Shown one piece after another: positions 1 to 64,000 of a stretch of DNA of 64,000 nt. Numbering within the stretch: the first letter of the stretch is position 1; every line of letters begins with the position of its first letter. The notes under the pieces are model-generated. The model was not told the DNA's origin, searched no databases, and saw only the letters and a program-made list of their open reading frames with translations. Source of the DNA: Pseudanabaena sp. PCC 7367 (GTDB taxonomy: Bacteria > Cyanobacteriota > Cyanobacteriia > Pseudanabaenales > Pseudanabaenaceae); contig NC_019701.1 of the NCBI RefSeq assembly GCF_000317065.1, forward strand, positions 4,474,001-4,538,000, in the 5' to 3' direction. The translations under genes and the position numbers were made by a program.

Positions 1-1
1 A

Positions 2-235
2 TCATGTCACTCTTCAGCACATTCCTGGGGTTTGTATGCGCCCCGCGCAGGTCGTCCGAAAATGTTAGCGATCGCTCTGATTTTAATTCCCATCAGAGTT
101 TTGAGCCCAATCGACATTTTGGCGATCGTGACCCTGCCTCTAACAGCAATTGCATTGACCAAAACGATCTTAGCGATCGCGCCAGCCAAACAGCAATCAG
201 AAATATCGATCGCGCTAGAGCTAACTATCATCTAG
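2..235 (+). other. Possible C-terminal end of a membrane protein entering from upstream (uncertain)
   Basis: The frame beginning at base 2 is open from the window edge to a TAG at 233-235. It reads as about 77 residues, mostly hydrophobic, with two possible membrane stretches. Three HIP1-like sites fall in it, two of them reading as Ala-Ile-Ala. Two other overlapping frames are also open here, so the true coding frame is not clear. No family is recognised. It could equally be non-coding spacer rich in GCGATCGC. Confidence 0.25.
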
Positions 236-296
236 AACGACGTTATCTTTAACTGCTGGCCTAATAGTTGCTTGATCAAGCATTGAGACAATTATA

Positions 297-1621
297 TTAA
301 TCATGTTTAAGGTGGTGTAAGAGCTGGATTCCGGCTTCATGCACCGCTTTTTGTATTTCTAGCAGTGTTACTTGGTTGGCTTGAGCTAATTCAGCACAAT
401 CGGCATATTCTGGTTGCACAGTGATCGCGCGATCGCGCCAGGCAATCTTTACTCGCGCCTTGCCATATTTAGTCTCAACCCAGTGAATTTCCCTGGCCAG
501 GATTACCCGCTCTTGCAAACGGCGGCGAATACCGAGGGTGGTGGTTTCCGCAAACAAAATATCTTCACAGGCTGGCACATCTTTAAGCTGACAAAGCACC
601 GTTAGCAACAGACCAGAACGGGACTTTTTCATGCCGATCGATTGGGTGAAAACATCCAACGCCCCAACCGCTAATAATCGCTCCATCACATAGGCGATCA
701 CCTGGGGGCTGAGATCATCGATCTGGGTTTCCAGGATTGTAATTAATTCGGTTTGTCTGTTTCTGCTGGTGGTGGAATCAAGTTTTTTTTTGCTTGTTCT
801 AGTGAAGTATTTGGATTTATAGGATTAGAATCAGGATTAGTTTCCCCTAACCAGAGCCGCACAATATTGGGAATATCCAGATCGCGGGAACCAGCACCAA
901 TCCCAACCCTGGTGAGTTGCATTGCTGGTGGTTGGCCAAATCGATCGCACAGGGTCACGGCGATCGCTGCCCCAGTGGGGGTTACTAATTCTTTATTAAT
1001 GCCATTACTGAACACAGGCACTTGATGCATTTCCCATAATTTCAGCGTAGCGGGGGCGGGAACAGGCATCCGGCCATGATCGCAATTCACATAACCACCG
1101 CCAGTGGGCAGGGCAGAACAATAAATCTGGTTAACTCCTAGCCAATCGATCGCGGCACAGGTACAGACAATATCACCGATCGCATCCAGTGCGCCGACTT
1201 CGTGGAAATGGACTTGTTCTGGAGTAACGCCATGCACAGCAGCTTCGGCATTAGCTAAATTGCGGAATACGGACAGACTCCATTGGGCGGTGCGATCGCT
1301 CAGGTTGGCGGCTTTAATAATTTTTTCAATGTCAGCCAGGTGGCGATGTTTATGGTTAACCTGCGCTGCTGCTTGATCCTGCCCATGCCTGAAAGTACCC
1401 GGATCATCATGGCCATGCCCAGTAATTTCTACATAGACTTTGGTGGCTTCCTGACCACACTTTAAGACTTTCTCGCCCCAGATCTTAACTTCGGCGGCTA
1501 AGCCTAAGCGCTGGACAATTTCGTTTAAATAATCGATCGGTACGCCTGCACTAACTAATGCCCCTAAACACATGTCTCCGGCGATCCCGGCTGCACAATC
1601 GAAGTATGCGATCTTGGCCAT
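297..1621 (-). CDS. larC: LarC, nickel-pincer cofactor cyclometallase, in two frames joined by a -1 shift
   Basis: LarC inserts nickel into the pyridinium bis-thiocarboxylate precursor to complete the nickel-pincer cofactor of lactate racemase and relatives. The 5' part (1621 to 743, 292 aa) carries the N-terminal domain: FDCAAGIAGDM near residue 7, a His-rich stretch near 69-95, and HFHEVGALDAIGD near 136. The 3' part (to 297) carries ETQIDDLSPQVIAYVMERLL and GMKKSRSG. The two are in different frames. On the coding strand a run of nine A (783-791) reads GCA AAA AAA AAC in frame 0. A -1 slip there continues without a stop into the second part and gives about 440 residues, close to family length. 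LarC of Lactobacillus plantarum is known to be made by frameshifting from larC1 and larC2. A sequencing error or a real disruption cannot be excluded. No larA, larB or larE is in the window. Confidence 0.85.
783..791 (-). promoter_or_regulatory. A9 slippery run in larC, candidate -1 frameshift site
   Basis: Nine consecutive A on the coding strand contain the heptamers A-AAA-AAA and A-AAA-AAC in the frame-0 phase expected for -1 slippage. Frame 0 runs on for only about 13 codons to a TAA at 743-745. The -1 frame leads into the conserved LarC C-terminal domain. I see no convincing stimulatory hairpin or Shine-Dalgarno just around it. Transcriptional slippage on A9 is an equally good mechanism. 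Confidence 0.6.
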
Positions 1622-1804
1622 TGACTTTTTGCTAGCTAATCTTTTGTTACTTTCTCAAGGTTATAACTATTTGGATTGTAATTTAGGTGCTCGCACCGTG
1701 GTTTCTCAATGGGAGCGAAGTTTGATAGTCATTTAAACCAGAGATTGAGCAAGGAATTACTGTACAATTAAAATAAATATAAAATGCATAAGCGTTGGTG
1801 AGAC

Positions 1805-2443
1805 ATGGTAAAACCGATCGCCGCAGAAAAAATTACCCTCTACGACTTGCAGGAGCAATTCAATCTTAATTTGGTTGAGGATCCGGCCTTTTTCTCCGAG
1901 TGGCAGCAAGACTTACCAATCCTCTCCAATGATGAGAAAGAACGATTGCAGCGCGTGCAAGCAGTTATGGCTAATTTAGAGCAGCGATCGGTCTTAGAAA
2001 GCACTGTTAAGTTAGCAACTCTTGCACCCTTACTGGATTTAGCAGGGCTTTATCTGCAACCATTTGTAGTCTGGGAAGAAGAAGCCTTTAGAACTAAGAC
2101 AAGCGATGCAAATGCAGCAGCCAATGCACGATTTGATGTTCTGGGATTCAATCATAAAATCTGGGTGCTGGCGATCGAAACTAATCATGCTGAATTCTCG
2201 ATCGAGATGGGGATTTCGCAGCTATTGGCGTATTGGTTGAAAGTAGCGCGATCGTTTCCCACCTTGTATAGCCTGGTAACCAACGGCAAAGATTTTGTAT
2301 TTTTGAAACTGGTGTTTCGCAATGTACCTTGCTATGCTCGATCGAAGCAGTTTGTCCTGGGTCAAGATCGTGATCTAGAAGAAGTTTTACAAATCATGAA
2401 ACACTTAGCTGAATTGGTAGCACAATCAGAAAATCAAAACTAG
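1805..2443 (+). CDS. Restriction-endonuclease-subunit-R-like protein of cyanobacterial type
   Basis: This 212-residue protein starts at ATG 1805. It resembles the short stand-alone proteins common in cyanobacteria that are labelled type I restriction subunit R N-terminal-like. These probably have a PD-(D/E)XK-type nuclease fold. Seen here: a helical N-terminus (residues 10-70), then a beta-rich core with RFDVLGFNHKIWVLAIETN near 108-127. That core resembles the D...ExK strand region, but no intact E-x-K is visible. No methylase or specificity subunit is nearby, so a working type I system is unlikely. Many cyanobacteria carry several paralogs of unknown role. Divergent from larC, with 183 bases between them. 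Confidence 0.55.
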   Translation: MVKPIAAEKITLYDLQEQFNLNLVEDPAFFSEWQQDLPILSNDEKERLQRVQAVMANLEQRSVLESTVKLATLAPLLDLAGLYLQPFVVWEEEAFRTKTSDANAAANARFDVLGFNHKIWVLAIETNHAEFSIEMGISQLLAYWLKVARSFPTLYSLVTNGKDFVFLKLVFRNVPCYARSKQFVLGQDRDLEEVLQIMKHLAELVAQSENQN

Positions 2444-2481
2444 GAATTGGCATAAGCAACGATCGCTCAAACAAGAAAATA

Positions 2482-2527
2482 GAGGCGGCAAATCTTGCGA
2501 TCGCACCACCTCCACTTAGTTTTTGAA
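2482..2527 (+). terminator. Weak hairpin between convergent genes
   Basis: GAGGCGG (2482-2488) can pair with CCACCTC (2506-2512) with one mismatch, over a 17-base loop that contains a HIP1 site. A short T-rich stretch follows. It lies 39 bases after the stop of the + strand gene and 46 bases past the end of the convergent rhodanese gene. The long loop makes it a weak terminator candidate. Confidence 0.3.
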
Positions 2528-2572
2528 GTTTTAAATTAAGTTAAATCCTAAATTTGAATTGAGCGATTAGCC

Positions 2573-3451
2573 CTAGACCTTGGCAGCCATCTTCTGGGGA
2601 TCGGGAGCGCCCTCCTCGATCGGCAATTCTGGATCGCGTGACCATTCATTCCAAGAACTAAAATAATTACGCACATCCTTAAAGCCAGCCTGCTTCAGCG
2701 CGATCAACGTATTCGCCGCCCGCGATCCTTTAAAGCAATAGACATATACGGGCATATCGGGGGAAATGCCCACTTCATCACAGACCTTGAGGATTTCATC
2801 AGTGGATTTAAACGTGGGGATCTCGGCACCAGGCTCCATCATCCGATACCACTCGATCCACACTGCGCCAGGAATGCGCCCCTTACGGGGGCAGAAATCA
2901 ACCCCATAGGGCGAGGAGCTATCACCCTGCCATTCGTCGAAATCACGCACATCCAGTTTGACAATGCCAGGATCAGCGATCGCCTTCAGCATGTCTTCTT
3001 TGGTCAGCAAAATAGCATCAGATACGTTCATGGGGAAGGTCTTTGGCTCTGGCGTAGTGGTTTCCGCCGTAACTGGCAAACCAGCCTGCTTCCAGGCCAT
3101 ATATCCACCATGCAATACTCCTACCTGGGGATAGCCCAAATACTTGAGAATAAAATAGCCGCGACAGGATTGACCATAGCCTTTGTTTAGGGCTTCTTCG
3201 TAAATCACCGCAGGTTCGGAGCCGGATAATCCTGCTGCTCCCAGGATTTCTGCAAAGTCCGTTTGCAACTTGGTCAGGGTTTCTGGGGTAGAATCTTCCA
3301 CCAGATAGGTAAATAGTTTTCGCACATTCACCGCGCCAGGAATATGCTCCTTGGCAAAGTCATCGGGATCACGGGTGTCAAGGATGACAATTTTTTGACT
3401 AGCTTGAAGCTCCGATAGCTCCTTAGGGCTGATTAAAACAGGTAGTTCCAT
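2573..3451 (-). CDS. Tandem-rhodanese sulfurtransferase
   Basis: Two rhodanese domains lie in series: residues 5-130 (inactive-type) and 145-285 (catalytic). The catalytic Cys is C239 in YCFKGSRAAN, the loop at the end of a beta strand that holds the persulfide. These enzymes move sulfane sulfur from thiosulfate or 3-mercaptopyruvate to cyanide or thiols. The loop CFKGSR differs from the CRKGVT of classical thiosulfate sulfurtransferase and from CGSGVTA of mercaptopyruvate sulfurtransferase, so the donor cannot be named. Its 292 residues are normal length for two-domain enzymes. It starts at ATG with a purine-rich stretch upstream and is transcribed alone. No signal peptide, so cytosolic. Confidence 0.88.
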   Translation of the reverse strand: MELPVLISPKELSELQASQKIVILDTRDPDDFAKEHIPGAVNVRKLFTYLVEDSTPETLTKLQTDFAEILGAAGLSGSEPAVIYEEALNKGYGQSCRGYFILKYLGYPQVGVLHGGYMAWKQAGLPVTAETTTPEPKTFPMNVSDAILLTKEDMLKAIADPGIVKLDVRDFDEWQGDSSSPYGVDFCPRKGRIPGAVWIEWYRMMEPGAEIPTFKSTDEILKVCDEVGISPDMPVYVYCFKGSRAANTLIALKQAGFKDVRNYFSSWNEWSRDPELPIEEGAPDPQKMAAKV

Positions 3452-3906
3452 TAACCTTACTTCCTCTATCTCTTTATCTAGTTATCTAGTTTCGTTTGAC
3501 TGTTTGGTTTTAGTTGATAACTTGAACTTGCCTACTTAGGAAAATCCAGGTAGTGACATTGCCATTATTATTTGTAAATTCAGAAAGGAGTGATCAAACC
3601 TGTGAATTTCGATCGCTCATGAACCATAGAGTCTTTACTCAATTCTAAGATTCACACAGATTCACACTTAGATGGTTTGATGGCTGTGTAATAACTATGC
3701 AGAAGCAAAGTTGATTAAAATTAAATAGAACGTTTCATCTATTAGAAACTATTAAACTTATTAAATGGCATCACTACGATCGAAAAGAGTGTGATTTGCT
3801 ACTATTTCTCAGCAGAAATTTAATTAGCTAGCGGTTAGGATGCTAAAGTTGCCGCGATCGCAGTAGCAGCCAGGTTGTTGGTTTTAAATCTGGTTAAATT
3901 GTTTTA
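3452..3906. other. Intergenic region with a long-range inverted repeat
   Basis: There is no gene in these 455 bases. ATCAAACC-TGTGAAT (3593-3607) is matched downstream by ATTCACA (3660-3666) and, six or seven bases later, GGTTTGAT (3674-3681). This gives a bulged 15-base-pair stem over a loop of about 50 bases. ATTCACACAG / ATTCACACTT is also a short direct repeat (from 3650). The region contains the promoter of the rhodanese gene and the 3' flank of the TetR gene. Confidence 0.5.
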
Positions 3907-4524
3907 TTAATGATGGGCAGAAGTCAGAGCAGAAGGCGATCGTAGCGAAGCTTTCACCAATCTTCTAGCGCTATCAAAACCACGCTTAATATAATCACCG
4001 TTGCGGCGGAGCTTGCCCATCAACATTGCCCCTTCGATCGTGGTGAGAATTTCTTCCGCCAGAATATCTGGTTCTACATTTGGCAGCAATTCTCGTTGGG
4101 CTTCACGCAATGAATTTGCGATCGCTGCCTGCCAGGCATCAAAAACCACCGCTAGATGTTCCCGAAAGGATTCATCCTGTTCAACCAGGTCCACAATCAA
4201 ATTACCCAGCAAGCAGCCCATACACATTGGCTCGATCTGTTGCTTAGCTTCGAGGCGATCGAGCATCCAGAACACCCGATCGATTGGATCTGAGCAATTT
4301 TCGATCGCGGGCTTAATTACGCTCTGTTGCAATTTTTGCCATTCGTAATCAATCAGAGCATGCCCCAATTCATGCTTGGAACCAAAATAGTTGTAAAAGC
4401 TACCCGATGAAGCACCGCTGAGTTTGAATAATTCACTCAACCCAGTAGCACTCAGGCCTTTGCGATGCACTGTATCGATTACGGATTCAAGAATATCCTC
4501 GCGGGTACGCTTGAGATTTGCCAT
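3907..4524 (-). CDS. TetR/AcrR-family transcriptional regulator
   Basis: A 205-residue one-component repressor. Residues 8-55 form the three-helix DNA-binding domain, with the recognition helix in SGASSGSFYNYFGSKHEL. The C-terminal ligand-binding half has CMGCLLGNLIVDL near residue 100 and looks like the LmrA/YxaF group of TetR C-terminal domains. Such proteins usually repress a nearby exporter or detoxifying enzyme and themselves. The neighbouring rhodanese and LptD-like genes are on the same strand but not closely packed. A palindrome at 4648-4663, 124 bases upstream of the start, is a candidate operator. The ligand and target cannot be told. Confidence 0.85.
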   Translation of the reverse strand: MANLKRTREDILESVIDTVHRKGLSATGLSELFKLSGASSGSFYNYFGSKHELGHALIDYEWQKLQQSVIKPAIENCSDPIDRVFWMLDRLEAKQQIEPMCMGCLLGNLIVDLVEQDESFREHLAVVFDAWQAAIANSLREAQRELLPNVEPDILAEEILTTIEGAMLMGKLRRNGDYIKRGFDSARRLVKASLRSPSALTSAHH

Positions 4525-4881
4525 CGGGTATCTCTCACTAAACTGCTAATACTTTATAAATAATGCTTAATACTGCAAGTATATGCTCGACCAACTCTAA
4601 CTAATCCCGTTTGATCATAGACAATTGAAATTGCTACAGACAAACGTCATTTAGTTATAAATGAACTATAAATGAACCAAGTTCGTAGATACATTAGATA
4701 TCATACCTGCAACAAAATTTCGCCTACTTTGGGATATATTTTGGCACTATATTTCTATCCTAACGATCGCTATCGTTGCGTTAGTGTCCATTTTCCTCAA
4801 ACTGCGATTCTGAGCCATCTCAGGATTTATATTGAAGTTAGCATTCCCCAACGGTGTCACTAATGTTGTGATGTTTTTCCA
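4525..4881. promoter_or_regulatory. TetR upstream region with palindrome and tandem 11-mers
   Basis: CATTTA-GTTA-TAAATG (4648-4663) is a perfect 6-base inverted repeat. It overlaps two tandem copies of TATAAATGAAC (4656-4677). This is the size and symmetry of a TetR-type operator, but it lies 124 bases from the regulator start and 219 bases past the end of the LptD-like gene. A short + strand ORF here (4672-4863) has no family likeness and is not called. Confidence 0.35.
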
Positions 4882-6936
4882 TTAATCGCGGCGTTCTACC
4901 CCACCACGCACGGGCGTAACATCATCACCGGGGGGAGCATCCCAATTAAAGTCACTAATTCTGAGCTGCAATTCACCAATCTCGCGGGTTGGGCTATAGC
5001 GAATCACAAAGGCATAGGTACGGCGATCGTATTGGAGGCTAAGGGATGAGTCGATCACCTCTCCTGTCTCAACATTCCAACTGCTCTGCGCCCCAAGTCG
5101 GATCGGGCCATAGAGTTGCTGTAGCACTCCCGCATTAAGGCGTTGACGATCGACCACCCGATCGAAGAAGAAAGGCGATTCACCATTGGTTAAACCCTGG
5201 CTATAGCTAATATTTAGCTGGGTATAGTCAAAGAAGTCTTCGGCGAAATTACCCAATACGGCAGATAAACCAACCGTGCCAGCCAGATAGAGCTGACTAT
5301 CGTCAGAAGTGTAGTAAGAATAAGTGCCCGACAAGCCCAGAATCGCATCCAGCCTGGGTTGAATTGGCTTGGGAGAATATCTGAGGCCGCTGGTAGGCTC
5401 AGGCGGGAGTGTTTTACCACGCCAGATCGGAATCCCCCGATTGAGGGCGATCGCCCCTTGCAAACGCCCTAAGCTGCCCACTTCGACCACATCTAAATCA
5501 GCCCGATCGGCACTGATATATTGCGCCCCAGCCTGATAACTTAGATTAATGCCCGAATCACCAAGCTGGCGGTTGGGCGAGAAAATATTAAACCCCAGCG
5601 AGTTCTGCACATCCTGGAACCCAATCGAACCATTGAAGATGCGATCGCGGAAGGTATATTGGGCGGAGAAGGTATGATCACCAAAAATCGGGCGATCGTA
5701 GGTGCTCGCCACCCGCAATTGGTTATCTAGGTCGGTTAAATCTAAGCTCGATAGCTCAATTTCCGCATTAATCACTTGGCGATTGGGCAGATCCGCATCC
5801 AGGGCTACCTCTACGCCAAACATATCCGCCCCAAACAGATCGCCATTAAATCCGCGCTGGAGTAATATCTGTGGCGATATGGTGAGATTGATATTTTCTG
5901 CGCTGATTACATCAAAGTTTTGCTGATAGAACAGGCCATCCTTATCACGGCTATCAAAACCAATTTTGGCTGGGGTGTCGCGCTGATATTTATCAATGAT
6001 CAGTGTGTCTCTGAACAAAGGGATCGAAACGGTTTGGTCAAATACCAGGCGCGGGTTTTCGGTTTTGAGTTGATCTTGAGTTTCCGAAAGGGGCTTGAGG
6101 GTGGCGCGATCGGTGACCAGCTCTAGTTCTGGCGGTGAGAATGGATCATTGGTAATCCGCAATTTTTCTGCTTCCCAGGTGTCGCCATCCAGTCGCAGGA
6201 CTTCGGCTCTAAAGCCTAAACGCCTTACTTCACCATCATCACGGGTGCTGCGATCGTTTCTACCCACCGAGAAGAACTGCGAATTAGAATCGAGGTCAGA
6301 CGGCAATTGAGTCGCCTCAGGGCGATCGAGTGTGCCCAGATTGATTGCGCCAGAGGCATCTCTGAGGTTTCCTTTCTGGTCAGCATAGGCATATTCTAAT
6401 CGAGAGCCTTGCAGCATTTGATCGCCCCTGGTGAAAAATACATTCCCCTGGGCAACGGCGACCTGCTCAACAATATTCACCTCTACCTTATCGGCCTTCA
6501 GCTCCGAACCCTGATAGCGCACAATCACATTCCCTGTGGCAACAAAGGTCTGCTCGGCATCGTTAAATTCCTGGTTGTCTGCCAACACCTGCATCCGTTC
6601 GCCGGTCACATCTTCTGGCGGCAGGGGAATTTGGATTGGTGGATCGGTGGGTTTGGGCAGAATAATGCTTTCTGGCTTAACCGGGCCAGCCTGGGCTACC
6701 AACCGCACAAAGAGCTGATCAAAGTTGGTGGTTGCCGATCGCATCAACATTTCGAGATCGCCTTCCACGCGACGATCGACCGATGCCAATATTTCCGTCG
6801 CTTCCATCTGGAGCGACTGCCCTTGCAAAGATCCCGCGTCGATTATGTAAGTCTGGGGCGGGATAGGTGGCGGTGGTTGAACGTAAGGCATATCTAGATA
6901 AACATTGTAAAACCAATGCACCATCGAAAAATACAC
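4882..6936 (-). CDS. DUF3769 protein, LptD-like outer-membrane lipopolysaccharide assembly beta barrel
   Basis: Residues about 120-200 form an OstA/LptA-like domain (QTFVATGNVIVRYQGSEL, QVAVAQGNVFFTRGDQ). The rest is alternating beta strands ending in an aromatic-rich barrel (TYAFVIRYSPTREIGELQL near the C-terminus). This is the cyanobacterial DUF3769 family, thought to be the LptD counterpart that puts lipopolysaccharide into the outer leaflet. The longest frame starts at GTG 6936. The ATG 45 bases in, starting MPYVQPPPPIPP, is like the Pro-rich start I recall in relatives and is the more likely start. Neither start shows a signal peptide, which is odd for a barrel protein. It ends 219 bases short of the TetR upstream palindrome, on the same strand as the glycan block. 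Confidence 0.8.
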   Translation of the reverse strand: MYFSMVHWFYNVYLDMPYVQPPPPIPPQTYIIDAGSLQGQSLQMEATEILASVDRRVEGDLEMLMRSATTNFDQLFVRLVAQAGPVKPESIILPKPTDPPIQIPLPPEDVTGERMQVLADNQEFNDAEQTFVATGNVIVRYQGSELKADKVEVNIVEQVAVAQGNVFFTRGDQMLQGSRLEYAYADQKGNLRDASGAINLGTLDRPEATQLPSDLDSNSQFFSVGRNDRSTRDDGEVRRLGFRAEVLRLDGDTWEAEKLRITNDPFSPPELELVTDRATLKPLSETQDQLKTENPRLVFDQTVSIPLFRDTLIIDKYQRDTPAKIGFDSRDKDGLFYQQNFDVISAENINLTISPQILLQRGFNGDLFGADMFGVEVALDADLPNRQVINAEIELSSLDLTDLDNQLRVASTYDRPIFGDHTFSAQYTFRDRIFNGSIGFQDVQNSLGFNIFSPNRQLGDSGINLSYQAGAQYISADRADLDVVEVGSLGRLQGAIALNRGIPIWRGKTLPPEPTSGLRYSPKPIQPRLDAILGLSGTYSYYTSDDSQLYLAGTVGLSAVLGNFAEDFFDYTQLNISYSQGLTNGESPFFFDRVVDRQRLNAGVLQQLYGPIRLGAQSSWNVETGEVIDSSLSLQYDRRTYAFVIRYSPTREIGELQLRISDFNWDAPPGDDVTPVRGGVERRD

Positions 6937-7055
6937 TGGAAAGCATATTTACTTAAATCAGCAAAGCTGTTGTCTTCACGTTCCGCCTCAATCTCTTACA
7001 ACTGGTACAACTGGGCAAGTATAGCTGCATAATCGAGAATTGGATAGCTCCTTGA

Positions 7056-10022
7056 TTAGGAATTTAATTCAGAACCTGGCTTAGAATTTGGCTCAGGATT
7101 TGGATTAGAATTGACTAATAATGGCGCGATCGCCTGATTAATTGTTTCCCTCACCGCCTCTGGCGTGTATTTATACATCGCCTTAAAGGAGTTCTGCGAG
7201 ATTTTTTGCCACAAACCCTCGTTATTGTAGAGGTTTAGGATCTCGGTGGCAAATTGTTCTGGTTCGTCTACTACGATCGCATTTTCGCCCGAAACCAGGC
7301 CAATTCCTTCTGCCCCGATCGAGGTAGTGATGGTGGGCAGTCCATAGGAAAGGCTGTGGCCAATTTTGCCCTTCATTCCCGCCCCATAGCGCAATGGCGC
7401 AATAAATAGTCGTTGGGAGGTAAAATAGGGCTCCACGTCTTTGATATAGCCAGGCACAGAAACCCGATCGCTGGCCAGCGCCTTGACGGCTGGCGAAGGA
7501 TTACTTCCCAACAAAGTGAGATGCAAATCTGGTTGCGATCGCCACACCAGCGGCATAATTTCGGCACACAGCCAGATCACCGCGTCTACATTGGGCTCAT
7601 GGTAGTAACCACCAATGAACAATAACCCTTGCCGATCGGCAAAACCCTTACCGCGATCGGGGTAGATTTCATGAACATTGGGTACTACTCGCACTTGCTT
7701 GGCTTCAAAATTATCCAGCAGTTCCTTTTCCACCTCAGTCACTACCAGAGTCAGATCAGCGCGGCGAGCAAATTCAACTTCCTGGGTTTGCATTTTTTGC
7801 CACTCAGCCTCCAGGTGACGATCGCTACTACCGCCCAGTTCCCATTGACGTTTCATGCGCACAAAATGTAAATCGATCGTGTCGTAGATAACTTTGATCT
7901 GAGGCTGCTGCCGCAGGATTGGCATATATTTCTCGCATAATTCCGGCCGACAGACCCAGGCCAGGTCGATCGCGGGCAGCCTTCGCTCTAGTCTTTGCTG
8001 CCAATCATTTTGCTTGTAGGTAAAATAAAGCACCTCGATCCCCATACTTTCCAGCTCGCCAGTGTAGGGGTCTTGGTCGTGGCCATAGTCGGGCAGAAAA
8101 ATAATGTGATAGTCAAAGCTTTGCAGGATTTTAATAATATTGAACAGCCGATAGGAGCCAGAATCCTTGTCATAGGCAGGAACCAGGGTATCAATAATCA
8201 ACACCGTTGGCTTAGGTAACACTCGCCGGGGTGCTAGTTCAAAATTACTGGGTTGATAGGAATAATGCTGGGGCAGAGCCGATCGCCAGGTTTTTAGTAG
8301 CTCTAGGCGATCGCTATTTAAACTCCTGATCTGATGTTTAGCTATGTCCTTATCCTTATGCCTGCTCTGAGGATTAATAGCATTAGTATTTTTAAGGTGA
8401 AGCATGGCTTTGCCATTATTTAAGCCATTGTGATTAGGATTAATCGCCGCTTCTTTAGTTAGGTCAATAGTTAAATCAAGCTTTGAATCACTAGTTGAAT
8501 CACTAGTTGAATCGAGCCTAGCTTTACTGTTAACTAAATCGATCGAATCATTAACTAGCTCACCTTTAGATTTACTAATCAACTGCTGAGTATCTTTAGC
8601 AATATTTAAATTAGTTTGGCCATAACCTGTTGACTGATCTAATTGAATTTCTGGATTATTTCTAGCATTAGCATCAATAATTAAATCTGCATCTAAATCA
8701 TTAGAATCATGGCCTGAATTACCATTATAATTAATTATCTGATTAGCATGATCGAGAATAATTTGATTTAGAGCTGCATCACTAACCAAATTTAAATCAT
8801 TACTTATTATCCGATTTAAGTCCTTAGTTAAAACATCAGAACTAGCGATCGAACTAACTTGCGTAGCAATGCGATCATATCCATCTTTACTATTGTTGCT
8901 ATTAATAATATTGGCATGGGCAAAATTAATTTTTAGCTCAGGTTCATGCCGACAAATCAACTTTGCTTCCGGTTGATAGACCACCTGCCAACCCTGCGAT
9001 CGCAACTTGAAGCCAAAATCAGCCGCAGCGTATAGTTCATGGCTATATCGATCGCTGAAGCCGCCAACTTGATTGAAGTCATCGCGCCTGATTAACATGC
9101 CTGGGATCGCTACAAAATCAACCTGTCGTAGATAACAATATTCTGGTTCTTCGGCATAATCGCGGTGACCATAGCGCCATAAATACCCTTCTTGCCAAAC
9201 TATACCACCAGCTAATTCACAGGTGTTGCTTTCATAAATTAAGCGCGAACCCACCGCGCCTACATGGCCTAATTTACTAAGCGATTTATGATTGTTTCTA
9301 GCGATATTAGTGACATTTTGATCAACAGATTGATTACTATATTGATCACTCTTGTAATCGCTGCTTTGATGTTCTTTATTAATAACTAATAATAAAGACT
9401 CCAGCCAGGTTTCAGTTAATTGATAATCCTGATCCAAAAAGCATAAAAAATCACCTTTGGCTAATTTGGCAATTTGATTATAAGCATTTATATGGCCAAG
9501 TTTTGTTTTATTTCTAACTACATTAATGCCAGAAACTTTCTTCAAAAAGTCTTTGGTGTAATCCGTCGAAGCATCATCTATTAAAATTACCTCGATCGCC
9601 CAGCGATCGCCAATTTGCTGATTAATTGACTTCAAACAGTTATAGGCATATTTGGCATTGTTATGGGCATAGATCAACAGTGAGACCTGGGGATTAGGGC
9701 TGGTTTTGATCGTAATTGGTTGGGGTCTTTGCAGTGGTGAAAGTGATAAATAGCGCTCATCGGGCAAAAATGGCAAGCGCTGCGCCAAGAATCGATAAAT
9801 TTTGTTTTTGGCCTTAATTACAACGCCAGCAACCCCATCCCGCTTGAGGGTAATGTAAATCTTTTCGGAATATTTGTTAGTGAAGCGGGTAATTGATTTA
9901 ACCACCGCGATCGCCAGCAGCCAATCCTTAACCGTGCAATAGATCTTATTTCTGGTTTTAATTAAGAGAGTGCCTACCCCATGCTCCGCCAAGATCTGTT
10001 GTGCTTTATTTAAATACTTCAT
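7056..10022 (-). CDS. Bifunctional glycosyltransferase: GT2 plus GT4 joined by a long low-complexity linker
   Basis: This 988-residue protein has three parts. Residues 1-100 are basic and helical. Residues about 108-370 are a GT-A fold family 2 transferase (VSLLIYAHNNAKYAYNCL, EVILIDDASTDYT, FLCFLDQDYQL with the DxD, and GGFSDRYSHELYAAADFGF). Residues about 610-970 are a GT-B fold family 4 transferase (VLIIDTLVPAYDKDSGSYR, LLFIGGYYHEPNVDAV, FIAPLRYGAGMKGKIGHSL). Between them lie about 230 residues rich in Asn, Asp, Ser, Ile and Leu, coded by AT-rich sequence with few HIP1 sites. Such fusions put two successive sugars on a growing surface glycan. It is the last gene of the minus-strand polysaccharide block, 20 bases after the next GT2. 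No membrane segments. Confidence 0.88.
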   Translation of the reverse strand: MKYLNKAQQILAEHGVGTLLIKTRNKIYCTVKDWLLAIAVVKSITRFTNKYSEKIYITLKRDGVAGVVIKAKNKIYRFLAQRLPFLPDERYLSLSPLQRPQPITIKTSPNPQVSLLIYAHNNAKYAYNCLKSINQQIGDRWAIEVILIDDASTDYTKDFLKKVSGINVVRNKTKLGHINAYNQIAKLAKGDFLCFLDQDYQLTETWLESLLLVINKEHQSSDYKSDQYSNQSVDQNVTNIARNNHKSLSKLGHVGAVGSRLIYESNTCELAGGIVWQEGYLWRYGHRDYAEEPEYCYLRQVDFVAIPGMLIRRDDFNQVGGFSDRYSHELYAAADFGFKLRSQGWQVVYQPEAKLICRHEPELKINFAHANIINSNNSKDGYDRIATQVSSIASSDVLTKDLNRIISNDLNLVSDAALNQIILDHANQIINYNGNSGHDSNDLDADLIIDANARNNPEIQLDQSTGYGQTNLNIAKDTQQLISKSKGELVNDSIDLVNSKARLDSTSDSTSDSKLDLTIDLTKEAAINPNHNGLNNGKAMLHLKNTNAINPQSRHKDKDIAKHQIRSLNSDRLELLKTWRSALPQHYSYQPSNFELAPRRVLPKPTVLIIDTLVPAYDKDSGSYRLFNIIKILQSFDYHIIFLPDYGHDQDPYTGELESMGIEVLYFTYKQNDWQQRLERRLPAIDLAWVCRPELCEKYMPILRQQPQIKVIYDTIDLHFVRMKRQWELGGSSDRHLEAEWQKMQTQEVEFARRADLTLVVTEVEKELLDNFEAKQVRVVPNVHEIYPDRGKGFADRQGLLFIGGYYHEPNVDAVIWLCAEIMPLVWRSQPDLHLTLLGSNPSPAVKALASDRVSVPGYIKDVEPYFTSQRLFIAPLRYGAGMKGKIGHSLSYGLPTITTSIGAEGIGLVSGENAIVVDEPEQFATEILNLYNNEGLWQKISQNSFKAMYKYTPEAVRETINQAIAPLLVNSNPNPEPNSKPGSELNS

Positions 10023-10042
10023 GAATTGCTAACGTAAATTTT

Positions 10043-11254
10043 TTAGTCGGTGGCGGGTAGCCCTAGCGATCGCTTTAGATCTAACCATTTATTCCGCAAT
10101 TTCCAAAACTTGCTGCTTTCCATAGCGGCGATCGTATTGCGCGATTGGGTCAGCTCTGCCTGGGTGCGTTCCAGGTTCCCCTTGGTTTCCCAAAGGGCTG
10201 AGTTTGATTCCTCTAGCTCGGCTTGAGTGTTACTAAGCTGATTTTTGGTAGCTTGGAAAGCGGCTTGCATCTTATCAATTTCGGTAAATGCAGCCTTGGC
10301 CTGAGCACCATAATATTGCACTTGCAGGCTCAAATCTTTAACCTTTTCGGCAAGTTCTGCTACCTGATGGTTGGTTTTACTCAGTTGCGATCGCGTCCCT
10401 TCCATATTTTCATAGGTGGTGGTGATCCGATCGACACAGGCTTGGATTAATTGTTGTTTGACCGATTCCGGCAAATTTGCATAGGCGCGATCGCCTAGCA
10501 TCTTAAACTGCAAGCGCCAATCATCAATCCAGGACTGGCCGCTATGCTCATTTTGATTACTCTGCTGATGCTGATGCACCCGAAAATCAGATAGCACCTG
10601 ATCAATAAATCCGATTTTGAATTGAGTCATGATCCGTAGCCACATGTCCAGATCGACAACCTGGACTAAGTTAATGTCAAATAAACCAACTTGTTCAAAT
10701 ACCTCAGTGCGAATTAAAACCGCAGTGGGTTCGCCAATCTTATTAAATGGTGGTGTTAACAATTTGGGATCACTAAGCAAATCCAAGCCCGATTGAATTG
10801 GCTCTAGCTTGCTCCAGGCTTCGGTAATGTTGATGTAGAGCGGATCGAAACTGGCCTGGTCTGTGCAAATTACATGGCGTGGCGCAAACACCAGACCAAT
10901 TTGCTCATCTTGCTCCGCCAGGGCCACCATTTGGGTGAGGCAATCGGGGCGCAATAGGTCATCCTGGAACAGAAACTTAATATATTTGCCCTGGGCTTGG
11001 GAGATGCAAAAGTTCCAATTGCCCACCACGCCATAGCGATCGTGACTGAGCCATCGCAGCCGATCGCGCTGATCACCTAGTTGCTCTTGGCAAGAAGCTA
11101 CGATCGCAGCCGTCTCATCACTGGAACTGTCATCAGAGATAATAATTTCAAAATTACTGTAGGTCTGGGCGATCGCACTATTCAGCGTCTCGGCGATAAA
11201 TTCCGCTGCATTATAAGTAGGAATGCAGATACTAACTAAAGGTGAATTGGTCAT
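10043..11254 (-). CDS. GT2 glycosyltransferase with C-terminal coiled coil and SKFW tail
   Basis: Residues 4-230 are a family 2 glycosyltransferase: VSICIPTYNAAEFIAETLNS, IIISDDSSSDET (nucleotide-binding Asp residues) and IKFLFQDDLL (metal-binding DxD-type loop). Residues about 275-375 are a continuous heptad coiled coil rich in Gln, Glu, Lys and Ala. The last 30 residues hold MESSKFWKLRNKWLDLKRSL, a short basic aromatic motif also present in the next two genes upstream. The enzyme probably adds a sugar to a surface polysaccharide or glycan. The coiled coil and tail suggest it works in an assembly. It starts at ATG 11254 and is 20 bases from the following GT fusion, so likely cotranscribed. 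Confidence 0.88.
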   Translation of the reverse strand: MTNSPLVSICIPTYNAAEFIAETLNSAIAQTYSNFEIIISDDSSSDETAAIVASCQEQLGDQRDRLRWLSHDRYGVVGNWNFCISQAQGKYIKFLFQDDLLRPDCLTQMVALAEQDEQIGLVFAPRHVICTDQASFDPLYINITEAWSKLEPIQSGLDLLSDPKLLTPPFNKIGEPTAVLIRTEVFEQVGLFDINLVQVVDLDMWLRIMTQFKIGFIDQVLSDFRVHQHQQSNQNEHSGQSWIDDWRLQFKMLGDRAYANLPESVKQQLIQACVDRITTTYENMEGTRSQLSKTNHQVAELAEKVKDLSLQVQYYGAQAKAAFTEIDKMQAAFQATKNQLSNTQAELEESNSALWETKGNLERTQAELTQSRNTIAAMESSKFWKLRNKWLDLKRSLGLPATD

Positions 11255-11363
11255 AAGCTGCCACAGGGTGAGCGAAGAGATAAACTCAGGGTATTAATGT
11301 ATTCAGATATTCACAAAAATCACTACGACAAAATGCTGACTGGAAAAGGTATCAGCTAGGTTA

Positions 11364-12494
11364 TCAGCTTTTTGAGTTAAAACCTAAGATTGTTTTGAAT
11401 TTGCGCTTGATCTGCATAAATAGCTGGCGCGATCGCCAAAATTTGCTGGTTTTCATCCAATCTAACTCTGCCTGCAACTTTTCTAGCTGGTTTAAGGTTT
11501 CTTGTCCCAATTGTTGTTGTTCTGCTAAAGACTTTTGCTGAAGTTTAGTTATTTGTTGCTCTAGTTGGTTAATGGGGCGATCTTGCTCGGCTTTATCAGC
11601 ATAAATATGCTTAAGCTCTTGTTCTAAGCGATCGACCTCAGCCTGAGTTTGAGCAAGTTGCAACCTGGCCTCTTCAGCTTTCTGGATTTGCTCAAAGGTA
11701 GCTAGTTCCTTCGCCGCGATCACCGCCGCATATTTGGGGCGATAGAGCGATTCATGTTTTTGGCAAATATAATGCACCAATCTTTGTTGATTGGCAGGCA
11801 GTTTGCATTTTTGCACCATCGAGTCAGATCGCACTCGATAGTCATAGGTCACCATATCCAGATGATGGAACTGCCAGCCCTGTGCTGCTGCCCCCAACCA
11901 AAAATCCCAGTCTTCATAACCAAGTCGATCGGGCATTTGTTGGTCATAGCCGCCGCAATCTTGCCACACCTGTTTGCGAAACACTGCGCAGGCATCGATG
12001 AAATTACCTAGCATGAGGCGATCGAGGTCAAAATCCGGCAGTGCCCAGACCAGGTTTTGATCGCCAAAATAGGCCACATCGCCATAAACAATACCTACCG
12101 CTGGAAATTGGTCTAAGACTTCGATCCCCCTGGTAATATAAATCGGCCTGATTTTATTATCGGCATCCAGCGGCAGAATGTAACGTCCCTGGGCGGCAGC
12201 GATCCCAGTATTCCTGGCATGGGCTAGGCCATGATTGGCTTGGTTGATAATCCGATCACCATTCTTGCTCAACTCAGCTAGGATTTGCAGCGTACCTGGT
12301 TCGGTTGAGCCATCATTGACAATAATAATCTCGTGATTGTTGCCCTGATAATTTGCCACACTGGCCAGGGCTTCGCGCAAATATTCGCCATGATTAAAGC
12401 AGGGCACAATAATTGAAATATCAATCCCTTGATTATGCTGCATATCTCGATCGGGATTCTCATTGTTTTGAGCCTGCGGAATGGCATCAATCAT
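11364..12494 (-). CDS. GT2 glycosyltransferase with C-terminal coiled coil and SKFW tail
   Basis: Residues about 24-260 are a family 2 transferase: ISIIVPCFNHGEYLREALAS, IIIVNDGSTEPGT, YILPLDADNKI (DxD) and GYEDWDFWLGAAAQGW (acceptor and catalytic region). Residues about 265-345 form a Gln/Glu-rich coiled coil, followed by MKTSKFWRSRQLFMQIKRKF. The domain order is the same as in the neighbouring GT2, but the catalytic domains are quite different, so this is not a recent duplication. Start at ATG 12494; MQHNQGIDISIIVPC further in is a possible alternative. It lies between the sulfotransferase and the other GT2 in the minus-strand glycan block. Confidence 0.87.
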   Translation of the reverse strand: MIDAIPQAQNNENPDRDMQHNQGIDISIIVPCFNHGEYLREALASVANYQGNNHEIIIVNDGSTEPGTLQILAELSKNGDRIINQANHGLAHARNTGIAAAQGRYILPLDADNKIRPIYITRGIEVLDQFPAVGIVYGDVAYFGDQNLVWALPDFDLDRLMLGNFIDACAVFRKQVWQDCGGYDQQMPDRLGYEDWDFWLGAAAQGWQFHHLDMVTYDYRVRSDSMVQKCKLPANQQRLVHYICQKHESLYRPKYAAVIAAKELATFEQIQKAEEARLQLAQTQAEVDRLEQELKHIYADKAEQDRPINQLEQQITKLQQKSLAEQQQLGQETLNQLEKLQAELDWMKTSKFWRSRQLFMQIKRKFKTILGFNSKS

Positions 12495-12650
12495 GGCTTC
12501 AATAATTGCAGTAGAGATGCTGGATTGGGAATTTAGATTAGAACTCAGGGCGATCGTTTCTGACCAAACTGAGATTAAATTAATACTTTAGCGATCTTAG
12601 CGAACTCAAATTAGCCAGAATTAGATTAGGTTGAAAATCCTGCCAGATGG

Positions 12651-14093
12651 CTAATCGAACTTGATACCGATCGCCTTTTTAAATTTAAACCAGACCTGAC
12701 GGAGCTGCCAGAATTTAGAAGTTTTCATGGCCGTAATTTCATGATGCAGGTTAGCAATGTGCGTGGCTTGATCGGTGTGAACCTGGGCGAAGGTGGCCAG
12801 GTCTTGCTGTTGGCGATCGCATAGCTCCTGTAATTGAACTAATTCTTGGATTGGTGATTTAGTCTCTATTTCGGCCTGCTGTTTCAGTTTGGTTAATTCT
12901 GTCTGGGTTTGGCGCTGGGTCGATTGGGTTTGTAATAGTTGTAAATGCAGCAACAGAGCGGATTTGAGGATTTGATTGCGATCATCACTAGTATGATTAA
13001 CCTCAAGCGAGGTGATTTTGTGATCCGACTTAAACAGTTGATTTAGATCTAAACCACTAGCAATATCGGCCACCTGATCTAATTTTGTGAATAGTTCAAC
13101 CGAGGCTGGATAAATTTGGCTAATTAGCGCTACAGTAGGATGGCTTAAATCCAGACTCCGAAATAGTTTGGGGTCAAATACAGCTTTAATCTTTTCGATC
13201 GCCATGTCGGGATTAACTTGAACATTCAACCGCGATCGCAGCAACTCCAGCCATTGTCGGGGCGATCGTAAGGTCTGATTTATATTCACCAGCACGCATT
13301 TATCTGGATATCTGGTGTAAAAATCAAGCAGGTGGCGATTGTAATAGTGCCATGCCTTCAGGGCGTAGTCGGGATGTAATGAAAAGATATGGCTATTCAA
13401 ACGCAAAATTGAATCGGCTACATCCCAGGGCGATCGATATACAAGTAAATACCTTGCCTGGGGCATTAGATTATGCCAAAAATCCAGCATCAGGGTGGTG
13501 CGTGGATCTTTCCAACCCCATAGTGATTCGGTTAAAGCAGAATCATTGGTTTTATCTAGGTGATCTGGGTGATCTTGGTGAGCGATGCGATCGTTTTGAT
13601 CAATGCGCTCGCCTGAATCTGACGCAGATTTCTTAAGTTCTAGATTTAAATTATTTGACTGTATTGCATGATCAAATTGCGTTATCGATTGCCTTGCCGC
13701 AATTAACTCTAGTGCCTGGGGAATAGAGGCGGCAAACTTTTGTGGGTCGAGGGTTTCATGCTCAGTCCAACCCCAATCGTGCCAGCCAGGATCATCACGA
13801 TCGCAACAAGCCTGTAAAGTCTGGCGTTGAAATTCAAGGAACTCAACATCCTCAAAATAGCCCTTCACATTATTACCATCGGCCAGGTAAAGATTTTGCC
13901 CCACATCCACACCGATCGCTTGTAACAATGCCGCAGTGAGGGAAGTGCCCGATCGGTGCATCCCCACAATCACCAGGGGTGACATCCTGGCAGCGATCGC
14001 GGCTAGTTCTGCTTGCTCGGTTAGGGGTTGCGATTGTTGAGCCGACAGAGCCGATCGATTTGATAAAGTTGATGAATCCATCATTGCCACCAA
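12651..14093 (-). CDS. Sulfotransferase with C-terminal coiled coil and SKFW tail
   Basis: The P-loop VIVGMHRSGTSLTAALL near residue 37 is the 5'-phosphosulfate loop of PAPS-dependent sulfotransferases. ARYLLVYRSPWDVADSIL near 220 is the 3'-phosphate region. The enzyme should move sulfate from PAPS to a carbohydrate. An inserted polar stretch lies near residues 150-190. Residues about 370-455 are coiled coil, and the end is MKTSKFWQLRQVWFKFKKAI, the same tail as on the two GT2 enzymes downstream. The longest frame begins at TTG directly after the wzt stop (14094). ATG codons at residues 4 and 5 are the likelier start. Tight spacing to wzt means cotranscription and sulfation of the exported glycan. 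Confidence 0.85.
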   Translation of the reverse strand: MVAMMDSSTLSNRSALSAQQSQPLTEQAELAAIAARMSPLVIVGMHRSGTSLTAALLQAIGVDVGQNLYLADGNNVKGYFEDVEFLEFQRQTLQACCDRDDPGWHDWGWTEHETLDPQKFAASIPQALELIAARQSITQFDHAIQSNNLNLELKKSASDSGERIDQNDRIAHQDHPDHLDKTNDSALTESLWGWKDPRTTLMLDFWHNLMPQARYLLVYRSPWDVADSILRLNSHIFSLHPDYALKAWHYYNRHLLDFYTRYPDKCVLVNINQTLRSPRQWLELLRSRLNVQVNPDMAIEKIKAVFDPKLFRSLDLSHPTVALISQIYPASVELFTKLDQVADIASGLDLNQLFKSDHKITSLEVNHTSDDRNQILKSALLLHLQLLQTQSTQRQTQTELTKLKQQAEIETKSPIQELVQLQELCDRQQQDLATFAQVHTDQATHIANLHHEITAMKTSKFWQLRQVWFKFKKAIGIKFD

Positions 14094-15560
14094 TCATCCA
14101 TTAATGACTTCAGCGGTCAGGCTAGATTCTGCTTCTGGGGTTGACACATAAGTAAGATCAATATCTACCGGCACTGCCAACAGACCATAGGAATAGAGCG
14201 AGCCAATTACAGTCAACGGCAGCATATCCTGGCGGCGATCGAGGGCGACAATTTTTTGATCGAGCCGCAATTCTGATACGCCAGCGGAAATAGTATAGTT
14301 ACCAGGAGTTAGATAACAATTCCAGGCAAATTCCACAGTCAGCACTGTGCCAGCAGCGATCGCTGGGAGGGTTTTCTGGGAGCCAAAGGTACTGTTGCCA
14401 ATTACAGCAATGCCATTGATGGTTTTGATTTTAAAGCCTGCGATCGGCTGATTCACATCACTATGAAACAGAATCGTAGAACGCACCGATACGCGCTCGC
14501 CGCATTTGACGGTTTGGGTCAGTTCGCCATCAGAGTTAATAATTTCAGCAGTCAGAATTTCCGCACCGCCCATGCCAATCCGCGATTCACCGATCGCATC
14601 GTTTTTGGAGCTTGATTTGCTTGACTTACCTGATTGGCCGGATTGCTGATTTTTATGATTGGATTTGACCAAATTGACTTCATGGCGGAATTTTTGTGTC
14701 CCCTTGCCATTAAGTCCATTATTCCCATTAGTCTTGGCGTGACCATTACTGGCATTTTTATTGGCAGCCGCAATCATCTTTGCCTTGGCGCGTTCTTCAT
14801 GGCGGCTAGCTTCCATGGCCTCACGTTCACTAACCAGAGCGCTATAGGCCAATACTGCCGGATGGGGCTTTTCATCGCAGAGCATTTTGCCCTGATCCAA
14901 CACGATCGCCCGATCGCACAAATTCAACACACTATTCAGGTCGTGGGAAACGAATAAAACCGTTACGCCGCGATCGCACAACTCTTCGATCTTACTGAAG
15001 CATTTGCGCTGAAATAACACATCACCCACGGCCAGGGCTTCATCCACGATCAAAATTTCTGGATCAACATTGACCGCCACGCCAAACGCCAACCGCACAA
15101 ACATACCACTGGAGTAAGTTTTAACCGGTTGATCAATGAAATCACCAATGTCGGCAAAGTCGGCGATCGCCTCAAATTTCTCCTCTAACTCCTCTTTGCT
15201 GAGCCCCAGCAGTCGCCCATTAAAAAATACATTCTGCCTGCCCGTAAATTCAGGATTAAAGCCACTGCCCAATTCCAGCAGCGCTGAGATTCGCCCCTTC
15301 ACTTCCACCGTGCCGTGGGTGGGGGTCATGGTGCCAGCGATCATTTGCAACAGGGTGCTTTTACCCGATCCATTCCGGCCAATAATCCCCAGGGTTTGCC
15401 CTTTATGAATCTCTAAATTGATTCCTTGAACCGCCCAAAACTCCTGAGACTTGCATAGTTTGGGGAAGAAAATTTCTTTTAACCGATCGGCAGGGTGCTC
15501 ATAACGCTTAAAGCACTTCCAAAGGTTTTGCAGGCTGATTGCTACTTCGCTCACACTCAT
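14094..15560 (-). CDS. wzt: Wzt-type ABC transporter ATP-binding protein with glycan-binding C-terminal domain
   Basis: This subunit powers export of a lipid-linked polysaccharide across the inner membrane. Seen: Walker A GIIGRNGSGKSTLL near residue 58, signature YSSGMFVRLAFG near 145, Walker B ILIVDEALAVGD near 165. After residue 245 comes a charged, Asn/Gly/Ser/Lys-rich linker of about 85 residues. Residues about 330-480 are a beta sandwich of the Wzt C-terminal type, which in O-antigen exporters recognises the finished chain end. Length 488 matches the long Wzt form. The permease lies further upstream on the same strand, separated by 568 bases. Confidence 0.92.
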   Translation of the reverse strand: MSVSEVAISLQNLWKCFKRYEHPADRLKEIFFPKLCKSQEFWAVQGINLEIHKGQTLGIIGRNGSGKSTLLQMIAGTMTPTHGTVEVKGRISALLELGSGFNPEFTGRQNVFFNGRLLGLSKEELEEKFEAIADFADIGDFIDQPVKTYSSGMFVRLAFGVAVNVDPEILIVDEALAVGDVLFQRKCFSKIEELCDRGVTVLFVSHDLNSVLNLCDRAIVLDQGKMLCDEKPHPAVLAYSALVSEREAMEASRHEERAKAKMIAAANKNASNGHAKTNGNNGLNGKGTQKFRHEVNLVKSNHKNQQSGQSGKSSKSSSKNDAIGESRIGMGGAEILTAEIINSDGELTQTVKCGERVSVRSTILFHSDVNQPIAGFKIKTINGIAVIGNSTFGSQKTLPAIAAGTVLTVEFAWNCYLTPGNYTISAGVSELRLDQKIVALDRRQDMLPLTVIGSLYSYGLLAVPVDIDLTYVSTPEAESSLTAEVING

Positions 15561-16128
15561 CCAAGAATAATCTAATCAACCAGAATTTAGTTTTCAGAAT
15601 AACAAAATAGATTTAACTTTCCCTTACATAAAACTGCAGATGTAAGTATGAAAATTAAGATATTAATAAGCATTATCAGGCATTGCTTAACTATTACCAG
15701 GCATTATGGGCGATCGTAATCACGCTCATCCCAGCTAACACTAAACCTCTCCGATATGCTGATTAATCTAATTAATGCTAGTTAGTAATACCCATGCATA
15801 CAGGTAGGCCCCATGATTGTCAACTTTAATTTGCTGAGCTGAGTATTTTTTTGATTAGTGCCGATTATTTTTGACTAGCTGTAAGCCCAGAACTAGCCGC
15901 ATAATAATAATCAACAATCTAAAACAGGCAATAGAGCCAGATATCTCCCTTTTAAGGGTTACAACTTAGCTTTGTGTATATTAATACCTACTCACTTGTC
16001 TATAATTCACCCTACCGAGTGGTAGGTAATTCTACATCTAACCTCAGGCAGACTCGATCGCTAATGGCGTTAATTAGCATGTGAATATTTAGCAAATCAA
16101 GCAAATTAGTCAAAAACAAGCCCAAAAA
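15561..16128. other. Gap between wzm and wzt with a small perfect hairpin
   Basis: Exporter genes of this pair usually adjoin, but here 568 AT-rich bases without a gene part them. CCTACC-GAGT-GGTAGG (16011-16026) is a perfect 6-base-pair hairpin with a 4-base loop, 100 bases past the end of wzm. It has no T tract on either strand. Near-repeats of CAGGCATT occur around 15675-15705. A separate promoter for wzt is likely here. Confidence 0.45.
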
Positions 16129-17025
16129 CTAAAGCACATCGGCAAACGCAGGACGCAATCGCTGATAGACCTTGTAACCGATCGCAAACATCACGATCGC
16201 AATTACCGTGGCGCTACCCCATTCATACCAATGCTGTACTCTGCCTTCTAGCACTAGATCGCGGTAGACTTCGCAGATCGCCGCTGCCGGATTAAACCAC
16301 AAGATCCACCAGCGCCATGCTGCCGGGATGCGATCGGCCGGATAGACAATTGGGGTCATGTAAAACCACAGGTTAATAAACACCATCAGGGTTTGGGGAA
16401 TATCGCGCAAAAACACAGTCAAGCCCGCCACCAGATACCCTAAACCCGCCGTAAATAATAACTGAGTGAACCAAACCAAAGGCAATAACCACAGCGTGGC
16501 ATGGGCAACCTGAGAACTAAAACCAACTACCACAATTAGCGCCACCAGTCCCATCGTGCTTTCTACAAACGCGGTGAGCACAGGCACAAGGGGCAAGAGT
16601 GCCAATGGGAAAACTACTTTTTTAACTAAATTTGCCTGGTTGATTACCGCGCCGGCGGCCTGAATCAGACCACTGGTGATCGCAAACCAGGGCACCAATC
16701 CGGCAAACACCCACAGACCAAAGGTGAGATTATTATCCGGCAGGCTACTGATGCTGAGCTTGACCTTGAGGATCACCGAAAAAACATAGGTGTAGATCAC
16801 CAGTTGGGAAAGTTGGTTGAGCAATGGCCAGAGATTCCCCAGAATCGAACCTTTATATTTGGCCGAGAGATCGCGCCGTACCAGGGTGATCAACAGGTCT
16901 AATTTGGCGATCGCATGCTCTGACAAAACGCGGCGGATTGGCTTAAAGGCAATGCGGCTGCCAGAGGAAACAAAGCTAGCAACTTGTTTGATTATTTGTT
17001 TGATCTGTTTGCCTATGCCTGCCAA
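16129..17025 (-). CDS. wzm: Wzm-type ABC-2 polysaccharide export permease
   Basis: A 298-residue membrane protein with about six hydrophobic segments (near residues 68, 108, 148, 180, 208 and 272). It contains the ABC-2 family features LLITLVRRDLSAKYKGSILG before the first segment and FYMTPIVYPADRIP near 220. With Wzt it forms the inner-membrane channel for a lipid-linked O-antigen-like or capsular glycan. Start at ATG 17025 gives a basic cytoplasmic N-terminus. It is first in the minus-strand order wzm-wzt-sulfotransferase-GT2-GT2-GT fusion. Confidence 0.92.
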   Translation of the reverse strand: MAGIGKQIKQIIKQVASFVSSGSRIAFKPIRRVLSEHAIAKLDLLITLVRRDLSAKYKGSILGNLWPLLNQLSQLVIYTYVFSVILKVKLSISSLPDNNLTFGLWVFAGLVPWFAITSGLIQAAGAVINQANLVKKVVFPLALLPLVPVLTAFVESTMGLVALIVVVGFSSQVAHATLWLLPLVWFTQLLFTAGLGYLVAGLTVFLRDIPQTLMVFINLWFYMTPIVYPADRIPAAWRWWILWFNPAAAICEVYRDLVLEGRVQHWYEWGSATVIAIVMFAIGYKVYQRLRPAFADVL

Positions 17026-17329
17026 GTTTTACCTTTTATTCCAGTCAATATGTACCAATTATCAAATAAATTAAATATGGATCGATGCGTAAGTCAATCT
17101 AATTTCAATCGGCTTTAGCTACTACGATCGACTCAGCTACCTCTCGATCCATGAGCAATCGAGCTAATTACAATTAATTAAGGTGCATAGCAATCATAAA
17201 ACTATTTCGATGCCTTTACCGATAGAAACAATCTCTAAGACCGCAATAGAGCTTTCAAGCGATCGACTGCGATCGCCAGCAACGGCAAATTAAAGGCTAC
17301 AAAGATCTATCACACTCAGGTTGATCCAG
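17026..17329. other. Intergenic, no gene seen
   Basis: These 304 bases lie between the wzm start and the sppA stop, both on the minus strand. They hold several GATCGA/CGATCG tetramer-rich spots but no ORF, strong hairpin or tract that I can call. The wzm promoter should be here. Confidence 0.4.
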
Positions 17330-18127
17330 CTAATACCACATCCACAGCGGCATGCCACTGGTTTCCATTTCAAATCGGAAGCGGGTGGCCAATTCCGCCG
17401 ACCCTGGTAAAACCCGATTCAGGAATGATTTGGGTGGCTTGATATCATAGCATTTGACCTTGTCGGGATCTAAATCCACCAATTCCGCTGCCCATCGTTT
17501 GGCATCTTCTTCAGTGCCCAGCCGATCGACCAGACCCAATTCCACCGCATGTTCACCGGTAAAAATCCGGCCATCGGCAAAAGATCTTACCGTGGCGGGG
17601 CTGAGTTTGCGCCCTTCGGCCACGGTGTTGACAAATTGGTTATAGCTAGAATCAATCAGGCTTTGCAAAATTTGCTTTTCAGGCTCGGTAATTTCTCGAT
17701 CGAAGGCCAGAATATCCTTATAGGGGCCAGATTTAACCACCTTAAACGAAACCCCCACCTTTTCCAGTAGTTGCTCAATATTATTACCACGCAGAATTAC
17801 ACCAATGCTGCCGGTAATTGTGCCAGGATTCGCCATAATATAGTCCGCACCCACCCCAATATAGACACCACCAGAGGCGGAAATATTACCAAAGCTGGCG
17901 ATCACCTTGGTTTGTTGGCGGAGCCGTTTGAGGGCGGCGTAGATCTCCTGGGAATCGCCCACCGTGCCACCAGGGCTATCGATCCGCAATAGCAAGGCTG
18001 GGAATTTCTGTTCCTCAACAAACTCCAGGGCTTCTAGGACGTGTTTACGGGTCGAGGAGGCGATCGCGCCACTCACTTCAATGCGAGCAATTTGTTTTTT
18101 GAATTTGCGGTTGAAGGGCCAGACCAT
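17330..18127 (-). CDS. sppA: Signal peptide peptidase SppA (S49 family, short form)
   Basis: A 265-residue S49 serine protease. The nucleophile is S85 in SASGGVYIG and the general base Lys is in KSGPYKDI (residues 132-138), the Ser-Lys dyad of the family. RIDSPGGTVGDSQEI near 48 is the substrate-strand region. It lacks the N-terminal second domain of the 67-kDa SppA and has no clear membrane anchor, so it is the short bacterial type that degrades leftover signal peptides or membrane peptides. Cyanobacteria also have a long, light-acclimation SppA, which is not this one. Transcribed alone. Confidence 0.88.
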   Translation of the reverse strand: MVWPFNRKFKKQIARIEVSGAIASSTRKHVLEALEFVEEQKFPALLLRIDSPGGTVGDSQEIYAALKRLRQQTKVIASFGNISASGGVYIGVGADYIMANPGTITGSIGVILRGNNIEQLLEKVGVSFKVVKSGPYKDILAFDREITEPEKQILQSLIDSSYNQFVNTVAEGRKLSPATVRSFADGRIFTGEHAVELGLVDRLGTEEDAKRWAAELVDLDPDKVKCYDIKPPKSFLNRVLPGSAELATRFRFEMETSGMPLWMWY

Positions 18128-18336
18128 TTTTTATTTATTGCTTATGGAGAGTATTGATAATTATGCTGGTTAGACAACCAATTGGGTATGCTTCTTTTCA
18201 GTACAAGGATTGAATAGCTAGATCAATCTTGCAAAATATCAGGCTTACAAAAGCAGTAGGCAAGCTTGATTATTACCTGCCTATCCTATCAGTTTGCCAA
18301 AATGATCAAATTGCACGAATCATCTTGTTTGAATCT

Positions 18337-18894
18337 TCAATCTTCACTTTCCTTGGCCAGATTGTACATAGTGCCCAAAGGTGTATCAGCATAGAGCAAT
18401 GGCGCGATCGCTGCCGCTTCACCCAATCGGGTTTCTAAATTATCTTCCAGGCTAAAAAACTGATCAATCCGATCGCACAACCCAGCCGGAGACAAACTCT
18501 GCACATTGGAGCTGATTACATAGCTTTGGGCTGGGGAACTACGAAAAGCCGCAAACGCCCGTTCGCAATAGTCCAACTTCGATGCTGGGGTGGCTTCTTG
18601 CCATACATACCCAGCGCTGAGCCCCTGTAGTTTTGGGGTAGTTTCTACTTCAACATCAGCGGTCGATACGATCGAGGCGATCGCTGGAGCGGCCAGGACA
18701 TCGGGCACAAACAAATTAATGGGGAGCAAGCCCAATAGCAAAAAGACAAAAGCTAGACTGGCGATCGTCAAGCATCTAAATCGTTGGCATAGCTGGCTTA
18801 AGTAAAGACGAAAGGAGCAAAACGAAGATGGTTGCAACATAACAAAATTAGAATTGGGGCGATCGCTGGCAATTTTTAACAAAAAATTAAACAT
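18337..18894 (-). CDS. Conserved hypothetical exported or membrane-anchored protein
   Basis: The 185 residues hold one hydrophobic segment near 42-68 (TIASLAFVFLLLGLLPINLF) followed by AAP-type residues that could be a signal peptidase site. The start may be the ATG at residue 19 rather than 18894, giving a more normal signal. The mature part has two Cys (YCERAFAAF and LCDRIDQFF) that could form a disulfide in the periplasm or lumen. No family is recognised with confidence. It is divergent from pipX across 330 bases. Confidence 0.6.
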   Translation of the reverse strand: MFNFLLKIASDRPNSNFVMLQPSSFCSFRLYLSQLCQRFRCLTIASLAFVFLLLGLLPINLFVPDVLAAPAIASIVSTADVEVETTPKLQGLSAGYVWQEATPASKLDYCERAFAAFRSSPAQSYVISSNVQSLSPAGLCDRIDQFFSLEDNLETRLGEAAAIAPLLYADTPLGTMYNLAKESED

Positions 18895-19039
18895 ACAATT
18901 TTTAAACTAGAAGATTCATGAGCAATGGCAAGTCTATGCTTAAAGCCTATATCTATCAGTAGTTTTCATAAATGGCTAGGTTGATTAAAATAAATTGCTA
19001 GCTCTTGCTTTAATCATCAAACCCTCTGAACAGCCAGAT

Positions 19040-19053
19040 GTAGTAGCATATAC
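19040..19053 (+). promoter_or_regulatory. NtcA-box consensus GTA-N8-TAC upstream of pipX
   Basis: GTAGTAGCATATAC matches the nitrogen regulator NtcA consensus GTA-N8-TAC exactly. A TAN3T -10 candidate, TAGAAT, lies at 19080-19085, 26 bases beyond the box (the usual gap is about 20-24). The pipX start is 171 bases downstream of the box. One such match is expected by chance every 4 kb, so position and neighbour, not the motif alone, support it. Confidence 0.45.
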
Positions 19054-19224
19054 AGAAATTTTTCTGCCTTATCCAGGTGTAGAATTAAACACTTGAGCCT
19101 ATGTTTTTTTAGGGTCAAATTATTTTGGGTATGTTTTTACTATAAACACTACAAATATTTGATCAAAATCGAGGCAATCGGATTTTTGTGGCCAAATCTT
19201 AGCTTAAATTAATAACCTTGACAG

Positions 19225-19497
19225 ATGTCAATTGAAACCTACTTAAATCATCCTACATTTGGGCTGCTATCGCGGATTTGCTCGGTTGATGAGACCCGCA
19301 GCCTATTTACGACCCTATATGCCCAAAGACTTTTCTTTGTGATTACGGCCAGTCCTGATGGGGTTCGATTTGACCCGCTCAGCAGAGCCGATGCTAAGGT
19401 ATTGGTAGAAAATCGAATGCGTTCAGTGCGGCGTGAGGGCGATCATACGGAGCTAGAAGTTTTGCAGGATGCGTATAAAAAGACTTTTTCCCAATGA
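19225..19497 (+). CDS. pipX: PipX, PII-interacting coactivator of NtcA
   Basis: At 90 residues it has the family length and signature: YLNHPTFGLLSRIC at residue 6 and LFTTLYAQRLFFVIT at 27, the Tudor-like domain that binds NtcA or PII, followed by C-terminal helices (VENRMRSVRREGD). PipX is swapped between PII (when 2-oxoglutarate is low) and NtcA (when it is high), so it links carbon/nitrogen balance to transcription. It starts at ATG 19225. The nearby upstream GTA-N8-TAC box suggests NtcA control of its own coactivator. ispE follows on the same strand after 260 bases. Confidence 0.93.
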   Translation: MSIETYLNHPTFGLLSRICSVDETRSLFTTLYAQRLFFVITASPDGVRFDPLSRADAKVLVENRMRSVRREGDHTELEVLQDAYKKTFSQ

Positions 19498-19756
19498 TTT
19501 TTATTATCTCTAGGATGCTGGGAGTCGCTATTTGCTGTTAAGTAGTTTTAAGCAGCTTAGTTTGTTTACGATCGCTTCAAGTAAAGGCTAAGACTACTGG
19601 AATCTAAAATCCAAATAAATCGTTCTGTTTTATATCTGTATATCTGTTATATCTGTTCAATATTTATCTCGATGTTTATCTCGATCGCCTCGCTTCCCTG
19701 TCTAATTTTGGATTACTTTTGAATTATTGTTGGATATTTCGGTATGTGAATGCAAT

Positions 19757-20704
19757 ATGAGCAAGAGCCTTTCTTTGAAAGCCCCAGCCAAAATTAATTT
19801 CTATTTGCAAATCACTGGCAATCGCCCGGATGGTTATCATGATCTGGTGATGATTATGCAAAGCGTGGATCTAAGCGATCGTGTGGATTTGCGCCAGACC
19901 GCCAGTGAAGCGATCGTGGTGCATTGCGATCATCCCCAAGTCCCCCAGGATCGCACCAACTTGGCCGATCGGGCTGCCCACTTAATGCAGCAACGGTTCC
20001 CATCTGTAGGCGGCATAGAAATTAAAATCCATAAAAATATTCCGATCGCAGCAGGGCTGGCGGGTGGCTCAACCGATGCAGCGGCAGTTTTGGTCGGGAT
20101 CGATCGCCTGTGGCAACTGGGATTAACTCAGCCAGAGTTACGCGAACTGGCTGCCCAACTGGGCTCGGATATTCCTTTTTGCATCAGTGGTGGCACGGCC
20201 TTGGCCACTGGGCGAGGCGAGGTGATCACGCCAGTTGCTGATCTGGCAGATGTGGCGATCGTGATTTGCAAACCCAAAGATATTGCGATTTCTACGGCCT
20301 GGGCCTATCAAACCTTTCGGGCAGCAGGTCTGCTGGCGCAAGGTAAGCAACTGCAACCTAGCCACGATCGCTCCAGTGAAATGCTGGCGGTGCTTGAAGC
20401 AGCCAAAGACAAACATAATCAAGCATTAATAGAGGTGGCGACCCAACTGGGGCAATTGCTCTATAACGACCTGGAGCGAGTAGTTTTACCGGCTCATCCC
20501 GCGATCGTGCAGCTTAAGCAACAATTGCAAGCCCAAGCGCCGCTGGGGGTATTAATGTCTGGCTCTGGCGCAACCGTGTTTGCGATCGCCCGTGATTTGG
20601 AACATGCCAGGCAGATCGCTAAGAGCGTGGTTGCTGGGCTACCGAATATTGAAGCCTGGGTGACTAAAACGATCGGTAATGGCATTCAGGACTTTTTGGA
20701 TTAA
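19757..20704 (+). CDS. ispE: 4-diphosphocytidyl-2-C-methyl-D-erythritol kinase (IspE)
   Basis: IspE phosphorylates CDP-methylerythritol at the 2-hydroxyl with ATP in the plastid-type MEP isoprenoid pathway, which feeds carotenoids, phytol and quinones. It is a GHMP kinase: LKAPAKINFYLQ at the N-terminus, PIAAGLAGGSTDAAA (the glycine-rich ATP loop) near residue 93, and LMSGSGATVFAI near 265. I choose ATG 19757 (MSKSLSLKAPAK) over the longer TTG start at 19727, because it fits homolog length (about 315 residues) and the extra ten residues are not conserved in kind. Confidence 0.95.
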   Translation: MSKSLSLKAPAKINFYLQITGNRPDGYHDLVMIMQSVDLSDRVDLRQTASEAIVVHCDHPQVPQDRTNLADRAAHLMQQRFPSVGGIEIKIHKNIPIAAGLAGGSTDAAAVLVGIDRLWQLGLTQPELRELAAQLGSDIPFCISGGTALATGRGEVITPVADLADVAIVICKPKDIAISTAWAYQTFRAAGLLAQGKQLQPSHDRSSEMLAVLEAAKDKHNQALIEVATQLGQLLYNDLERVVLPAHPAIVQLKQQLQAQAPLGVLMSGSGATVFAIARDLEHARQIAKSVVAGLPNIEAWVTKTIGNGIQDFLD

Positions 20705-20882
20705 GTAATAGTGATCGATATTCACCGCTAAAAGCCGTTCAAAGATGCCTGAAGTTTAGTTTTGTTAGTCAAAGCCCAAAAGTTGCTGACCAAGTTTTAA
20801 ACTGTTCCTGATCTGAAATTAATTGCATGAAAAATCTGCCCCGTTTTGGCTTTTTGGCCAACCTCTTGGTTTTATCTGTAAC

Positions 20883-20888
20883 AGGAGG
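20883..20888 (+). promoter_or_regulatory. Strong Shine-Dalgarno AGGAGG before the NACHT gene
   Basis: AGGAGG lies 8 bases before an in-frame ATT at 20897, ideal spacing, but 35 bases before the first ATG (20924). In the same frame a TAA at 20879-20881 closes the reading frame upstream. In-frame start candidates are thus ATT 20897, CTG 20915, TTG 20918 and ATG 20924. The site may mean a rare ATT start or a short leader. Confidence 0.4.
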
Positions 20889-20923
20889 ATAACGCCATTC
20901 TACCCTCAGACTACCTGTTGTAT

Positions 20924-23230
20924 ATGTCGATCGATCGCCAACTTTCCCCCGATCAGGAAAGGGTTTTTTTGCTGAAGTTTGGTGAGGATCTGGCCGATGC
21001 CACGATCGCCAGTCAATTGCAAATTTCCGAGGAAGCCTACCGCAAGCGGATGGGCGAGATTTATAAAAAATTCGATATTGAGGGCAAAGGCCCCGGCAAA
21101 CAAAATCGCCTGTTGCGTTGGTTGCAAGCCCAGCTAAATGACTATGATCCGCAGTCAGAGCAAAGTAAAAAGCCACAGCATACTGACCTGGACGCGATCG
21201 TCAAAAAGCTGCGCCAAGGCAGTCAGGGAATTTTGCGCGAGCGCTGTGGCACAATGCGGGTGCTGGATATGTCCTATCCGATTAACCTCGAAGACATCTA
21301 CACCAATGTGGATGTGTTGGAGAAAGTTAGTAGTCAACGGCGGTTTGATCTCAGCGATATTGTGACTGGCTATAGCCCGATCCATCGGCGTTTACGATTG
21401 AGTGATTTGGGCGATGGGCGGATTTCGGCGATGGAGGCACTCAAGCGCCATGAAAAGCTATTTGTGCTGGGCAAACCGGGGGCTGGCAAAACCACATTGC
21501 TGCGCTACACAGTGATGCAATGTATGCAGGGGACAATGTTTGCTCATTTATTGCCCATTTTTATTACCCTACGCCAGTTTGCGATCGCTGAATATCAGCC
21601 CCGCTTGCAGGAATATGTGGTGCAGGAGTTTAGTAACTACGACATTGGTGATGAGTCGGAATTACTGAGCATTTTGCGCAATGGTCGGGCTTTGATCGTG
21701 CTGGATGGCCTGGATGAGGTCAAAGAAGAAGAAATCTATCGGGTCACGGAAGAGATCCGCAGTTTTTCCGAGCAGTTCTATGCCAATCGCTTTATTATTA
21801 GCAGTCGGATTGCTTCGCAGCAGTATATTTTCGAGAAGTTTGCAGAACTGGAAGTAGCTGACTTTGATGCTGCCCAGATTTTGATGTTTGCGACCAAGTG
21901 GTTTAGCCACCGCCATGATTATGCGGAAAGGCTGATTCATAAGCTGGAGCAAAACCCGCCGATCGAAGAACTGGCCACCAATCCCCTCTTGCTAACCTTG
22001 CTTTGTCTGGTATTTGCTGAGTCGGGCGAGTTTCCCAATAATCGATCGGAAATTTATAAAGAAGGCTTGGATATTCTGCTTAAAAAGTGGGATGCCAAGC
22101 GTAATATAGAGCGCCAGCAAATTTATAAAAAACTATCCACTCAGCGCAAAGAGGGCTTGCTCTCCCATGTGGCCTTAACAACATTTAGCCAGGGGGAATA
22201 TTTTTTCCGGCAAGATCGCCTAGAGCAGGCCATCATTGACTACATTCGCAATTTGCCCAATGCCAGTAGTGATCCAGAAATGCTCCAGCTAGACGGAGAA
22301 GCGATCGTGAAGGCGATCGAGGCACAGCATGGCCTGTTGGTGGAACGAGCCAGGAGTATTTATTCATTTTCCCATCTTACTTTTCAAGAATACCTGGCGG
22401 CCAGGGAATTGGTCGATCGCTCAGATCCTCAGACTCGCAATGATCTAGCCACCCGCATTACTCAACCGCGCTGGCATGATGTCATTTTGCTGGTGGTGAG
22501 TATGTTACGGTGTGCCGATGATTTTTTGTTGCTCTTAAAACAACAAACCGATGCCCTGATTGCTACCGATCAAAAGTTACAGGAGTTATTAAGCTGGGCT
22601 AATCAAAAGGCAACTGCGATCGATGTCCCTAGCCAACCCCAGGCGGTACGAGCTTTTTATATTGCCTTAGCCCGAGCTAGCCATCAGACCGAGGCGATCG
22701 GCATTGCCCATGCCCTGGCGCGGATGCTGGTGTTGGATTTAGATTTAGCCCGCAATCTCTCTTTGAAGCTGGAGCTGGCTCTTGATCTGGCCAAAGCCTT
22801 TGATCTCAATACCGACCCTGGTTTAGATTTGGAGTTAGATCTAAATCTGGCGCTAGAATATGCCGCCGAACTAGAGATGGATGCCCTGGCTACTAGCTTG
22901 GCTCAGATGATGGCCTCACTCCCCCAATTGGAGACCGCGACTTCTGCCAATCATGATTCTGATCATAGTGATCACTGCGATCACAGTAGTGCTATTACCT
23001 GGGAGCCGTGGATTGCCCAGTTACGTCAGTTGATGATCGAACATTGCCAGATTGGCTATGACTGGAGCCTAAACGATCGCCAACTGGAATTATTGCGCCA
23101 ATATGTGGAGGCAAATCGCCTGATTGTGGATTGTCTGGCCAGCGATTGTTATGTGACTCAATCGGTGCGGAAACAAATTGAGCAGGGTTTGTTACTGGCA
23201 ACTATTGGCGATCGCTTAAATCTTTATTAA
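20924..23230 (+). CDS. NACHT-domain STAND NTPase with N-terminal HTH-like domain
   Basis: About 768 residues. Residues 8-70 are a helix-turn-helix-like module of the LuxR kind (ATIASQLQISEEAYRKRMGE). After a linker comes the NACHT NTPase: Walker A LGKPGAGKTTLL near 183 and Walker B ALIVLDGLDEV near 258, with winged-helix and helical parts up to about 500 (LTFQEYLAAREL). The C-terminal third is Leu/Asp-rich helices with a His/Asp-rich linker (HDSDHSDHCDHS), like the NACHT C-terminal helical domains. Bacterial NACHT proteins of this type (bNACHT) have been shown to defend against phage in enterobacteria. In cyanobacteria the role is untested. No effector domain I recognise is fused. See the note on its start. 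Confidence 0.85.
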   Translation: MSIDRQLSPDQERVFLLKFGEDLADATIASQLQISEEAYRKRMGEIYKKFDIEGKGPGKQNRLLRWLQAQLNDYDPQSEQSKKPQHTDLDAIVKKLRQGSQGILRERCGTMRVLDMSYPINLEDIYTNVDVLEKVSSQRRFDLSDIVTGYSPIHRRLRLSDLGDGRISAMEALKRHEKLFVLGKPGAGKTTLLRYTVMQCMQGTMFAHLLPIFITLRQFAIAEYQPRLQEYVVQEFSNYDIGDESELLSILRNGRALIVLDGLDEVKEEEIYRVTEEIRSFSEQFYANRFIISSRIASQQYIFEKFAELEVADFDAAQILMFATKWFSHRHDYAERLIHKLEQNPPIEELATNPLLLTLLCLVFAESGEFPNNRSEIYKEGLDILLKKWDAKRNIERQQIYKKLSTQRKEGLLSHVALTTFSQGEYFFRQDRLEQAIIDYIRNLPNASSDPEMLQLDGEAIVKAIEAQHGLLVERARSIYSFSHLTFQEYLAARELVDRSDPQTRNDLATRITQPRWHDVILLVVSMLRCADDFLLLLKQQTDALIATDQKLQELLSWANQKATAIDVPSQPQAVRAFYIALARASHQTEAIGIAHALARMLVLDLDLARNLSLKLELALDLAKAFDLNTDPGLDLELDLNLALEYAAELEMDALATSLAQMMASLPQLETATSANHDSDHSDHCDHSSAITWEPWIAQLRQLMIEHCQIGYDWSLNDRQLELLRQYVEANRLIVDCLASDCYVTQSVRKQIEQGLLLATIGDRLNLY

Positions 23231-23247
23231 ACCAAGCCAATCACAAA

Positions 23248-23607
23248 TTATTGCTGAACTAACCCCACTGCCTGATTAAAATCATGCCATTCCCGTGAAT
23301 CCTCGCCATAGACATCGGCGATCTGCTCCTGGCAGCAATCGATCGCAAATTCGTCTAGCTCCTCTGGCTCGATCCCATACATATCCTTAAACACACTAGC
23401 TTCAACCCGGCAAAACCGAGGGCGAGTATCGTAAATCTGGCAGGTGCGATTGTGGCGATCGAAATTAATACACCAGCCATCTTCGCCCACCATGCTCAGA
23501 TATTGTGCCAGTTCAGCCTCACTAAGATAAGTATCCAGTTCAGGGCGAGCCGTGGGGTCAAGATGACAACAAGCACCGCAGTTTTTAACACATTTCCACA
23601 TAATCAT
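23248..23607 (-). CDS. YkgJ-family cysteine-cluster protein
   Basis: A 119-residue protein of the Fe/Zn-chelating Cys-cluster family: CVKNCGACCHLDP near residue 5, WCINFDRHNRTCQIYDTRP near 46, FCRVEASVF near 65 and CCQEQ near 90. The pattern of spaced Cys suggests a bound zinc or iron-sulfur centre. No reaction is established for this group. It lies convergent to the NACHT gene, 17 bases apart. Start ATG at 23607, with MWKCVKNCG two codons later as the alternative. Confidence 0.85.
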   Translation of the reverse strand: MIMWKCVKNCGACCHLDPTARPELDTYLSEAELAQYLSMVGEDGWCINFDRHNRTCQIYDTRPRFCRVEASVFKDMYGIEPEELDEFAIDCCQEQIADVYGEDSREWHDFNQAVGLVQQ

Positions 23608-23941
23608 CTACTTGGCTTAAACAGATCGCCTACGCTTTAATCAATTAGATTTCTTGACACAAATGCTTGAATAATTGCTGAGATTACGATTATCACGTTT
23701 CCAGCCTGGACTTTTACATAAGTTCTATGCCGATCGGCAATGACTGCTCAATCTATCCTAAACCAGGAGTTGCAGTGCGAGTTTGCATACCTTAAATCAT
23801 CTTGAAATCATCTTGTCGAACTATGCGCTTGATTATTTTAAAGATCGCCCGTGGGATATACCGCTTTCCTGAGTGCGATCGCTAAACTCAAATTGCCATA
23901 CCTAATAAAAATTACCTAATAAAAATTCAGGATATTAATTA
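23608..23941. repeat. Spacer with a perfect tandem 14-mer before the flavoprotein gene
   Basis: The 334-base divergent spacer holds ACCTAATAAAAATT twice in tandem (23900-23913 and 23914-23927), ending 14 bases before the ATG at 23942, plus a HIP1-type site near 23877. The repeat lies where the ribosome binding site would be, and no good Shine-Dalgarno is visible. Nothing else is seen. Confidence 0.5.
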
Positions 23942-25495
23942 ATGTCAGCCCCAGATCCAACCACCAATCAATTTGATTCAACCAATCCACCAAGGGTCGT
24001 AGTTGTTGGTGCTGGCTGGGCTGGCCTGAGTGCTACCTATCATCTGGCTAAACAGGGTTATGATGTGACCCTATTAGAAGCTGGGGCTTATCCTGGTGGA
24101 CTGGTAGCCGGGTGGGAGACTGAAGGAGGGCGATCGGTTGAAGCAGGTATTCATGGGTTCTGGTATCCCTATGCGAATATTTTTAATTTAGTTGATGAGC
24201 TGGGCATTAAACCCTTCACCGATTGGACGCGATCGGGGCAATATTCGCCAGCAGGTTTGGAAGTAGAAGCGCCTATTTTTCAAGATTTGCCAACCCTCCC
24301 CTCGCCCCTGGGCACATTTTTATATACCAAGTTTAAACGCCTACCCCTTAGCGATCGCCTCTCTGCTTTGCCGCTGATGTATGCGTTGCTGGATTTTGAT
24401 AACTCGCCGGAAGCATGGCGCAGGTATGACGGCATCACAGCGCGAGAACTATTCAAGCAATATGGGGTTTCCGCCAGGCTTTATCATAAATCCTTTAATC
24501 CCATGCTGCTGGTGGGTTTGTTTGCCCCCGGTGAACAATGTTCAGCCGCCGCTGCCCTGGGGATGCTCTATTACTTTATTCTGGCGCATCAGGCTGATTT
24601 TGATGTGGTCTGGTGTCGGGGCACAGTGGGCGCACAAATTTTCCGCCCCTGGGTAGCAGAAATTGAACAATTAAAGGGCAAAATCCAGGCCAATCGCCGC
24701 GTGGTGGATGTAAAAATCGATCCCGATCGTGACCAAATCACCGAGGTGATCGCCAGTGGCGAGGCAGGCAGTGAAACTTACCCCACCGATGCTGTGGTGT
24801 TTGCAGTGGGAATTACGGGTTTGAAAAAGATCGTGGCTGGTTGCCCAGCGTTGGCCGATCGCCCTGAGTTTCGCAACATTAACAATCTAGGCGCGGTGGA
24901 TGTGCTGGCAACTCGGTTCTGGTGCGATCGCCCAGTTAAGATTCCCCATGCTTCTAATGCTTGTTTTGGGTTTGATACCACCACGGGCTGGACGTTCTTT
25001 GATCTCAATGCCTTGCATGATGAATATAAAGACGAACCAGGCACAGTGGTGGAGGCTGATTTCTACCATGCCAATCAGTTTATGCCAATGAGCGATGAGG
25101 CGATCGAAACACAGGTGCAGCGCTACCTGGCCACTTGCCTACCGGATTTTGCCAGTGTGGAAATTGTCGATCGCAGCGTGATTCGCTTGCCCCAGGCGGT
25201 GACCCATTTTGCGCCTGGTAGTTATCAATATTTGTTGCCGACCCACACCAGCTTTAGCAATGTGTTTATGAGTGGCGATTGGATTACGACGCAACATGGT
25301 TCCTGGTCGCAGGAAAAGGCGTTTGTGACTGGCCTGGAGGCGACCAACGCGGCGATCGCGCATCTGGGCTATGGCGATCGGGCTGGCATTATTCCAGTGG
25401 CGGCGGATGAACCGCATATTCAACTGGGTCGGGCGGTTAATAAGCTGGGACGGGATTTTGCGAAGAATTTTTTACCTGAGTTCTGGTTGCCATAG
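23942..25495 (+). CDS. FAD-dependent amine-oxidase-fold oxidoreductase, carotenoid-desaturase-like
   Basis: Residues 19-50 show the dinucleotide fold VVVVGAGWAGLSATYHLA with Glu binding the ribose (LLEAGAYPGG). Residues about 450-480 show the C-terminal FAD loop (NVFMSGDWITTQHGSWSQEKAFVTGLEATNAA). Overall it is like zeta-carotene desaturase (CrtQ/Zds) and related NAD(P)-binding proteins of cyanobacteria. At 517 residues it is a little longer than phytoene desaturase. It may act on carotenoids or other isoprenoids such as hydroxysqualene. The precise substrate cannot be read from the sequence. Start ATG 23942. Confidence 0.82.
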   Translation: MSAPDPTTNQFDSTNPPRVVVVGAGWAGLSATYHLAKQGYDVTLLEAGAYPGGLVAGWETEGGRSVEAGIHGFWYPYANIFNLVDELGIKPFTDWTRSGQYSPAGLEVEAPIFQDLPTLPSPLGTFLYTKFKRLPLSDRLSALPLMYALLDFDNSPEAWRRYDGITARELFKQYGVSARLYHKSFNPMLLVGLFAPGEQCSAAAALGMLYYFILAHQADFDVVWCRGTVGAQIFRPWVAEIEQLKGKIQANRRVVDVKIDPDRDQITEVIASGEAGSETYPTDAVVFAVGITGLKKIVAGCPALADRPEFRNINNLGAVDVLATRFWCDRPVKIPHASNACFGFDTTTGWTFFDLNALHDEYKDEPGTVVEADFYHANQFMPMSDEAIETQVQRYLATCLPDFASVEIVDRSVIRLPQAVTHFAPGSYQYLLPTHTSFSNVFMSGDWITTQHGSWSQEKAFVTGLEATNAAIAHLGYGDRAGIIPVAADEPHIQLGRAVNKLGRDFAKNFLPEFWLP

Positions 25496-25878
25496 TGTGA
25501 ATAGCAATCGCAACTTTGCCGCAGTAATCGCACTCCTCAAACAAGCGGTTGCAATTAGTAGCAATTAAACAGCAATTAAAAACCGATCGCAATACATATC
25601 ATAAATAGTTCGATCGCCCTCGATCGACCCAACCAGATATACTCTTAGGTGGTGATGAGGGTAAATATCTCTTTCTATGTTTACTTAGAGCACCAAAAAT
25701 CCCTACTCACTTAACTTGTGAGATCTTTGTCTGCTAGGATCAGCCCTCACATAAGAGCTGCTTATATTCATTACAGGCAAAACTTAACCAGAAATTAGAC
25801 AAAACTTGACCTAGCCAGTTTCGCAGACTGCGATTCACCGCTAGAATGCAAGGTTAGAAATAAAAAATTTACAAGAGT
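25496..25878. other. Spacer containing the ndhB promoter region
   Basis: These 383 bases hold no ORF worth calling. The sequence is AT-rich apart from clustered CGATCG motifs near 25570-25630. A short purine stretch near 25868-25875 precedes the ndhB start. I could not assign a -10/-35 pair with confidence. Confidence 0.4.
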
Positions 25879-27474
25879 ATGGATTTTGCAACTCTCAGTA
25901 CCCTGCTCAACACAGGGGTGATTCTGCCAGAACTGATCGTAGTCGGTGCGATCCTGGTGGTGTTGGTAACCGATCTGGTCGGCGGCATGAAGGCCACCAA
26001 GTCATTACCATTCATTGCGATCGCCGGACTGCTAGCGGCAGTAGCGGTATTAATTTGGCAATGGAACGGCCTCGCCAATCCGATCGCCTTTCTGGGCAGC
26101 TTTAATGGCGACAAACTCAGCATTATCTTTCGGATCGTGATCGCGCTTTCGGCTGTTTTGACCATCCCCGTCTCGGTAGCCTATCTCCAGCAATCGGGCG
26201 TGGTGACCGGCGAATATATTGTTATTCTGCTGGCTGCCACCCTGGGCGGCATGTTCCTGGCTGGCTCAGACGACATGGTGATGATATTCGTGGCGCTGGA
26301 AACTCTCAGTATCTCTTCCTATTTACTGTCCGGCTACACCAAACGTGATCCGCGCTCCAACGAAGCTGCGCTTAAATATCTATTAATTGGTGCGTCTAGC
26401 TCTGCCATATTTTTGTATGGCATGTCCCTGCTCTATGGCCTGACCATGGGCGAGACCAACTTGCGCATGATCGCTTCGGCTTTAAGCGAACCAAGTTTGG
26501 CCTTAATTATCGCAATGGTGTTTGTGGTTGGTGGTGTGGCGTTCAAGATATCAGCGGTGCCTTTTCACCAATGGACTCCCGATGTATATGAAGGATCACC
26601 CACGCCGGTGGTGGCCTTTTTGTCGATCGGCTCGAAGGTGGCTGGTTTCGCCCTGGCGTTGCGATTCATGGTAACTGTATTCCCGTTGATCTCAGAGCAA
26701 TGGCACTATGTGTTTGTGGTGCTAACCATTTTGAGTATGGTGCTGGGGAATGTGGTAGCGATCGCCCAAACCAGTATGAAGCGGATGCTCGCCTATTCTT
26801 CGATCGGTCAGGCTGGATTTGTGATGCTGGGCATGGTGATCGGCACTGAAGCCGGATACGCCAGCATGGTGTTTTACCTGTTGATCTATCTATTCATGAA
26901 CATGGGCGCATTTGCCTGCATGATTCTCTTTTCATTGCGCACTGGCACTGACCAGATCAGTGAATATAGCGGCCTCTATCAAAAAGATCCGCTGCTGACG
27001 CTGTGCATGAGTATTTGCTTGCTCTCGTTGGGCGGGATTCCACCGCTGGCAGGCTTCTTTGGTAAGCTCTATATTTTCTGGGCAGGTTGGCAGGCTCAAG
27101 CCTATGGCCTGGTGATTTTGGCTTTGATTATGAGTGTGGTTTCGATCTATTACTACATTCGCGTGGTCAAGATGATGGTGGTCAAAGAGCCGCAAGAGAT
27201 GTCTGAGTCGGTACTTAACTATCCTGATGTGAAGAGTACGGCGGCCTGGTCTAAGCTGGGTATGCAGCAACTGAGGGTAGCCGTGATCGCCACGGTGATT
27301 GTCACCAGTGTGGCTGGAATTGCCTCTAACCCATTGTTTTCGATCGCCAACAGTTCGATCGCCCAGACTCCTTTCTTGCAAACAGCTAAACAGGCTAGCG
27401 CTGCTAAGCTCAATGTTTCCAGCATTTCTAGCCCGATTGATCTGGTTGCGAATGAGATTAAAACTCTTAATTAG
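25879..27474 (+). CDS. ndhB: NAD(P)H-quinone oxidoreductase subunit 2 (NdhB)
   Basis: NdhB is one of the antiporter-like membrane subunits of the photosynthetic NDH-1 complex, which takes electrons from ferredoxin to plastoquinone and pumps protons in respiration, cyclic electron flow and CO2 uptake. The 531 residues contain about 14 hydrophobic segments. Typical stretches are [37 protein letters not shown] and [14 protein letters not shown]. Lys and Glu residues inside membrane segments are retained. It ends with a variable tail. It is a single gene, as is usual for ndhB in cyanobacteria, followed by a hairpin terminator. Confidence 0.96.
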
Positions 27475-27585
27475 TATTAGTTATGCACCTGCGTAATTAG
27501 CGTAATTATGCGTAGGCAACAAAAAATTAATATCTGCCGATAGTTGCGATCGGGCGATCGTGAGATCGGTGGTTAAAAGTAAATC

Positions 27586-27619
27586 ATCCCTGGATTTTCA
27601 AAATTCTGGGGATTTTTTA
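27586..27619 (+). terminator. Rho-independent terminator of ndhB
   Basis: ATCCCTGGA pairs with TCTGGGGAT (9 base pairs, two G-U) around an AT-rich loop with two further pairs. A run of six T follows directly (27614-27618 plus the last stem base). It is 111 bases past the ndhB stop and would insulate the apc operon from ndhB read-through. Confidence 0.75.
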
Positions 27620-27948
27620 TTCAGACTAGAATTTGGCCAAACCCCTTTAATGCAATAATCACATTGTCTTGATGCAAATATCCCTAAGTTTATATACTCA
27701 GCTTCTATGCCTAAAGGTAGAGTGCTTTTTCAATATAATTATCTGAATTGTTAAGAAGTGTGATCATAGCGGCCGATCGCCGATACATTGCTTCAGAATA
27801 ATTGAGAGCTTAGTTGCCAATTGGTTGATCAATCAAGTAAGCAGGGTAATCGGAATGGGTTGCTGCTGCTAGCGATCGATCCAGTTGGTCTAAGCATAAA
27901 TACAACTTTTATATATATTTTTGTCGGACACTTTAATTTCTGTAAAAG

Positions 27949-27978
27949 TTAACTAAGGTGTGCCGTCAAGTGTAAAAT
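27949..27978 (+). promoter_or_regulatory. Candidate apcA promoter
   Basis: TTAACT (27949-27954) and TAAAAT (27973-27978) are 18 bases apart, 137 bases before the apcA start. A second -10-like TATAAA lies at about 28061. The 640-base gap before apcA, its AT-richness and the usual long 5' leader of apcA transcripts fit a promoter here. The exact site is a guess. Confidence 0.3.
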
Positions 27979-28114
27979 GACATCTAGAGACCTAATTCTA
28001 AAGGCGTAGATGCTTAGCCCAAAAGTGGTTGAGCGATCGTGTCGGCTGGTCTCATTGCATTTGTATAAAAATCATAAATTAGTTAATCAATAACTAACGG
28101 AGAAAACAGATTAG

Positions 28115-28600
28115 ATGAGTGTAGTTACCAAGTCTATTGTCAATGCTGATGCTGAGGCTCGTTACCTTAGCCCTGGCGAACTAGATCGGATCAAAAGCTT
28201 TGTTGGTTCTGGCGAGCGTCGTCTGCGCATTGCTCAAACCCTAACCGAATCCCGCGAGCGCATCATCAAGCTAGCTGGCGATCAACTATTCCAAAAGCGT
28301 CCTGACGTAGTTTCTCCCGGTGGTAATGCCTATGGTGAAGAAATGACCGCCACCTGCCTCAGAGACCTAGACTATTACCTACGTTTGGTTACCTATGGTG
28401 TAGTTTCCGGCGACATCACCCCAATCGAAGAAATTGGTTTGGTGGGTGTGAAGGAAATGTACAACTCCTTGGGTACGCCAATTCCTGCGGTAGCTGAAGG
28501 TGTGCGCTGCATGAAGAGTGTTGCTGGTTCTTTGCTATCGTCTGATGATGCTAGTGAAGCTGGTTTCTACTTCGACTATGTAATTGGTGCAATGCAGTAA
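28115..28600 (+). CDS. apcA: Allophycocyanin alpha subunit
   Basis: ApcA pairs with ApcB in trimers that build the phycobilisome core and pass energy to the photosystems. The 161 residues are full length. The phycocyanobilin is bound at the Cys of [14 protein letters not shown] (about residue 81), and [13 protein letters not shown] and [15 protein letters not shown] are standard. The start ATG follows the Shine-Dalgarno ACGGAG. First gene of apcA-apcB-apcC. Just after its stop is a stable hairpin that may set the ratio of apcA to downstream message. Confidence 0.98.
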
Positions 28601-28602
28601 TG

Positions 28603-28618
28603 AATGCCGCCTGGCATT
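28603..28618 (+). promoter_or_regulatory. Hairpin directly after apcA stop
   Basis: AATGCC-GCCT-GGCATT is a perfect 6-base-pair stem with a 4-base loop, starting 3 bases after the apcA stop and lacking a T tract. It is placed like an RNA-processing or 3'-protecting element inside the operon rather than a terminator. Confidence 0.5.
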
Positions 28619-28780
28619 ACCTTAGCGTATTGTCTCTAAGTTTCTGAGCACAGATGAACTAAGTTCTTAACTATATGGCTCGATCGAGCTTATAGGTTCT
28701 GAATTTAAATCTACAACTACTCAGAATCTCCCTAAACTAAAAACCTATTTGCAAACCGATAAATTAGAAGATAAGCAAAA

Positions 28781-29266
28781 ATGCAAGACGCTATTACCTC
28801 TGTCATCAACTCCTCCGACGTTCAGGGTAAGTACCTTGACGCCGCCGCCATGGAAAGGCTAAAAGGCTATTTTGCAACTGGTGAGCTGCGTGTTCGCGCT
28901 GCTGGTGCGATCGCTGCCAATGCTGCCACGATCGTTAAAGAAGCTGTAGCCAAGTCGTTGCTATATTCTGATGTAACCCGTCCCGGTGGCAACATGTACA
29001 CCACCCGTCGTTACGCTGCCTGTATTCGTGACCTTGACTACTATCTGCGCTATGCTACCTATGCCATGCTAGCTGGCGATCCTTCCATCCTCGATGAGCG
29101 TGTACTCAATGGTTTGAAAGAAACCTATAGCTCCCTGGGTGTGCCCGTAACCTCCACCATCCAAGCAATCCAAGCCATGAAAGAAGTAACTGCTTCCTTG
29201 GTTGGCGCTGATGCTGGTAAGGAAATGGGTGTATATCTAGACTACATCTGCTCCGGTCTAAGCTAG
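28781..29266 (+). CDS. apcB: Allophycocyanin beta subunit
   Basis: Partner of ApcA in core trimers. 161 residues, full length. The bilin Cys is in [14 protein letters not shown] and the Asn that is normally N-methylated is in [11 protein letters not shown] (residue about 71). The start [13 protein letters not shown] is typical. It lies 180 bases after apcA, an unusually roomy spacer that holds the hairpin noted above. Confidence 0.98.
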
Positions 29267-29539
29267 GCTATTTATTAGATAGCTTCTAGATTTCTAGATT
29301 AGATTAGGAATTGCAGCAAGCGGTAGCGGTAGGCAGCCCATTTCAAGGCATTGCAGGCTGTTTAGCTTCAAAGCATTGACCTGTGGTTACCTATTGCGCC
29401 GCTTCAGCTATATTCGGTTATTTCTAGCGCTGAAACTATATTCAAGATTTAAAAAAAATCTCAGCCAATTTATTTCCATACCAATTAGATTAATTCAGAT
29501 TAATTCAGATAAAAATTTTTTAAAGGAGATTGTATAGCC
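29267..29539. other. apcB-apcC spacer
   Basis: This 273-base spacer has no ORF. AGATTAATTC is repeated in tandem near 29495-29515, and a Shine-Dalgarno AAAGGAG (29521-29527) precedes apcC at good spacing. Long spacers in this operon leave room for processing sites. Confidence 0.5.
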
Positions 29540-29743
29540 ATGCGCATGTTTAAGATTACTGCCTGCGTGCCTAGCCAAACCCGGATTCGGACTCAACGCG
29601 AACTACAAAATACTTTCTTTACCAAGTTAGTACCCTACGATAATTGGTTTGCCGAGCAGCAACGGATTATGAAAATGGGTGGCACAATCATGAAGGTGGA
29701 ATTGGCTTCTGGTAAGGTTGGCCGTAATACTGGCAATTCCTAG
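29540..29743 (+). CDS. apcC: Phycobilisome 7.8-kDa core linker (ApcC)
   Basis: ApcC caps and steadies the allophycocyanin trimers of the core cylinders. The 67 residues match family length: MRMFKITACVPSQTRIRTQR at the start, then NTFFTKLVPYDNWFAEQQRI, the CpcD-type linker fold. Last gene of apcABC. Downstream lies an IS1-type element that parts it from a likely terminator. Confidence 0.97.
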   Translation: MRMFKITACVPSQTRIRTQRELQNTFFTKLVPYDNWFAEQQRIMKMGGTIMKVELASGKVGRNTGNS

Positions 29744-29884
29744 TTTGGTTACTTTTTTAGTAGAACTATTAGTAGAACTAGCAGAGAGCCTGAAGCTAAT
29801 GTTTGCATGGTGCGATCGCCTACCAGGAGTTGCTTAAATCCTCGCCATCATAATTATATTTTTGCCAATTAAATAAATTAAAGT

Positions 29885-30667
29885 GGTAGTGCTATACAAG
29901 TAAGGATGAGTTGTAATGATGCACAAATAACCAGATAGCGCCAACATGGTTAGCTAACTTTTTCGAGAAAGAAAGAGATTTGCGAACCAGTCTTGAAGCT
30001 CTTTGCCTAAGAGTGCAATTAAATCGCTCAATTTTGTTTGTCAAGCCTGAACCTTTGTCCACTGGTTGATGACGCATACTCGGAACTACCTGAGCATAGG
30101 CACGCCAGAAATCAGTGTAACAAACCGCACATTGTCGATAAACGGGTGGTAAAGACTGCCATAATCCTTGAGCACCAACCTCATCTCTAGACCCGATATG
30201 CACTCCTACGATCTCCTTAGTATTAACATCTATAGCTAACCAAACCCAAACCTTGACTCGTTTCTTGCCTACAAAAGACCACAGCTCATCCATTTGAATG
30301 GTTAAGTGCCCTTTTTTTTAGCCTGTACCTGCACTTGTTGGGGCACTTGAGCATATTTGTGATTAACATATTGCTGTAGCCATCTTGGTGATACACCTAC
30401 AACTCTGGCAATACCTGCGAGTGAAACCCTCTCTAGCAGAAGTTTGTCGATTTGAGCTTTAGTCTCATTAGCGATATATTTCTTCTTAGAATTGGCTACA
30501 AATTGTCTATTGCATTGTTTACATTTGAAGTTTTGTTTACCGTTGTGAATTTTGCCATTTTTGACAATTTTGAGTGAATTGCATCTTGGACAAGTTAGCT
30601 TAGATGTATCCATGAGAGAGAATTTTTGTATCTTCTATCCCATTATCCTTACTTCTGCATGACTACC
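29885..30667 (-). mobile_element. Complete IS1-family insertion sequence
   Basis: The element is 783 bases. Its ends are inverted repeats of about 23 bases: GGTAGT, seven variable bases, then AAGTAAGGAT at both ends. It carries insA- and insB-like frames on the minus strand, joined by an A8 run, and is flanked by a perfect 8-base duplication. All parts needed for transposition appear intact. Confidence 0.93.
29892..30613 (-). CDS. IS1-family transposase InsAB' (made by -1 frameshift)
   Basis: The first frame (30613-30302, 103 aa, InsA-like) has a zinc-ribbon pair CPRCNS...CKQCNRQF and a helix-turn-helix (SLAGIARVVGVSPRWLQQYV) for binding the ends. The second (30293-29892, 133 aa) is the DDE-type catalytic part: MDELWSFVGKK, YTDFWRAYAQV and NKIERFNCTLRQR. 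The InsA frame ends AAA AAA AAG GGC ACT TAA. Slipping back one base on A-AAA-AAG gives GGG CAC TTA and leads straight into InsB. This is the known IS1 arrangement. The fused protein is about 240 residues. Confidence 0.92.
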
Positions 30668-30680
30668 ATTAAAGTGATAA

Positions 30681-30711
30681 CTCTGCCTGGTGGTGGGGTT
30701 TCTCTTTTGTG
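30681..30711 (+). terminator. Likely original apc operon terminator, cut off by the IS
   Basis: CTCTGCC (30681-30687) pairs with GGTGGGG (30692-30698) over the 4-base loop TGGT, with some G-U pairs, followed by TTTCTCTTTT. It points in the + direction. The only + strand gene before it is apcC. Without the IS it would lie about 150 bases past the apcC stop. Confidence 0.5.
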
Positions 30712-30826
30712 AGGGCTTTTATTTCAAACTCTGTAGATCGAACAAGGGCATAATGCTTTAATCGCAACGTTTACGACAACTTTTAGGTGTTGTTTATTTG
30801 TTGTATTTAACTGGACTTAACATGAG

Positions 30827-31288
30827 TTATTGATCGCGTTTGACGATCGAACTGCTAGAAGTAAGCATTAGTTTTAACTTCAGATCAATCAGCCCAAGCT
30901 GTGCCAGACCAATTTGGACATCCCCCTCCAGCACAATCCCAGAGGCAATAAGCCGATCGAGCAATTCCAGGATCGAGGCATCGCCCGATTCTTGCCCCGG
31001 ATAATAGCTGCCTGGTTTGGGCAAAAGCTTACCAGCATCCCCCAGGTCTAAATTAAGCTCCTCTGGATCAATGTCAAGTACCTCGCAAAGGGTGAGCACC
31101 TGCTGTTCTAGGGCTTGGAGGCTGTCAACTGCTCGATCGATCTCAGCTTCAGTGAGCAAATCCGCTTCCATCCGCCTGATGATCTGGGCTTCCATCAATT
31201 GGCGCAACAATTCCACCAGGGTCAACACCAATGGCGCTAGCCCAGATTTATTTACTTTGATCGGTTGGATCGGCGCATTGTCGCTCAT
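30827..31288 (-). CDS. gvpK: GvpK-like gas vesicle protein with GvpA/J-like tail
   Basis: Residues 14-100 match GvpK: GLAPLVLTLVELLRQLMEAQ, IRRMEADLLTEAEIDRAVDSL and DIDPEELNLDLGDAGKLLP. Residues 108-145 (SILELLDRLIASGIVLEGDV, then GLAQLGLIDLKLKLMLTS) resemble the core strand-helix of the GvpA/GvpJ wall proteins. I recall such a tail on other cyanobacterial GvpK, so it may be normal for the group. GvpK is needed for gas vesicle assembly, but no gvpA, C, N, F, G or J lies in this window. It may serve a cluster elsewhere or have another job. Immediately downstream in direction of transcription is the IS1 region. Confidence 0.8.
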   Translation of the reverse strand: MSDNAPIQPIKVNKSGLAPLVLTLVELLRQLMEAQIIRRMEADLLTEAEIDRAVDSLQALEQQVLTLCEVLDIDPEELNLDLGDAGKLLPKPGSYYPGQESGDASILELLDRLIASGIVLEGDVQIGLAQLGLIDLKLKLMLTSSSSIVKRDQ

Positions 31289-31336
31289 TTAATCATGCTA
31301 CTAATAATTCCCCGCTTAAACCAGGGTAGAGTTTGC

Positions 31337-32104
31337 TTAGTCAAATCGAGCCATGAAAGCCTTGGTCACCTGAAGCAGGCGATCGTCAAGTTTAGCTAGG
31401 GCTTGCGTTGCAATCAACTCAGGCACACCCGCATAAAATGCCTCAGCAATCCCACCGGTAATACAAGCCAGCGTATCACTATCACCACCCAGGGAAATAG
31501 CATTACGGATCGCATCCTCAAAATCAGTGGATTCTAGAAAAGCCACGATCGCTTCTGGCACTGTTTCCTGGCAGGACTCATTGAATTCATAGACTGGCCG
31601 AATTTGCGCAAGCGATCGGCTCAGGTCATAGCCAAACGTCGTTTCAATGTAAGTCTTTATGTCAGCTTTGGGTTTACCAGTCCGCGCCAGGAAGATCGCC
31701 GCTGCCGTAGCTTGTGCCCCCTTGATCCCCTCTGGATGGTTATGGGTTACCGTCGCACTTTCCTCTGCCACCTTTAAAACAGTTTCCAAATCATTGAAAG
31801 CAAAGCCCACCGGACTAACCCGCATGGCCGAACCATTTCCCCAACTGTTGTAGGGTTGGCTATTGGTGGAACTAGCCCAGGCATGGAATCTAGCGCCATA
31901 GCTCTCATGGGGATAGAGTTGATAGTATTTCTTGATGCTGTCAGTATAGTTGCCGCCATTCAGGATCACATCGGCGATCGCCACCGTTAGCACCGTATCG
32001 TCAGTAAAGAAAGAATTGGGCGCAAAAAATTCAAACTGCTTAGTTTTTATATTGTCAAATTCATAGACTGAACCGACAATATCACCTACGATCGCCCCTA
32101 ACAT
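31337..32104 (-). CDS. ADP-ribosylglycohydrolase (DraG-like)
   Basis: This enzyme removes ADP-ribose from proteins or small molecules using two Mg ions. Metal-binding motifs are clear: GAIVGDIVGSVYE at the start, FFTDDTVLTVAIAD near 32 and SLGGDSDTLACITGGIAEAF near 205. The 255 residues are normal length. It lies 48 bases upstream of gvpK on the same strand, so the two may be cotranscribed. No matching ADP-ribosyltransferase is seen nearby, so the substrate is unknown. Confidence 0.9.
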   Translation of the reverse strand: MLGAIVGDIVGSVYEFDNIKTKQFEFFAPNSFFTDDTVLTVAIADVILNGGNYTDSIKKYYQLYPHESYGARFHAWASSTNSQPYNSWGNGSAMRVSPVGFAFNDLETVLKVAEESATVTHNHPEGIKGAQATAAAIFLARTGKPKADIKTYIETTFGYDLSRSLAQIRPVYEFNESCQETVPEAIVAFLESTDFEDAIRNAISLGGDSDTLACITGGIAEAFYAGVPELIATQALAKLDDRLLQVTKAFMARFD

Positions 32105-32413
32105 AATTTCCTGGCCAAATTTCTACGCAAAGCTGCATCCTAGTTTAGCGGATTGCTAAGTTTTTATTGATGTGATCAATATTTTACTCCCTCAACAATC
32201 TAGACATTTTCTCTAGCAATATTGCCATCTTGTAAATCAGGTTGGGGCATAATTAAATTAACTCTTGCAAAGTTTGGATGCTGTGTAGTGAGCGGCGCAA
32301 AATTTCAGCTCTTGTGTAAAAATTTAGGCAAGAAGTCTTGATCTGTATGTAAAGCCTCTTGCAATTTTAGTCGCCTAGAGTCAATTGCTAAAGCCAAAGA
32401 GAAAACAAGGAAT
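32105..32413. other. Divergent spacer, no gene seen
   Basis: These 309 bases between the ADP-ribosylglycohydrolase and the small secreted protein hold no ORF, strong hairpin or repeat I can call. They must contain both promoters. Confidence 0.4.
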
Positions 32414-32893
32414 ATGATGTTCAGCAGATCCAGAATGAAATTGATCGCCCTAACCTTAGTTTTAGCTAGCCCGATTGGTGGCTTCGGCATTACTGATAAG
32501 CAGGCCACAGCGGCAACAATCGCACCAACAACTTTACAGACCATAGACCACAGCACGATCGCCCAGGCCAATAAGCAGTATGAATGTCAGCAGATCGCTA
32601 ATGTGTTTAGCATGGGGAATGGCTTCCAGAATACTGGCAATTTAAACTCTTCCCAGAACCTGATTGATAATTTGCTGGTGGGGATGCAGGGCTTGAGCCT
32701 GAGCGATCCCAAGTTGCGAAGCTTGCAAACTCGCTATATTCAGTATTTTAGTGCGGCTAGCCAAACCCTGACCGCCGGGAGTCAGTCGGCCAATGATGAT
32801 GCCCAATTAGAACGATTAATCACCCTTGCCCAGGTAAATAGCAGCCTTGGTAGTTCTCTGGGGCAGGAATTGGTGGAATATTGTTTGCAATAG
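32414..32893 (+). CDS. Small secreted protein of unknown function
   Basis: The 159-residue protein has a signal peptide: basic MMFSRSRMK, a hydrophobic core LIALTLVLASPIGGFG and AxA-like residues near 30 (QATAA). The mature part is Gln, Ser, Asn and Leu-rich with one pair of Cys (YECQQIANVF and the final VEYCLQ) that may bridge N- and C-termini in the periplasm. No known family is recognised. ATG at 32414, with MFSRS one codon later as the alternative. Confidence 0.6.
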   Translation: MMFSRSRMKLIALTLVLASPIGGFGITDKQATAATIAPTTLQTIDHSTIAQANKQYECQQIANVFSMGNGFQNTGNLNSSQNLIDNLLVGMQGLSLSDPKLRSLQTRYIQYFSAASQTLTAGSQSANDDAQLERLITLAQVNSSLGSSLGQELVEYCLQ

Positions 32894-32969
32894 ATCACCA
32901 GCTATTGATAAGGGGGCATCAGTTTTTTAAATTGAGCGCTCCCATTACGGATAAATAAAAATACTAAAC

Positions 32970-33012
32970 AAAAAAAGACGATCGCGCCTAAATTTTAGGG
33001 GCAGCGATCGCC
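32970..33012 (-). terminator. Strong hairpin terminator of the beta-helix/RTX gene, built on a HIP1 site
   Basis: On the minus strand GGCGATCG pairs with CGATCGTC (8 base pairs) and inside it CCTAAA with TTTAGG. A run of seven T follows. It lies about 60 bases past the stop. One arm is a full GCGATCGC, so a HIP1 palindrome is doing duty as a terminator stem. Confidence 0.75.
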
Positions 33013-33070
33013 ATATATTATGCAGATTTATCAGCGAACTGACTAACCGCTTGAGATTACTTAAAACTAC

Positions 33071-35425
33071 TTAGACAAACACCAAATCAGTGACGGTGTT
33101 AATCATCTGCTGCTGCACGATCGCCACCAGATCGCCACCGTTGAAGATGCCCTGACCAGTGAGATTATTTACCGTGGTATTCGGCACAAACGTATAGTCG
33201 GCCAACATGCCATTCAGCACGATCGTATCCGCGCCAGAGTTGAAATCGCTGATGTAGGCAAAGTCGGCATTACCGTTACCCAGGTAATATGCACCAAAGC
33301 TAGCGCCGAGGATAAAAGTATCTGCACCAGCACCGCCACCACCAGTGAGGCGATCGAATTCTCCAGTACCAGTGCCGCCGCAAGCACCATCCATCGTGTC
33401 GTTGCCTGCCCCACCGTTGAGGAAGTCATTGCCCAGGCCACCACCAAGGAAGTCATTACCTAAACCGCCATTGACCCGATCGATGCCATCACTGCCGAAC
33501 AGGCTGTCATCACCACCGTTGCCATTGATTGTGTTGTTATTGGCATCACCGACGATCGTGTCAGAGCCGGGGGTACCAAAGGAAGTATTACCAAAGACCA
33601 GAACACCCGCGGAGTTTTGCAATTCAAACGCACCGATGTCAATTCGGCCACCAAAGACCCGATCGAAGCCTGTACCACGCTGATCGAAGTCAGGGGGAGC
33701 GACGAAGTTAGGATCGCCATTGTTGATCGCTACGCTACAGCCATCGCCCAAAGCATGAGTTTCAGTTGGGCCACCATTGTCGGCCAGGGGAGAAAGGCCA
33801 GGATCGATCGGATCCATTGCCGTGCCCACAAAGTCATCGTTGGCGTTGGGAATGCCAGCGGGGAAAATACCCTCAACGCTAGTATTATCACCGATCAGGT
33901 TAAAACCACTGGAAACAATTGGACTACCATTAGAGTCGAAAATATCGGGGCTATTGGTAATAGCAGTATTGGTAGCAATAATTGTATTACCAATGGTCAG
34001 GCTAGTTGTATAGGTGGAAATCCCACCCCCAAAATTTGCTTCGTTCTCAGCGATCGTGGTGTTATTGATATCTACAGTAGAAATACCAAAGTAAGCTCCG
34101 CCACCAAAGTCTGCGGCAGTATTACCACTAATGGTACTGTTGGTAATATCAACAGTATCTCCATCAAAGACAAAAAGGCCACCACCTCCAGGAGCTCCAA
34201 AGAAAGGAGCGGCATTCCCATTGGTGACGTTGCTGCTAATAGTGCTGTTCTCAATTGTGAGCTGATTATTGTTAAATATATAAACACCGCCACCCCCTTC
34301 GCCATCGGCAGTGTTGCCACTAATAGTTGTATCAGTGATCTCAACGGTATTATTGTAAAGGCTGAATGTACCACCGCCAGCTCCACCGGCACTGTTGCCA
34401 CTGATGGTACTTTCAGTGATAGTTAGGCTAGGATTGGGATTCATACCACTAGCTGCATAGGTATGAACCCCACCACCATCACCACCAGACGTATTACCAG
34501 ACACTGTGCTAAGAGTGATTGTAATATCGTTGCCGTTATTGCCATAAATACCACCACCGTTATCATTGGCAGCATCATTATTACTGACAATTGAATTGGT
34601 GAGCGTCAGATTACCATCATTAGCAAAGTAAAGACCACCACCGTCACTATCCGCAGTATTACCACTAATTGTAGTGTTGGTGATATTAACAATGCCATAA
34701 TCCTGAAAGTGGAGACCACCGCCATCATCACTGGTATAGTTGTTATTGATGAATGAATCGGTAATAGTTGCATTCCAGTCATCGTGGAAATGGGCACCAC
34801 CACCATCGTCAGCAGCAGTATTACCAGAAATGGTACTACCGGTAATAGTTGCTGTACCGCCATCATAAAAGTACATGCCACCGCCATAAGAATTGGTGGC
34901 AGTGTTGTTAGTGATTTCGCTGTTGATAATGCTAATAGTATGGTCATTGTAGCCAGCGATCCCACCACCTGCATTATCCGCAGTGTTGCCCGTGATCGTG
35001 CTGTCGGTCACGTTCAAGGTTGCGCCAGAAATCAAATCGATCGCGCCGCCATCTTCACCAGCAGCGGTCACATTACCACCAGTGAGAACCAAATTATCAA
35101 TATTCAGCGTCGCGCCCGCATTGAGCACATCAAAAATCCGATCGTCGCCTAGGCCCGTGGCATCGACAGTAGCTTGGGCAGCGCCATCGGTCTCGATCGT
35201 AATCGTATCCGCATTGAGAATATCTAGATCGCCAGTTGCGGCTACATCTTCACCCGCCCCCACCAGGGTCAGAGTATAGATCAGACCACTTTCCAGGACG
35301 ATCGTATCGACCGCATCGGCATTGGTATTCGCTTCGATGATCGCTTCGCGCAAACTATCACCAACACCAAGCCCAAGGCCACCGTCATTTTCGTCCAGCG
35401 TCGTTGTAACGTTAATTACTGCCAT
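33071..35425 (-). CDS. CSLREA / parallel beta-helix / RTX secreted protein
   Basis: 784 residues in three parts. Residues 1-45 are a CSLREA-type start (GDSLREAIIEANTNADAVDT). Residues about 100-540 are a right-handed parallel beta helix of about 18 imperfect repeats of 22-26 residues built on TISGNTA-D-GGG. Residues about 640-720 are RTX-type Ca-binding nonapeptides (GGLGNDFLGG and the like), then an uncleaved-type C-terminal secretion region. It has no Sec signal, as expected for type I secretion. Such proteins are surface adhesins or polysaccharide-binding or -cleaving proteins; no catalytic motif is visible. Shine-Dalgarno GAGGAG precedes the start. The coding DNA is repetitive and low in HIP1 in the middle. 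Confidence 0.85.
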   Translation of the reverse strand: MAVINVTTTLDENDGGLGLGVGDSLREAIIEANTNADAVDTIVLESGLIYTLTLVGAGEDVAATGDLDILNADTITIETDGAAQATVDATGLGDDRIFDVLNAGATLNIDNLVLTGGNVTAAGEDGGAIDLISGATLNVTDSTITGNTADNAGGGIAGYNDHTISIINSEITNNTATNSYGGGMYFYDGGTATITGSTISGNTAADDGGGAHFHDDWNATITDSFINNNYTSDDGGGLHFQDYGIVNITNTTISGNTADSDGGGLYFANDGNLTLTNSIVSNNDAANDNGGGIYGNNGNDITITLSTVSGNTSGGDGGGVHTYAASGMNPNPSLTITESTISGNSAGGAGGGTFSLYNNTVEITDTTISGNTADGEGGGGVYIFNNNQLTIENSTISSNVTNGNAAPFFGAPGGGGLFVFDGDTVDITNSTISGNTAADFGGGAYFGISTVDINNTTIAENEANFGGGISTYTTSLTIGNTIIATNTAITNSPDIFDSNGSPIVSSGFNLIGDNTSVEGIFPAGIPNANDDFVGTAMDPIDPGLSPLADNGGPTETHALGDGCSVAINNGDPNFVAPPDFDQRGTGFDRVFGGRIDIGAFELQNSAGVLVFGNTSFGTPGSDTIVGDANNNTINGNGGDDSLFGSDGIDRVNGGLGNDFLGGGLGNDFLNGGAGNDTMDGACGGTGTGEFDRLTGGGGAGADTFILGASFGAYYLGNGNADFAYISDFNSGADTIVLNGMLADYTFVPNTTVNNLTGQGIFNGGDLVAIVQQQMINTVTDLVFV

Positions 35426-35552
35426 TCAGTCAAAACTCCTCACATAAGAGCAAATAGTTAAAAGTCAAAACCATAATAAGGCAAAAAACTCGAGCAAAGA
35501 AAAATAGATATTGCTTGTTCAACTCACAGACCAAAATCACGATCGAGGCGAT

Positions 35553-35717
35553 ATGCATCCTGTAGTTGAGCGGATATCGTCAGAAGCTTTTCAGGCATTG
35601 AATATAGAGCCGCAGATTTCTGGAATGGTTCTGCTGCGATCGCCTTATGGCCAGTCAATCAGGCCTGAATTATGGTTGCTGCTTAATAAAAATTTGGAAT
35701 ACCTTTTTACTTTTTAG
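35553..35717 (+). CDS. Possible small protein, 54 residues
   Basis: An ORF from ATG 35553 (MHPVVERISSEAFQALNIEP). A longer TTG start at 35511 is possible. The residue make-up is protein-like: IEPQISGMVLLRSPYGQSIR, then WLLLNKNLEYLFTF. There is no clear family and no strong Shine-Dalgarno. It may be a real small cyanobacterial gene or chance. Confidence 0.3.
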   Translation: MHPVVERISSEAFQALNIEPQISGMVLLRSPYGQSIRPELWLLLNKNLEYLFTF

Positions 35718-35763
35718 CTTGACTCTGTTAACCTTTGCTTGTAAAAATTCTCCAATTAAACCA

Positions 35764-35785
35764 AACCCCTAGATCTAGGGTTTGC
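35764..35785. promoter_or_regulatory. Inverted repeat upstream of parA
   Basis: Arms AAACCCCTAG and CTAGGGTTTG flank an AT centre of AGATCT symmetry, giving a 20-22-base near-perfect palindrome. It lies 110 bases before the ParA start codon. It fits a centromere-like site or an autoregulatory operator; a terminator is less likely because no T tract follows. Confidence 0.45.
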
Positions 35786-35894
35786 ATAAATGTATATCCT
35801 TTGCTGATTCATGCTTGGAGAATGACTATCACCCTAATACTGCGCACCGCTCCGATCGATACCTACTAAATATATTGCTCAAGGCTCAAGTTAA

Positions 35895-36686
35895 ATGGCT
35901 AAGGTAATAGCATTCACCAATAACAAAGGCGGCACCGGCAAGTCCACGCTATGTGCCAATTCTGCCAAAATCACAGCAATGACAGGAGCGCGGGTTTTAG
36001 TGATCGATATGACCTCGCAAACCACCAGTAGTAGCTTGTTTTTAGGCGAAATAGAAGCGATCGAAGAAGCCGATACAATTCTGTCGATCCTCAAGAAACG
36101 TCCCGATAAACACATCGAAGAATTAGTATATGAAAGCCCCAAAGGGATTGATGTGATTGCTTCCCACGTATCAATGGCAGAGGCAGTTACCCAGCTTTCC
36201 GCAATGCAAATGGGCAAGGAAGGCGCACTCAAGCGCGAGATCGATCGCATCGTTAATGACTATGACTATATCTTTATTGATAGCCCCGGCGATCTCAATG
36301 AGCTAACCGCCAATGCCCTGGTGCCAGCGGATAAGGTCTTAATCCCAACCCGCCTCAACCGCACCGACTTTCAATGCACCGAAACCACAATCCGTTTTAT
36401 TAAGGAGGCCGAGGCTTTCATTGGGGCACGCCAAACCAAGGTAATAATTAATATGCTCGACGATCGCTACTTGCCCTCTGGGATTTGGTCGGCCTCACAC
36501 ACCGGCAAATTATATGGCCTCGCCCAAAAAACCTTTAGTGATGTACTATCCCCCGTAACTATTCCCGATAGTGCCGATATTCGGACTGCCTTCGATCGGG
36601 GACTAACCCTGGTGGAATATAAACCAGACGGCGAAGCAGCCAAGCGAATCAAAGAATTAGTGAAATGTGAGGTGATCAGTGAGTGA
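35895..36686 (+). CDS. ParA-family (MinD/ParA) partition-type ATPase
   Basis: 263 residues. The deviant Walker A NNKGGTGKST (residues 9-18) has both Lys residues of the ParA/MinD class. Walker A' is VIDMTSQTTSS in place of the usual DxDPQ, and Walker B is FIDSPGDL near 130. Such ATPases form ATP-bound dimers on DNA or membrane and are stirred by a partner to position plasmids, chromosomes, carboxysomes or other cargo. The next gene overlaps its last 8 bases, as partner genes do. No ParB with HTH is present, so the cargo is unknown. Confidence 0.88.
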   Translation: MAKVIAFTNNKGGTGKSTLCANSAKITAMTGARVLVIDMTSQTTSSSLFLGEIEAIEEADTILSILKKRPDKHIEELVYESPKGIDVIASHVSMAEAVTQLSAMQMGKEGALKREIDRIVNDYDYIFIDSPGDLNELTANALVPADKVLIPTRLNRTDFQCTETTIRFIKEAEAFIGARQTKVIINMLDDRYLPSGIWSASHTGKLYGLAQKTFSDVLSPVTIPDSADIRTAFDRGLTLVEYKPDGEAAKRIKELVKCEVISE

Positions 36687-37878
36687 ATCTTCCCTGGCCA
36701 GAAGTCTTTTTTCGGGTAAGGAGCCTGCCAAAGCCAAGAAGCAGACCTTGCGCAAGAAATCAGCAAAAAAAGCTCCCAAAAACCCGCAAAATGTGGTAGA
36801 AGGTTCGGCACAGGAGCCAAATCCTCGATCGAAAAATGTTAGTGCTCAGCAGCCTGATGCGGCAAATAGTTTAGATGGTTTAGATCAGGCCAAGAGTAAA
36901 GAGCAAGTTAATCAAAATTTGATCGTAGATGCGGATCAGTCGATCGACCGAGATCAAGTTGAACAAGTTAGAGATCCCAAAGCCGAGCTAGAGCTGGAGT
37001 TAAAGGTTATGCGCGAAGAAATCACAATGATGCGATCGCATTATGAAAACGAGTTTAAGCAGAAAGACGAATATATCGCGCAGCTAGAAGCGGAGATTAT
37101 CAAGCTAGAGCAAAATTTAGCAGGGCTGGGCACCGACGGTAACTATACCCAGGGCTCGATCGCAGCTCAACAGGCCGAACAAATCCAAACCCTGGAACAG
37201 CAGAACCAGGAGCTAAATTCTTGCCTCGATCTGATCAAAGCTAACAATGACGAGTTGAGCGCTAAGTTTAATCAACAATTTGCCACCTTGACCGTATTAC
37301 AGCAATCCCTGGCCGATTCGGAGCAAAACTCAAAGCGATCGCAAGCCAGAGTGGTAGAGCTAGAGGAACGAGTGGCAGAACTGCAAGAGCAAGTGCTTAA
37401 GCAAGCTGGCAAAGCCTCAGAATATGAAGCAGCGATCCAACATTGGAAAGAGCAATCCTTGAACCATCAACGCCGTGCCCTCCATCTCAGCGGCGCATTG
37501 GAGAAGTTGCTAGACCAAAAAGACCAGCAAAAACAACATCCTCGCGCTGGATTGCCAGCCTCCGCCAGTATCCCCCGACCAATCACCCCCCAGGCGGTGC
37601 GTGCGGTTGCTAAGGTGGCCCCAGTACCAGAGCAAGAGTTTACCAGATTTGAGCAACAGGCTCAGCCATCATCACAATTAGACCAAACCTCACCGACCTA
37701 TCGGCCGCTTGAACCCTATCAGCCCAGAAATCAAAGCGATCATCGCAATGGCAACAATGGCAGCGATGGCAGCGATCGAGTGCCTGCCGCAGTGGGTGCA
37801 AGCAATGGCGTAGAGGCTCAGGCTCAAAAGCAAACCAGAAAAGTTGACCTGCCTTCTTTCTTGATTCGCAATCGCTAA
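36679..37878 (+). CDS. Coiled-coil partner protein of the ParA-like ATPase
   Basis: 399 residues starting at GTG 36679, inside the parA stop region (8-base overlap), so translation is coupled. Layout: a basic N-terminus (residues 1-40, LFSGKEPAKAKKQTLRKKSA), which is where ParA-stimulating partners often carry the activating Arg/Lys; a polar stretch; a long coiled coil from about 95 to 285, rich in Gln, Glu and Leu; a Pro/Gln-rich disordered part; and a short conserved-looking end, KVDLPSFLIRNR. It is not ParB. It has no DNA-binding fold that I can see. The plan (basic tail, coiled coil, disorder) recalls McdB-like cargo adaptors, but I see no sequence likeness. Confidence 0.75.
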   Translation: MSESSLARSLFSGKEPAKAKKQTLRKKSAKKAPKNPQNVVEGSAQEPNPRSKNVSAQQPDAANSLDGLDQAKSKEQVNQNLIVDADQSIDRDQVEQVRDPKAELELELKVMREEITMMRSHYENEFKQKDEYIAQLEAEIIKLEQNLAGLGTDGNYTQGSIAAQQAEQIQTLEQQNQELNSCLDLIKANNDELSAKFNQQFATLTVLQQSLADSEQNSKRSQARVVELEERVAELQEQVLKQAGKASEYEAAIQHWKEQSLNHQRRALHLSGALEKLLDQKDQQKQHPRAGLPASASIPRPITPQAVRAVAKVAPVPEQEFTRFEQQAQPSSQLDQTSPTYRPLEPYQPRNQSDHRNGNNGSDGSDRVPAAVGASNGVEAQAQKQTRKVDLPSFLIRNR

Positions 37879-37911
37879 TCTTTGGCTTAATTATTTAATT
37901 TGAATTGAGCT

Positions 37912-38808
37912 TTAATTGGGTAGGCTGGGCATCAGGTGTTGTCTGGGATAGAGCTGCATCAATGCCTGCACCTGTTCCGCATGGTAAGAACTACGCGTTA
38001 GAGGGCTGGATACCACCTGCAAGAAACCCATTTTCTGGCCAGCTTCCTGCCAGGCCGTGAACTGATCCGGATGCACAAATTCATCTACGCCCAGATGCTT
38101 CTGGGAGGGTTGTAAATACTGGCCGATCGTAATGATGTCGCAATCAACCGATCGTAGATCTTGCATCACCGCTAATACCTCGTCGGCAGTTTCACCCAAG
38201 CCCACCATAATGCCCGACTTGGTATAGACCCAGGGGGCAATTTGCTTGGCGCGTTTTAGTAGTTCCAAGCTACGCTGATAATCACCCTGGGGTCTGGTGC
38301 GTCGATAGAGCCTGGGTATGGTTTCGGTATTGTGGTTGAGCACATGGGGCTGAGCTGCCAGGATTGCCGCAAGCGCATCCCAATTGCCGCAGAGATCGGG
38401 GATGAGTAGTTCGATCGTGGTGTGGGGCATGGCCTGCCGCACTTTATTTACACATTTATCAAACTGAGATGCACCGCCATCGGCTAGATCATCCCGATTG
38501 ACCGAAGTAATTACCACATGCTTCAGTCCCATTCGGCGCACTGCTTCGGCGAGGCGATCGGGCTCGGTGGGGTCAAGTGCCTGGGGCTTTTTCTCGAAGT
38601 CAATATCACAATAGGGGCAAGCACGTGTACAAGCAGGCCCCATAATCAAAAAAGTAGCCGTTCCCGCATTAAAGCACTCGCCAATATTCGGGCAGGAAGC
38701 TTCTTCGCATACCGTGTTCAGGTTCAGATCGCGCAGAGTTTCTTTTACTTCGCCTACGCGCTGCCATTGCGGTGCTTTTACTCTCAGCCAGTCGGGTTTG
38801 GTGGTCAT
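37912..38808 (-). CDS. lipA: Lipoyl synthase
   Basis: LipA is a radical-SAM enzyme that puts two sulfurs into octanoyl groups on lipoyl domains (pyruvate dehydrogenase, glycine cleavage H protein). Both clusters are present: the auxiliary cluster Cys at C34, C39 and C45 ([12 protein letters not shown]) and the radical-SAM cluster at C60, C64 and C67 (CTRACPYC). The C-terminal RSSY that ligates the auxiliary cluster is in [13 protein letters not shown]. 298 residues is normal. It ends 33 bases from the convergent coiled-coil gene. Confidence 0.96.
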
Positions 38809-39108
38809 AGCTTCAGGATCAGATTAGTAAATTTAAAACTAAGCGCTCAACAGATGGAGGTATTTTTATCTTAGCCAGAATTTGCCTAAGGAAGATGGCA
38901 AATGCCTTTCGTCAGTCCCAATCGCAATACTAACTAATGCTTCGATCGATAACATTGCGGCAAATAATACCCCAGAGCAGGAACTAACTTAAATAGTTTA
39001 ACTCCTCTGCCAGGGCGATCGCCGCAGTTTTAGCCAATTTGTCCTTACAAATCTGATGATTCTGGCTTTGCCATATTGAACTTTCACAAGGCAAGGCTAA
39101 GGGTAGAT

Positions 39109-39936
39109 TTACCTCGCATTAGGCTTTAGTGCGCCTTTAGTACCCCAAGCGGCGATCGTGGAGTAATACAACACCCAGGTACGCGGATTATCTTGTTCTT
39201 GCAAGAAAATCTCTACATCCTGAGCAGATACTGTACCTGCCTTGATTAACTTCTCGGCAATATGCGATAGCGACATCTTCATCATCCGTGCCATTTTCGA
39301 GCCACCCGGAGCTAATTTTTGGGCGGCGGCAGCACTCACATTCTGTAAGCCATGCTGTTGCAACAAACTGGGCATTTGGCGGGCGATCGCGGAATTAACC
39401 TGTAACACCTGATGCAATTTCAGCACCCCTTTAAACATCCGATCCATTACTGCAAATTTGCTGGCATCTTCAACCGCAGCGGGGGCTTGATCAAGAAAAT
39501 CCGGCTCTTCGATTAAAATCTTGCCACCGGGTTTGAGTGCCTGCACCAAATTAGCGATCGCCTTGTTATAGTCCTGCACATGCACCAGCACATAACGCAG
39601 GTGGATCAAGTCATACCTATTTGGTTCAAGATCCATTGCACAAATATCGCCCTGGCGGATTTCTAGATTTGGTAACTCTGTTCCAGAAATAAACCGGGGA
39701 TCGAGATCGACCGCCACCACCTGGCCAGTTTCACCCACTCGATCGCAGATCCAGCGCATCACTGAACCAGCCCCGGCTCCGACCTCTAGGCAGGTGTTGC
39801 CCTGGGAGAGTCCCATTTTTTTCAATTGGGCAAATGTAGCCGGATCAAAGATTTCTTCGATCAATTGCAACCTCACCAATTCACTGTCAGCGGTGGTATT
39901 GGTAAAGATATAATCCTGTTCAAGATTGAGGCTCAT
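39109..39936 (-). CDS. Class I SAM-dependent methyltransferase
   Basis: Residues 45-150 form a Rossmann methyltransferase core: motif I CLEVGAGAGSVMRWI, the acidic ribose-binding end VVAVDLDPRF, motif II YDLIHLRYVLVHV and motif III LKPGGKILIEEPDF. The remainder is helical. The substrate is unknown; small-molecule methylation is usual for this group. 275 residues, transcribed alone, start ATG 39936. Confidence 0.85.
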   Translation of the reverse strand: MSLNLEQDYIFTNTTADSELVRLQLIEEIFDPATFAQLKKMGLSQGNTCLEVGAGAGSVMRWICDRVGETGQVVAVDLDPRFISGTELPNLEIRQGDICAMDLEPNRYDLIHLRYVLVHVQDYNKAIANLVQALKPGGKILIEEPDFLDQAPAAVEDASKFAVMDRMFKGVLKLHQVLQVNSAIARQMPSLLQQHGLQNVSAAAAQKLAPGGSKMARMMKMSLSHIAEKLIKAGTVSAQDVEIFLQEQDNPRTWVLYYSTIAAWGTKGALKPNAR

Positions 39937-40159
39937 GGTTTTTGGTTTTTAAAATGGTTCAAAACTCTGCTTGGCAAATGCTTTTTTATGCTGCTTTTGA
40001 GATAACTAACCTTAATGTTAAATGAGTCGAACATTAATAAGTTTGCTGTCTTTCGCTAATCATATATTCATTTACCGTCACCATATTCAAGTTAATCTAG
40101 TTGGTTTAGCATCACCCAACTGTGCGATTGCTTGCCGATTAGCGATCGACTAATCCACC

Positions 40160-41119
40160 CTAAACCATCGCACCCGTGAGCAACCAATCACGGAAATGCT
40201 CTAAACCAGTGATGAAGTCGGTATTGGGTGTATAGTCCAACAGCGCCTTTGCCTTCTCGACCCTGGCAAAAGTATGGCTGACATCGCCCGGCTGATTGGC
40301 CATGAACTCCAAATTAGCCTCCACTTCAAACACCTGTTCCAATCCCTTGATCATCTCGATCAAACTCACGGTGCGATTGTTACCCAGGTTAATAATTTCG
40401 TAGCTGGTCTGGTCATAGGCGATCGCGCCAATAATGCCCTGCACAATATCGCCCACAAAGGTATAGTCACGGCTGGAACTACCATCACCATATACGGGGA
40501 TTTTTTTGCCAGCGGTCATCAATTTGGCAAACTTATGGATCGCCAGATCAGGGCGTTGGCGGGGGCCATAGACCGTAAAAAAGCGCAGCGCCAGAAACTG
40601 AATCCCATATAAGTGACTATAGACATGGCCGAGCAGTTCAGCACTAACCTTGGTACTGGCATAGGGGCTGATTGGCTTGAGTACATAATCATCTTCACGC
40701 CAGGGTAAATTGGGGTTTACGCCATAGACACTGGAAGAAGAGCCAAAAATAAATTTTTTAATCTCCATTTGTCTGGCTATTTCCAACAGGTTTTGGGTGC
40801 CATTGACATTCACCTGCTGATAGATAAACGGATTGGCGATCGAAGGGCGTACGCCAGCTCTGGCCGCTAAGTGAATAATCAGATCAAACTGGTGGCCGTG
40901 CAGTTGGGTTTGGAGAGCATTCAGGTCACAAATATCTGCCTCGATCAAGCGATAACTAGAATTGGCCAGATGTGGTTGAATATTTTGGCGCTTGGTCTGT
41001 GGATCGTAGAAATCATCAAAACAATCGATCGTAGTTACCTGCCAACCCTGCGCCAGCAAAAAATCCACCAGATGACTACCAATAAAACCCGCCCCACCAG
41101 TTACTAGAACTCTATTCAT
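40160..41119 (-). CDS. NAD-dependent epimerase of the UDP-glucuronate 4-epimerase type
   Basis: Extended SDR fold. NAD-binding LVTGGAGFIGSHLVD is at the N-terminus; the catalytic pair is in SPYASTKVSAELL (Tyr and Lys); LALRFFTVYGPRQRPDLA is the substrate loop typical of UDP-glucuronate/galacturonate 4-epimerases; YGDGSSSRDYTFVGDIV is the usual C-terminal motif. It makes a nucleotide sugar for surface glycans. I start it at ATG 41119 (MNRVLVTGGAG). The longer frames (from 41140 or the ATG two codons before) add residues not seen in the family. Confidence 0.9.
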   Translation of the reverse strand: MNRVLVTGGAGFIGSHLVDFLLAQGWQVTTIDCFDDFYDPQTKRQNIQPHLANSSYRLIEADICDLNALQTQLHGHQFDLIIHLAARAGVRPSIANPFIYQQVNVNGTQNLLEIARQMEIKKFIFGSSSSVYGVNPNLPWREDDYVLKPISPYASTKVSAELLGHVYSHLYGIQFLALRFFTVYGPRQRPDLAIHKFAKLMTAGKKIPVYGDGSSSRDYTFVGDIVQGIIGAIAYDQTSYEIINLGNNRTVSLIEMIKGLEQVFEVEANLEFMANQPGDVSHTFARVEKAKALLDYTPNTDFITGLEHFRDWLLTGAMV

Positions 41120-41893
41120 GTGCATATCCCCAAACCACAACGATCGTAATTTTATGAAGGGATAATACTACATTAACCAGATTTGGATAGATATTTGAAA
41201 TCCTCAGCATGTGATTACAGTTAGTTGGGTAGGAGAAAACTAGCTACTTGATTAGCGATCGTTTTAAATGGGCTGGATGTTGGTTAGCGCCCCCGAATCT
41301 TTGTAATTTCTGGCTCGTCACTCCCGGCGATCGCCTTAAAATCCATTGCGACCCTAGAGATTTGTTTTCAATTGATTTGATCGCACTAACCTCGAACTGG
41401 CATTGTTGATTGGGAATCTAATGATTGCTTGGTTGGGAAATACTGGCTAAGCTAGGCAAATCCAGATTTGTAGTGATTACTTTTCCATAGTCATTAACAT
41501 GCATTAACATTAGACCTGTGATGATTTAATCCTAGACTTAGTTGTTAAGTAGACTAGGTTCATTTCACGAAAAATCTGGATCAACAAATTGGGGGAAAGA
41601 GAGTTTTTAGCGATCGACAATAGCGATCGACAATGTTGACTAATCTGGATAGTGGCGATCGTAAATTGTCCCCAGCTTAGGCTCGTATCGATCGGAAATT
41701 TGAGCATTAGGCATGGCATAATTGCGACTAATTACTAATTGACTAATTACTAATTTAAGTAAGCTAGCTATGCCTGACTTGAGCCTAGGCAGCATCTATT
41801 GTCTAGATTAGATTCAGAAGATCATCTATGATGATGCCCTTTGCCTAGCATTACATCGACCAAACTTGAATTAACTTAACTGGCAGATCAACT
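41120..41893. other. Divergent spacer with a tandem HIP1-containing 13-mer
   Basis: The spacer of about 770 bases holds TAGCGATCGACAA twice in tandem at 41608-41633. A minus-strand ORF (41510-41719) shows no protein likeness and is not called. Other CGATCG motifs are frequent. It contains the promoters of the two divergent epimerase genes. Confidence 0.45.
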
Positions 41894-42946
41894 ATGAAAA
41901 AACTGCTCGTCACGGGATCATCGGGACTAATTGGTTCAGAAGTTTGTACTCACTTTGCTAATTTAGGCTGGCAGGTACATGGGGTTGATAATAATCAACG
42001 GGCGGTTTTCTTTGGTCAGCAGGGCGATACTCGCTGGAATCAGCAACGCCTCCAGGAAGACCTAAAGGGATTTGTGCACCATGAATTAGACATCCGCGAT
42101 CGCCAGGGGATTCTGGCACTGCTGGAAAGTTTGCAACCAGACGCGATCGTGCATTGTGCTGCCCAACCCAGTCACGATCGGGCGGCGGCAATTCCCTTTG
42201 ATGACTTTGATACAAATGCAGTGGGCACCTTGAACCTGTTGGAAGCCACCCGCCAACATGCACCAACGGCTCCCTTTGCCCATCTGTCTACCAATAAGGT
42301 ATATGGCGATGCGCCGAACGAAATCCCACTCAAAGAATTAGAAACCCGCTGGGACTATGATGATCCTGCCTATGCCAACGGCATTGCCGAGACTTTTCGG
42401 ATCGATCGATCGAAGCACTCATTGTTTGGTGCATCCAAGGTGGCAGCGGATGTGATGGTGCAGGAATATGGACGTTATTTTGGCCTGAATACCTGCTGTT
42501 TACGGGGTGGTTGCCTAACGGGACCAAGTCATTCTGGGGTTGAATTGCATGGTTTTTTGAGCTATTTAATCAAATGCAATCTGGAAGGGCGCACCTATAA
42601 AATTTTTGGCTATAAGGGTAAGCAGGTGCGCGACAACATCCACTCCCATGATGTGGCCAGGTTTATTGAAGAGTTTATTAAGGCTCCCCGCAGCGCAGAG
42701 GTATATAACCTTGGTGGTGGTAAGGATAACACCTGCTCGATCCTGGAGGCGTTTGCGTTGGCGGCGGCGATCTCTGGCAAAAAAATGCAGTATGAATATG
42801 TCAATCAAAACCGCGAAGGCGATCACATCTGCTACTACAGCGATCTGCGCAAAATGAAACAGCACTATCCTAATTGGGACATCACCAAGTCATTGCAGGA
42901 TATCTTTGCGGAGATTATTGCCGCCTGGCAGGATCGATTGAGTTAA
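41894..42946 (+). CDS. NAD-dependent sugar epimerase, CDP-paratose/tyvelose 2-epimerase-like
   Basis: A 350-residue extended SDR. NAD-binding [17 protein letters not shown] is at residue 4. [33 protein letters not shown] and [20 protein letters not shown] are typical of CDP-tyvelose epimerase-like proteins. In the catalytic motif the usual Tyr is Phe ([12 protein letters not shown]), while the Lys is kept. I recall Phe in other members, so it may be normal. It starts ATG 41894, followed by a similar SDR (68 bases later) and a GT4, forming a nucleotide-sugar/transferase operon. Confidence 0.85.
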
Positions 42947-43015
42947 TTTGCTGGATTTTAAAAGTTTTATGATCACTGTTAATTCAATCTAAATTCTTAA
43001 ACCATTTGAGACAGC

Positions 43016-44077
43016 ATGAAAATCTTAATTACCGGTGCGGCCGGGTTCGTTGGTAGCAGATTGGCAGAGGCGATCGCCCATTCGATCGAGAATATAGAGC
43101 TAATTGGGATCGATAACCTCTCTCGGCGCGGCAGCGAAACTAATTTAGCTTTTTTAAGTAAGCTGGGCTGCAAATTAATTCACGGCGATATTCGCGTCAA
43201 TGATGATGTGGTGGAATTGCCCAAAGTTGATTGGATTCTGGATTGTGCCGCTATCCCCAGCGTAATGGCAGGGATAGGTGGGGGTTCTGCGCAATTGGTG
43301 GGGCATAACCTGATTGGTACGCTTAATTTGCTAGAAAAATGTCGCCGCGATCGCTGTGGCTTTTTGATGCTCAGCACCAGTCGTGTGTATGCGATTAATT
43401 CACTGTTAGAGATTAAATTAGTTGACAATGGCGATCGATTTACGCCCGACCTCAGTCAACCACTGCCCAATGGTTTTAGTAAATTAGGCGTGAATGAAAG
43501 TTTTTCTACCACAGCGCCGATCTCACTCTATGGCGCAACCAAGCTGGCTTCTGAGGTAATGGCCTTGGAATATGCTGCCACATTTGAATTTCCGCTCTGG
43601 ATCAATCGTTGCGGGGTGATCGCTGGCGCGGGGCAATTTGGCAAACCGGATCAGGGCATTTTTTCATTCTGGATCTATCAATGGTTATGCCAAAAACCGC
43701 TTAAATATATTGGTTTTGGCGGCGAGGGCAAGCAGGTACGCGATTTTGTTTGCCCCCAGGATCTAGCGCGATTGATTCAGATGCAGCTTAATCAACCCGA
43801 TCGCCAGGCTCCTAAAATTGTTAATGTGGGCGGCGGTAACGATTGTGCGATGAGCTTAAAAGAGCTTTCCGCCTATTGCCGTGCTAATTTGGGTGATGAT
43901 TGTGCGGTCGCCTCCGTGCCAGAGACCCGCACCTTTGACATTCCCTACTATGTTACTGACAATAGCCTGGTCAAGCGGTCATGGGGTTGGCAACCGGAAG
44001 TGAAAATGACTGACACCCTGGCGGCGATCGCCAATTGGGCTAAGGCCAACCAACCATTGATCGAATCAGGGTTTTAG
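43016..44077 (+). CDS. NAD-dependent sugar epimerase/dehydratase, second copy of the pair
   Basis: A 353-residue extended SDR with ITGAAGFVGSRLAEAI at the start and the full catalytic motif SLYGATKLASEVMALEY (Tyr and Lys present). NRCGVIAGAGQFGKPDQGIF matches the tyvelose/paratose epimerase-type substrate loop. The sequence is only loosely like its neighbour, so the pair may act in series or as partners. A GT4 follows after about 80 bases on the same strand. Confidence 0.87.
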   Translation: MKILITGAAGFVGSRLAEAIAHSIENIELIGIDNLSRRGSETNLAFLSKLGCKLIHGDIRVNDDVVELPKVDWILDCAAIPSVMAGIGGGSAQLVGHNLIGTLNLLEKCRRDRCGFLMLSTSRVYAINSLLEIKLVDNGDRFTPDLSQPLPNGFSKLGVNESFSTTAPISLYGATKLASEVMALEYAATFEFPLWINRCGVIAGAGQFGKPDQGIFSFWIYQWLCQKPLKYIGFGGEGKQVRDFVCPQDLARLIQMQLNQPDRQAPKIVNVGGGNDCAMSLKELSAYCRANLGDDCAVASVPETRTFDIPYYVTDNSLVKRSWGWQPEVKMTDTLAAIANWAKANQPLIESGF

Positions 44078-44157
44078 TTGGTTTATTTAATCTTTTGCAA
44101 GCCATATTTCAAATCACGCTTCAATTCGTAAGTAGTTAAATAGTTAAATAGTCCAAT

Positions 44158-45258
44158 ATGTCCAAACGTGTTCTGGTTCTCAATAACTATCCCTTTGAGC
44201 AGGTTTGGCAAGAGGTAAAGCGGGGCGAAAAACCCGATCATCACCTCTATGGCATTAATTATTTTCACACCAGAGGCTATGAGGTTGAGCTAGTCCCTTT
44301 TACTAGTTCGCAATTTTTGCAACAGGTAGGGCAGCTCTATCGCCGTAGTCGCTTGCCAATTCCCTTGGGTAATTTCGATCAACAATGGTCTTGCTGGCAA
44401 CAGCTCAATCAGGCTGATTTAATCTATTGCCCCTGCCAGACTCAAACCCATTTGCTTAATTACCTGCGGGCGATCGGCCTGATCAAAATCCCGATCGTTT
44501 GTATTGCCCACCATCCCCTTAATTACGGCAAGCTGGCCAAACTACGCCAACCTTTTTTTGAATTGTTGGTCAAAGGTACAGATGCTTTTCCTAGTCTCAG
44601 TTCGGTGGTGGCAGCAGAGATCAATCAACTCGCCCATAGCGATCGCAAGTCTGGTTATCTGTCCTGGGGGCCTGATGCCAATTATTATCAAGCTAGCGAT
44701 CCGGCTAGCGATCGAGTCGGTGAGGGGGTGATCGCGGCGGGACGTACTGGCCGAGATTTTCAAACCTTTGGTCAAGCCGCTTCGCAAACCAATGCCAAAG
44801 CGCAGATTATTTGCTTAGAAAGTGGCTATAACGACACCTTGCAGGGGTTTAGCCAGAATGTATCAGTGATGGCACTGCCAGATCATAATTACATGAAATA
44901 CCCGCAGTTATTACAACTCTATGCTCAGGCGCGGATATTGGCGATTCCGGTGGTAGTGACCCAGAGCATTGCTGGTTTAACTAGTTTGATGGATGCGCTG
45001 GGGATGGGCAAGCCGGTGATTATGACCAAGCACCCATTAATCGATCTTGATATCGAAGCGCTGGGGGTGGGTAAATGGGTTGCGCCTGGAGATGTGGAGG
45101 GATGGCGATCGGCGATTCAGTTTTTTGAGGATGATCCAGATGCTGCCCTGGAAATGGGGCACAGGGCAAGGCAACTGGTGGAGCAGGGATTTAATTCTGA
45201 GGTGTTTAGTCAGCAGGTGATGGATATTTTCGATCGCTTGTTTGCATCAGCTACCTGA
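44158..45258 (+). CDS. GT4-like glycosyltransferase
   Basis: A 366-residue GT-B fold protein. The C-terminal half has the donor-binding pattern: VIAAGRTGRDFQTFGQAA near 195, PQLLQLYAQARILAIPVV near 245 and SLMDALGMGKPVIMTKHP near 280 (the E/D-containing helix with nucleotide binding). The N-terminus has RVLVLNNYPFEQVWQEVKRG. It probably transfers the sugar made by the two epimerases just upstream. Start ATG 44158. Confidence 0.82.
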   Translation: MSKRVLVLNNYPFEQVWQEVKRGEKPDHHLYGINYFHTRGYEVELVPFTSSQFLQQVGQLYRRSRLPIPLGNFDQQWSCWQQLNQADLIYCPCQTQTHLLNYLRAIGLIKIPIVCIAHHPLNYGKLAKLRQPFFELLVKGTDAFPSLSSVVAAEINQLAHSDRKSGYLSWGPDANYYQASDPASDRVGEGVIAAGRTGRDFQTFGQAASQTNAKAQIICLESGYNDTLQGFSQNVSVMALPDHNYMKYPQLLQLYAQARILAIPVVVTQSIAGLTSLMDALGMGKPVIMTKHPLIDLDIEALGVGKWVAPGDVEGWRSAIQFFEDDPDAALEMGHRARQLVEQGFNSEVFSQQVMDIFDRLFASAT

Positions 45259-45390
45259 AGTTTATGGCGATTGATTCGTAACTAACTCAAAAACCATTTG
45301 CTAAAAATCTTTAAGCCAATGCCACTCCTACGATCGAAAAATTGGTTAGGGTTCTAATGTTCAAACTACCCCATTCTACAACCCCAAGTT

Positions 45391-46125
45391 TTAAGACAAC
45401 TCTGGATAATCGGGATTATTAATCAAACCAAACCGATCGCCAAGCGGCCAGAACCGAAAGCTGGCATGGCCAATAATATTTTGTTTCGGCAAAAAGCCCC
45501 ACACATGGGAATCATTACTGTAGTTGCGATTGTCACCCATCACCCAGAAACTATCTTCGGGCACTGTTACATAAACATTGAGATCGGCTAGCACCACCTG
45601 ATTGCCCAATTTCCCGGCCGCGAGTAGTTCCTGCAGTTTGGCCTGTTCGGGTGGCCAGACATAATCTACAGGCTCCGCAATATACGACGCTTCATCCAGC
45701 GCCACATCATTTACAAAGACCTGATTATTATGAATACTAATTCGATCGCCTGGTAAACCAATAATTCGTTTGATATAGGCTTTGGTATTGTCCTGGATAT
45801 AGGGCGATCGGGGTGGATAAAACACAATAATATCGCCGCGCTGCGGTTGCCCCAACCAGTAAGAGACTTTTTCGACAATTACGCGATCGTTGACCTGCAA
45901 AGTTGGCTCCATCGAACCAGAGGGAATGAACCTGGGTTCCAGCACAAAACTACGCAGCAAAAAAGCCAGCACCAGGGCGATCACAATAATTTTCACACCC
46001 TCAAACTTTTGAAACAGGCTCACGCGTTGAGTGTTGGGCTCGTCGGCAGTAATATCTGTTTGAGATCTAGATTCAGGATCTGGGGCGATCGTTGGCTCTT
46101 GGTCAGGTAAATCAGGAGAAGACAT
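45391..46125 (-). CDS. lepB: Signal peptidase I
   Basis: It removes signal peptides from Sec and Tat substrates. The single membrane anchor is near 45-60. Catalytic S71 is in IPSGSMEPTL and K119 in YIKRIIGLPGD, the Ser-Lys dyad. The C-terminal box GDNRNYSNDSHVWGFL is present. 244 residues includes a Pro/Asp-rich cytoplasmic start of about 40 residues. Start ATG 46125. Cyanobacteria usually have two; this one cannot be assigned to LepB1 or LepB2. Confidence 0.95.
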   Translation of the reverse strand: MSSPDLPDQEPTIAPDPESRSQTDITADEPNTQRVSLFQKFEGVKIIVIALVLAFLLRSFVLEPRFIPSGSMEPTLQVNDRVIVEKVSYWLGQPQRGDIIVFYPPRSPYIQDNTKAYIKRIIGLPGDRISIHNNQVFVNDVALDEASYIAEPVDYVWPPEQAKLQELLAAGKLGNQVVLADLNVYVTVPEDSFWVMGDNRNYSNDSHVWGFLPKQNIIGHASFRFWPLGDRFGLINNPDYPELS

Positions 46126-46324
46126 ATTGGCGGTTGGTTAACGTATGGGTAATTAGGTTTGGATTTAGATTTAGATCCTGAACTTCGCCAGCCTGAGTTG
46201 GCATAAGAATAGCCATATTACTTGCCACGATCGCAGTAACTGTTCTCAAGAGGGCATGTTTTAAGATCACTTCTACTCCTTGCCAGCAAAGCTGTGGATG
46301 ATCGCCAGCTAAATTGTCAGCAAT

Positions 46325-46546
46325 TTAAACTAATTCCAACTCTGCCTCACTCAAATGCACTTTGAACTTCTTGCCCAATTGCACCTGGATCGGGTAGTTG
46401 GGGCTGATTGGTCGGCCATTCCAATCGGTAATAATGTTGACTATTTCACCTTCCATGCCCTCGATATCAAAAGCTTTGCCACGATGCTCTGGATGGGTAT
46501 ATACCTTGAGGGATTTATTTATTTTTACACGATCGCCAATTTTCAT
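46325..46546 (-). CDS. ftrV: Ferredoxin-thioredoxin reductase variable chain
   Basis: The 73-residue SH3-like subunit that holds the catalytic iron-sulfur chain (FtrC, not in this window) in ferredoxin-thioredoxin reductase, which passes light-made electrons to thioredoxins. Diagnostic: MKIGDRVKI at the start, VYTHPEHRGKAFDIEGMEGE and NGRPISPNYPIQV. Start ATG 46546. Confidence 0.93.
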   Translation of the reverse strand: MKIGDRVKINKSLKVYTHPEHRGKAFDIEGMEGEIVNIITDWNGRPISPNYPIQVQLGKKFKVHLSEAELELV

Positions 46547-46975
46547 ATTCTATCTAACTTTAATAGTTCCTTTGGTTATAGAGCTTTTAATTGATCTTTT
46601 GATTATGCAAATTTTAGGTTTAAGCCTTGGCACAGGTCTATTGTTGGTAACGCTCACCTAGCCTAATAGCTTCAGACTACCAGCGCTGTTACACAATTCC
46701 AACCCACGCATAAAAGATGGCGGCCAAATATTAAGTCTGGTGTACAGGATGCTCCAGACCTGAATAGACTACAGTAAATTGGTGCGGGATTTACCTCGCT
46801 ACTTGTCAGCTTCTGCCAAAGGTTGAGCTAAATTCATGCTGCCCCATTGCCAATAAACTTGGACAAAGCAAAATCTTGACCGCGCTGAATTAGCAATCAA
46901 AATCAGGCTAAATTGCCTCATAACGCAATTACTGCAATGCCAATTTTAGCGAATAAAGCGGATCATCCGATCGAA
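46547..46975. other. Spacer between ftrV and rsfS, no gene seen
   Basis: These 429 bases hold overlapping + strand frames that run antisense through ftrV and have no protein likeness. No hairpin with T tract is apparent. The ftrV promoter must lie at the lower end. Confidence 0.4.
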
Positions 46976-47407
46976 CTAAGCACTTTTTGACAGGGCAAAC
47001 CGAGGCACATGCCCCCAGAATGCCTCCAGGTCATAAAATTCCCTTTCTGTCGGTTGCATCACATGAATAATCAGATCGCCGTAGTCCTGCACAATCCAGG
47101 TTGCTTCACTTTGACCACTAGAGCGAATCGGCTGCACGCCATATTGATCCTGTAAATCAGCCTTGATCGATTCAGCGATCGCCCTTACTTGAGCCCTGGA
47201 ATAGCCAGTAATGATTAAAAAATAGCTCGCCAGCACCGAGACTTCACCCACGGCCAGAATCAAAATATCTTCACCCTTACGATCGTCGGCGGCAGCGGCA
47301 GCGCTCAGCGCCATCCGATAGGAATCATCTTCTTGAAATGCGGTGTGATCGATATGGGGAGTAAATTTTTGAGCCAGCTCAAGGATTTTGGTTGATTCTG
47401 CTGTCAT
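46976..47407 (-). CDS. rsfS: Ribosomal silencing factor RsfS
   Basis: RsfS binds ribosomal protein uL14 and blocks joining of the subunits when nutrients are short. The 143 residues show the family core: ILILAVGEVSVLASYFLIIT, SRAQVRAIAESIK, GQSEATWIVQDYGDLIIHVM and REFYDLEAFWGHVPR. The N-terminal 30 residues are variable. Start ATG 47407. Confidence 0.95.
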   Translation of the reverse strand: MTAESTKILELAQKFTPHIDHTAFQEDDSYRMALSAAAAADDRKGEDILILAVGEVSVLASYFLIITGYSRAQVRAIAESIKADLQDQYGVQPIRSSGQSEATWIVQDYGDLIIHVMQPTEREFYDLEAFWGHVPRFALSKSA

Positions 47408-47865
47408 AGGTATCTTGTTGTGATGTGGTGATTATCCTGATTTTGATTAGGAGCCGGATTAGGGGATAGAAAATTCATGGTTCTAAATTGAATTGCTCAG
47501 ATTTTGGTGAATTCAAGTTTTGATAAATAGGTTTAGACATTAATCCAGGGAGGATCACGTAGAAAAATTAGTTAGCAGGACACCAAAGAAGTTTAGTTTA
47601 ACTTAGCTCAAGGTAGCGATCGATTGTTGAAACCACCCTAGCTAATCTTATTTAGATATCAATTGTAAGCAATATGTTCTAGGCACTTAGCAATCTTTAT
47701 CATTTTTGAACAGAAGATTAACAAAAGTTTAAATTGCGCTACTTTTTCCTACCCAGTGCAGCTTCAAGGGAGCTATTGGCTAGGAATGGCGATCAGTGAT
47801 TGCAACCGCGTGATCGCTAGATCTAGCTTGCACAATACCTAACAACAATACCTAACTTGAAAAAA
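47408..47865. other. Spacer, no gene seen
   Basis: These 458 AT-rich bases between the rsfS start and the MFS gene stop hold no ORF or strong repeat. The rsfS promoter region is at the lower end. Confidence 0.4.
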
Positions 47866-49230
47866 CTAGACGATCGCCTTGCGTGCCACTTGCCAAATCC
47901 AAACCCCACTAATCAAAGAAATTAAACTAAGGGAAATAATCACGGTTTCCAGGCCAAAATAGGATTCCGCCAACCCCACCAGCGCCAGTGGCAGGCTCAG
48001 GGCAATATTCACGGCATTATTTTGCAAGCCAAACACCTTGCCCCGCATCGCCTCGGAGGTTTCTTCCTGGATCACCGTCTGCATTGGAATCACGCACATA
48101 CCGGCAAATATGCCCAGACAGCCGATCATGGTCAAAGCGGGTACTAGCTGAGCCGTGAACAGAGCCAGACCAGCCAGGAACGAACCCATACCAATCGAGC
48201 CAATCAAAGCCAGCAAATGGCGCGGTGTCTTTTGGCCAAAGTTACTTACGATCGCTGCGCCGATCGCCATGCCAATGCTCGCAACCGCCAGCAAAAAGCC
48301 AAACTGATCGGATCTAATTTCTGGGATTACTTCCGCGATCCGGATCGCCAACACAGTCAACGCAGCAATAATCGAGAAACTGAATACCAGTTGCAATAAA
48401 GCCGCTTTGGCCGCATTTTTAGTATTGAGATACCGCAAACCATCTTTGATATCAGCCCACAGATGGGATTCATGGGAGGCTAGATCTTCGGCTTTTTCAC
48501 CGGTTTGGAGCCAGAGCAAAATCAAGCCCGCGATCGTATAGCTGCCGCCCACTAGCACCTCCTTACCGATCGATAGGAAATTGATCTGCTGGCACAGATA
48601 ATCAGCCAGGGTTAGCAACGGTTCACCCACTGCAAATCCCAAAATCAGCGCCGCCATAATCGTAGTAGCGTAAATTGAATTAGCCGCTAATAGCTTGGGC
48701 TTTTCCACCACCAGGGTGATCGAGGCTTGTTCTGCCGGGGTAAAAAACTGAGTCAGGGTCGAGACAATAAACGTGATCACCAACAGACCCAAAAAGTCCG
48801 GCCGGGAATTTCCCACGGTTGGTAAATCACTGGTAACCCACAACACTAATGGGATTGCAAATACCAGTGCGCCACGTAATAAATTTGAAAGCACCAGGGT
48901 TAATTTCTTCGACCAGCGATCGACATAAACCCCAGCGATCGAGCCAAATAGAATGGCAGGGATGGTAAACGCCACCATCACCGATGAACCCCAGCCGCTA
49001 ATTGTTTCACCCTGTTGTTGAAATCGGCTGGAAATAATCCCAATCACCAGAATTAAATAGATTTTGTCGGCAATTTGCGAAAAAACTTGTCCACCCCAGA
49101 GGGCTAAAAAATTAGGATTCTTGAGGACTGAACCAGTAGTTTGATCTACTAAAGACTGAGTGGAGTCGTTGTTTTGCTGATTCTGGTCATCTTTCGGGCT
49201 AGCACTGGGTGGATCAAAGAGATGGGTCAT
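47866..49230 (-). CDS. Major facilitator superfamily transporter (DHA3-like)
   Basis: A 454-residue membrane protein with about 12 hydrophobic segments after a polar N-terminus of 37 residues. Motif A-like GVYVDRWSKKLTLVLSNLLRG near 110 and RGKVFGLQNNAVN in the second half are like macrolide/drug efflux members. It overlaps recO by 4 bases (stop of recO over its start), so the two are cotranscribed and coupled. Its substrate is unknown. Confidence 0.88.
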   Translation of the reverse strand: MTHLFDPPSASPKDDQNQQNNDSTQSLVDQTTGSVLKNPNFLALWGGQVFSQIADKIYLILVIGIISSRFQQQGETISGWGSSVMVAFTIPAILFGSIAGVYVDRWSKKLTLVLSNLLRGALVFAIPLVLWVTSDLPTVGNSRPDFLGLLVITFIVSTLTQFFTPAEQASITLVVEKPKLLAANSIYATTIMAALILGFAVGEPLLTLADYLCQQINFLSIGKEVLVGGSYTIAGLILLWLQTGEKAEDLASHESHLWADIKDGLRYLNTKNAAKAALLQLVFSFSIIAALTVLAIRIAEVIPEIRSDQFGFLLAVASIGMAIGAAIVSNFGQKTPRHLLALIGSIGMGSFLAGLALFTAQLVPALTMIGCLGIFAGMCVIPMQTVIQEETSEAMRGKVFGLQNNAVNIALSLPLALVGLAESYFGLETVIISLSLISLISGVWIWQVARKAIV

Positions 49231-50297
49231 AGGGAATTAAAACAACTGTCAATCAAGTCGGCTGATTGGATGGGCTTATCAAAATGATACTTGGTGTAGG
49301 CACGTAGGAGCCGTTCGATCGATAACCAAACTGAGGTATCTAAACTAGAACTTGAAGCACTTAGTTCCGCCTGGGGCAGAAGCTGGAGTGCGGTCAGCTC
49401 AGGATTAGTCAGTTGATGGCTCACTTTTTTTTGTTTATTCAGGTCGATCGGGTTTTTAACATTCCTAATCGTATCGGTAGTATTTGAATAATTCTTGAAA
49501 TCATGAACAGATGGCGATCGATTTGTGTTACTTATGTCCTGCTCAGCCCCTAAATTTGGGGAACTAAGCGATGCTAACCGATCTAAGCTAACCACGCCAC
49601 CATTGGCGATACTAAAGCCAAATTTTTGCTCTAATCGTTCTAATTGCGCCGATTGATTCAATCGCCTAGATCTATATTCCCCATCAGTGGCATCAGTTTC
49701 ATACCCCAGAGGAACTAAATTAGGGCGATTATTTTGATTGTTGTGAGCATTATTAATCGCAGTGGCGCGATCGTTGCTTTTACTTACATGCGGTTGCGGT
49801 TGGATCATTACCTTGCTAATACAACAGCGATATACCTGCGGTGCAAGCCCAGCTACGGCCAACAAATGATAGATGCCATGACTTAGTAACGCCATCACGG
49901 TTTGCAAATCTGGGGCAGCATTATTCAAGCGCAACAGATGCTCCACAATCACCAAAAATAATTCTTCCTGTGGTTGGGCAGCCAGGGCTTGAATCAGGGT
50001 TAATTCAATTAAATATTGAGCAGCGGTTAACTTGGCCAGGTTTTGACTCAGTCCCACAAACGAATGCACCGTATCGGCCTGGGTAATGCGATCGAGACTT
50101 CGCCCAGCCGCGATCGCCAGATTATTTACCACAAACAATCCCGATCGGCCAGCCAAACTAGAGCGATGTTTTCTGGCTCCTGCGGCCACTGCTCGCACCA
50201 AGCCATGTTCCCTGGTTAAAATCGTGAGTAGTTTATCGTTTTCCCCCAGCGCCATGCCCTTAAGATTAATTCCGGTCGCCTTGTAAGTTCGCCCCAT
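49227..50297 (-). CDS. recO: DNA repair protein RecO with a large insertion
   Basis: RecO helps load RecA at gaps with RecF and RecR. The N-terminal OB fold is clear (TYKATGINLKGMALGENDKL, LTREHGLVRAVAAGARK), followed by the helical part (LTAAQYLIELTLIQALA). Usual RecO is 240-280 residues; this is 356. About 110 polar residues (about 185-290, Asn/Ser/Asp-rich) are inserted where others have the short zinc-binding loop. Only a CC pair (YRCCISKV) remains of the Cys set. It ends with the family helix YHFDKPIQSADLI. The following MFS gene overlaps its stop. Confidence 0.88.
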   Translation of the reverse strand: MGRTYKATGINLKGMALGENDKLLTILTREHGLVRAVAAGARKHRSSLAGRSGLFVVNNLAIAAGRSLDRITQADTVHSFVGLSQNLAKLTAAQYLIELTLIQALAAQPQEELFLVIVEHLLRLNNAAPDLQTVMALLSHGIYHLLAVAGLAPQVYRCCISKVMIQPQPHVSKSNDRATAINNAHNNQNNRPNLVPLGYETDATDGEYRSRRLNQSAQLERLEQKFGFSIANGGVVSLDRLASLSSPNLGAEQDISNTNRSPSVHDFKNYSNTTDTIRNVKNPIDLNKQKKVSHQLTNPELTALQLLPQAELSASSSSLDTSVWLSIERLLRAYTKYHFDKPIQSADLIDSCFNSL

Positions 50298-50618
50298 GCT
50301 GGTAATGATCTATTTTCCTGTGAATTATTTGTATCTAGGCAATACGGCGAGAACTTTTCACGTTTAAGTTTCACGCTTAAGATCGATGTTGATCGAACAG
50401 GCAAGCAAATATACTTGTGTCCAAATATAGATAATTATCTTTGATAGGTTGCTGTTTGCATAAATTTTTGTGATTGTAGTCTGCTTGACACATTGGCAGT
50501 CGTAATGAGAAGCGGGTTAGATCGATGTTGTCAGTGGTGTATGCTGCAAATAGCATAGAATAGCTAAAGCAATATATTAGTTTATTAAGAAATTAGAAAA
50601 TTCAGTCGAGGGGTACTC
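50298..50618. other. Divergent spacer between recO and ado
   Basis: The 321-base spacer holds no gene. CACGTTTAAGTTTCACGCTTAAG near 50360 has a repeated TTTAAG/CTTAAG element. A GAGG Shine-Dalgarno (50608-50611) precedes the GTG start of ado by 7 bases. Confidence 0.4.
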
Positions 50619-51320
50619 GTGATAGGTCAACAGCTTGACATAGTTACAGAACTTGATTATAACTCCGACACCTACCGTGATGCTTATAGCCGCATCAATG
50701 CGATCGTGATCGAAGGTGAACAGGAAGCCTATAGCAATTACCTGAGACTTGGGGAAATGCTACCAGATCTTAAAGACGATCTGGCCAAACTGGCGAAAAT
50801 GGAAATGCGCCACAAAAAAGGATTTACAGCCTGTGGCAAGAATCTGAGCGTAACGCCAGATATGCAGTTTGCCCAAGAGTTTTTTGCCCAACTGCATGGT
50901 AATTTCCAAACCGCAGCGGCTGAAGGTGATGTGGTTACCTGCTTATTGATTCAATCGCTAATCATTGAATGCTTTGCGATCGCAGCCTACAACATTTATA
51001 TTCCAGTCGCCGATGACTTTGCCCGTAAAATTACCGAGGGCGTAGTTAAGGATGAATACCTACACCTCAACTTTGGTGAAGAATGGCTCAAAGCTAATTT
51101 TGAATCTGCTAAAGCAGGTTTAGAAAAAGCCAATCGCCAGAACCTACCGATCGTCTGGAAGATGCTTAATCGGGTCGAAAAAGATGCCAAGGTATTGGGG
51201 ATGGAAAAGGAGGCTTTGGTTGAAGACTTCATGATTGCCTATGGTGAAGCTTTGGGGAATATTGGCTTCAATACCCGCGATATCATGAAAATGTCGGCAA
51301 TGGGATTGCTGCCTGCCTAA
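50619..51320 (+). CDS. ado: Aldehyde deformylating oxygenase (alkane synthase)
   Basis: This ferritin-like di-iron enzyme converts fatty aldehydes to alkanes plus formate, using O2 and reduced ferredoxin, the last step of cyanobacterial hydrocarbon synthesis. Iron ligands are visible: E32 (IEGEQEAY), E62 and H65 (KMEMRHKKG), a Glu in [11 protein letters not shown], and E and H in [10 protein letters not shown]. 233 residues is normal. Start is GTG with a good Shine-Dalgarno. The acyl-ACP reductase that feeds it follows after 474 bases. Confidence 0.97.
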
Positions 51321-51794
51321 CTAAAGCTGGCTCATAGTGGCTCAACATCTAGGTATCTAGATATCTAGGAGGTATCTAAGCTAAATATCTATGCTCCTAA
51401 ACCCTGCACCGCTCAAATAGCCAATAAAATATCCGTGAGATATTGATAAAATAAGGAATAGGGTAAAACAAGTAAACCGATCGCAACTCGAAATGAGCTT
51501 GGCTTGGCTGGATTAGCATCCTACGCAAGTTGACTGTAGCTAGGCTTGGTTCATGGTTGCGGTGGGATTCCTTCACATATGTGTCTGCTATATCTGCATT
51601 GATTTGATTAATTTTGATGCAAATGTTGGACTAGCTGTTGATTAAGTTGATTAAAAAGTTGATTAAACTGTAGAGTACCCGATTGAGATTGAATCACAGG
51701 ATAATAAACGTGTTTTGAATTATCAGCGCGTTCAACCTTCCCTGCTATATTTTGTTGCTTAGCTTATATTCTTTTTGTTGATCTAACGTATTAG
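51321..51794. other. ado-aar spacer with repeated TATCTAG motif
   Basis: TATCTAG is repeated near 51350-51375 (TAGGTATCTAGATATCTAGG), forming overlapping palindromes. AGTTGATTAA recurs near 51635-51665. No gene is present. The length suggests aar has its own promoter. Confidence 0.45.
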
Positions 51795-52814
51795 ATGTTT
51801 GGACTAATAGGACACCTCACGAGCCTGGCTCATGCCCAATCGGTTGCCAGGGATCTCGGTTATGAAGAGTATGCCGACCAGGGACTAGATTTCTGGTGCA
51901 TGGCTCCACCACAAATTGTGGATGACATAACCGTCAAGAGCATTACTGGTCAGATTATTCAAGGCAAATATGTAGAGTCTTGCTTTTTGCCAGAAATGCT
52001 TTCCCCCAGCCGGATCAAGTCGGCTACTCGCAAAATCGTCAATGCAATGGTGCATGCCCAAAAGAATGGGATTGACATCACTGCTTTGGGGGGCTTTTCG
52101 TCGATCATTTTTGAGCGTTTCAATCTCAGTAAGATTCGACAGGTACGCAACATTGAGCTAGAGATCCGCCGCTTTACCACTGGCAATACTCATACTGCTT
52201 ATATTATTTGCCGTCAGGTCGAGCAAGCTAGCCAAAAACATGGCATCGATCTTAGTAATGCCACGGTGACGATCTGCGGTGCAACTGGGGACATTGGTAG
52301 CGCGGTGTGCCGTTGGTTAAATGTGCGTACCGATGTTAAAGATTTAATTTTTGTGGCCAGGAACCAGGACAACCTCAAGGAGCTACAAGCTAATTTGGGG
52401 CGGGGCAAGATCTTGCCGATCGAAGAGGCGTTACCCCTCTCCGATGTGGTGGTGTGGGTGGCCAGTATGCCCAAGGGGATGCAAATTGACACGACCAGCC
52501 TTAAGCAGCCCTGCGTTTTGATCGATGGCGGCTACCCCAAGAATATGTCTACCCTGGTGCAAGAACCAGATGTGCATGTGATTAATGGTGGCATTGTGGA
52601 GCATTCGCTGGATATTGACTGGAAAATCATGCAGATCGTGGCGATGAGTGCTCCGGCGCGGCAATTGTTTGCCTGTTTTGCCGAATCAATGCTGCTGGAA
52701 TTTGAAGGCTGGCATACTAATTTTTCCTGGGGTCGCAATCAAATCACCGTTGAGAATATGGACAAGATTGGTGAGGTGTCAGTTAAGCATGGTTTCAAGC
52801 CGCTGATCGCTTGA
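51795..52814 (+). CDS. aar: Long-chain acyl-ACP reductase
   Basis: AAR reduces fatty acyl-ACP to aldehyde with NADPH, the first step of alkane synthesis. 339 residues. [20 protein letters not shown] at the start, the [12 protein letters not shown] stretch, the NADPH loop [16 protein letters not shown] near 158, and [15 protein letters not shown] are all typical. It forms a thioester on a Cys before hydride transfer. Paired with ado, as in most alkane-making cyanobacteria. Two insertion sequences begin about 150 bases downstream. Confidence 0.96.
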
Positions 52815-52966
52815 TCTTTAAATCATCTCGTCAACATGAATGCTAATTGTTTAAATTACCCTGCCGATAGCTTTGAATAGCTTTAAAAGTTGTTGAGGTA
52901 TCTGTGGTTGAGCCGATCGCAGGTAAACTTCTTTTGCAGGCCTATATCCAAATAATATCTAATGAT

Positions 52967-53967
52967 ACGTCAGTTCGACGAGTTTAAAACATAGCAGGAG
53001 GTAGAGCAGGCAAGCCTTTATGCTGCAAATCTATAGAAGGCTTTTTAGGTAAATAAGTATAAGCCGTCAAGCCAGCAAAGAGATTAACCAAGAAATTCCA
53101 GACGCTGCGGTGCCTGGAATGCTCGATTTGAGAAATATTTTTTAACTGGTCATTGACAGTTTCAATTAAGGAGCGCTTGCGCAAGAGAATTTTGTCGATT
53201 AATTTGACCAATTTCTGTTTCATGTTTTTCTTGTAGCGAGTAATTAGTTGCAGACCTTGCTCAAAGAGCTTTTCAAACAAGGGTTGAGAGATATAGCCTC
53301 GGTCACCAAATAACTTGCCAATTAGGTCTTTGGCCAAGTCTGGCACTGGTTTACGGTCATCAACATTACCCGCAGTAAGCTTAAAGGCAAGTAGTTCACC
53401 TCTCTCGTTGATAATTAAATGCAATTTAAAGCCATAGTGCCAACTCATAGAATTCTTGCCCCAGCCCACTAATCCCTCAAACACACGATGGCTCTTGGAA
53501 CGGCAGGGATGACATACCTCAATAGGTGTTGAATCAATGAAGCTAATCCCGGTTATTTCACCTTGGCGAGTGTGTAAAAAACAGCACAGCAACATCAATG
53601 TCCAGGGCATCAATTCAACGAAACGGTTATAGCTAACTAAGTTGGGAAACGCTTTGTGCCAGTGAGGGACAACACACAGTGTGTAGAAATCCTTAAAGGT
53701 ACGAAATCCTGAACCGTGGAAGGCAATAACTATGGTCATTACTTCACTCAAACTCATACGTGAGCGACTGCGTTTCTCGCGTAGGATTGACGGTAGTTGA
53801 GGATATTGCTGACAATGACGTTCAAATTGCTGGCAAAAGTCGTCTACATCACAAAAAATCTGCGTTACATCTAGGTGAGATACAATTTTAGCCATAGCTG
53901 AGATTTGAGTTCTTCAATAACAGTCTCAGCCTTTCTTGTCTCTTTTTCTACTCCGTCGAACTCACGT
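52967..53967 (-). mobile_element. IS982-family insertion sequence, apparently complete
   Basis: The element is about 1001 bases. Its ends share ACGT-(C/G)-AGTTCGACG as inverted repeats of about 14 bases. One full transposase gene lies on the minus strand. The flanking duplication is perfect. Confidence 0.85.
52984..53895 (-). CDS. IS982-family transposase
   Basis: 303 residues with a DDE catalytic domain: first Asp in GISFIDSTPIEVCH, second in IGKLFGDRGYISQPL, Glu in LLRKRSLIETVNDQLKN. RHRSVWNFLVNLFAGLTAYTY at the end is typical of IS982. N-terminal DVDDFCQQFERHC also fits. No frameshift or stop. Start ATG 53895. Confidence 0.92.
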   Translation of the reverse strand: MAKIVSHLDVTQIFCDVDDFCQQFERHCQQYPQLPSILREKRSRSRMSLSEVMTIVIAFHGSGFRTFKDFYTLCVVPHWHKAFPNLVSYNRFVELMPWTLMLLCCFLHTRQGEITGISFIDSTPIEVCHPCRSKSHRVFEGLVGWGKNSMSWHYGFKLHLIINERGELLAFKLTAGNVDDRKPVPDLAKDLIGKLFGDRGYISQPLFEKLFEQGLQLITRYKKNMKQKLVKLIDKILLRKRSLIETVNDQLKNISQIEHSRHRSVWNFLVNLFAGLTAYTYLPKKPSIDLQHKGLPALPPAMF

Positions 53968-53988
53968 TAATGATATGTTGCGTTGCAT

Positions 53989-55317
53989 AAAACCGACATT
54001 CCGCGGTTTAGTCAGCAAAGTAGATAATATTTCTGGCAAGGAGCACCGAGGAAATTCAGGATTCGGGAACGCTGTTCAGTAAGATTGGCAATCTGCTTAG
54101 CACCAGCGATTTGGAGCAAATGTACTGCCTGAAAACACTGAAAAACCCAGCGTAAGGTAGGGCAGTCAGTAGGTTTTCCCCTTTGGTCAGCAATCGTGTC
54201 GCCAGCACGCGCCAAAGCTTGCCGTAACTTGCGCTGTCCGAGTGAATAGACTAACAAGCATAAGCCCATCACCATTGCCATCGCTGCTACTCGGTGATGA
54301 GATTTGATAAAGACCCTGGAGGTGAAAAATAGCGGGTCTTTGAGGAAGCGAAACCCACGCTCCACCGATTGCTGTGCCTTGTATTGATTGAGACATGCCT
54401 GGGGGCTAAGTTGGCTTTCAGCGATGACATTGGTGGCGAGAATGAAACGCCCTGCCCGATGTTGCCCAGCCTCAATCGCAGCCTGGTTTGGCACAATTTG
54501 GGCTTGCAAAAAATAGCTCAACTGTTTGGGTTTTGCCTGCTTGCGCGGTCTGCCCGAGCCAGCATATTGAGCTTTCTCAACTACCTTGATTTGTGCAAGC
54601 GAACAGAGTTTGAGGGTGCTAGCAAATCGCTCTGCTGCTGCTATGGCATCAGGTTCACAAGCAAATGATTGCTTAGATAGCTTTTGCCAACTAGCCTGGG
54701 CTTCTTTTTGCTGCTTGAGCAATTGCTGTTGCAATTTATCCAGGTCAGATGACCGGCGTGCCTCACTTTCAACCAGCAACCAGCGTTGAGGCACTTGTGC
54801 ATATTCACTACTGAAAACGGCGATCCGATAACCTGGCACAGATTCATCTGGCTTTAACCAATTTGCCTGGTCAGTCGATAGCAATTGTTTGGCTTCACTC
54901 AGACTAGCGGGTACTCTCGACAACCAGGGTGAATCGCCCAGCAGCTCTAGATTCTGTTGCGAGTAAAGGGCACTATCACACACAAATAACTCTACCTGCT
55001 CAAAATTCCAGCTTGACCTGAATGACCTGAGCGTACTGGCAAATGTGGCTTTGCCTACAAAAAATTGCTCAAACAAATACAACGGCGCACTCACAAATCC
55101 CAGACCATTCAGAATCATTGCTTTGACTACCTGACCTGGGCTTACGATCTCCTTTGGATGCCTGCCTACACTGTTGTTAATACAATCGACCAAACCCATC
55201 TCATCGATGAGTCCGGCCACAATGCCCAGATGGTCTAGGTTTTCTACTGCAATTTCCACTGGCTCGATTCGGCTTTTTCAAAATTACCTTATTTTATTTC
55301 TTAACCGCGGAATGTGG
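53989..55317 (-). mobile_element. IS1634-family element with an internal deletion
   Basis: The ends are inverted repeats of about 25 bases with 3 mismatches, sharing AAACC-(G/C)-ACATTCCGCGGTT. It carries one transposase gene on the minus strand that has lost its middle. I found no target duplication. It begins about 15 bases after the IS982 duplication, so the two elements sit side by side. Confidence 0.75.
54012..55259 (-). pseudogene. IS1634-type transposase lacking its central region (in-frame deletion)
   Basis: 415 residues; full members that I recall are about 550. The N-terminal part (VENLDHLGIVAGLIDEMGLV, VKAMILNGLGFVSAPLYLFE) runs to FFVGKAT and then jumps to FASTLRSFRSSWNFEQVELF. 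The stretch that should follow FVGKATEHL, with the HLNDDRLGR motif and the first catalytic Asp (LHLDSTSF type), is missing, about 140 residues. The rest is in frame, with CDSALYSQQNLELLG, PQRWLLVESEARRSSDL and QQSVERGFRFLKDPLFFTS (Glu). It therefore cannot be an active DDE enzyme, but could still bind ends. Confidence 0.8.
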
Positions 55318-55412
55318 GTTTGATCTCCTAATCTTTAATTGCTGGCGTTAGACTGGATTTGTTAGCGATCGCTTTCTAAGCCATTGAAATCACGTTTAAA
55401 CAATAGCTCAGC

Positions 55413-56276
55413 ATGAAATTATTATTATCCAAGGCCAAAAATACCGTCAGGAATAAGCTCTATGATGGAGTAGGTACACTCGTCAATTTATTTGATCAAG
55501 ACAATGTAAAAAAAGTTGTTTGGGTTGTTTCTTATCCACGCTCTGGTAATACATGGCTTCGAGAGATAATCGCAAGACTGAATGGATATGAAGGCCGAAA
55601 AGTAATTCCTGGTGCGCATTTCGATCGCGATAGGGTTTTTGACTTGGCGAATGATTTCTATTACAATGGTGAAAAAGTTATTCTAGTCAAAACTCATACG
55701 CTCGATTTCCCGAAGTATTTATTTTCCCCTACTAGGGCATTAAGGATTCAAAATCATGGATTTATCTATATCTACCGCCACCCATTAGATGTGCTTATTT
55801 CCTCGCTTAACTTTTTATACTCACAGAAAATGAGCGAGTTCTTTTTTAACGGGGACTTAAAATCAGTTGATGAGCTTAAGCAAACTGGAGAAATTGACGC
55901 ATATATTGATCATTACATTAACAAATTTGCAATTGGCAATAATGCCTTTACGAAGATGTGCGGTGGTTCTTGGTTAGATCACATCAATGCCTGGTTAAAG
56001 CGGTACCAGCAGGCAGATCAATATCAATCATTAATCATTAAATATGAAGATATACATCATCAACCTTTATCTACACTCGACCCATTAGCCGACTTATTTG
56101 GTAAAGATAGTGCGAGTTTGCGTAATGCTATAGATCTAGCCTCTACGAATACAAAGATTGATCAGCGTTTCTTCTGGAAACAAAAGGTTGGTAACTATAG
56201 GCAATACCTCAGCGAAAAACATATGCGAGAATTTAATTTCAAGTATCGGAAAACACTCAGTAAGTTGGGATACTGA
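55413..56276 (+). CDS. PAPS-dependent sulfotransferase
   Basis: 287 residues. The 5'-phosphosulfate loop is VSYPRSGNTWLREII near 39, and the 3'-phosphate region is GFIYIYRHPLDVLISSLNF near 114. It matches the sulfotransferase-1 type that sulfates small molecules or sugars. The coding DNA is AT-rich with few HIP1 sites compared with the housekeeping genes around, and it lies right after the two insertion sequences, which suggests transfer. It leads the + strand polysaccharide block. It lacks the SKFW tail of the other sulfotransferase. Confidence 0.87.
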   Translation: MKLLLSKAKNTVRNKLYDGVGTLVNLFDQDNVKKVVWVVSYPRSGNTWLREIIARLNGYEGRKVIPGAHFDRDRVFDLANDFYYNGEKVILVKTHTLDFPKYLFSPTRALRIQNHGFIYIYRHPLDVLISSLNFLYSQKMSEFFFNGDLKSVDELKQTGEIDAYIDHYINKFAIGNNAFTKMCGGSWLDHINAWLKRYQQADQYQSLIIKYEDIHHQPLSTLDPLADLFGKDSASLRNAIDLASTNTKIDQRFFWKQKVGNYRQYLSEKHMREFNFKYRKTLSKLGY

Positions 56277-56349
56277 GCAGTAGTATCTGTCTAACAATTT
56301 TTTAGTACCCTATTTGGATTTTGCCTAAGATACGATCGCCAGCTTAATT

Positions 56350-57843
56350 ATGAAAGTTCTATTCTATAGCCCCTTAGCCGGTTCAACTCCCCATTTTGAA
56401 ACTGAGCTAGATCTAATTGAACAACATTTACAAAAAGGTGATGACGTAATTCTGCTCACCTGTGATGGGAGCTTACCTACTTGCACTCTCAACCCTGACC
56501 ATCGCCTGAGTGGCTGTTTACATTGCAAGTCACGTGGTCAGGCTGGCATTGACTGGGTGGGACGCGATCGCTTCACTACCGCCAATATATATAACCTTAC
56601 GCCAGCGCAAGAACAACAGTTAGAATCCCTCAACGAAATCTCAATCAAATCCCTCAGCCAACTTAAAGCAATTGAACTAGAGGGTTCTGATATCGGTATG
56701 GCTGCACTTAGCTCAGTTATTTCCCTATTAAGGGAGCCATATCCAGATGTTGACAAATACCAGGGCATCATTAAGCAAAATCTGCTCACCGCGGCGATCG
56801 TTCACTTTGCCATGATTAATCACCTTACTACTATTAATCCCGATGTAGTAGTGATTTACAACGGTAGATTTTCCCCCTTGCGTCCTGCTCTCCGTGCCGC
56901 CCAGAAGTTAGAAATCAACGACATAATTGTGCATGAAGCAGCGGGTGTCTTAGATAAATATTTTACCATTCATAATAATTATTTATATGATCTATCCCTG
57001 CGTAAGCAAATGGTTGAGGAAACCTATGCTAACTCACCACTGAGCAAGGAGCAAAAAACTAAGATCGCTAAACAATGGTTTGAAGGCAATCGCAATAAGC
57101 AGGATGTATACAACTTCACTGCTACTCAGCAGTTGGGTCTACTGCCAGAAAGTCTGACCCAGGCGATCGCCACCACTCATGAGCAAAAGGTTAACATTGC
57201 TATTTTTAATTCTTCCGAAGATGAATTTGAGGCGATCGCCGAATGGCAAAATCCCTTCTATGTTAATCAAGCTGAAGCCCTAGACAAGCTCTTGACTACA
57301 TTTGCCGACTGTCAATCAGCTCAGTTTTATTTGCGGGTTCATCCCAATTTGAAGGGTGTTGACAATTCGCAAACTCAGCATATTAATTCGATCGCCCCTA
57401 AATTCAAAAATCTAGAAGTAATTCCGGCAGAATCATCAATTAGTACCTACGCCTTGATCGATAATTGTGATTTAGTAATTTCGTTTGGTTCTTCGGTGGG
57501 AATTGAGGCAGTTTATGCCCAAAAGCCTTCAATCTTGATGGGTAGGACTATTTATGAAGATCTGGCTTCTGTGATTAGGCCCAAAAGTCATGGCCAATTC
57601 ATTGATATCTTAAGGCGCTATATTGAAACACAAGAACTACCAGACGTGCCACACAATCCAGAAGATTGGATCAAGTATGGCTTTGTTTTCAGGTCTTATG
57701 GCGATACATTTAAATATGTTAAACGTCGTACTCTATTTGATGTGATTATGCAAAAGGATGGCCAACAACAGGCAATTAAGGCAAGTTGGCCGATTAGAGC
57801 TTTAACTAAGCTCAGTTTTTGGCTTAAACCACTCCCTTATTAG
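56350..57843 (+). CDS. Capsule-polysaccharide-biosynthesis-like protein, probable GT-B transferase
   Basis: 497 residues. It starts KVLFYSPLAGSTPHFETELD and has a Cys cluster CTLNPDHRLSGCLHCKSRG near residue 46. The C-terminal half is like the capsule (KpsS/WcbA-type) transferases: FYLRVHPNLKGVDNSQTQHI near 326 and CDLVISFGSSVGIEAVYAQK near 376, the nucleotide-sugar site. The sugar is unknown. It follows the sulfotransferase by about 75 bases and is followed by a methyltransferase and a GT4. Confidence 0.7.
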   Translation: MKVLFYSPLAGSTPHFETELDLIEQHLQKGDDVILLTCDGSLPTCTLNPDHRLSGCLHCKSRGQAGIDWVGRDRFTTANIYNLTPAQEQQLESLNEISIKSLSQLKAIELEGSDIGMAALSSVISLLREPYPDVDKYQGIIKQNLLTAAIVHFAMINHLTTINPDVVVIYNGRFSPLRPALRAAQKLEINDIIVHEAAGVLDKYFTIHNNYLYDLSLRKQMVEETYANSPLSKEQKTKIAKQWFEGNRNKQDVYNFTATQQLGLLPESLTQAIATTHEQKVNIAIFNSSEDEFEAIAEWQNPFYVNQAEALDKLLTTFADCQSAQFYLRVHPNLKGVDNSQTQHINSIAPKFKNLEVIPAESSISTYALIDNCDLVISFGSSVGIEAVYAQKPSILMGRTIYEDLASVIRPKSHGQFIDILRRYIETQELPDVPHNPEDWIKYGFVFRSYGDTFKYVKRRTLFDVIMQKDGQQQAIKASWPIRALTKLSFWLKPLPY

Positions 57844-57918
57844 CAAGCACTAGCTCACCATGCTGCTTTAAATTATTCTTTCTAATTAATCGCTGCCCGT
57901 TATTACTGTCCCAGCTCT

Positions 57919-58977
57919 ATGCAACCTTCTTCTTCTTCAAGTCAAATGCTAAATATGGGTTGTGGCAGCATCTACCACCCAGATTGGGTGAATATTGATA
58001 TGGTTGCTGCCGATCGCCGCCACGTCCAAGCCCACGATCTGCGCCAGGGATTGCCCTATGCCGATCATTCCTTTGTGGCTTGTTATAGCTCGCATTTTTT
58101 GGAACATCTCGATCGCGGTCAAGCATTTAATTCACTACGGGAATGCTGGCGGGTTTTGCAGTCGGGTGGAATTCTGCGGGTTGTGGTGCCGGATTTAGAA
58201 ACGATCGCCAGGCATTACTTGGAATTACTGGATCAATTAGATCGAGCCTATTGGGCTAATAAGATTGAGCGATCTGGTGATGAGCAGACCTTCAAAACTG
58301 AACTTGCCAATGGTATATCTGCAGATGCCAATCATATTACCAGTGAAAATCAAGGTACAGAGCCGCATAACACCACTAGCTCAGCAAAATCCAAACTGGC
58401 TCAGATGCCCCGCTTAGATCCAGAAATATCGGAAACGACAGATGATTTAGATTCCCAACCTGAATTATGGGCAAACTATGATTGGATCATGCTGGAGCTA
58501 TTAGAACAATCGGTGCGATCGCAAACGGGCGGTGAGATGGGTGCATATTTAGCCAACTTGCAGCCGGAGCAAAGTGAGTTTGTGCGGAGTCGAATTGGTG
58601 CTGAGCTCGATCGCTATCAAGCTGCATTGCAGTCGCCTGTTCCGTCCCGCTGGCACAAGTTACGCACCAGTTCAATCCGATCGCTGTGGCAAAAAGTGCG
58701 CGTGGCGATCGCAAGGCAACTAGTCTGGCTGGTGGCGGGGAAAGAGGCCAGCAATGCGTTTGAAATAGGTCTATTTAGAACTGCGGGCGAAATTCATCAA
58801 TGGATGTACGATCGCTGCTCGCTGGCACGGCTATTAGAGCAGGTTGGCTTTAGCCAGATTAGCTTTCTCAGCGCCACTACCAGCCAGATCCCTGATTTCG
58901 ATCGCTACGAATTAGACTACAAAGATGGCCAAGTCCTGCGACCCAATTCCATCTTTGTCGAAGCAATTAAGCCATAA
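57919..58977 (+). CDS. SAM-dependent methyltransferase with central insertion
   Basis: 352 residues. The N-terminal core has LNMGCGSIYHPDWVNIDMVA (motif I), DHSFVACYSSHFLEHLDRGQ (motif II) and LQSGGILRVVVPDLETIAR (motif III). A polar stretch of about 70 residues (105-175) and a helical part with basic residues interrupt it before the final strands (SLARLLEQVGFSQISFLSA). It probably methylates a glycan sugar. It starts at ATG 57919 or at MLNMGCGS eleven codons on, and is followed by a GT4 after 27 bases. Confidence 0.82.
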   Translation: MQPSSSSSQMLNMGCGSIYHPDWVNIDMVAADRRHVQAHDLRQGLPYADHSFVACYSSHFLEHLDRGQAFNSLRECWRVLQSGGILRVVVPDLETIARHYLELLDQLDRAYWANKIERSGDEQTFKTELANGISADANHITSENQGTEPHNTTSSAKSKLAQMPRLDPEISETTDDLDSQPELWANYDWIMLELLEQSVRSQTGGEMGAYLANLQPEQSEFVRSRIGAELDRYQAALQSPVPSRWHKLRTSSIRSLWQKVRVAIARQLVWLVAGKEASNAFEIGLFRTAGEIHQWMYDRCSLARLLEQVGFSQISFLSATTSQIPDFDRYELDYKDGQVLRPNSIFVEAIKP

Positions 58978-59004
58978 TTTTTAGGCGTTTTTATTCGTTA
59001 GCGT

Positions 59005-60282
59005 ATGAACCCAATTAAACCGCTACTTCTTAGTGCGAGCGATCTTGGTGGTGGCGCAGCGATCGCCGCCTATCGCTTACATCAGGGTTTAACCCAGCTT
59101 GGCATCGAATCGCAAATGCTGGTGCAAGAAAAGCTGAGCGATGATCACAGGGTGGTTACTAGCCAAACTAAGCTGGGTAAGGGATGGGCTAAAATTGCCC
59201 CCAGTATCGATCGCCTGTTGTTGCAACGCTATCCGCACCGCGATCGCACCACCTATTCACTGCAATGGCTTCCCAATAATCTGGTTGAGCGGGTGATTAA
59301 TCTCAAACCAAATATTCTCAACTTGCATTGGGTGTGTGAAAGCTTTTTGCGGATCGAAGATCTGGCAAGACTGCAACAGGTGCTTCAAGTGCCGATCGTT
59401 TGGACTTTACATGATATGTGGCCATTTACTGGCGGCTGCCACTATAGTTTTGATTGCGATCGCTATCAACAAAAATGTGGCACTTGCCCACAGTTACATA
59501 GTAATAAGGAAAATGATTTATCGCACTGGATCTGGCAGCGCAAAATTAGAACCTGGCCAAACCTCAATATGGCGATCGTTGCGCCTAGTAAGTGGCTCGC
59601 CGAGCAGGCAAGGCAAAGTATGTTCATGCATTTGCCCATTCATCATATTCCCTATGGCATCGATACCAATGCTTACCGCCCGATCGACCAATCCCAATGC
59701 CGCAGTGTTTTGGGGGTTCCTGAGCATAAAAAAATATTGTTATTTGGTGCTCATTCACTCAGCGAACCTCGTAAAGGTGGCGACTTATTAATTGCCGCTC
59801 TGCAAGCCATACCCGCTTCACTAAAGCAGGATTTATGTCTATTAACCCTGGGGGATGGGGGAGCGGAAATTGCCCAGGCCGTGGGGATCGCTAATTTGAG
59901 TTTGGGATATGCCAGTGGCGATCGCCTTAAGGCGGTGGTATATAACGCGGCTGACTTGGTTTTAGTACCCACCAGGGCTGATAACTTGCCGTTGGTACTT
60001 CAAGAAAGTTTAGCTTGCGGTACACCAATGGTATCGTTTCGGGTTGGTGGTGTAAGCGATCTAGTCAGGCCAGGGATTACCGGGGCATTAGCAGCGCCAA
60101 ACAATGCCCTGGATTTCCGCGATCGGATTATGGAGCTACTTGATAATCCAGATCAATTAGCTCAAATGGCAACGAATTGTCGGCAAATTGCCCTGAAAGA
60201 ATATCCATTACACCAGCAGACACAGCAGTATATAAACTTGTTTAGGTCGCTACAGGTTAATAATCGCTCAGAAAAAATATGA
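59005..60282 (+). CDS. GT4 glycosyltransferase (WcaL/WcaC-like)
   Basis: A 425-residue GT-B enzyme. The N-terminus LLLSASDLGGGAAIAAYRLH and the Cys-containing loop TLHDMWPFTGGCHYSFDCDR, then KCGTCPQL, are typical of colanic-acid-type transferases. The donor site has LVLVPTRADNLPLVLQESLA (E-x7-E-like) near 315 and GTPMVSFRVGGVSDLV. Last gene of the + strand polysaccharide block. 27 bases after the methyltransferase, so coexpressed. Confidence 0.9.
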   Translation: MNPIKPLLLSASDLGGGAAIAAYRLHQGLTQLGIESQMLVQEKLSDDHRVVTSQTKLGKGWAKIAPSIDRLLLQRYPHRDRTTYSLQWLPNNLVERVINLKPNILNLHWVCESFLRIEDLARLQQVLQVPIVWTLHDMWPFTGGCHYSFDCDRYQQKCGTCPQLHSNKENDLSHWIWQRKIRTWPNLNMAIVAPSKWLAEQARQSMFMHLPIHHIPYGIDTNAYRPIDQSQCRSVLGVPEHKKILLFGAHSLSEPRKGGDLLIAALQAIPASLKQDLCLLTLGDGGAEIAQAVGIANLSLGYASGDRLKAVVYNAADLVLVPTRADNLPLVLQESLACGTPMVSFRVGGVSDLVRPGITGALAAPNNALDFRDRIMELLDNPDQLAQMATNCRQIALKEYPLHQQTQQYINLFRSLQVNNRSEKI

Positions 60283-60443
60283 TAGGTTCTAAATCACTGG
60301 ATCAGATTCTTTGGGATTGGGATTGCATAATCCAGAACTGACCCAGAACTGACAATGATCTCAACAAAAATCAGTTGAATATAGGCAGATCTAGTTTTAA
60401 GGAAGGCGATGTCTGAATCTTCAATTAAGATTCTAAATTGTGG

Positions 60444-61223
60444 TCAAACTAAATTATCGAAGACAGGAATCGCAAACTGGTTAGCCACCTGAGCCACGCT
60501 AGCATTCTGCACGATCGCCATATCGCCAAACAGCGTTGTGCCCACAATCACATCTGCCCCTTGCTGAGTCAGGTCAATATAACTCGGTAGGGCAATCTGT
60601 TCAAAATCAGCGATCAAACCATCGATCGCCAGAATATCCTGACCCAACACAATAAAATCCTGAGCCGCATTAAAGTCTGTAATAATATCAACCCCGTCTG
60701 AGGGTCTGAGGAAGAAGCGATCGCTGCCCTCTCCACCGGTCAGCACATCATTACCGCTATCGCCAGCGATAAAGTCTGCACCTTCATTACCAATAATTGT
60801 GTCATGATCAGCACCACCGAGCAGTAGATCTGCTCCCCGACCGCCAATGATCAAATCGCTGCCCAGATTGCCCTTCAGGGTAGCAGAGGCAAAATCAAAT
60901 ATTTCTATGGGGGCGGTGCTGGCTGTAAACGGGGTATTAAAATAACCAGCAAACAATACATCATCACCCTGGCCACCAAGCAAAGTATCGGCTTCACCCC
61001 AGCCCACGATCGTATCATTGCCGCTATTCCCATTGATCAATTCAGCGGCTTCTGCCCTGCCTTGAATCGCGTCATCACCACCCAAGCCAAAAACAACTAA
61101 ACCACTGGTAACACTGACATTACCAGGGTCATCAAACAAGCGATCGCTCTCCGTAAAGGCAACTTGTTCCACCAGGATGACATTATCTGCCCCCTCACTC
61201 AGATACACAAACTCCGCTTCCAT
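60444..61223 (-). CDS. RTX (hemolysin-type) Ca-binding protein
   Basis: 259 residues with nonapeptide-like repeats GG-GDD/GND: NGNSGNDTIVGWGEADTLLG, LLGGADHDTIIGNEGADFIA, DSGNDVLTGGEGSDRFFLRP, followed by a DGVDIITDFNAAQDFIVL end that is typical of RTX proteins secreted by type I systems. There is no Sec signal. It binds calcium outside the cell; no enzyme domain is visible, so it is a small adhesin- or S-layer-like protein. It lies tail to tail with the GT4. Confidence 0.85.
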   Translation of the reverse strand: MEAEFVYLSEGADNVILVEQVAFTESDRLFDDPGNVSVTSGLVVFGLGGDDAIQGRAEAAELINGNSGNDTIVGWGEADTLLGGQGDDVLFAGYFNTPFTASTAPIEIFDFASATLKGNLGSDLIIGGRGADLLLGGADHDTIIGNEGADFIAGDSGNDVLTGGEGSDRFFLRPSDGVDIITDFNAAQDFIVLGQDILAIDGLIADFEQIALPSYIDLTQQGADVIVGTTLFGDMAIVQNASVAQVANQFAIPVFDNLV

Positions 61224-61822
61224 AATTCCTTAAATCTACCCCCAACTAATTCCACCGCCCTTAAACCACCTAAAAGCAGGGAACAGCAAAACTTTGTACT
61301 CCAATGCCCAATTAATTGTTCAATTGTTGAAATGATTTAACCGCTGATCGCAGGCTTCTTGACTGTTAAATACCAAGCTGGAATCGATCGCAATTCCTTT
61401 ATTTAAAGCTTATTTGGAAGTTATTGAGTTCCAGTCAGCTTAATGAACTTTGATTAAAGGTAAAGCCAATGGTTATGCTAATAAGCGATCAATTAAATCT
61501 CAGCTTGAAAGCTAAATATTGAAAGCTAAATTAAGGTATTCAAGCCTGGCTATTTATCTTAGATTTGCAATTGAGCGATCACTACTCTGCTTTATGGTTT
61601 GAATCGCTTAACTAGATATTCAAATCTATAAATCTATAAGTTGATACTAAAAAGGTAGCCTCGATCGCTACCATGATTCAATCACTATTTACGCAGGCTT
61701 ACTTAGAGCAAATGGCGGTGGCTACTGCATTTTTCGGTATCAGATGGGGGTGGATTAGGGCAGTTTGGGTTAAGGGATGGGTAGGTTTGTGATGGTTAGT
61801 GCTTTTTCAAGCGTGGTATTTA
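61224..61822. other. Spacer, no gene seen
   Basis: These 599 bases hold short AT-rich repeats (AAATCTATAAATCTATAAG near 61622; GAAAGCTAAAT twice near 61507-61531) but no ORF with protein character. The RTX gene promoter should be at the lower end. Confidence 0.4.
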
Positions 61823-62209
61823 TTATTCCACTAAGCGCAAACTTCTAGCCGATCGCCTCTTTTTCGGGGTTAGGACTGGTTCGATCGTAGGTTTATATGG
61901 TTGCGCCTGCTCAAGAACAACCCCTACCTCTGGCTGAGTTGAGGCTGTTTCAGGCTGGGTTTGTTCACCGCGATCGATACTTTGTTTGGATCCGGCCTGC
62001 TCCAACTCCTTGGAATTTGGGTCATCGGCATGTAATCTGTCCATTGGGTCAAACACAATTGAATGGTCAAGTGTTGGCATGATCCGCCCCAGGAACAGCA
62101 AGTGTGAGCTGGCATCGTTGTAGCGCCGGAACCTACCCACAGAGATTTTTTGACCTCCTGCCAGGCTACGCACAATACTCCAGGGATGCAGTTGTTTTTT
62201 GTAAGTCAT
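61823..62209 (-). CDS. Conserved hypothetical protein
   Basis: About 128 residues from the ATG at 62209 (MTYKKQLHPWSIVRSLAGGQ). An earlier TTG start at 62224 is directly behind a GAGGA and also possible. The N-terminal 60 residues (HPWSIVRSLAGGQ, then VGRFRRYNDASSHLLFLGR) look like a small domain found in many cyanobacterial proteins of unknown role. The C-terminal half is Gln/Pro/Glu-rich, disordered, ending in basic RRSARSLRLVE. Confidence 0.6.
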   Translation of the reverse strand: MTYKKQLHPWSIVRSLAGGQKISVGRFRRYNDASSHLLFLGRIMPTLDHSIVFDPMDRLHADDPNSKELEQAGSKQSIDRGEQTQPETASTQPEVGVVLEQAQPYKPTIEPVLTPKKRRSARSLRLVE

Positions 62210-62224
62210 GGTTACTAGAGGCAA

Positions 62225-62785
62225 TCCTCAGTTATTAGTTTTTCAATCAGCAAGCAATTAATTGGCTGCCACCCTATAGTTAGCCACTATGAAACCTGAA
62301 CTGACACAAATGGGATTTTGCGATCAGTTCCGATCGGCACACATATGTGTAAACATATCCATGCACATTTTTACTTTTGATATTTCTGGTATTTTTGCTC
62401 CCTAAGCTGTCTTATTGACAGAGCCTCAATCAAGTGAGCTTCAACAAGTTAAGGCCAATGAGCAAACCGATCAGCAGCAAGCATAGTCACGGGGAATGAC
62501 TAAACAGCATTAATTTAGTTGCTCTTTTTTTAATGGGCGAGGGCAATGCGATCGTAGGGAACAAAATAACTTGGTTTATTTGTTATTTCATAAAATCATT
62601 AATGAAATCATAAATACTCGTTTAAAACATGTCAAGCATTAACTGACAAAATCAGCTATTTTTGTACCTGCATTTTCATTCCTGGGTATTTTTATGCTTG
62701 GCTAGCCCTAACAAAACAGACAATGTAGCGGGTTATGCCTCCCCATCAGAAATCTAATCAAATTCATGCCCCTGATCAGCCCAGG
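62225..62785. other. Spacer, no gene seen
   Basis: The 561 AT-rich bases hold no convincing ORF. ATCACAAAAT-like sequences and CATATGTGTAAACATAT near 62341 form a weak palindrome. A + strand frame at 62735-62986 mostly runs antisense through the next gene and is not called. Confidence 0.4.
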
Positions 62786-63079
62786 TCAGCCCAGATCATC
62801 CCAGCCACAGGCAATGCATTTCCACTTCAGGGGCGGCAATCGATAGCGGGAAAACTTATAACCGCATTCAGGGCATTCGCCAGTAAACAAGGGATGCCAG
62901 TAGATTTCGTCCAGGTTTTGAATATCTTCGTAGCTGGTAGGGTCTTCGGGCTGCCACAGCTCAGCCGACTCAAAATCCGCGCATGATTGCTCAACTGGTC
63001 CGGTGGGATGAATCGCACAGACCAAAAAACGGCTATGGGAAAAATAAATACAACGATCGCAATCGGGAATCTTAGGCAT
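62786..63079 (-). CDS. Conserved cyanobacterial zinc-ribbon-like protein
   Basis: About 97 residues from ATG 63079 (MPKIPDCDRCIYF); an upstream start at 63115 adds 12 residues that look like leader. Cys pairs suggest two metal sites: DCDRCIYF with FLVCAIHP, and GECPECGYKF with WKCIACGWDD (zinc ribbon). LDEIYWHPLFTGECPECGY recurs in related cyanobacterial proteins that I recall as hypothetical. Its function is unknown. Confidence 0.65.
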   Translation of the reverse strand: MPKIPDCDRCIYFSHSRFLVCAIHPTGPVEQSCADFESAELWQPEDPTSYEDIQNLDEIYWHPLFTGECPECGYKFSRYRLPPLKWKCIACGWDDLG

Positions 63080-63261
63080 TGCTGAAACTAGGTCTAATCT
63101 TGTGGCGATCGCCAATGTAGAAATATCACCATGCTAATTTATTTCGGTTTATTTATTTCATTCTAGCTATCTTAGCCTGGGATCGCCTTCTAGATCGTTC
63201 AGTTCGATCAGTCAATCAAAGTCCAGCTTAATCAATGCGTTGAACTCAAATTAACCCAAGC

Positions 63262-64000
63262 CTAATCTGGAGTAGAATCCTCAATCTGTTCAGTATATTC
63301 AATGATCTCGGCTGATTCGTTGTCAATATCAGCTTGCTCGGTTTCATCGGTCATATCATCCAATTCAGCTTCAGCGGCTTGATCAACAGCGATCGCCTCC
63401 TGGGCTTGTGGCTCTGTGGTAACTAATGGCACATTAACCGCGACGGGTAGATCATCTGGAGCGGCAGCTTGATCAACAGCGATCGCCTCGGCTTCTGGCT
63501 CTGCTTCATTCTTGGGCGCGGGCTTATGGGCATAAATAATCTGCAAACTACCACCCGCATACAGGCGCTTATAGTCAACCACATAACCAGTTTGCCGCAG
63601 CATTTTCACCAGATCGGTTTCGATCAATTGCCAGGCCGTTTCCGTTTCAAACAACCACAGAAACATCACCAAAGGTAACCAGAATAGCCAGTTGGTAGGA
63701 CGATGAAAGTCCACGATCGTAAAGACTCCATCTGGCTTCAGCACCCGATAAACCTGCTTGAGAATTTGCTGGAGTTGATCTGGTTGCATCTCATGGAGCG
63801 CCGTATTGGTAAGCACCAGATCAAAGGAGTCATCTTCCAGGGGCATATCCTCGGCAAATGCTTCCACATATTCTGCCTGGGGTACATTCTGCTTAGCCCT
63901 GGCCAGAGACATTGGCGATGCATCTAAACCCACCACATGGGGCGATCTGGCCACCAGGATTTCCGTCGATTGGCCGCTGCCGCAACATAGATCCAAAACG
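63262..64000 (-). CDS. SAM-dependent methyltransferase, 5' end beyond the window
   Basis: The reading frame is open to the window edge (the nominal start is an internal TTG), so about 60 N-terminal residues are missing. Motif I is LDLCCGSGQSTEIL, then GLDASPMSLARA, motif II DSFDLVLTNTALHEM and motif III LKPDGVFTIVDFHRP. A hydrophobic stretch WLFWLPLVMFLWLFE near 105 could touch the membrane. The C-terminal 80 residues are acidic and repetitive with EAIAVDQAA twice. Possible substrates are quinones or lipids; this is not certain. Confidence 0.82.
   Translation of the reverse strand, partial: VLDLCCGSGQSTEILVARSPHVVGLDASPMSLARAKQNVPQAEYVEAFAEDMPLEDDSFDLVLTNTALHEMQPDQLQQILKQVYRVLKPDGVFTIVDFHRPTNWLFWLPLVMFLWLFETETAWQLIETDLVKMLRQTGYVVDYKRLYAGGSLQIIYAHKPAPKNEAEPEAEAIAVDQAAAPDDLPVAVNVPLVTTEPQAQEAIAVDQAAEAELDDMTDETEQADIDNESAEIIEYTEQIEDSTPD
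63377..63489. repeat. Two copies of a 23-base HIP1-containing direct repeat
   Basis: A 23-base unit containing a full GCGATCGC is at 63377-63399 and again at 63467-63489, 90 bases apart and in the same frame. It codes the EAIAVDQAA repeats in the acidic tail of the methyltransferase. Confidence 0.8.

Follow-up and report, generated by a model that had tools for sequence, protein, structure and literature searches.

The window, a 64,000-nt stretch of the Pseudanabaena sp. PCC 7367 genome, carries on its minus strand a larC gene that lies in two reading frames. Frame 0 extends from an ATG at 1621 to a TAA at 745–743 (743..1621) and specifies a LarC1-like product of 292 aa with the C-terminus ...LIPPPAETDKPN. 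The −1 frame of the same strand, preceded by a TAG at 827–825, is open stop to stop from 824 to the stop at 297 (297..824) and contains the LarC C-terminal domain (ITILETQIDDLS...; 321..743). PF01969 (Ni_insertion, LarC) matches frame 0 over profile positions 1–238 (residues 5–262, 309 bits) and the −1 frame over positions 237–374 (166 bits); the N and C parts are thus collinear over the full length of the profile, as expected of a member of the LarC family. The two open frames overlap by 79 nt (746..824), and within this overlap the coding strand has nine consecutive A's (A9, 783..791), in the frame-0 context ...CAA GCA AAA AAA AAC TTG..., which offers two in-phase heptamers, A_AAA_AAA (791–785) and A_AAA_AAC (788–782). 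The ORF reading and the profile matches bear out a preliminary description of this DNA, which had placed the two LarC domains in different frames overlapping at the A9 with these two heptamers in phase, and had the −1 frame free of stops to the end of the gene; only its span for the overlap, 743–820, was slightly short. There are 38 A9 runs on the two strands of the 4.886-Mb genome; by our own arithmetic this predicts ∼3 × 10⁻⁴ runs for the overlap's coding strand, so the presence of this run by chance is very unlikely. Ahead of the LarC C-domain, the −1 frame lacks any ATG, GTG, or TTG; its first start codon is a GTG 42 nt within the domain.

Two solved structures match the predicted protein. 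The window's C-domain matches that of PDB 6bwo, a LarC C-domain, and also the C part of PDB 12bi, a LarC chain of 414 residues whose N part matches frame 0; these matches fit a single-chain LarC enzyme. Its partners in the nickel-pincer nucleotide pathway, LarB (286 bits) and LarE (297 bits), are encoded in the same genome, and LarA (PF09861) has no match there. A LarA-type client in the genome was not taken as a defining feature of LarC. LarA was found in only three of 58 relatives. LarC, by contrast, is near-universal, and the cyanobacteria sampled for LarB and LarE have both, a pattern suggesting that the nickel-pincer cofactor is made there in the absence of the client known for it.

We searched PF01969 in the 58 relatives, then in 390 genomes of the class, and then again in 39 doubtful genomes. 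Within the family, larC was detected in 37 genomes (one further genome, G022, gave no larC match), and in 34 of the 37, spanning seven genera, it is split at the identical domain junction; the remaining three, all of genus g2, have a single frame. Every larC split on an A-run, here and elsewhere, is in the −1 relation (33 of the 34 in the family), apart from the metagenome-assembled genome (MAG) G011, which has A8 and is +1. The run is A9 or A10 followed by an early frame-0 stop in 31 of the 34, and the two members of genus g7 have A_AAA_AAG instead. A conserved −1 overlap together with an in-phase X_XXY_YYZ, the pattern expected of a programmed −1 frameshift, is found in 33. The window's run (GCA AAA AAA AAC) is kept in relatives, most of which have AAA AAA AAA, with CAA AAA AAA ACA in G005 and CCA AAA AAG TAR in g7; outside the run, only 64% of larC lysine codons are AAA. 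In many species of genus g4 the −1 frame opens at the A-run, with the frame-0 stop only one to three codons beyond it, so that the overlap barely exceeds the run itself. Across eight closer pairs, dN/dS is 0.06–0.13 for the N part and 0.07–0.16 for the C part, values that indicate strong purifying selection on both halves. As judged from these comparisons, larC is one conserved split gene in which the −1 direction, the A-run, and the stop are all maintained. The preliminary description had named relatives with intact frames and no A-run as evidence against recoding; once relatives are aligned, the split, the run, and its direction prove to be kept, and such intact genes occur only in g2 and outside the family. 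Its proposal that this cyanobacterium uses the same recoding as other larC genes, or transcriptional slippage, is supported accordingly. Because larC of g2 has no split, the short product cannot be a requirement throughout the family.

Homopolymers are error-prone, and a few of the genes that we collected do look damaged: the larC of G011, with its A8, and those of G065, G252, and Richelia CSU_2_1 resemble ordinary errors or breaks, and the out-of-frame copies without an A-run (L163 in G065, L171 in G252, and L097) are probably of this kind. For the window, a sequencing or assembly error, or a pseudogene broken recently, is nevertheless scarcely credible, because the identical split recurs in 34 genomes of seven genera and dN/dS is low on both sides of it; family-wide conservation and dN/dS together rule out both explanations for the family. 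It is also very unlikely that LarC1 and LarC2 are separate proteins, the second translated independently, without any slip, from an internal or coupled start. Annotation pipelines would indeed report two genes, the LarC C-domain folds by itself (PDB 6bwo), and an ATG, GTG, or TTG does stand upstream of the C-domain in some relatives. However, no start codon precedes the conserved LETQxDD of the C-domain in the window, in g3 and g8, or in several g4 species, on which ground we reject an independent LarC2 start in the window, and separate translation would leave unexplained the A-run, the constant −1 relation, and single-chain homologs such as the 414-residue 12bi. The conserved split, the A-run and its −1 direction, and purifying selection on both halves instead lend good support to recoding, whether ribosomal or transcriptional, which on these sequence grounds we consider very probable.

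Outside the family, nearly all of the genomes checked have one full-length larC frame. Two have A9 and a −1 relation at the same larC junction: G298 (family f31) and G234 (family f13), whose larC matches Cf. Phormidesmis sp. LEGE 11477. The window's family is a single clade (97/90) in a LarC tree, with both of these placed outside, so that three origins of the A-run split are likely from the phylogeny. Genus g2, with its single frame, may have branched early or may have lost the split.

We also examined other long A-runs in the window's genome. Of 36 places with A9 or A10, four on the chromosome score as −1 joins: larC, folB-rnhA (L197), GT41-TPR (L211), and L204. As a baseline, ∼0.15% of window positions score as −1 joins. 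The folB-rnhA fusion is a single in-frame gene in most relatives, but is joined −1 at an A9 in the window's genome (L250, G000:C2:1941700-1943400) and in both g7 genomes (see also loci L247 and L248), and the first start codon of the split RNase H part is inside the RNase H domain. By its sequence, the fusion is recoded in the manner of larC. At L249 (G000:C2:3802800-3807800), a GT41 (O-GlcNAc-transferase-like) ORF is joined −1 at an A10 (CAA AAA AAA AAG TAG) to a TPR ORF that has no start codon for 168 codons. At L204 (G000:C2:2890472-2891680), an A9 (ctact-A9-taatg) is scored as linking two ORFs by −1, although they may simply be neighboring genes of the usual kind. Across the two replicons there are six identical IS630-like copies (L182, L183, L184, L199, L200, and L205), which are probably recently mobile given their identity; they have orfA joined to the DDE domain in the +1 relation at an A9 followed by C, and a −1 ribosomal slip cannot account for these joins. 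An A9 within a gene does not mark a frame join as a general rule: G026 has eight further A9 runs within intact ORFs and no join except larC. It is possible, but rather unlikely, that Pseudanabaenaceae regularly join domains by slippage on A9 runs (in larC throughout the family, in folB-rnhA of two genera, and in GT41-TPR and the IS630-like transposases here); if true, these free-living cyanobacteria would have recoding as a habit of the lineage and not one odd gene.

A strong hairpin directly follows the larC A-run in 12 species (G003, G010, G015, G017, G023, G024, G028, G029, G032, G034, G282, and G311; z from −5.6 to −11.6). The stems are long and near-perfect, and in seven of the 12, aligned over a 24-bp stem, 97% of positions pair and nine of the 24 pairs have changed on both sides, compared with 2.6 such compensatory pairs in shuffles and 0–1 in slid controls. 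We rejected the idea that the g4 hairpin is a dispersed repeat, since in the five genomes, of 13, that gave a match it is confined to larC. The hairpins begin 0–10 nt past the run, in part nearer than the usual 5- to 8-nt spacer, and on the opposite strand each hairpin plus T9 is shaped like an intrinsic terminator, so it may serve something other than stimulation of the ribosome. Downstream from the window's own run there is no stimulatory hairpin (z of 0.02 and −0.78), as is also the case in many relatives, and no Shine-Dalgarno-like stimulator was identified for larC.

Either the ribosome or RNA polymerase could do the slipping. In g7 the larC run has only six A's, as the classic A_AAA_AAG, and a heptamer with six A's is too short for efficient polymerase slippage. 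These heptamer-only sites in one genus, together with the −1 direction kept at the A-run larC splits (the A8 MAG excepted) and the hairpin right after the run in 12 species, favor −1 slippage by the ribosome, which from this comparative evidence is probably, by a modest degree of confidence, the main route by which larC is joined. Alternatively, RNA polymerase may slip on the A9, so that the share of mRNAs with 10 A's would put the C-domain in frame for a ribosome translating normally. The run length suits this: against a homopolymer criterion of about nine A's or T's, the window has A9, the same 31 split family members have A9 or A10, and g7 has A6. A9 is a documented slippage length, slipping in transcription in Thermus (dnaX), and the IS elements of Nostoc sp. 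PCC 7120 with A8–A10 have been proposed to use it (PMC1088944). The A8 of MAG G011 is what a run of heterogeneous length would permit. Against polymerase slippage as the general explanation, besides the short g7 run, the hairpins lie downstream from the run and would not yet have been made by the polymerase there, and the three larC origins, folB-rnhA, and GT41-TPR are all −1, although slippage in transcription would be expected to yield +1 designs too; overall we regard it as possible but the less probable account. For the window itself, where the A9 lacks a hairpin, transcriptional slippage competes strongly, because the frame required at the A9 of this genome's identical IS630-like copies is the other one, as would result from losing one A or gaining two in transcription. 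The caution first expressed over ribosomal versus transcriptional slippage was thus well placed: the family data lean toward the ribosome and do not decide the matter for the window.

Assuming mainly ribosomal slippage, tandem Lys-tRNAs would re-pair on A_AAA_AAR at the boundary between the two domains, aided in some species by the 3′ hairpin, and this programmed −1 slip would give the full product of ∼441 aa; polymerase slippage on the A9 may contribute somewhat in the window's genome. Ribosomes that do not slip would make the short LarC1, ending just past the N-terminal domain, and those that do would make full LarC, which inserts nickel in the synthesis of the nickel-pincer nucleotide. Both proteins are probably produced, and the short one probably serves some function.

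The larC1/larC2 genes of Lactobacillus plantarum have their N- and C-domains in two frames, and full LarC is made by frameshifting. The cyanobacterial gene shares this arrangement but differs in its long A9 and in a genome without detectable LarA. Like the A9 of Thermus thermophilus dnaX and the A8–A10 of the Nostoc sp. PCC 7120 IS elements, it has nine coding-strand A's that give access to alternative frames; unlike them, its direction is fixed at −1, and relatives have heptamer-only variants and downstream hairpins. With sites of the E. coli dnaX type it shares the identical A_AAA_AAG heptamer in g7, followed there by an immediate stop, and a 3′ hairpin in other species, except that the larC slip gives the longer product. 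Under the name larC we found no paper on frameshifting, the family having been reported as DUF111. Antonov et al. (2013; PMC3711429) list DUF111 (LarC) as a recoded family, and their passages on this cluster describe the same family as here, annotated as two genes, joined by frameshifting, and tested in E. coli (up to 39% frameshifting); those passages describe no family-wide conservation in cyanobacteria. The initial suggestion that few cyanobacteria are known to recode in this way therefore needs qualifying, given the transcriptional slippage proposed for the Nostoc A8–A10 elements (PMC1088944) and the frameshifting reported for DUF111 in those passages (PMC3711429).

Since recoding of DUF111 has, according to that account, already been shown experimentally (PMC3711429), larC here is a deeply conserved cyanobacterial addition to known recoding; what is new is that the slip is conserved through a family of cyanobacteria and recurs in a second gene. 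The slip design explains why larC, and folB-rnhA, are split or lost in the annotation of these genomes. Among cyanobacteria, larC would be a deeply conserved, chromosomal, and nonmobile example of poly-A recoding that apparently arose three times, and it permits a direct test of why LarC has repeatedly come under the control of a slip and of how slippage by the ribosome and by the polymerase divide the work.
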